A stretch of DNA of 22,908 bases from positions 1-22,908 of IMG/VR virus record IMGVR_UViG_3300020478_001120. The stretch is one strand, 5' to 3'. The notes under the pieces are model-generated. The model was given only the letters and a program-made list of their open reading frames with translations. It was not told the origin of the DNA and ran no database searches. The DNA comes from a virus. The translations under genes and the position numbers were made by a program. Shown piece by piece: positions 1 to 22,908 of the stretch (positions within the stretch are counted from its first letter, which is position 1; each line of letters opens with the position of its first letter).

Positions 1-246
1 CAGTGCATCAGCAATTTTTACCTCATAATGTTGGTCGGCTTGCTTGTAGTCGGCCCACGATTCACGTTCTTTTATGGAGCCATTAGCGGAAAGGTATTCG
101 TGTGCCCAAGCAGACTTGTATTTAGCCTCTTTCTTGGATTGGTCTACAGCAAGAACCTCAAAGGCTTCTGTGTGTTCTTCTAATTCATCAACAAGTCGAA
201 TAATATTATCTTCTACTTCAACAGGACTTATAGGTGAACTTCTCAT
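1..246 (-). CDS. Unknown phage protein, 3' end cut by window edge
   Basis: This reading frame opens at an ATG (246-244) and stays open to the left edge, giving at least 82 residues; the C-terminus lies outside the window. The protein begins MRSSPISPVEVEDNIIRLVD and continues as a charged, helix-prone sequence rich in Glu, Lys and Ala (for example QSKKEAKYKSAWAHEYLSA). No catalytic motif, signal peptide or membrane segment is visible. Its start codon overlaps the stop codon of the upstream HNH gene in an ATGA arrangement, so it is the next gene of the same leftward operon and probably translationally coupled to it. I do not recognise the family. Small helical proteins of this sort are common in phage early operons, but no function can be assigned. 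Confidence 0.8.
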   Translation of the reverse strand, partial: MRSSPISPVEVEDNIIRLVDELEEHTEAFEVLAVDQSKKEAKYKSAWAHEYLSANGSIKERESWADYKQADQHYEVKIADAL

Positions 247-608
247 ATTATTCCTCTTTCTTTAGCAATATCTTTTAACCGTATGGCTTCTTCATCCCAA
301 TCAAATTTATCGATACTATTTCGTTTCTTAATAAGTTCATCGAGTTTGTCATCACCAATCATATCAATCGTGAAGATGCCGAATTCCACTGGATTGTCGG
401 TGAAGAATCTATGACAAGAAGCGCATAAACAAAAAGCATTTTCTAAATCAGTTCGAGTCCATGAGTATTTGCGACTAATGATATGTGCACATTGAAGAAA
501 GGCTTGTTCTCCTGCTCCACATTTTTCACATTGACCTTTTGAGCGTACGATTTGTGCGTGTAATTTAGTTGCTCTCCCCTTCGCTCCTTTTCCATAGATA
601 TTGCTCAT
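243..608 (-). CDS. HNH endonuclease with zinc-binding cysteine pairs
   Basis: A 121-residue protein with the elements of a small zinc-supported HNH nuclease. It has CxxC at C27/C30, the first His in QCAHIISRKYSW (H42), the Asn in DLENAFCL (N57), a second CxxC at C62/C65, and the closing His H66 in CASCHRFF. The HNH fold cuts DNA using one bound divalent metal; the four cysteines would hold a structural zinc. The basic N-terminus (GKGAKGRATK) suits DNA contact. Its start abuts the stop of the glycosyltransferase gene (TGAATG) with only a weak Shine-Dalgarno, so translation is probably coupled. In phages such proteins serve in recombination-intermediate processing, as packaging-associated nucleases or as free-standing homing nucleases. 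The position among recombination genes favours the first, which is inference. The HNH assignment itself is firm. Confidence 0.9.
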   Translation of the reverse strand: MSNIYGKGAKGRATKLHAQIVRSKGQCEKCGAGEQAFLQCAHIISRKYSWTRTDLENAFCLCASCHRFFTDNPVEFGIFTIDMIGDDKLDELIKKRNSIDKFDWDEEAIRLKDIAKERGII

Positions 609-1682
609 TCACCCAACACTTTCCAATATTTTAATCAACCTTAGCGCACCCTGCTTAACATCTAGAGCCTCTACTGCTTTTCGGTTTTTTTGTGCTTCCT
701 CTGTGCGAATTTCAGGGTCTTGAAGAGCGTTGAATGCTTTTTGCCAATGAAGAAATTTTTTGGCGATACGACCGACTCCATATTCTTCTCGCAAGCGAAC
801 ATATTCTGGACACTTAGAAGCAACAAATGGAATACCAGCAGCAATGTATTCAAGAGGTTTAATCCAAGATTTAGCATGATTGAAAGGAATATCGTTTAAA
901 GGGGCAATACCTATATCAAATGGAAGCATCAAAGGAAGTTTCGTAGGGGAAACCATGGGATACACCGTCACCCTGTCTTGAGGGACGTTAGTTTCTTCCC
1001 AAAAGGGTGGGGCTTTCGAGGAGAACCCTGTGTGATGAAAACGAAAATCTTTTTCTGGTAGTTGTGGAAACACTTGTTTGACTTCATCTAGGTCGCCACT
1101 TCTGTGCCCAGTTGAACCATGCCATCCTATTATGATGGGTCCATTCTGTTCGTGTTCTCTTTGTGGGTAAGCGTCAAAATCTACACAATTTTCCAGCATC
1201 ACCACTTCTTTGGCTCTTAGTTTTTCTTTAGCCTTTTCTTTTAAAAAGGGAGTAGAAACTACTGTCAAGTCTGACTTGGAAATAACCTGACGATAAATGT
1301 CTGTGTTTTCATCTTTGTTGTTTCTAGGGTCGATATGTGTTTTTGCTTGATGGCGATGATGTAAACCCCAATACCAGTCGTCTAAGTCGTTAATTATTAT
1401 TTGGCCATTAGATTGGGCAATGTCTATGTTTTCAGGAATACCTTTCAACATCCAGCGTTGCATGTACAAGATGTCGCAATCTAAATGATGTTTCCCTTGA
1501 GGGTCTGTTACTCCAAAAACTCCTAGTTTGTTTGACCAAACCAACACGCCAATAGTGTGATCCATGGGAAGGTGTTTTAAATATTGTCCCAAGCGAATCC
1601 AACCAGAACCGCCGGGTGAAGGGCTACCGTCTTCTTCGACAACCGTGGATGACCAGTCGGCAGTGGCAAATCCGACTTTCAT
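609..1682 (-). CDS. GT-B fold glycosyltransferase (GT4-like)
   Basis: A 357-residue protein with the C-terminal half of a GT4-type glycosyltransferase. It has a nucleotide-sugar-domain opening strand IGWHGSTGHRSGDL (from about residue 185), the block DIGIAPLND (about 256-264), and the donor-binding helix SWIKPLEYIAAGIPFVAS (272-289) with the expected acidic residue E278. The N-terminus starts MKVGFATADWSS and carries a Gly/Ser-rich loop (SPGGSGWIRL) typical of the acceptor domain. No membrane segment is visible, so it is probably cytosolic. The start overlaps the upstream stop codon (TGATG). Phage glycosyltransferases add sugars to modified DNA bases, to virion proteins or to host surface glycans. 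The recombination-gene neighbourhood does not decide between these, and no base-modification enzyme is seen in the window. Family confidence is high; the substrate is unknown. Confidence 0.87.
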   Translation of the reverse strand: MKVGFATADWSSTVVEEDGSPSPGGSGWIRLGQYLKHLPMDHTIGVLVWSNKLGVFGVTDPQGKHHLDCDILYMQRWMLKGIPENIDIAQSNGQIIINDLDDWYWGLHHRHQAKTHIDPRNNKDENTDIYRQVISKSDLTVVSTPFLKEKAKEKLRAKEVVMLENCVDFDAYPQREHEQNGPIIIGWHGSTGHRSGDLDEVKQVFPQLPEKDFRFHHTGFSSKAPPFWEETNVPQDRVTVYPMVSPTKLPLMLPFDIGIAPLNDIPFNHAKSWIKPLEYIAAGIPFVASKCPEYVRLREEYGVGRIAKKFLHWQKAFNALQDPEIRTEEAQKNRKAVEALDVKQGALRLIKILESVG

Positions 1683-2173
1683 CAGTAATCTTCAAGTTCT
1701 TTTTTAAGACCTAAAAATCCCCATTCTCCTTCTACGGATTCCCATAAGGCTAGGTCTATGGGAGTGGGTTCAAACTCATATTGCTCCATTAGGGTTCGAT
1801 GTTCTAAAATAGCCCTTTTAAGAAAATCGGCCATTTTCAAATCAGGATCTTGACTGTCTTCACCTAGTGCAATCATTCTTTCTGCTTCGGCAAGACGTTG
1901 CATAACATAAAAACGAAAGCGACCAACTTTTGTACGTTTCTCATCAGAATTAATTTTGTATTCTGTAACCAAATGTCCCGTGAGACTTTTAGTTGCTTGA
2001 GTTTCGTCTTGACTGAGGTCTGCTATTTGTTCGTCTAGATTTTTAACCAACCTCATAAGAGAATCTCTCCACTTGTGCTGGTTCGATGGCAGACGAAGAT
2101 AATCCACTTTTTCAGGTGGAAGAAGATTTTTTACGTCTTCTGAAACCAATCTATCAAACTCGTGTATATCCAT
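1682..2173 (-). CDS. Unknown 163-aa helical phage protein
   Basis: The reading frame could start at 2215, but the ATG at 2173 is preferred: AGGAGAAAA lies directly upstream of it, and the longer form would overlap the preceding exonuclease gene. The 163-residue protein starts MDIHEFDRLVSED and is mostly charged helix, with a Leu-rich segment (SLMRLVKNLDEQIADLSQD) and a middle stretch EKRTKVGRFRFYVMQRLAEA. The C-terminus is acidic. No metal site, nucleotide loop or membrane segment is visible. It lies between the Cas4-like exonuclease and the glycosyltransferase and is evidently co-transcribed with both, because its stop overlaps the next start. I do not recognise the family. A role as an accessory factor in recombination or replication is possible from position only. 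Confidence 0.82.
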   Translation of the reverse strand: MDIHEFDRLVSEDVKNLLPPEKVDYLRLPSNQHKWRDSLMRLVKNLDEQIADLSQDETQATKSLTGHLVTEYKINSDEKRTKVGRFRFYVMQRLAEAERMIALGEDSQDPDLKMADFLKRAILEHRTLMEQYEFEPTPIDLALWESVEGEWGFLGLKKELEDY

Positions 2174-2180
2174 TTTTCTC

Positions 2181-2939
2181 CTAAGACCATGCAGGACAAA
2201 TACGTTTGTATGCACACCAGTTGCATAAAGGTCCTGTTTTTGTAGGAAACAGCCCTGTCTCGCAACCAGTTTGAACGCCTTCCCATGTTTGATTCACAAG
2301 ACGCAATACAGTCTCACGCCTTTTAGGGGTAGGGTCATACCTCTTAGTTTCTTTAAACTTGACGTACATTATTTCGGCATTATCAACGTGAATATTATTT
2401 AATTTTTCCAACATTTCTGCATAAAGTACGATTTGAAATATCTTGTCGCCTTCATACTGCGGTTTAGGCACCTTACCACTTTTGTAATCTGTGACCGTTA
2501 TAGATCCATCTGCTTCTTCTGTCCAGCGATCGATATAGCCCAACAAAGGTACACCCTCAATTAGGCCAGAAAACTCATCTTCTATACCACGTATTTTTAC
2601 TTCTGGAGGGTCTTCCATGCCGAAGAGGTTTTCGACACACCACCAAGCATGCCAACGGAAATCGTTAAGGTCCTTAATTTTTACCGTAGATGTTTCTTCT
2701 TCAAATTTGTTTTCCCAAAGTTCCCGAGCGATGCGTCTTGCTTCTGCAAGTGTTCGTTCTTCAGGTTCTAAACGATAAACCTCTTCTAAAATTTCGTGGA
2801 CAAAGGTTCCTAGAATCATGGCTTCAGTCGTTGGTTCTGGTATTCGATCTATACGAGAAAACCTGAACCTAAGAGGACACTGCTCATAGGTGCTAATACT
2901 TGAAGCGGATAAATGTTTTGGTAGTTCTAACTGGGTCAT
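2181..2939 (-). CDS. PD-(D/E)XK exonuclease, Cas4/RecB-like with Fe-S cysteines
   Basis: A 252-residue nuclease of the PD-(D/E)XK superfamily. The catalytic series is complete: H48 in LGTFVHEIL, D137 in LLGYIDRW, and D151 with K153 in the signature DYKSGK. A helix containing QIVLYAEML (motif Q-x3-Y) follows. Four cysteines bracket the fold, C21 (SISTYEQCPLRF) near the N-terminus and C239, C242 and C248 (CNWCAYKRIC) at the C-terminus. This matches the 4Fe-4S staple of Cas4, AddB and related phage exonucleases. Such enzymes degrade DNA ends to give single strands, which the Rad52-like protein encoded nearby could anneal, so the pair forms a plausible phage recombination module. There are no Cas genes or CRISPR repeats here, so it is a stand-alone phage enzyme. 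The start overlaps the upstream stop (ATGA) and has no clear ribosome site, indicating coupling. Confidence 0.92.
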   Translation of the reverse strand: MTQLELPKHLSASSISTYEQCPLRFRFSRIDRIPEPTTEAMILGTFVHEILEEVYRLEPEERTLAEARRIARELWENKFEEETSTVKIKDLNDFRWHAWWCVENLFGMEDPPEVKIRGIEDEFSGLIEGVPLLGYIDRWTEEADGSITVTDYKSGKVPKPQYEGDKIFQIVLYAEMLEKLNNIHVDNAEIMYVKFKETKRYDPTPKRRETVLRLVNQTWEGVQTGCETGLFPTKTGPLCNWCAYKRICPAWS

Positions 2940-3265
2940 GCAAGATAGCCGTGAGTCAAACTAAAGCCGGGCGGAGCCTTAGAAATGTTTTCCATAGCAA
3001 TTTTAGTTTCCTGTTCGAGAGGACTTTCACCACGAATAGCGGCATCACAAATAGCAGGACGAAGATCGATTGTAAGAATTCCTCCATCTAAACTAATTAT
3101 CGAATCAGCAATAAGCGCATAATCTAAATAATCAAGTTCGGCTTGTTCTATGAAACGCTTACGTTCTTCACCTGCTACCGGAGGCATGTTGCGGTTTTTA
3201 ACTGCTTCGGCACGTTTTTTAAATCGTTTTACCATTGCATCGGTGGAAAATGAGTTGTTGTTCAT
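2936..3265 (-). CDS. Unknown 109-aa phage protein
   Basis: The frame is open from 3325, but the ATG at 3265 is preferred because it overlaps the stop of the 39-aa gene upstream (ATGA), and the longer form would lie entirely over that gene. The protein starts MNNNSFSTDAMVKRFKKRAE. It has a basic N-terminal helix, then an acidic and hydrophobic middle (DYLDYALIADSIISLDGGIL) and a C-terminus ending PPGFSLTHGYLA. No known motif is visible. Its own stop overlaps the start of the Cas4-like exonuclease gene, so the three genes are coupled. The tight link to the exonuclease suggests a partner or modulator of recombination; that is inference from position. The short weak ribosome site fits translation by re-initiation. 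Confidence 0.78.
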   Translation of the reverse strand: MNNNSFSTDAMVKRFKKRAEAVKNRNMPPVAGEERKRFIEQAELDYLDYALIADSIISLDGGILTIDLRPAICDAAIRGESPLEQETKIAMENISKAPPGFSLTHGYLA

Positions 3266-3381
3266 TTCTTGGATGCCTTTTCTTTTTGAAACTTTTTCTT
3301 TTCTGCTTCTCGTGCTTTTTCCCATTCAGCCTTCGTAAGAGTGTCAGCAGTTGCATATTGTTTCATTCTAACTTCGCTCAT
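3262..3381 (-). CDS. Small basic 39-aa protein between Rad52-like and unknown genes
   Basis: A 39-codon gene running from an ATG at 3381 to a TGA at 3262-3264. It has a strong ribosome site (AGGAGAACAACAATG) and fits exactly between its neighbours: it starts ten bases after the Rad52-like gene stops, and its stop overlaps the next ATG. The product begins MSEVRMKQYATADTLTKAEW and ends in a highly basic helix (KKKFQKEKASKK), which could bind nucleic acid or a protein partner. The frame, the ribosome site and the ATGA overlap argue that it is real. No family is recognised, and the small size limits what can be said. Confidence 0.72.
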   Translation of the reverse strand: MSEVRMKQYATADTLTKAEWEKAREAEKKKFQKEKASKK

Positions 3382-3391
3382 TGTTGTTCTC

Positions 3392-4039
3392 CTAATAGGT
3401 TTCTTCTGCGGGTGCTTCAACTTCTTCCGCCCCAAAAGTCATACGAATAACTTCAACTTGTGATTTTTCAAAAGCATCAGCATCCATACCTCTGAACGGC
3501 TTCTCTCCAAATCCTGTTTTACTGAACCAAGCACGGAATTCATCTTTTTGCGCATCATTAAGTTTTCTAAAGTTTCCAACAAAAACTTCCCACTGCTCTT
3601 GAGGCACAGGATAAGACTCCTCCACCTCTAGTGCTAGGGCTTCTTCGCTACGAGCCAAATGGAGCGCTATTCCAAAACCTTGACATGCTTTTTTGAAAGC
3701 ATCAGACACGGCTGATTTGAAATCATTTCCAAGATCCATAACCCCACCTGACTTCATTATCTTAATTTTTGCACCGCCATAAGCCTCTTTGACTGCTGCC
3801 TTTCCATCCACGCTGGCTGTCACACGAACGTGGGCGATAACACTATCTTTGTATTCAGGTTGAACATGGCATTTAAGAACTTCATAACTCCAATTACCTG
3901 TTCCTAAAACTTTGTTAAGTCTCGCTATGTACTCTGCCACAGCGACATAATCGAAACTTCTTCCACCAACCGATCGTTGATAGATGAGTGTGTCATCAAA
4001 TGGTTCTGCCAATTGCTCTGCTTGTGTTTTCTCAGACAT
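3392..4039 (-). CDS. Rad52/Rad22-like single-strand annealing protein
   Basis: A 215-residue protein using the ATG at 4039, which follows AGGAGTAACG; the longer frame from 4102 would lie inside the preceding gene. The N-terminal two thirds match the Rad52 DNA-annealing domain. They contain RSFDYVAVAEYIARLNKVLG followed by GNWSYEVL (residues 27-54), then beta-strands ending in GGAKIKIM, and the closing helix DFKSAVSDAFKKACQGFG (106-123) with its A-x2-DA-x-K-x-A pattern. The acidic tail (ALEVEESYP onward) resembles the partner-binding tails of phage annealing proteins. The family coats single-stranded DNA as rings and anneals complementary strands during phage recombination. The Cas4-like exonuclease three genes downstream is the obvious enzyme to make those single strands. 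The gene overlaps the upstream gene by eight bases. Confidence 0.9.
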   Translation of the reverse strand: MSEKTQAEQLAEPFDDTLIYQRSVGGRSFDYVAVAEYIARLNKVLGTGNWSYEVLKCHVQPEYKDSVIAHVRVTASVDGKAAVKEAYGGAKIKIMKSGGVMDLGNDFKSAVSDAFKKACQGFGIALHLARSEEALALEVEESYPVPQEQWEVFVGNFRKLNDAQKDEFRAWFSKTGFGEKPFRGMDADAFEKSQVEVIRMTFGAEEVEAPAEETY

Positions 4040-4523
4040 CGTTACTCCTGTAAATAAGATTGGTGTTTGCTTCTCCGACATCGCAATAATCGTCAGCATC
4101 AATACCTAAATCACGAAGGGCGGAAACACGCCAATAGGACGGAGCGGCATATTTCATAAGTTCTGCGATCATGTCTTGAGGACTTTTAGTCACCTCTCCC
4201 GTATCCATGTCAATAGCAGTATCGGCAATTCTTTGAGCAACTAAAGAAACTAGTCTCTCGTGATCCCACTGCTTGCGGGGGGCACCAGTTTTTGTTTCTA
4301 ACGAAAATTTTTCTTCTTGAACTGGATTACGATCCCAGTCAGAATCCAACAACAGTGCTGTTGCTTCTTTTTGTAATGAAGTAATAAATTTCTTTGCTTC
4401 ATTTAAGGTATAGCCCAGTTGAATTAATCGAATTGCCCGTTCAGGATCGTTCGTATCACGTTCCTTATGAACAGCCTCATCAACCCGATTCAAGGATTCT
4501 TGAAGATCCTTCTGAAGGCTCAT
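4032..4523 (-). CDS. Unknown 163-aa protein, first gene of the leftward operon
   Basis: The first gene of the leftward operon, with a very strong ribosome site (GAGGAGGAGACT before ATG at 4523). The 163-residue product is largely helical and charged: MSLQKDLQESLNRVDEAVHK, then an Arg/Leu segment ERAIRLIQLGYTLNEAKKF, a middle with DWDRNPVQEEKF, and a C-terminal part containing MIAELMKYAAPSYWRVSALRDLGIDADD. No catalytic or zinc motif is visible. Adjacency and an eight-base overlap with the Rad52-like gene suggest a role in recombination or replication, for example as a loader or a single-strand-binding accessory factor; that is inference. I do not recognise the family. The upstream 184 bases form the divergent control region shared with the 47-aa plus-strand gene. 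Confidence 0.83.
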   Translation of the reverse strand: MSLQKDLQESLNRVDEAVHKERDTNDPERAIRLIQLGYTLNEAKKFITSLQKEATALLLDSDWDRNPVQEEKFSLETKTGAPRKQWDHERLVSLVAQRIADTAIDMDTGEVTKSPQDMIAELMKYAAPSYWRVSALRDLGIDADDYCDVGEANTNLIYRSNDV

Positions 4524-4572
4524 AGTCTCCTCCTCATAATATAATTAGTATCCTTCCACGGTAGCAAACCCC

Positions 4573-4613
4573 TGTGACAATGGCAAGCACTAGATTTCCT
4601 CGACATGTGACAA
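4573..4613. promoter_or_regulatory. Paired 8-bp direct repeats in the divergent control region
   Basis: The sequence TGTGACAA occurs at 4573-4580 and again at 4606-4613, 33 bp apart (about three helical turns), so both copies face the same side of the DNA. They lie between the leftward operon start (4523) and the small rightward gene (4708). On the minus strand each copy reads TTGTCACA, which contains a good -35-like hexamer, though no well-spaced -10 follows. They could be operator half-sites for a phage repressor or parts of promoters. The spacing makes chance less likely but does not exclude it. Confidence 0.35.
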
Positions 4614-4642
4614 CTAACACAGTTAATAGACTGTAAACACGC

Positions 4643-4671
4643 TCTTAAAGGGGTGTTGTCTCTTGTATACT
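4643..4671 (+). promoter_or_regulatory. Candidate promoter for the 47-aa plus-strand gene
   Basis: A near-consensus -10 box TATACT sits at 4666-4671, 36 bp before the ATG at 4708. The -35 at the right distance (TCTTAA, 4643-4648, 17-bp spacer) is poor. The core GTATAC is self-complementary, so the minus strand also reads TATACA here and could supply a start for the leftward operon with a leader of about 130 bases. Either or both uses are possible. The downstream gene plus terminator makes rightward use likely. Confidence 0.4.
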
Positions 4672-4707
4672 AATTCACGAATAAAACGGAAAATATAGAA
4701 AGAATTG

Positions 4708-4851
4708 ATGAAAAATAGAATTAAAAAACTTTTCAAGGCATTAAAACCCCGACCACATTATCCTTGGGAGCATTTTTACACGACAGACCGCCGGTCTTGG
4801 TCTGATACCTATGAACGAGAAGTTGCGAAATATTTTTGGGGCAGATTTTAA
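4708..4851 (+). CDS. Small basic/aromatic 47-aa protein
   Basis: A 47-codon frame from ATG at 4708 to TAA at 4849-4851. It is preceded by a modest AG-rich ribosome site (AGAAAG, five bases before the ATG) and a TATACT -10 box, and is followed at once by an intrinsic terminator at 4853. That promoter-gene-terminator layout is the main reason to accept it. The product begins MKNRIKKLFKALKPRPHYPW, a cationic amphipathic start. It then has an aromatic-rich remainder (EHFYTTDRRSW, KYFWGRF). There is no Cys, signal peptide or clear membrane span. It is the only plus-strand gene left of the late operon and lies divergent to the recombination operon. A small host-takeover or regulatory peptide is a reasonable guess but unproven; no family is recognised. 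Confidence 0.55.
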   Translation: MKNRIKKLFKALKPRPHYPWEHFYTTDRRSWSDTYEREVAKYFWGRF

Positions 4852-4852
4852 T

Positions 4853-4872
4853 CGAACAACTGTTCGTTTTTT
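4853..4872 (+). terminator. Rho-independent terminator after the 47-aa gene
   Basis: A perfect 6-bp stem, CGAACA (4853-4858) with TGTTCG (4861-4866), and a two-base loop (or five pairs with four bases), is followed directly by six T residues (4867-4872). It starts two bases after the stop of the 47-aa gene. On the minus strand the hairpin is not followed by a T-tract, so it works rightward only. The short stem suggests moderate strength. Confidence 0.65.
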
Positions 4873-4953
4873 ATTCTTATTATTAATAAGGTTATTAATA
4901 CTTATAGTTTTTAATACTTTGTAGTTACTCTGTGAGTTATGGGTTGAGAGTTT

Positions 4954-4977
4954 TTGGCCCTCCAAAAGGAGAACCAA
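4954..4977 (-). other. 10-bp RNA hairpin with strand-specific G-U pairs
   Basis: Minus-strand TTGGTTCTCC (4977 to 4968) pairs along all ten positions with GGAGGGCCAA (4963 to 4954), around a TTTT loop. Two of the pairs are G-U. The same bases on the plus strand give C-A mismatches, so the fold favours a leftward RNA. No T-tract follows, so this is not a terminator. The 3' arm carries GGAGG but no start codon lies at a suitable distance. Confidence 0.5.
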
Positions 4978-5057
4978 GTTACTCCGTATCATTATTGGGA
5001 GGTCGTAACAGGCACCTAGCATTCCGAATGAAGAAATGTGTTGGTCAGCGGGCATCC

Positions 5058-5120
5058 ACACTTTGTCCTTAATCATTCTGGTATCGGTGCTGACTGCTGC
5101 CAAGTTCCACCACAAAGTGT
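5058..5120. repeat. 9-bp inverted repeat with 45-base spacer, interleaved with a second one
   Basis: ACACTTTGT at 5058-5066 is the exact reverse complement of ACAAAGTGT at 5112-5120. A second pair, GTCAGC (5044-5049) and GCTGAC (5089-5094), interleaves with it, so in RNA the two stems would form a pseudoknot rather than nested hairpins. Both lie in the gene-free stretch left of terL. Confidence 0.45.
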
Positions 5121-5228
5121 AGTTCAGAGCGCTTCACCACAAAGCGCGAAAAAATCCAGCCCCTCTGACGGGCGAACGACGCTAGTTGGGCGACGGCGAA
5201 CATAACCGCGTTCACATCGGAAGAATGA

Positions 5229-5257
5229 ACTATAAACGCGCGTCTGCTGGCTGTCAA
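5229..5257 (-). promoter_or_regulatory. Near-consensus sigma70-type promoter immediately 3' of terL
   Basis: On the minus strand TTGACA (5257-5252) is followed after exactly 17 bases by TATAGT (5234-5229). This is a perfect -35 and a one-mismatch -10 at ideal spacing, and the best promoter I see in the window. It begins four bases beyond the terL stop codon and points away from terL, into the gene-free stretch. A start near 5222 is expected. Confidence 0.75.
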
Positions 5258-5260
5258 GTC

Positions 5261-6562
5261 TCAAACAATAATTTGTACTCTTCCACGGTTGCCGTATCCC
5301 AAACCGGCGGCTTCTGTGAAGCATCCAGAAGTGGCATCGACTTGATCGTCGTGCCAAGACGCTTCAGGGAAGGTAGCCATCTCGTCTAGGAAATCTGAGA
5401 TCCACGGACCGCGCACTAGTCGGACGTTGCCATTTGCAAGAGCAGCGGCAAGTGGTTTGGATCGAGTTACTTTGTCTCCAGTGGAACGGATACCCAAGAA
5501 GTCGCATCCGGGAAGAACGTATCGGGCATATTGATCGATTAGGTTTTTTCCGCTACTGCCGGGTTCTTGTTCCATTCTGATGGAGACATGGGGTCCGTCA
5601 GTTTGAGCGGTTTCTGCAATGAGGCGTTCCACTTTGTCGCCTTTTCCTCGTATGCGTTGTACGTCAATAATGTAAAAGACACCTTGGTCGAACACACCCA
5701 GAACGCCTACAGTCCAGTCGGGATCAGGGTTAACGTGGGATGGTTCTGTGCCGGCAAGATCCCAGAAGCGAATATATTGAGGTTGTTTGAATTCTGGAAT
5801 GTCAGAAGGTTCAATAACTATAAAAGCCTCCCTGTCGAACATGCTTCCAGTGGTAACAGCCCACCAGTCGCCATTTTCAAGACGCTGACGTTCAATGGGG
5901 TCAATTTCTTGGAGTGCTCTACGATATGATTCGGGATCAATTCCGGGATTGTCATCTAGAAAACTTGGAACAAATATTCGTTTGTTCTCTGCTCCTTCTA
6001 CAATAAATCGCTGTCTGACCCAGTTGGGTGCAGGGTTGGAAGCGGAACGCATGCGTAGTGGAACCTGAGCAAGGGGACCACTGTTGGGTTTACGCAAACG
6101 GCTGAACATGTATCGGTAGTCAAATTCTCTGATTTCTGTTACCTCGTCCATTCCAATGAATTGGAATTCTGAAGACTTATAACGAAGGTAGTCGTTTTGG
6201 TTGTTTAAGTATCCAAATGTAATTCGCGCAGAAGATGGAAATGTTGCTACATAGGTGGAGCCATTCCAGTGAACTTCGTCGTATTCTTTTACCCAAGAAA
6301 GAAAACGATCCATAAGCGCTCCGGGTAGGGCTAAGTCTGCGTAGGTGCGCCTGAATAGGATTGCTGAATAATTGGGCACATCGACATATTGGAGGGCAGC
6401 CATGAGCAAGGCAGACGACTTGCCTCCACCTGCGGCACCACCAAATAATGCTTCTAGGGACAATGATCTTAAATATGTTTTCTGAGTTAAAGAAGGCGCC
6501 TCTGGACAATACATTGGTTCAATTGGCTGAAGAAACTCATAGATGTCTGACCAGTCTTTCAT
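5261..6562 (-). CDS. terL: Terminase large subunit (packaging ATPase-nuclease)
   Basis: A 433-residue protein with both terminase domains. The N-terminal ATPase has a Walker A loop GGAAGGGKSSA (41-51, K48), the arginine-rich strand ILFRRTYADL (68-77), Walker B FQFIGMDE (133-140) with the catalytic E140, and the coupling motif RSASNP (172-177). The C-terminal RNase H-like nuclease opens with IRFWDLAG (D268) and DPDWTVGVLG, and ends with the acidic metal site in WHDDQVDA near the C-terminus. It drives genome translocation into the prohead at the portal and cuts the concatemer. The length is normal for a short TerL. The start at 6562 has only a weak ribosome site. The gene is transcribed away from the portal operon, an unusual arrangement since the two are commonly co-directional. 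No small terminase subunit is recognisable in the window. Confidence 0.96.
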   Translation of the reverse strand: MKDWSDIYEFLQPIEPMYCPEAPSLTQKTYLRSLSLEALFGGAAGGGKSSALLMAALQYVDVPNYSAILFRRTYADLALPGALMDRFLSWVKEYDEVHWNGSTYVATFPSSARITFGYLNNQNDYLRYKSSEFQFIGMDEVTEIREFDYRYMFSRLRKPNSGPLAQVPLRMRSASNPAPNWVRQRFIVEGAENKRIFVPSFLDDNPGIDPESYRRALQEIDPIERQRLENGDWWAVTTGSMFDREAFIVIEPSDIPEFKQPQYIRFWDLAGTEPSHVNPDPDWTVGVLGVFDQGVFYIIDVQRIRGKGDKVERLIAETAQTDGPHVSIRMEQEPGSSGKNLIDQYARYVLPGCDFLGIRSTGDKVTRSKPLAAALANGNVRLVRGPWISDFLDEMATFPEASWHDDQVDATSGCFTEAAGLGYGNRGRVQIIV

Positions 6563-6597
6563 TGTGGGCTACACTTTCTTTTACAACCGTGTGCCGG

Positions 6598-6611
6598 TAG
6601 GTGCTTACCTA
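6598..6611. promoter_or_regulatory. Short palindrome between divergent terL and late operon
   Basis: TAGGT (6598-6602) and ACCTA (6607-6611) form a perfect 5-bp inverted repeat around GCTT, six bases before the ribosome site of the first late gene. Its place between two divergent genes makes an operator possible, but a repeat this short may arise by chance. I found no convincing -35/-10 pair for either direction in this 64-base gap. Confidence 0.2.
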
Positions 6612-6626
6612 ACGACAGGATAAAAT

Positions 6627-6794
6627 TTGTTTGATTTAAAAAGTCTTCTGAAGCGTTCAACTATTGCTCATCTCTGCATGCTTTCTTCTGTAATACTATT
6701 GGGAATAGGTTTGGGCAAATATCATACTGGCTTGGGTCTTGCCGCAATGGGCTTGGCTCTTGGTTTTTATGGCTATCTTTTGGGTACTGAGTAA
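6627..6794 (+). CDS. Small two-helix membrane protein, TTG start, before portal
   Basis: A 55-codon frame from TTG at 6627 to TAA at 6792-6794. TTG is the only reasonable start upstream of the hydrophobic part: an in-frame stop lies at 6621, and AGGA (6617-6620) sits six bases before it. The product starts MFDLKSLLKRSTIAH, then has two hydrophobic segments, roughly residues 13-30 (AHLCMLSSVILLGIGLG) and 33-51 (TGLGLAAMGLALGFYGYLL), joined by a short KYH turn. Two spans with a basic N-terminus predict an inner-membrane hairpin protein. The stop lies two bases before the portal start, which lacks its own ribosome site, so the portal is probably translated by coupling. Holins are this size, but a holin ahead of the portal would be unusual. 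Function unknown. Confidence 0.68.
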   Translation: MFDLKSLLKRSTIAHLCMLSSVILLGIGLGKYHTGLGLAAMGLALGFYGYLLGTE

Positions 6795-6796
6795 AT

Positions 6797-9019
6797 ATGG
6801 CATGGAACTCCACAAATAAGGCGATTACATCTGGTGATAAGAAGTCTATCTCTGTTGGCGCACCCATATCATACAATGCAGGTTTAGTAGGCAAGCCATA
6901 CTCTGATGGTTGGGACATAGAGCGTGCCTACAAAGAAGGTTTAGCAAAAGTAACTTGGGTTTATCGTGCTATTGATGCTATTTCTAGTAATCAAGCACGC
7001 TTGCCAATAGCATTTTTGAAAGACAATTCTCCATTCGGTGAACGTGTTTTACGTGAAGAAGAAAATAAAGAATTAGCAAAATTATTAAACCAACAAAGCA
7101 ATGATGGGGAAAGTGCTTTTGCTTTCAGGTATCGAGTTTCTTCTCAATTGTTAATGAGCACTCGTGGAGTGTTTATTGAAATAGTTAGAGGTCGCGGTGG
7201 GACACCTATTGCGTTGCATATTTTGCCACCTCAAAGCACCGCTCCTATTCCAGATGAAAAAAAGTTCGTAGCGGCATTCGAGGTTGAATTACCCAACGCT
7301 AAGAAACAAAGATTAAATCCTAAAAATGTAATTTGGATTCGTCGTCCACATCCGTTAGATCCATATTTGTCAATGACACCTATGGAGTCGGCAGGCGTGG
7401 CTATCGAAGTTGAACATTTGGCAAAATTGTATAACAGAAATTTTTTATTAAATGATGGACGTCCGGGTGGCTTATTAGTTTTAAGGGGGCAAATAGATGA
7501 TGACGACAAACAAGAACTCCAAGCGCGGTTTAGGGGAAATCTTGCTAGGACTGGTGGAGTGGGTGTTATCTCATCCGACGATGGTGCAGATTTCGTCGAC
7601 ACAGCAGCAAGTCCGAGAGATGCGGCGTACGAGGCTCTTAGACAAGTAACCAAAGAAGAAATTTTGGCGGCATTTGGAGTGCCGGAGTCTGTTATCGGAA
7701 ATGCGGCAGGCAGGACATTTTCCAATGCGGCTGAAGAGGGGCGGGTGTTCTGGAATGAGACAATGAATCCTCATTTAGAATTACTTTCTCGTGGGCTGGA
7801 TGTGCTAGATGAGAAATTCTACGTTACCTTCGACACTACTTCTGTTCCTGTATTGGAATTGGCGAAACAAGAAAAGGAACGTCATTATCTCCAAGAGGCT
7901 CAAATGGGGATGATTACTCCTAACGAGTATCGAGAGGTCACAGGCAGAGAAAAGGTAGATGCATTTTTGGCTGACTCCATGTTGGCAAGTCCTAATCTCG
8001 CTCCGATAGGAAATACAGAAGAACCGATGCCTAAAGAAGAGGCGATGCCTCCGGGTGGAATGCCTCCGGGTATGATGCCTCCGGGTATGGCACCTCCGGG
8101 CATGATGCCACCAGAGGAAGGAATGACGGAAAGTGATCTTCAGGCTCTTGAAGCAGGAAACATTCCAATTCCTCCAGCAGAGCCAGTTCCAGAACCAGAA
8201 ATTCTTCCGGGTCAAAAAACCATAGAAGATTTTGAGGTTAAAAGATTTGATTTGAATGGTGAATGGGAAAATAAAGCATTTCAAGACATTGATCGTTGGG
8301 AAGCAATTTTCAATAGGACTCTGGAGCGTTATTTTGAACGGCAAGAACGTGTAATTACTGAAAAGGTTTCAGGAGCCAAAACAAAAAGATTACTTTCTAA
8401 CGGCGATTTGAAAATCGAACAAGTGTTTGATAGTGATGTTTGGAATAAACAACTTCGTGAAGACCTATCTCCAGTAATAACAGGAGCGATGATTGAGGCA
8501 TCTTCTACAGCATTGTCAGATTCTGATGAAAAGGTTGATCCAGATGAAGAAGAGATTCAAGAGTATATTGAATCGCAGTTGTCGCGGGCAGAACTTGTTA
8601 ATGAGACTACGAAAAAGGAATTAGCAGGAGCAGTTGTTCTGGCCACATTATTGATGGGCGAGGATGACGATGAAGCCCCATTAGCAGCAAAAGTAGCCAT
8701 GCTCACAACAGCGGTTAGTGCGGTTTTTGCCGCTTTGTTAACTAAGCGTTTAAAGGACATTGCAGAAGTGGAGAGCACGGGAGCCTATAACGCAGGTCTA
8801 TTCTTTGGTGGTAGTCGTGCGGGGGCTACAACAAAAACGTGGATTACTCGTACGGACAAGAAGGTAAGAGCGGCACATGCCGCATTACAGGGTAAAACTG
8901 TTGGAATAAAAGACGGTTTCAAGGCTGGAAGACATGCTTTAAGATTTCCGGGTGATCCTTTGGCTCCACCAGAATTAGTTATTAATTGCCGTTGTTTACT
9001 GAAGTTTGGTGAAGAATAG
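6797..9019 (+). CDS. Portal protein fused to MuF-like head morphogenesis domain
   Basis: A 740-residue protein. Residues about 30-390 are an HK97-type portal, recognisable from VTWVYRAIDAISSNQARLPI near the N-terminus, VIWIRRPHPLDPYLSMTPM, NRNFLLNDGRPGGLL, and the stem region EEILAAFGVPESVIGN followed by AGRTFSNAAEEGRVFW. A linker of repeated MPPGG/MPPGM units (about 417-439) and a Pro/Glu-rich stretch follow. A helical region comes next. The C-terminus is a MuF-type domain (about 640-738) with TKTWITRTDKKVRAAHAAL, RFPGDPLAPPE and the closing INCRCLLKF. Portals form the dodecameric packaging channel; MuF proteins are minor head proteins made in some phages from a separate gene just downstream. 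The fusion fixes their ratio at one to one. The absence of a separate MuF gene nearby agrees with this. Confidence 0.92.
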   Translation: MAWNSTNKAITSGDKKSISVGAPISYNAGLVGKPYSDGWDIERAYKEGLAKVTWVYRAIDAISSNQARLPIAFLKDNSPFGERVLREEENKELAKLLNQQSNDGESAFAFRYRVSSQLLMSTRGVFIEIVRGRGGTPIALHILPPQSTAPIPDEKKFVAAFEVELPNAKKQRLNPKNVIWIRRPHPLDPYLSMTPMESAGVAIEVEHLAKLYNRNFLLNDGRPGGLLVLRGQIDDDDKQELQARFRGNLARTGGVGVISSDDGADFVDTAASPRDAAYEALRQVTKEEILAAFGVPESVIGNAAGRTFSNAAEEGRVFWNETMNPHLELLSRGLDVLDEKFYVTFDTTSVPVLELAKQEKERHYLQEAQMGMITPNEYREVTGREKVDAFLADSMLASPNLAPIGNTEEPMPKEEAMPPGGMPPGMMPPGMAPPGMMPPEEGMTESDLQALEAGNIPIPPAEPVPEPEILPGQKTIEDFEVKRFDLNGEWENKAFQDIDRWEAIFNRTLERYFERQERVITEKVSGAKTKRLLSNGDLKIEQVFDSDVWNKQLREDLSPVITGAMIEASSTALSDSDEKVDPDEEEIQEYIESQLSRAELVNETTKKELAGAVVLATLLMGEDDDEAPLAAKVAMLTTAVSAVFAALLTKRLKDIAEVESTGAYNAGLFFGGSRAGATTKTWITRTDKKVRAAHAALQGKTVGIKDGFKAGRHALRFPGDPLAPPELVINCRCLLKFGEE

Positions 9020-9043
9020 TTTACTAAAAGGGATTTTAGTAAA
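9020..9043 (+). other. Perfect 10-bp stem-loop with GNRA tetraloop after portal
   Basis: TTTACTAAAA (9020-9029) and TTTTAGTAAA (9034-9043) pair perfectly around the loop GGGA, a GNRA tetraloop. It begins on the base after the portal stop. No T-tract follows the 3' arm, so it is not a standard terminator. It may stabilise mRNA ends or lower transcription into the protease gene. Confidence 0.5.
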
Positions 9044-9099
9044 GTCTCCGGCATGGGAGGCATGAACGGGTGTAGTCTTTTCGGAGGCGAGATCGTGGG

Positions 9100-10410
9100 G
9101 TGCCCATGCCAACATTAACTTTTACAGAAGATACAGAAATCCGTTTTAAGGCTCGTGCTGGTCAAGTCAATATTGATCAAGCAAAGGGCATTGTTGAATG
9201 TTTTGTTGCCGCTATAGGTAATAAAGATTCGGTCGGTGACATAATTATTCCCGGCGCTTTTGATGGTTCATTAAAGCGACGTAAACCACGCGTGGTGTGG
9301 GGGCACAATTGGAATGAACCAATTGGAAAAGTTTTAGATATTTATGAAGTTCCACCCAAGGACAGGCGACTACCTGAGAAGATGTTTGATGCTGGTGTTG
9401 GTGGTTTGTTTGCCAAAGTTCAATTTAATTTAAATGCTGAACGAGGCAAGGAGGCATTTGCAAATGTCGCTTTTTTTGGTCAAGAACAAGAATGGAGCAT
9501 AGGGTATAAAACTATTGATGCTGATTATGACCCCACTCATCAAGCAAATGTTTTAAAAGAAGTGGAACTTTATGAAGTTTCACCTGTTTTACATGGAGCC
9601 AACCAGTTGACTGGAACTCTGTCCGTAAAGGAAAACCAAGATTGCGGTGAGGATGGCGAACTGTGTGGAGTCAAGGGAATTTTTGAAACTGAAGATCCAA
9701 ACACAGAAGAAGTTTCTGATGTGGCGGCATCTCTTGAAAAGGCTGTAAATGCTGCTTTTAAAGAAGATGTAACTCTTTGGGATTTTGATGACACTAGGGC
9801 AGTGGTCACTAAGGGTGACGAAGCGTGGGTTGTTAACTATCACTACGATGATGGTTTATCAGAATTTATGTTTTCTCAACCCAAGCAGGCTGTTTTAGAA
9901 ACCTTTGTTCGTGTTTTAGATGAAGAGGTGAAAGACGGTTGTTGTGATTCTTGTGCTAAGGGCGATTCAACTGGTTGTGAATCAAAGACTGAAGAAGACG
10001 AAACAGAAGTTAAGGGTGGGAGAAAACTCACTCGTAGTGTTCAAAAACTTAATCAGGCTATTGAGATTCTTCAAAGCATAGTTACTGATGTGGTGCCCTC
10101 TGAGGGTCCGCTAGAGCAAAAAGAACCTACTGAAGAAAAGGTGCTTTTGTCTGGCGATTATTCCGAATATTCAAAATCGGTTCCGTTCGAGTGTGAAACG
10201 GAAGAAGAAATGGCTGATGTCTTAGAGGCGTTGGTCAAGGTAGGAATTCCAGTAAGGTTTCCTACTCCTGAGTTGTTTGCGGCAGGTGACAAAGTAGTAG
10301 ATGTTTTGTTGCCGGCAGATGAGCAGACTAAAGAAAGTGTTGTAAATGCCATGGGCAAGGCTTTAGCCAATGTCGAATGGCTCATACCCCAAACCAGTAA
10401 CAAGGAGTAA
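9100..10410 (+). CDS. Prohead protease (HK97 U35-like) with long C-terminal extension
   Basis: A 436-residue protein (from GTG at 9100). Residues about 20-180 match the herpesvirus-like U35 prohead proteases: a first strand GIVECFVAAIGNKDSVGDII, PGAFDGSLKRRKPRVVWGHN with catalytic His H69, EWSIGYKT with the likely nucleophile S133, and the strand LYEVSPVLHGANQLTG with E159. The enzyme trims scaffold and capsid proteins during maturation. The next 250 residues are extra. They contain Asp/Glu-rich stretches, a cysteine cluster (CCDSCAKGDSTGC, about 289-301), a helix (KLTRSVQKLNQAIEILQSIV) and a compact C-terminal block. This part may act as scaffold. The start is uncertain: GGAGG at 9083-9087 is 12 bases before GTG 9100, while ATG at 9106 would use the GGGG run. 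The mature size may differ by two residues. Confidence 0.88.
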   Translation: MPMPTLTFTEDTEIRFKARAGQVNIDQAKGIVECFVAAIGNKDSVGDIIIPGAFDGSLKRRKPRVVWGHNWNEPIGKVLDIYEVPPKDRRLPEKMFDAGVGGLFAKVQFNLNAERGKEAFANVAFFGQEQEWSIGYKTIDADYDPTHQANVLKEVELYEVSPVLHGANQLTGTLSVKENQDCGEDGELCGVKGIFETEDPNTEEVSDVAASLEKAVNAAFKEDVTLWDFDDTRAVVTKGDEAWVVNYHYDDGLSEFMFSQPKQAVLETFVRVLDEEVKDGCCDSCAKGDSTGCESKTEEDETEVKGGRKLTRSVQKLNQAIEILQSIVTDVVPSEGPLEQKEPTEEKVLLSGDYSEYSKSVPFECETEEEMADVLEALVKVGIPVRFPTPELFAAGDKVVDVLLPADEQTKESVVNAMGKALANVEWLIPQTSNKE

Positions 10411-10412
10411 TA

Positions 10413-12518
10413 ATGTCCGAAGAGGTCAAAGACGAGCAGTCATCAGAAACTGCCGAAGAAAAGTCCCTAGAAGAGCAAATCGCTGCTCTGGAGGACATTG
10501 CTTCATCGTTTGAAGAAAACACAGAAGAAAAATCTGAAGACGAAGAGGTTGAAAAGAAATCTGATGAAGAGTCAGAAGAAGCCGAGTCTGATGCTGGGGA
10601 AACCGAAGAGGCAGAAGCCGAATCTGATGAAGAGGAAGAGGCAGAGGCTGAATCCACTGAAGAGGTTGAAGCAGAGGCAGAAGAAGAAGGCGTAGGTGCC
10701 AAGTCGGACGAAGAAGATACAGATGCCAAAGCAGAAGAAAAAGGTGTAGGAGCCGATCATTCTGAAGAGGAATGTAAGGATATGGAGAATTGTAAATGGC
10801 ATGGCGTTGATGCTAAAGAAGCGGAAGATTCTGAAGAGAAGGCTCATCCTGTGGCAACTGGCTATCCATACGATCGTGTAGAGATGCAACCGGGTGATCC
10901 TGAGTTTGACGAAGAAGAAGACGAAAAGAACGTGATGACGGAACCTAAGAAACGGCGCATAGTTGTTGTGGAAATGGATCCATCAGAGGTCACTGAAGAT
11001 ATGAAGGCTTATGAAGTTGAAGTCGATGCAGATGAAGAAGAGGAATACCCTGAAGACGAAGATGCTAAACGTCACGAGGGAAGACCTCATCTTGTTGCAG
11101 TAGATGACGAGGAGCGTCGTCCTTCGATGGCTACTCCTCCGATGGCTACTCCTCCAAGGGAGACCCCTTCAGAGGCGCCCGCTCCTAATGTTCCTTCTGC
11201 TAACCCACGTTTGGCTCGATTATTAGCAATGGCTAATGCACAGAATGAGCGTCGCAGGGAAGAATCCGATGAAGACGAAAATGCTCGACCATTGCCAAAG
11301 GCAAGACTGGTTGGCGTTAAAGGCGAGGAAGAAGAATTAGTTATACCTGAAAACAGCGTGATGGATCCTGTTGCTTTAAGCAAGCGACTTAAAAGGTTGG
11401 GCTTGACTTCTGACGAGATTAAATCTTTTAAAACAGATGACTACATGTGTGGTATAGAACGAACTGTTCGCACAGGTGATGTTTGCAATTTCTGTCGTGG
11501 AGGTTGTGCAAGTGAGAAAGGTCTTCCAAGTCTTTTGGAAGTCGAACTTGCTGCTGAGGCAGAATATAAAGGTGAAGTAGTCGATTCAGGCTACGCACCC
11601 AAGGATGACATCTTTGTTCTTGATTTGAAAACAGCAGACGATGAATACATTGAAGCATATTATGCAGGTAACGGATCTGCGCTTGGCTGGATCATGCTAG
11701 ATGGTGATCTTGCAATCAAGTCAGCCGAAGAACAGACAGTTAGAGTTGTGTCTTTCCAAGATGCAGAACAGACGGCATTAAAGAACATTAAGGGCAAGTC
11801 TCTTGGTGTTGATGTGGATGTTTTCCAAGGCGAAGATGCCTACGTTGTGGAGATTGACGGAGCGGACGGCAAATCATATGACGCTTATGTGAGTGTTGAT
11901 GGACAATTCTTAGGTTCAGACATGCTCGATTTCACCGAAGACGAAGAGGCAGAGATTGTCGCACTACGGAAAGAAAAAGAAGCGTTGGAGTCCGAGTTGT
12001 TCCTGAAGCGTGCTTACAAGTCTGCTAATGCAGAGGAGATGGCAGCGGACGGTGTGGCTATGGCAGATGGTTCGTATCCAATTTTGACACCAGAAGATTT
12101 GGCTCATGCTATTCGTGTGAATCATCGAGTTAAGTCTTCTGAGTTGAAGAGTCATATTGAAAAACGTGCAGAACATTTGGAATGTCAAAACTTGATTCCT
12201 GCTGAATGGGTTGAAGAAAAAGCCATTCAGACAGATGCCCAAGCAGAACTAGAGGCTTCTTTGATGGAACTTCAAATGATAGAAGCAGGCCTTCCTGCTG
12301 ATGAAAAGCGAGTGTACACGGATGAAACCCGTCAGGAATATGCTGAACGTGGAATTGCTATGGAAGATGGTTCGTATCCAATTCGTGATGTCGGTGATTT
12401 AAAGAACGCTATTCAAGCGTTTGGTCGTGCAAAGAATCCTGAAGCCACAAAAAAGCACATTAAAAAACGTGCTGCGGCTTTAGGGGCGACTGACTTGCTT
12501 CCAGATCACTGGGAGTGA
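10413..12518 (+). CDS. Acidic 701-aa head-region protein with duplicated C-terminal domain
   Basis: It starts at ATG 10413 after AAGGAG, two bases past the protease stop. Residues 1-250 are extremely Glu/Asp/Ser/Ala-rich, low-complexity and probably unfolded. A Pro-rich linker follows (about 238-260). A middle part has a Cys motif (MCGIERTVRTGDVCNFCRGG, 345-364) and two short beta-rich segments resembling PepSY-type folds (YKGEVVDSGYAPKDD onward; GKSLGVDVDVFQGEDAYVVE). The C-terminus holds two copies of a domain of about 60 residues centred on AMxDGSYPI (M550 and M650, exactly 100 residues apart), each ending HIxKRAxxLxxxxLxPxxW. This domain is frequent in actinophage head-region proteins (DUF6582-like). 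The position after the protease suggests a scaffold or capsid-associated role. It does not look like an HK97-fold major capsid protein, and the function is not established. Confidence 0.85.
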   Translation: MSEEVKDEQSSETAEEKSLEEQIAALEDIASSFEENTEEKSEDEEVEKKSDEESEEAESDAGETEEAEAESDEEEEAEAESTEEVEAEAEEEGVGAKSDEEDTDAKAEEKGVGADHSEEECKDMENCKWHGVDAKEAEDSEEKAHPVATGYPYDRVEMQPGDPEFDEEEDEKNVMTEPKKRRIVVVEMDPSEVTEDMKAYEVEVDADEEEEYPEDEDAKRHEGRPHLVAVDDEERRPSMATPPMATPPRETPSEAPAPNVPSANPRLARLLAMANAQNERRREESDEDENARPLPKARLVGVKGEEEELVIPENSVMDPVALSKRLKRLGLTSDEIKSFKTDDYMCGIERTVRTGDVCNFCRGGCASEKGLPSLLEVELAAEAEYKGEVVDSGYAPKDDIFVLDLKTADDEYIEAYYAGNGSALGWIMLDGDLAIKSAEEQTVRVVSFQDAEQTALKNIKGKSLGVDVDVFQGEDAYVVEIDGADGKSYDAYVSVDGQFLGSDMLDFTEDEEAEIVALRKEKEALESELFLKRAYKSANAEEMAADGVAMADGSYPILTPEDLAHAIRVNHRVKSSELKSHIEKRAEHLECQNLIPAEWVEEKAIQTDAQAELEASLMELQMIEAGLPADEKRVYTDETRQEYAERGIAMEDGSYPIRDVGDLKNAIQAFGRAKNPEATKKHIKKRAAALGATDLLPDHWE

Positions 12519-12567
12519 GAAATTTTTAAACAATATTTCAAACAACGTCACGGAGGTGTGAAACCCA

Positions 12568-12708
12568 ATGCGTAAAAAGAATCAATTTGATCCGAATTTT
12601 GGACAGGTAGTGGCAGAAGAAGAAGAATCTGCTCCTGCTCCTGCTCCTGCTCCTAAACCAGAACCAAAACCAGAACCAAAACCAAAGGCAACCGCCAAGA
12701 AAAAATAA
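12568..12708 (+). CDS. Small Lys/Pro/Ala-rich 46-aa protein
   Basis: ATG at 12568 to TAA at 12706-12708, with GGAGGTG thirteen bases upstream of the start. The 46 residues begin MRKKNQFDPNFGQVV, followed by EEEE and then a Pro-rich tail alternating APAPAPAP and KPEPKPEPKPK, ending TAKKK. The tail would be an extended, charged rod. The gene sits alone between the 701-aa and 2057-aa genes with short gaps on both sides, and follows the strand and spacing of the operon. Small proteins with such tails occur in actinophage head operons, but I cannot name a function. Low complexity means the frame is supported mainly by its ribosome site and position. Confidence 0.65.
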   Translation: MRKKNQFDPNFGQVVAEEEESAPAPAPAPKPEPKPEPKPKATAKKK

Positions 12709-12723
12709 CTTTAAGGGAGTGTC

Positions 12724-15700
12724 ATGCTTGATGCCGATCTTGAGGTCAAATTACCTCAGGACTTAATTGACATAATCCCACAAGAGCGAGTTACTGGGGA
12801 TATTCTTCGTGGTTACGGTCCTCGTCGGGGAAATCTAGAAGCACTTCTTAGATACTGGCGTCCCATCATGCGAAAGCCGGGTGGTTTTCGACGCTGTATT
12901 GTGATTCTTGCGAATCATCCTGAGTTGTATCCGCTTCAACGTATTTGTGCGTGGTTGCACCATGAGACAACTGGTAAATGGCCTAATGAGGGTAATCATC
13001 ATGGCGTTCGTCGTGGTGGTGGTAGGGCTGGTCGTGTTCTTCGTCGTGCAATTCCCGGTAAAAGACGTAAGCGCCGTCGTAAGAAAAGTGATGGCGGTGT
13101 AGAGGTTTCCAGTTGGAGAATTTATAGACGTTTAGGTGGGATGGCGACACGACCTATTAATGGTGATTTGAATGCTCTTGAGTTTAAGGCGGCACGCTTT
13201 AAGCAGGGGTTTAAGTCTGTACCTATGCCGGGTTCTTTTGAGTGGGATGAAGAACATCTCGATGTTAAAGTCGGGTTAGTGCGAACTCATGGTCGTGCTG
13301 GTCGATGGCTTCAGAGTCTTGCTTCATTCTTCACTCCCGGTGACATGGGTAAATATCGTAGTCCTCTTCGTTCTGCTCTTTGGGGGTCGTTAACTCCGGG
13401 CGGCGGAGGAATGGGCAGAGGAATGGGCGGCGGCGGAATAGGCGGCGGATTGCCTACGATTGGTGGGGCCGCTAGTGCACTGAGATGTCCTACGGGATAT
13501 ATCAATGGCGGCAGGTTTACGGATCCCAAGTTGAGCAATTGTGGGGGCATGATTTTTGATCAGCCCGCTAAAGGTCCGGGTGCTATTACAGATGTAGACA
13601 GAGAGGAAATGACTCGTCGTTTTGAAAGTTCTCAAGCCCAAGATCTTCCTGATGTAGTTAGAGACATCGTTATTAAGAAACCTAAGGGTGATCCTTTTGC
13701 GGTAATGCGTGAAGCGGCTACAAAACCAAAGACAAGACCTAATAAGAAACGTCGTGACTCTACGGTTAAAGATGTTTTGGCATATACGTCTGAAAATAAA
13801 AATGAAACTCGTCTTGTTCGTAGAGATGGGGCAGTGTTTGAGCCAACAGTGGGACCAGAGAAGTTGGCGAGAATGGATCACGACAACATAAAAGAGGCGG
13901 TTTATGTCACTTCTAAAATTCCTGAAAAGGGTGGCATTGCGGGAGATGAAGTTCGTTTATTGACCAGAGGATTGAAAGCGATTGAGTATTCATTTCCAGA
14001 AGGAAGTGTTCGTTTAGAAAGAACGAGAGAAATAGATGCTGGTACTGCTGCAAAGATAAGAACTCGTTGGGGTGGCTTAACAAAGCATGCGGCATTGTCA
14101 TACAATCCGGCTGAAGCGATGGAACGATTAGTTAAAGAGTTTGCAGACACCCTGTCACTTAAGCCATCTTTCTTAGAAATACCCGGAGCACGAGATCGGA
14201 TAGTTGTTTATTCGGTTACAGGTGAGCGAAGAATAGTTCCACGATGGATCTTTTCGTTATATCTTTCTTTGAGAGCGCCTAGGCGTCCAAAGGGAACGGT
14301 AAAACCATTTACAGAGGTTCCTCCTGTGGAGGGAGAAGGTGGTCCTACCAAGTCGGAGTATTACCGTCCTGAACGTGGACGTTACGCCGTATTAGACATA
14401 CAACGTAAACCGCTGGCGTTACGTGTAGAGAAGTCTTTTCTCAATATAAGTCGCATGCGACTAGCACATAAAGGTGGGGTTGAAAAAGAATCGGTAGTTG
14501 ATATCAAGGCAGCGAAATTTTTAAATGTGCAAAATGATCCCGATTTAAGAATCAAATTGTTGGGTGGTTTAGGTAGACGTAGGGGACGAAGGGTTAGTAA
14601 TTTTGCACGTCGCATGCCTAAAGTGGCTCCGTATGATCCCAATCCGCGTGATGGGGATGTTGATGGTTTGGTTCAGGAGGGAACTATTTGGGAGAGACCA
14701 AAGGGAACTTTTTTTAGGGGGCTTACAGCAGGCGCAAGACGATTGAAGGTTGGTGCTTACTTGGCTGATGCTGATGGTAATCGTGTTGATTATTTGCCGG
14801 GTGAGCATCCTAATTCTCCTATAGGGAGGGCATATCAGTATGCCAATCCAGAAGAACGTGAGATGTGGGCGAGACGATTGGGTCGTGTCGAACGTGGGGC
14901 AGAGGGCATTATTGAAACCGAAGATATGAGAGCACGACGTTCCGCAGATTTTACTCCTAGAGAGCGTGTTAGAGAATATCGGCGTTTAAGATTGCAAAAT
15001 GCTCTTGAGGAAATTCGTACACAGCCGGAAAAAAGAGAGCGTAGAGCGCCTCGTTTAATAGAGGAAGCAGAAAGACTAGAGGGTGAAGCGGGGGAGGCTC
15101 GTTCTAGGGCAGAAGAGGCAAGAGAGAGAATAGCAGCCCGTCGAGAATTACTTCAAAGGCGTCGTGATTTAGATGAAGAGTTTGACGAGGAAGCGAGACA
15201 AACTGAGACCAATCGTGAGGAGACTGACGTCAATCGGCGAAGACGAGAAGCGCGTGCTCGTCTTACAGCAGAGGCAGATCCCAATGAGGCAAGAAGAGAG
15301 AGGGCGTCTCGGCGTTTAGAGGCTCTTGTTGCGAAGAGGGAAAAGAGAGAGGCTAAGGCTGCTCAACGTACTTTGTTGGAACGTATTTTGGATCGAAATG
15401 AAAAGATGAAAGCAACGGCAGACAAGATTCGTCGTAAGTTTAAGGAAAAGTCACGCGACAAGCATGTCGAGGAGGAGAGACAGGAAACTGTTGAAGATTT
15501 AGATACCCCATCAAGGGATCTTGACCAACAGTTGAGTTTATTTTCCATACAGGAAGTTTTCCAAGATGCTGCTATTGAGTCAGACGACGATGATTATGTT
15601 CCGCTAGAAGAAATAGACAAAGATACTCAGGCTTGGGCATCCGCTTTACTTGAAGAAGAAAACAGGCTTGTAGGTACAAGTTCTCTTGCTGACGATTTCT

Positions 15701-18700
15701 TTGAATTGTTCAAGGGAACTTTTGGGTCTGAGAATGTTGATGCTTCCCGTGAAGGTTTTACTGAAGAACTTTTAAGAATTTCGGATGATAGTGAAGAAAT
15801 CGTCATTACGGGAGGGATGGTTATATTGGCGCAGACGTTGCCGAATTTGTTTGAAGATGAAGCCAATCAAATGCACAAGATGTTGATTTTCAGCAGGGAA
15901 AGGCTTTCTGATAAAAAGTTGTGGCTAAATGAAGTGCCAGAAGCAGTTTTGAAGGCTCCTTCCTTTTGGGGGTTGCTGGCCGCTATTGAAGAGCATATAG
16001 AGGAAGTGGATGATCCAGCAAAATTGTTGGTGAGATTAGATCAACTTTGGGATTCAATCGTGAAGGCTGGAGGCATGTATGACGCCCTTGAAGAAGATAC
16101 TCGTAAATTAATAAATCGAAGGCTTAAAGATTGGCGTGACTCTCGTGAAGGTTCTGGTTTACCCGAAGAAGATGCTTTGGGGGCTTTATTTAAAGCAACT
16201 TTATTAATGGCATCGATTCGAGGTGAAAAAGATCGTTTATACAAGGTTCGTTCAGACATCGTTGCCACAAAAAGCAGGATGAGCGATGAAATTGAATTAG
16301 ATTCTTTGGCTGATTCCAATACCATTCCTGAAATAGATTCAGAAGATCTTGAGTATATAAATGAGCGAATGAGGCAAGCCTTTGCTCGTCGATTTAAGCG
16401 GGCAAAGGAGATGGATGAAGAATTAGAAACTAGAAGTGGAGAGTCTGAGCGTTGGGGTTTTGAAGGTTATGGCATTAATCTCGAAGAACTTTTTGAGAAG
16501 ATTGCTGACGGAACAGCAGATGCTGGGGGGTCAGCAAGGACTCTAAGTGAGGCGGGAATAAGCACCGAAGAAGAAAACAGACTTATAGAAGCGATACAGG
16601 ATGTTTTTATGGCGGGAAGGATCTTTCCTACAAAAGACAAAGACGTTACAGGTCTTGTTGCTTCTTATAATCAAAAAAGACCAAACAAATTCCCTCCGGG
16701 ATCAAGGGTTGGCAGGTTAGACGCATCGTCAGTTGAAGATTATAACCCGCCCGAAGTAAGGATAACCGTACATAAAAACGGATTGGAAATTGATATTTCG
16801 GGATCTATATGGGTACATGGTGGCGGACCACGAATAATGAGAGATGCAGAGGCAGTGAAAGGGTTTGGTTGGGTAAAAGGAGGATCGTTTGACCGCACTA
16901 TCTTCTTTAGGCGTGACAAGTCAGGTCGTATAACGGGAGAACTATATAACGGCGGTTTAGGTGTTGATGATGACCGTGATGCTGCTGGCGTGGGGGTGAA
17001 TTTGCAACAACGTGGCATAGGTGGGATCTTTACTACACATACTTTGAAATCCACATCTGCTTTAGGGGTAGATAAAGCCACTTTAATTAGTACTGATGAT
17101 GGTGAATTTATTTGGGGATTATACGGCTATAAATCAGACGATGGCGTTCCAGAATTACGGATGATTGCTGCTCTTCAGGAGGCAGTGGATTCTTACAGAA
17201 TAAATGGTCCTGACGAAAACAATATTATTTTAGATGACGAGATGGCAAATGAAGTTGAAGAGTTGTTGGCTGTTCATGCAAGGTCTGATGCTCTCAGGTT
17301 GCTTCATGCTCATCAAATTTTTCGAGGTGTTAACGGTAAGCATCCATGGGAGGACGAAGATGGTGACGACAAATTAAACTTGGCAACGGGGGGAATCAGA
17401 AAAAGAAACAAGTATGAGACATGGTGGTTGAATACTGCACCATTAGATAATGCCCACCTGCCTTTAGATGGTGATTTTGGTGAACTGTTAGAAGGAGAAC
17501 GCTCTGGAACGAACAGAAATGCTGCGGGAGTTGTAAGACATCAAGACACTGTTATAGGAGATAGGCCCACTGAGGAGACGGGGGATGTTGTAGCAACTCC
17601 TCTTCGCGGGGATGATCGTCAGTTGGCAATAATTTCTTCAGATAATAGATTACTTTCGGTTGGGGCTAATGACAATGTTCCTACTGGTGAAGATGCGGCG
17701 AAGATTTTGAAAGACAGTCAATTGGGTACTGGTAATTCAAAAATGAGTGATATCCCTGATGCTTTGTTAGGGGAGGCTTTGTCTCTTGTCGCTGAAGATA
17801 CAATGGAGGCTAGGCTACGAAAAGCAGCGCCAGAGGATTTGACAGAGGAAGGCAGGCGTGCGCGTGACGCAATATTCGGCCTTGAAGCGGCGGCTGATGC
17901 AATTCTTGATGGACAGTCAGGGGAACCGTGGCTTCTTGAAACCACTCCTGTGACAGCAAGTGTTGGAACGAGGGTTTTTTACTTATTGAACCCTGACGGG
18001 GATCCAACCATAAAAGGATTGGTTGTCAAGGGGGCCGATGCAAGAATGGAAGTTGTAAGAAAGGCAGATGGCGATATTCCAGTAGATACTGTGGCGACAG
18101 AATTTATAGGGATGCGACTTGCTAATGCTGTTGGTTATCCAACGGGTACTCCTCGATTAGACAGTCTCTATGACATAGGGGAAGAGACGGGTCGTACCGA
18201 ATTGGCTCCCCGACTTGTTTATGAAACTGCGGGTAATTTATTAGATGATGATGAGGTAGTTTCGGGTGTTAAAGCCGCTGGCGAGGGTCGTGGGACGGAT
18301 CTTAAATCAGAACTACGGCATGGAGTGTTCAGGTATTTGCTTGGCGCTAATGATGTACATGACAACAACATATTAGTTACAGAAAATGGTGAGGTTATTC
18401 CCATAGACCATCAGGATTCTTTTGGTGATGCGGAAATGTATGATGATCCGGCAGCAGATCTTTTTAACTATTTGGAAGATTGGCGTTCATCTGCAAGTGG
18501 ATCAGGTGGAATTCTTGGTACGTCTACGAGTAGAGAAAATGGGATATTTCTATTACGTCTTAAAGAAGCATTGGACACTGGAGAAATTTCAGAAACTGAT
18601 GTTCGTGAAATTATTTCAGACATGAAGGATTCTATGCGTATGGCATTAGTGAATGAGTGGGATGGGATAGCAGCGGATGTGGACAAGATAAATCAGGAAG

Positions 18701-18897
18701 CCATAAAGATGGGTGGATCAGATCGTGTGGAGTCTGGAGCGGCTACAGCGAAAATGGCTAGAGAAAAAGTTGAAGAACGCATAGAGGCAATAGAAAACGA
18801 TCTTGATGACTTCATGTATTCTTTACTTGCTTTGGATGTTGACGAAGAATTACAGAACCTTGGTAACTGGTCTTCGTATAAGACAAGAGGGAGGTAA
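12724..18897 (+). CDS. Giant 2057-aa multidomain protein: virion modules, coiled coil, GNAT-like and kinase-like domains
   Basis: It starts at ATG 12724 after AAGGGAG. Visible parts in order: (1) residues 24-105, an actinophage block with WRPIMRKPGGFRRC (45-58) and WLHHETTGKWPNEGNHH, then the basic run GKRRKRRRKKS; (2) a Gly-rich linker and a block CPTGYINGGRFTDPKLSNCG (255-274); (3) a globular stretch of about 200 residues, unknown; (4) a module with DGLVQEGTIWERPKGT (647-662), shared with the second giant gene; (5) a charged coiled coil (about 736-925); (6) acidic helical segments (to about 1330); (7) a GNAT-like domain (about 1340-1475) with the acetyl-CoA loop pattern Q-x2-G-x-G (QQRGIG, 1428-1433) and EFIWGLYGY (1461-1469); (8) a kinase-like domain (about 1740-1965) with candidate Lys K1780, NDVHDNNIL (H1879, N1882) and IDHQDSF (D1895), resembling PI3/4-kinase or HipA-type catalytic loops. 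The assignments in (7) and (8) rest on motifs only. Confidence 0.88.
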   Translation: MLDADLEVKLPQDLIDIIPQERVTGDILRGYGPRRGNLEALLRYWRPIMRKPGGFRRCIVILANHPELYPLQRICAWLHHETTGKWPNEGNHHGVRRGGGRAGRVLRRAIPGKRRKRRRKKSDGGVEVSSWRIYRRLGGMATRPINGDLNALEFKAARFKQGFKSVPMPGSFEWDEEHLDVKVGLVRTHGRAGRWLQSLASFFTPGDMGKYRSPLRSALWGSLTPGGGGMGRGMGGGGIGGGLPTIGGAASALRCPTGYINGGRFTDPKLSNCGGMIFDQPAKGPGAITDVDREEMTRRFESSQAQDLPDVVRDIVIKKPKGDPFAVMREAATKPKTRPNKKRRDSTVKDVLAYTSENKNETRLVRRDGAVFEPTVGPEKLARMDHDNIKEAVYVTSKIPEKGGIAGDEVRLLTRGLKAIEYSFPEGSVRLERTREIDAGTAAKIRTRWGGLTKHAALSYNPAEAMERLVKEFADTLSLKPSFLEIPGARDRIVVYSVTGERRIVPRWIFSLYLSLRAPRRPKGTVKPFTEVPPVEGEGGPTKSEYYRPERGRYAVLDIQRKPLALRVEKSFLNISRMRLAHKGGVEKESVVDIKAAKFLNVQNDPDLRIKLLGGLGRRRGRRVSNFARRMPKVAPYDPNPRDGDVDGLVQEGTIWERPKGTFFRGLTAGARRLKVGAYLADADGNRVDYLPGEHPNSPIGRAYQYANPEEREMWARRLGRVERGAEGIIETEDMRARRSADFTPRERVREYRRLRLQNALEEIRTQPEKRERRAPRLIEEAERLEGEAGEARSRAEEARERIAARRELLQRRRDLDEEFDEEARQTETNREETDVNRRRREARARLTAEADPNEARRERASRRLEALVAKREKREAKAAQRTLLERILDRNEKMKATADKIRRKFKEKSRDKHVEEERQETVEDLDTPSRDLDQQLSLFSIQEVFQDAAIESDDDDYVPLEEIDKDTQAWASALLEEENRLVGTSSLADDFFELFKGTFGSENVDASREGFTEELLRISDDSEEIVITGGMVILAQTLPNLFEDEANQMHKMLIFSRERLSDKKLWLNEVPEAVLKAPSFWGLLAAIEEHIEEVDDPAKLLVRLDQLWDSIVKAGGMYDALEEDTRKLINRRLKDWRDSREGSGLPEEDALGALFKATLLMASIRGEKDRLYKVRSDIVATKSRMSDEIELDSLADSNTIPEIDSEDLEYINERMRQAFARRFKRAKEMDEELETRSGESERWGFEGYGINLEELFEKIADGTADAGGSARTLSEAGISTEEENRLIEAIQDVFMAGRIFPTKDKDVTGLVASYNQKRPNKFPPGSRVGRLDASSVEDYNPPEVRITVHKNGLEIDISGSIWVHGGGPRIMRDAEAVKGFGWVKGGSFDRTIFFRRDKSGRITGELYNGGLGVDDDRDAAGVGVNLQQRGIGGIFTTHTLKSTSALGVDKATLISTDDGEFIWGLYGYKSDDGVPELRMIAALQEAVDSYRINGPDENNIILDDEMANEVEELLAVHARSDALRLLHAHQIFRGVNGKHPWEDEDGDDKLNLATGGIRKRNKYETWWLNTAPLDNAHLPLDGDFGELLEGERSGTNRNAAGVVRHQDTVIGDRPTEETGDVVATPLRGDDRQLAIISSDNRLLSVGANDNVPTGEDAAKILKDSQLGTGNSKMSDIPDALLGEALSLVAEDTMEARLRKAAPEDLTEEGRRARDAIFGLEAAADAILDGQSGEPWLLETTPVTASVGTRVFYLLNPDGDPTIKGLVVKGADARMEVVRKADGDIPVDTVATEFIGMRLANAVGYPTGTPRLDSLYDIGEETGRTELAPRLVYETAGNLLDDDEVVSGVKAAGEGRGTDLKSELRHGVFRYLLGANDVHDNNILVTENGEVIPIDHQDSFGDAEMYDDPAADLFNYLEDWRSSASGSGGILGTSTSRENGIFLLRLKEALDTGEISETDVREIISDMKDSMRMALVNEWDGIAADVDKINQEAIKMGGSDRVESGAATAKMAREKVEERIEAIENDLDDFMYSLLALDVDEELQNLGNWSSYKTRGR
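17847..17873 (+). repeat. 27-bp direct repeat, copy 1 (in the 2057-aa gene)
   Basis: These 27 bases are identical to 20489-20515 in the second giant gene and lie in the same codon phase, encoding EGRRARDA in both. The unit is GC-rich (18 of 27) in an AT-leaning region, and the flanking codons are unrelated. It precedes the kinase-like domain of this gene. Confidence 0.85.
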
Positions 18898-18899
18898 TA

Positions 18900-19190
18900 A
18901 TGGCTAATTTTTTAGTTATTCCTAATTTTCATACTCGTAATGCAAGTGCTGAGAATCCTCCAACAATTTTCATAGACAATGGTGAGAGTTATTCTATGGA
19001 AGGGTTTCCACGCACGGATTTATTAGGAATATTGAATAGTTTTGATAAACGGAATGTTCCGCGGGAGGATCAGTTTAGACGGCTTCTTTCTACATCCACA
19101 GTTCTTATGACTACTGCAACTCTTGGGAATGACAGTAATGCGGAGGATGCTAAAATTTTGGAGGAATACAGGGGATATATAAATGCCTAA
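18900..19190 (+). CDS. Unknown 96-aa protein after the giant gene
   Basis: It starts at ATG 18900, two bases after the 2057-aa gene stops, with a strong ribosome site inside that gene's end (GGGAGG). The 96-residue product begins MANFLVIPNFHTRNASAENP and has a short beta-prone opening, then PTIFIDNGESYSMEGFP, then a helical half (DLLGILNSFDKRNVPREDQF) ending EEYRGYINA. No Cys, membrane span or known motif is visible. The tight coupling to the giant gene suggests that the two work together, for example as a chaperone, partner or regulator of its enzymatic domains; that is inference. I do not recognise the family. Confidence 0.8.
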   Translation: MANFLVIPNFHTRNASAENPPTIFIDNGESYSMEGFPRTDLLGILNSFDKRNVPREDQFRRLLSTSTVLMTTATLGNDSNAEDAKILEEYRGYINA

Positions 19191-19449
19191 CCTTAGTGAT
19201 GATGCGGTTACAAAAATGCGAACTTTTATTAAAGAGCGCAATAACCCCGCACGTCTAGGAATGGTTGAAGTCGTTGCTCAGTATGTTGTGCACGATTTAG
19301 ACGACTTGGCTTTAGAGGATAAAGAAGAAGCATTAACTATGGCTAGATATCATTTGTCTACGGATCGTGGATTAGAGGATTTAAAAGCCCTGCTACCTAG
19401 TGCTGTTGGGTGGGCGTCTACGGATGCTCCCGGCTTGGAGTACAAGTAG
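19183..19449 (+). CDS. Unknown 88-aa helical protein
   Basis: It starts at ATG 19183, overlapping the end of the 96-aa gene by eight bases, with GGGGA upstream as a modest ribosome site. The 88 residues are mostly acidic helix: MPNLSDDAVTKMRTFIKERN, then GMVEVVAQYVVHDLDDLALE and EEALTMARYHLSTDRGLEDL, ending TDAPGLEYK. No catalytic or metal motif is visible. The overlapping arrangement places it in the same translational unit as the giant gene and the 96-aa gene. Family unknown. A small adaptor or head-completion protein would suit the size and place, but nothing in the sequence proves it. Confidence 0.8.
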   Translation: MPNLSDDAVTKMRTFIKERNNPARLGMVEVVAQYVVHDLDDLALEDKEEALTMARYHLSTDRGLEDLKALLPSAVGWASTDAPGLEYK

Positions 19450-19451
19450 TT

Positions 19452-22400
19452 ATGTCATACTATTCTGAGATTCGTTCTAATGATATTGATTTTAAAGCAC
19501 GTTCTTTTCTTGTCAATGAGCATAAAGCGTTTAATCCTCTTAAAAGGTTGGGACGACGAGTAACTCCTAATCTTGGTGGTCGTGGTCGCCGTCGTGGAAT
19601 GGGTCGTGTTCCTAGACCGGCTCCGTATAAACCAAATGCGCGTGATCAGGACATTGATGGAATAATTCAAGAGGGCACGATTTGGGAGAGACCTAAAGGA
19701 ACCCGCATGTTGGGCAACAATGGTCGGGAGTTGCCTTATGGAGAAACTAGGACTGGATACGCTTCGTTGGTTGATTCTGAGGGGAATCCAAGTGACTATA
19801 AGCCGGGCGATGATCCGAGGTCGCCAATAAATCAAGGGATAGCGGGCAGGCGTTCTATTAGGGATATTCCTGATTATGCTCAGGAGCAGGTTCAAAATTT
19901 AAGGGCGAGAATGCGTGCACGGCGAGCCGAGCGGCTGAGACAGCAAGCGGATAGAGATTTGGCCTTATCGGAAGAAGAAGCACCCGAGCGACGGGTAAGA
20001 GAGTGGGGCAAAATAAGGGCACTTCATAATGCCATAATGGATGATCAGCGCCAACAAATGTTGGAGGATGAAGAGGACCGCGCAGGTGAGCGACCAGCGG
20101 TATACCAAGGTTTTTTTGAGGCTTTCTTTGAAGGCTTTACTGGCACCAGACAAGGAATGAAGGATTCTGAGAGGAATAGCAGAGTAAGAAGGGCGTTAAA
20201 TTCGTTAAGTAAAAGGGCAATTAATGCTGAAGCGTTGAGGCGGTTTAAACGTGCTCGTGCTGGTGTTGAGAATACGGAAGAGGATTGGGCAGAGGAAGAA
20301 GAGTTCGACGACAAGATTCTTCCTCAAAGGGTGGACAGAAAAGAACATAATCGAAAAATGCGGGAAGATGCAGAGTATCGGGAAGCATTTATCGACAAGA
20401 TGTTGAAACATGAAACAGATACTGAAAGAGAATTTGTTGAACCTCCGGGTTTTACACTTTCAGCAGGAGATGAGGATTGGGATGCTGTGGAAGGCAGGCG
20501 TGCGCGTGACGCAATGTCGGATCAGGAACTTGCAGACTATGGTTTTACGCGGGATCCAGCAAGACCAGAAGATTATGAGCCTATTCCTTATATGGAAGAT
20601 GGGGATCTTGAAGAGGAATTAGAGAAATTAGATCGATGGGTGGAGAAGGAGAAGCGTTTAGAAAGGAAGATACCTAGAGCGGTCGCTGACCGTTTGAAGA
20701 ATTTAAAGGCTGAGAAGAGGGATCGTGATGCGAGACAAAAGGAAAGAGATGCTGTAAAGGCTTCTGAAGATGCAGAGGCAAAGAAGGCAAGACAAGAAGA
20801 GTTAAGTAAGAGGTTTAACGATGATCGTGATTCTTTGGCTGATGACGAATTGCGTGAACACTTAGAGGGCTTAAACAGTGCTGAACTAAAAGATATTCTT
20901 AGAGATTATGGGTACAGTCCGAGCAAGAAGAATAAAGAAGAGTTAATAGAATCGATTGTTAGGGCTAGAAAACCGGAGAAAAATCCGGCTGATATGGACT
21001 CTGACGAACTAAGGGAGTTGTCCAAGGCAAGATTAAGAGAAATTTACAAGGATGAAGGTGGAGACCCTAAGGAAAGTTGGAGCAAAGCAAAACTTATTGA
21101 CAAGATTAATGAGGGCAGGTCTGCTCCAGAACCAGAGCCTGAACCAGAGCCTGAGCCAGAACCAGAGCCAGAACCAGAGCCTCCTTCTGCTCCTGTGGAT
21201 CCAGAAGATATGTCTGATGATGAATTCAGGGAGTATTTACTGGGGTTGACTGCGGCAGAGCGGTATAGGGAGGCTCAAAATTATGAAATTAGTGGCCGTG
21301 CAAACTTAAAGAAAGTTGGCTTTAAAGAAAAATTGGCCGATGCGATTGTTGAGGCTAGGCGAGCACAGCGTGAAGAGGCGGAAGCGCCTGAAATCCCAGA
21401 AGCAGACGAGGTGCCGGAAGCACCCGAGACGCCGGATCGAGTTCTTCCTGAAGATTTAGAAATGCCTGATGCGGGTTGGCTTATGTACGATTTCGATGAA
21501 ATGTCGGATGATGAACTTACATATCGTTTAGCGAAAGAAATGCTTAAAGAGGGTGAAGACGAAGATATTGAGTTGCGGCAAGCATTGGAGTTTGAGTTTG
21601 AAGACCGCGAACTTGATGAAATTGAAGAGCCTTCATTCTATGTAGAGGACTACGAGAGGGACTTTGCTGGAGAGCCAGAGATTCCTGAGGACGAGGAAGA
21701 GTTAGAAGATGATATTGAGAAGTTAAATAGGCGCATGAGGGATTTGCGGGAGGATCGAGAATTAAAACCAGACGAGGCTCCTGAAGAAGAAGAGATTCTT
21801 CCAGTATTCGAGGATGGATGGGGAGGGTCGGATCCTAGTGTTATGAATACGGAAGATATTGAAAAAGAAATTGATGAGTTGGAACGAAGAAGGAGGTTAA
21901 AAGGAAAACCCGGATCATTAGAGTACGGCTTGAGGCTGACAGGCGCTGAAAAGGAGCGACTAAAATTACTTCAAATAGTTCATACTGTCCGAAAAGATGA
22001 AGATAAAAAGGCGCAAAATGCAATAAAAAAGGTGCTTCTAGAGCATGACAGGGTGGCTGGTTTACCGGATGATAATTGGGATCGAAAAAGTGTTGACTAT
22101 CTTGTAGAGGAGACGTTGGAGGCTTTGATTGAGCGAAACGAGAACATCCAAGAAATTGCTCCCAATTTGACGGAAGATCAATATGCGGCTTTGCAGGATG
22201 AGGCAGATGAATGGCAGTTGCCCTTGATACGAAGTTTAGAAATCGCTTTAGGAGTTGATGTCCCTGAGGATGTACCCGAGCCAGACATTCCTGAAGATGC
22301 ACCTGAACCGGATGTCCCCGAGGATGTACCTGAACCGGATGCCCCTGATGATGTACCTGAACCGGATGTCCCCGAGGACGTACCTGAACCGGATGTCCCT

Positions 22401-22908
22401 GAAGATGCACCTGAACCGGATGCCCCTGATGAGCCAGAGAGACTTTCTTTTGAGGCAAGAAAGAAAAAGAGGGAAGCGGCTAAAGCGCCGAGAGCAATAG
22501 TTCCAGAGTGGGATAATTTAGAAAAAGAAGGTGTAAAGTATCGAGTCGTTGGCGTGCATGAAGACGGAGATATTCTTGTGGAAAAGACTGCTCCAGACCA
22601 GCGGACTTTTTTTTACAGGTTAAAACCAAGTCCTGATTATTTTGGCCCGGATCGTTATGGGCAAGCGCGGCATGAGCCGGGTGAAATGAATGCTGATAGG
22701 CGTGGCATTCTTATGGGTAGAGGTTGGCGTTTCTTCTCTGATGAAAATATGGAATGGCGTGATGCTATTCCTGAAGAATATGTGCCTGAACCAGATGTTC
22801 CCGAGGATGTGCCTGAACCAGATGTTCCTGAAGATGTGCCTGAACCGGATGTTCCTGAAGATGTGCCTGATCCAGACGTTCCTAAACAGGTTGAAACTCC
22901 TGAGACGG
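19452..22908 (+). CDS. Second giant gene, 3' end beyond window: shared module, SAP-like repeats, acidic Pro-rich rods
   Basis: It opens at ATG 19452, two bases after the previous stop, and stays open for 1152 codons to the right edge, so the C-terminus is missing. Residues 57-84 carry the same block as the 2057-aa protein (DGIIQEGTIWERPKGT). In both proteins an S/D-rich segment with SPI follows (LVDSEGNPSDYKPGDDP here). A long charged coiled coil follows. Three SAP-like helix-turn-helix repeats come next: LNSAELKDILRDYGY (474-488), MDSDELRELSKARLREIY (515-532) and MSDDEFREYLLGL (587-599), each ending in a K/E-L-I-x-x-I helix. An EPEPEP tract (about 559-577) separates the second and third. The second half has acidic helical stretches and two arrays of a nine-residue Pro/Glu/Asp unit, with a small globular piece between them (about 1015-1105: YRVVGVHEDGDILVEKTAPD). 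Probably a structural or tethering virion protein; function unknown. Confidence 0.88.
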   Translation, partial: MSYYSEIRSNDIDFKARSFLVNEHKAFNPLKRLGRRVTPNLGGRGRRRGMGRVPRPAPYKPNARDQDIDGIIQEGTIWERPKGTRMLGNNGRELPYGETRTGYASLVDSEGNPSDYKPGDDPRSPINQGIAGRRSIRDIPDYAQEQVQNLRARMRARRAERLRQQADRDLALSEEEAPERRVREWGKIRALHNAIMDDQRQQMLEDEEDRAGERPAVYQGFFEAFFEGFTGTRQGMKDSERNSRVRRALNSLSKRAINAEALRRFKRARAGVENTEEDWAEEEEFDDKILPQRVDRKEHNRKMREDAEYREAFIDKMLKHETDTEREFVEPPGFTLSAGDEDWDAVEGRRARDAMSDQELADYGFTRDPARPEDYEPIPYMEDGDLEEELEKLDRWVEKEKRLERKIPRAVADRLKNLKAEKRDRDARQKERDAVKASEDAEAKKARQEELSKRFNDDRDSLADDELREHLEGLNSAELKDILRDYGYSPSKKNKEELIESIVRARKPEKNPADMDSDELRELSKARLREIYKDEGGDPKESWSKAKLIDKINEGRSAPEPEPEPEPEPEPEPEPEPPSAPVDPEDMSDDEFREYLLGLTAAERYREAQNYEISGRANLKKVGFKEKLADAIVEARRAQREEAEAPEIPEADEVPEAPETPDRVLPEDLEMPDAGWLMYDFDEMSDDELTYRLAKEMLKEGEDEDIELRQALEFEFEDRELDEIEEPSFYVEDYERDFAGEPEIPEDEEELEDDIEKLNRRMRDLREDRELKPDEAPEEEEILPVFEDGWGGSDPSVMNTEDIEKEIDELERRRRLKGKPGSLEYGLRLTGAEKERLKLLQIVHTVRKDEDKKAQNAIKKVLLEHDRVAGLPDDNWDRKSVDYLVEETLEALIERNENIQEIAPNLTEDQYAALQDEADEWQLPLIRSLEIALGVDVPEDVPEPDIPEDAPEPDVPEDVPEPDAPDDVPEPDVPEDVPEPDVPEDAPEPDAPDEPERLSFEARKKKREAAKAPRAIVPEWDNLEKEGVKYRVVGVHEDGDILVEKTAPDQRTFFYRLKPSPDYFGPDRYGQARHEPGEMNADRRGILMGRGWRFFSDENMEWRDAIPEEYVPEPDVPEDVPEPDVPEDVPEPDVPEDVPDPDVPKQVETPET
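20489..20515 (+). repeat. 27-bp direct repeat, copy 2 (in the second giant gene)
   Basis: Identical over 27 bases to 17847-17873 and in the same reading phase (EGRRARDA). The two copies are 2642 bp apart, in genes whose surrounding residues here do not align. See the finding on this repeat. Confidence 0.85.
21126..21182 (+). repeat. EP dipeptide tract
   Basis: About 57 bases of alternating GAA/GAG and CCA/CCT codons encode an uninterrupted Glu-Pro repeat of about nine units in the second giant protein. It links two SAP-like repeats. The varied codons mean it is maintained at protein level rather than being a young DNA slippage product. Confidence 0.75.
22257..22437 (+). repeat. Protein-level tandem array, nine-residue unit VPEPDVPED, array 1
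   Basis: Six near-identical 27-bp units follow a partial one and encode VPEPD[VIA]PED-type repeats (residues about 936-995 of the second giant protein). Substitutions are V/A/I and E/D only. It would form a stiff, highly acidic polyproline-type rod. Confidence 0.85.
22779..22890 (+). repeat. Protein-level tandem array, nine-residue unit, array 2, continuing toward the edge
   Basis: Three full 27-bp units of VPEPDVPED and one diverged unit (VPDPDVPKQ) repeat the pattern of the first array after about 115 intervening residues. The codons are more uniform than in array 1 (gatgttcctgaagatgtgcc recurs), suggesting more recent expansion. Confidence 0.8.

Follow-up and report, generated by a model that had tools for sequence, protein, structure and literature searches.

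A giant head-operon protein of an uncultured virus joins a conserved N-terminal module to kinase and GNAT-like domains: a candidate virion-borne modular effector

What does a protein of 2057 amino acids do when it is encoded among the head genes of a virus and carries two apparent enzyme domains in tandem? The question arises from a 22.9-kb uncultured viral contig (IMG/VR record IMGVR_UViG_3300020478_001120), all 22,908 nucleotides of which were analysed and are here called the window. A gene for the terminase large subunit on the minus strand (5261-6562; phrog_979, 2e-97) faces an operon on the plus strand, where all other window features given here lie. The operon encodes, in order, a portal-MuF fusion (6797-9019; phrog_2662, 1.5e-96; Pfam Phage_portal, 3.8e-50, and Phage_Mu_F, 2.7e-7), an S78 prohead protease (9100-10410; Pfam Peptidase_S78, 4.5e-13), an acidic 701-aa protein (10413-12518), the giant protein of about 231 kDa (12724-18897), ORFs of 96 aa (18900-19190) and 88 aa (19183-19449), and a second giant ORF that is open at the contig end (19410-22907). 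The 701-aa protein contains the motif GxAMxDGSYPI...HIKKRA...DLLPxxW twice, and the motif occurs once in a 265-aa protein that precedes the major capsid protein in contig L042 (16373-17167). The terminal part of the second giant ORF consists of PEPDVPED-type proline-acidic repeats. The operon of longer relatives extends as far as a gene for an HK97-type major capsid protein (3e-43 to Pfam Phage_capsid), which places the giant gene between prohead protease and capsid protein. The giant has syntenic homologues in dozens of viral contigs, and a portal, protease or major capsid protein gene adjoins it in 80 of the 83 loci that bear its N-terminus, bearing out the head-operon placement proposed in the initial annotation.

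The long reading frame is genuine: the homologue in the closest relative, L002 (87% identical), is likewise full length, and the frames of relatives are open over 1,357-3,649 aa. Its first 670 residues (12724-14733) form a net basic, constant module with a mean column identity of 73% in a nine-sequence alignment. Within it, residues 40-100 (12841-13023) hold the motif LHHxxTGxWPxEG, which is common to the giant and to actinophage protease/MuF fusion proteins. The motif region matches phrog_6439 (E = 2e-4), and residues ~50-96 resemble a stretch of gp22 of Microbacterium phage Tempo (E = 2.7e-7), whose annotation is capsid maturation protease/MuF fusion, so that the actinophage-like character first ascribed to the upstream part of the chain holds for this stretch. 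In named phages, this short motif was the only part of the module recognised. At the other end, residues 586-670 (14479-14733) combine IDxKAAxF, a basic stretch and an EF-hand-like loop (DxDxDGxxQEGTIWERPxGT); an HMM of this segment matches both giants of one operon, and the second giant ORF opens with it. The N-terminal part is also a separable unit, as judged from gene fission near residue 540 in L071/L072 and L084/L102. It is followed by a charged linker (residues 671-1289; 14734-16590) that is Arg/Glu-rich up to residue 960 and acidic thereafter, with a dN/dS of 0.78. The N-terminal part, which shares segments with the second giant and with actinophage head proteins, would serve as a virion module. 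In a rival reading, that of an assembly role, the giant could be an internal scaffold-like or maturation protein whose domains modify capsid proteins or the giant itself and never a new host. Its gene occupies the usual place of a scaffold between prohead protease and major capsid protein, its linker is long and charged, and the segment common to both giants suggests a common head-binding tag.

By profile searches and predicted fold, residues about 1650-1990 are a kinase domain of the PI3/4-kinase/HipA/CotH superfamily, with phosphotransfer activity as a prediction; the modelled region includes flanking helices (residues 1650-2057, core about 1691-1990; 17671-18894). Pfam PI3_PI4_kinase (PF00454) matched the isolated domain above its curated cut-off of 27.1 bits (30 bits, E = 6.1e-7) and the whole protein just under it (26.5 bits, E = 7.3e-6), and six of six close homologues matched as well. 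Against PDB sequences, a profile of six kinase sequences recovered DNA-PKcs, TOR2 and PI3K at 8e-5 to 3e-3, and a profile of 20 sequences matched ATM, FAM20 and CtkA. Proteins of 520 aa encoded upstream of the giant, which were matched by the tail of an iterated kinase profile, were excluded as profile drift. The AF2 model built from 20 sequences (pTM 0.78) is bilobal with a C-terminal helical lobe. Its Foldseek matches were VPS34, PI3K and HipA at about 2e-4 to 5e-4 (VPS34 and HipA at 1.8e-4 to 4.7e-4), and VIA-align returned CotH (Z 13.1, 271 aligned residues, 5.3 A), HipA (12.6), CtkA (11), PI4K-IIalpha (10.5) and Fam20 (9.3); the toxins HipA and HipT are among the nearest folds.

The predicted active site agrees with this assignment and differs in one residue from the site first proposed. 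The initial annotation had named K1780 as the candidate lysine, a position occupied by Met in L002; the invariant lysine is K1769 (18028-18030; 23 of 23 sequences), which lies on the beta-3 strand (E112-121 of the model) and is accompanied by an equally invariant helix-C glutamate, E1793 (18100-18102; 23/23; helix H140-153). The catalytic loop NDVHDNN and the metal loop IDHQDSF (together 18352-18408) are kept in active-type members; H1879, N1882 and D1895, named at the outset, do lie in these loops, together with D1877. Of the structure foreseen, the bilobe stands, the model having K1769 on an N-lobe strand, E1793 in helix C, and the D1877/H1879/N1882 and D1895 loops; K1780 is rejected as the kinase lysine. 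In the 23-sequence alignment, D, H, N and the metal Asp are retained in most members, the window included; the window has Val at position 1878, where 21 of 23 sequences have Arg.

Residues about 1290-1540 (16591-17343) are probably GNAT-like, on weaker evidence than the kinase from alignment and modelling. GNATs carry an R/QxxGxG/A pyrophosphate loop between beta4 and alpha3 and a general-acid Tyr in a Y-x3-GF motif. The giant has a CoA-pyrophosphate-loop-like QQRGIG at residues 1428-1433 (17005-17022), whose counterparts in the alignment with true GNATs are FQGLGIG and RGRGIA, and a motif-B-like G-x3-W-x3-G at G1460, W1464 and G1468 (17101-17127). Five positions are almost invariant among relatives, G1448 as well as G1431 (28/30), G1460 (30/30), W1464 (27/29) and G1468 (28/29). 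An AF2 model from 26 sequences (pLDDT 73), which like the kinase model is of middling confidence, contains a strand series, the QQRGIG loop, a helix (1432-1446; H243-257), a strand (1449-1454; E260-265) and a further helix (1460-1466; H271-277) in the G-x3-W-x3-G segment. The order of loop, helix, strand and GEFIWGLYGY is as originally claimed, and profile-profile alignment by hhalign with true GNATs (eight sequences in all, drawn from a bacterial genome and one phage record) gave the same register at P = 3e-4, compared with 0.2-0.8 for kinase and N-terminal control profiles. In VIA-align, model residues 120-287 matched RimI (Z 6.6), GNA1 and HAT1 at Z 6.2-6.6 and GNATs made up most top rows; these scores stay below Z 8 and BPI- and Hsp70-type decoy rows also reach 5-6, so that Z alone is not decisive. 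Foldseek matches had E > 0.02, and the best BFVD matches were uncharacterised Caudovirales proteins (E = 2e-6), which are uninformative for function. The domain matched no Pfam or PDB sequence profile, and in 13 family records PF00583 was absent from the giants, its sole match being another gene. W1464 occupies the position of the general-acid Tyr, and the pyrophosphate loop is non-canonical in many relatives (GGGF or KGKGF variants). For these two reasons we call the domain GNAT-like rather than GNAT: the likeness in motifs that the initial annotation saw is upheld, that in fold is tentative, and catalytic competence is not supported, leaving acetyltransferase activity doubtful on sequence grounds.

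How the two domains are distributed was examined in relatives of the giant. Degenerate scans for the kinase only or the GNAT-like domain only yielded the L002 contig and two more; the productive route was via the portal and then N-terminal alignment, which found relatives encoded by 432 viral contigs. The best 80 of these 432 contigs were read. Some complete N-terminal ORFs are split genes (L071, L084, L102). Of 37 complete, non-redundant relatives, 26 have a GNAT-like domain, 25 a kinase and 21 both, with the GNAT-like domain first in all 21. The kinase may close the first giant, belong to the second (in L056 and L059) or have its own gene immediately after the first (L110-L117). Other domains lie in the same half. 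A NUDIX domain replaces the GNAT-like domain and is followed by a divergent HipA-like kinase in L090, L092, L106, L107 and L120, and a C-terminal Fic domain (HPFEDGNGR at residue 3298) replaces the kinase in the 3340-aa giant of L054 (9986-20005). Pentapeptide repeats occur in the giants of L040 and L065, and the giants of L075 (7565-18160; 3532 aa) and L076 (9971-20917; 3649 aa) carry sigma-70 region 4/HTH and polyA-polymerase-like domains. One homologue of the N-terminus, 72% identical, was found outside virus records, on a contig (L131) of a Verrucomicrobiales MAG; as this genome is the only carrier among 388 searched in the phylum, the contig is probably mis-binned virus DNA.

In L110, L111, L112, L116 and L117, the kinase is encoded as its own gene just past the first giant and has lost its catalytic and metal residues; the separate kinase gene of L116 additionally matches DUF7178. 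Kinases of the L110-L117 clade keep the Lys and Glu, look like pseudokinases by sequence, and indicate that kinase activity is not universal in the family. Their loss of DxHxxN and the metal Asp is one of three observations that would suit C-terminal domains that are catalytically dead folds serving as binding or structural modules; the others are V1878 in the window and the GNAT-like domain with Trp for Tyr and often without its R/QxxGxG/A loop. We nevertheless rate this reading as quite improbable, given the invariance of K1769 and E1793, the retention of the remaining catalytic and metal residues by most kinases, and the intact NUDIX and Fic motifs of the relatives bearing those domains.

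The exchange of domains also weighs against the assembly role. The head genes stay syntenic even where NUDIX, Fic, pentapeptide or sigma-r4/polyA-like domains have replaced the C-terminal half, and the kinase of some relatives is degenerate; one would expect constancy from an enzyme that assembly cannot do without. The two halves evolve at different rates as well. Comparison of the window with L002 gives dN/dS values of 0.06 at residues 1-340, 0.14 at 341-700 and 0.7-2.1 in C-terminal segments, ratios that are rough since dS is low and patchy (0.04-0.30). The highest dS, 0.30, falls at residues 1-340 (12724-13743), with 0.04-0.19 elsewhere, and this patchiness makes recombination within the giant gene likely. 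C-terminal ratios near 0.7-1 may reflect relaxed constraint instead of an arms race. An assembly or scaffold role is the main rival; it fits the position of the gene and fits neither the exchange of the enzyme half nor its much faster evolution, and we consider it unlikely. A conserved N-terminal part next to a fast-evolving C-terminal half, and the array of other domains in that half of relatives, lend support to an effector reading, in which the giant looks like a constant-head, exchangeable-effector protein.

The short ORFs beside the kinase add a further link. The 96-aa ORF begins 3 bases past the end of the giant, and its homologues occur in six of six near-clade contigs in which a kinase ends the first giant (the window, L002, L063, L064, L066, L068) and in none of five distinct near-clade contigs in which it does not (L054, L065, L056, L058/L059, L060), counts that represent few independent lineages. 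The near clade keeps the 88-aa ORF whether or not the kinase is there. In most other clades an ORF of 67-103 aa abuts the kinase gene, as it does after the second giant in L059; comparison of these clade-specific families detected no homology between them. Small ORFs are frequent in phage operons. The 96-aa ORF is, by analogy, a candidate immunity protein or chaperone for the kinase, which is a lead rather than a result. A HipS-like antitoxin was considered for it and set aside, as this had no Pfam support and the clade-specific small ORFs are not detectably homologous. That a small ORF tracks the kinase, and that HipA and HipT are among its nearest folds, would also accord with a toxin-antitoxin-like or superinfection-exclusion protein whose kinase acts inside the producing cell under control of the adjacent ORF. 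This we regard as very unlikely: the kinase is fused to a 670-residue module conserved only alongside head genes, the gene has a late-operon position, and Pfam searches of the giant and the 96-aa ORF gave no match to a HipB-type HTH, the HipA N-terminal subdomain, HipS or Couple_hipA.

Taken together, we favour, at slightly better than even confidence, the reading that the giant is a virion-borne modular effector, packaged and ejected with the DNA, whose kinase would act on a host protein. Packaging, ejection, activity, host target and the role of the short ORF are inferred, with polyvalent proteins and MuF toxins as the analogues for packaging, ejection and target. The giant would be expressed late; its conserved basic N-terminal ~670 residues would act as the virion module, docking to DNA or to the inside or outside of the capsid, and would bring the protein into the head, from which it would be ejected with the DNA. 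The C-terminal half, set off by the long charged linker, would supply the enzymes (GNAT-like and HipA/CotH/PI3K-type kinase), of which the kinase may phosphorylate, or nucleotidylate, a host protein early in infection, while the short downstream ORF might protect the cell in which the giant is made or serve as a chaperone for the kinase. More tentatively, and with somewhat less than even confidence, the family may represent a widespread polymorphic head effector system: a constant virion-targeting N-terminus, two ordered exchangeable slots (GNAT-like or NUDIX, then kinase or Fic) that are mobile between two giant genes, a small partner gene that accompanies the kinase and encodes its immunity protein or chaperone, and a host-modifying protein of >200 kDa injected with the DNA. 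HipA/CotH-type kinases are usually viewed as chromosomal toxins. If the giant is packaged and ejected, such kinases would be tied to virion-borne host takeover, and many environmental phages (N-terminal relatives in 432 contigs from one scan) would inject very large multi-enzyme effectors. The system would then offer a defined N-terminal virion-targeting module, kinase residues K1769, E1793, D1877 and D1895, and a candidate partner gene per kinase.

Named phages gave no matches in DNA-level and tblastn searches, whether for the window, for the giant or for its domains, and a literature search found no paper describing this giant-protein family. Known systems resemble it in parts. Like HipA, HipT, CotH, CtkA and PI4K kinases, the kinase domain has a predicted bilobal fold, a beta-3 Lys, a helix-C Glu, and DxHxxN and IDx(4)F loops; unlike them, it shares only 10-17% identity with these proteins, is embedded in a phage giant, and in the window has Val for the Arg of the DRH triad. 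The GNAT-like domain follows RimI, GNA1 and HAT1 in the order and register of beta4, R/QxxGxG loop, alpha3, beta5 and alpha4, and departs from them in having no Pfam match, Trp for the catalytic Tyr, an often non-canonical loop and a helical C-terminal end. The head regions of related, cultured actinophages also encode giants, namely in Streptomyces phage Gilgamesh (gp48, 4624 aa; L134, 17682-31556) and Actinomycetia phage DSL-LC01 (3289 aa). The former, a hypothetical protein, directly follows a portal-MuF fusion of the window's portal family; none of the three modules of the window giant was detectable in either protein.

The closest parallels lie in how such proteins are built and encoded. 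In phages and conjugative elements, polyvalent proteins bring together GNAT, kinase and further enzyme domains; they are products of late genes and are predicted to be packaged and injected (Iyer et al. 2017, PMC5512222). As described there, they share with the giant a very large size, several unrelated enzyme domains and a location beside virion genes. Their kinase is of the Ser/Thr/Tyr type and has lost the C-terminal subdomain, whereas the giant has a kinase of HipA/CotH/PI3K-like type for which the model shows a C-terminal helical lobe; the sections consulted do not describe the N-terminal module of the giant. MuF polymorphic toxins (PMC5576092) have a constant head-associated N-terminus, an exchangeable C-terminal toxin and a small downstream ORF, and are encoded in the packaging operon. 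The giant likewise has a constant N-terminus, an exchangeable C-terminus, a small ORF downstream and a place in the head operon, but its chain contains no MuF domain, which is instead fused to the portal (6797-9019), and its C-terminus is multi-enzyme. By the features tested (no MuF domain, another type of kinase, a different N-terminal module), the giant belongs to neither group, and it appears to work like the proteins of both.
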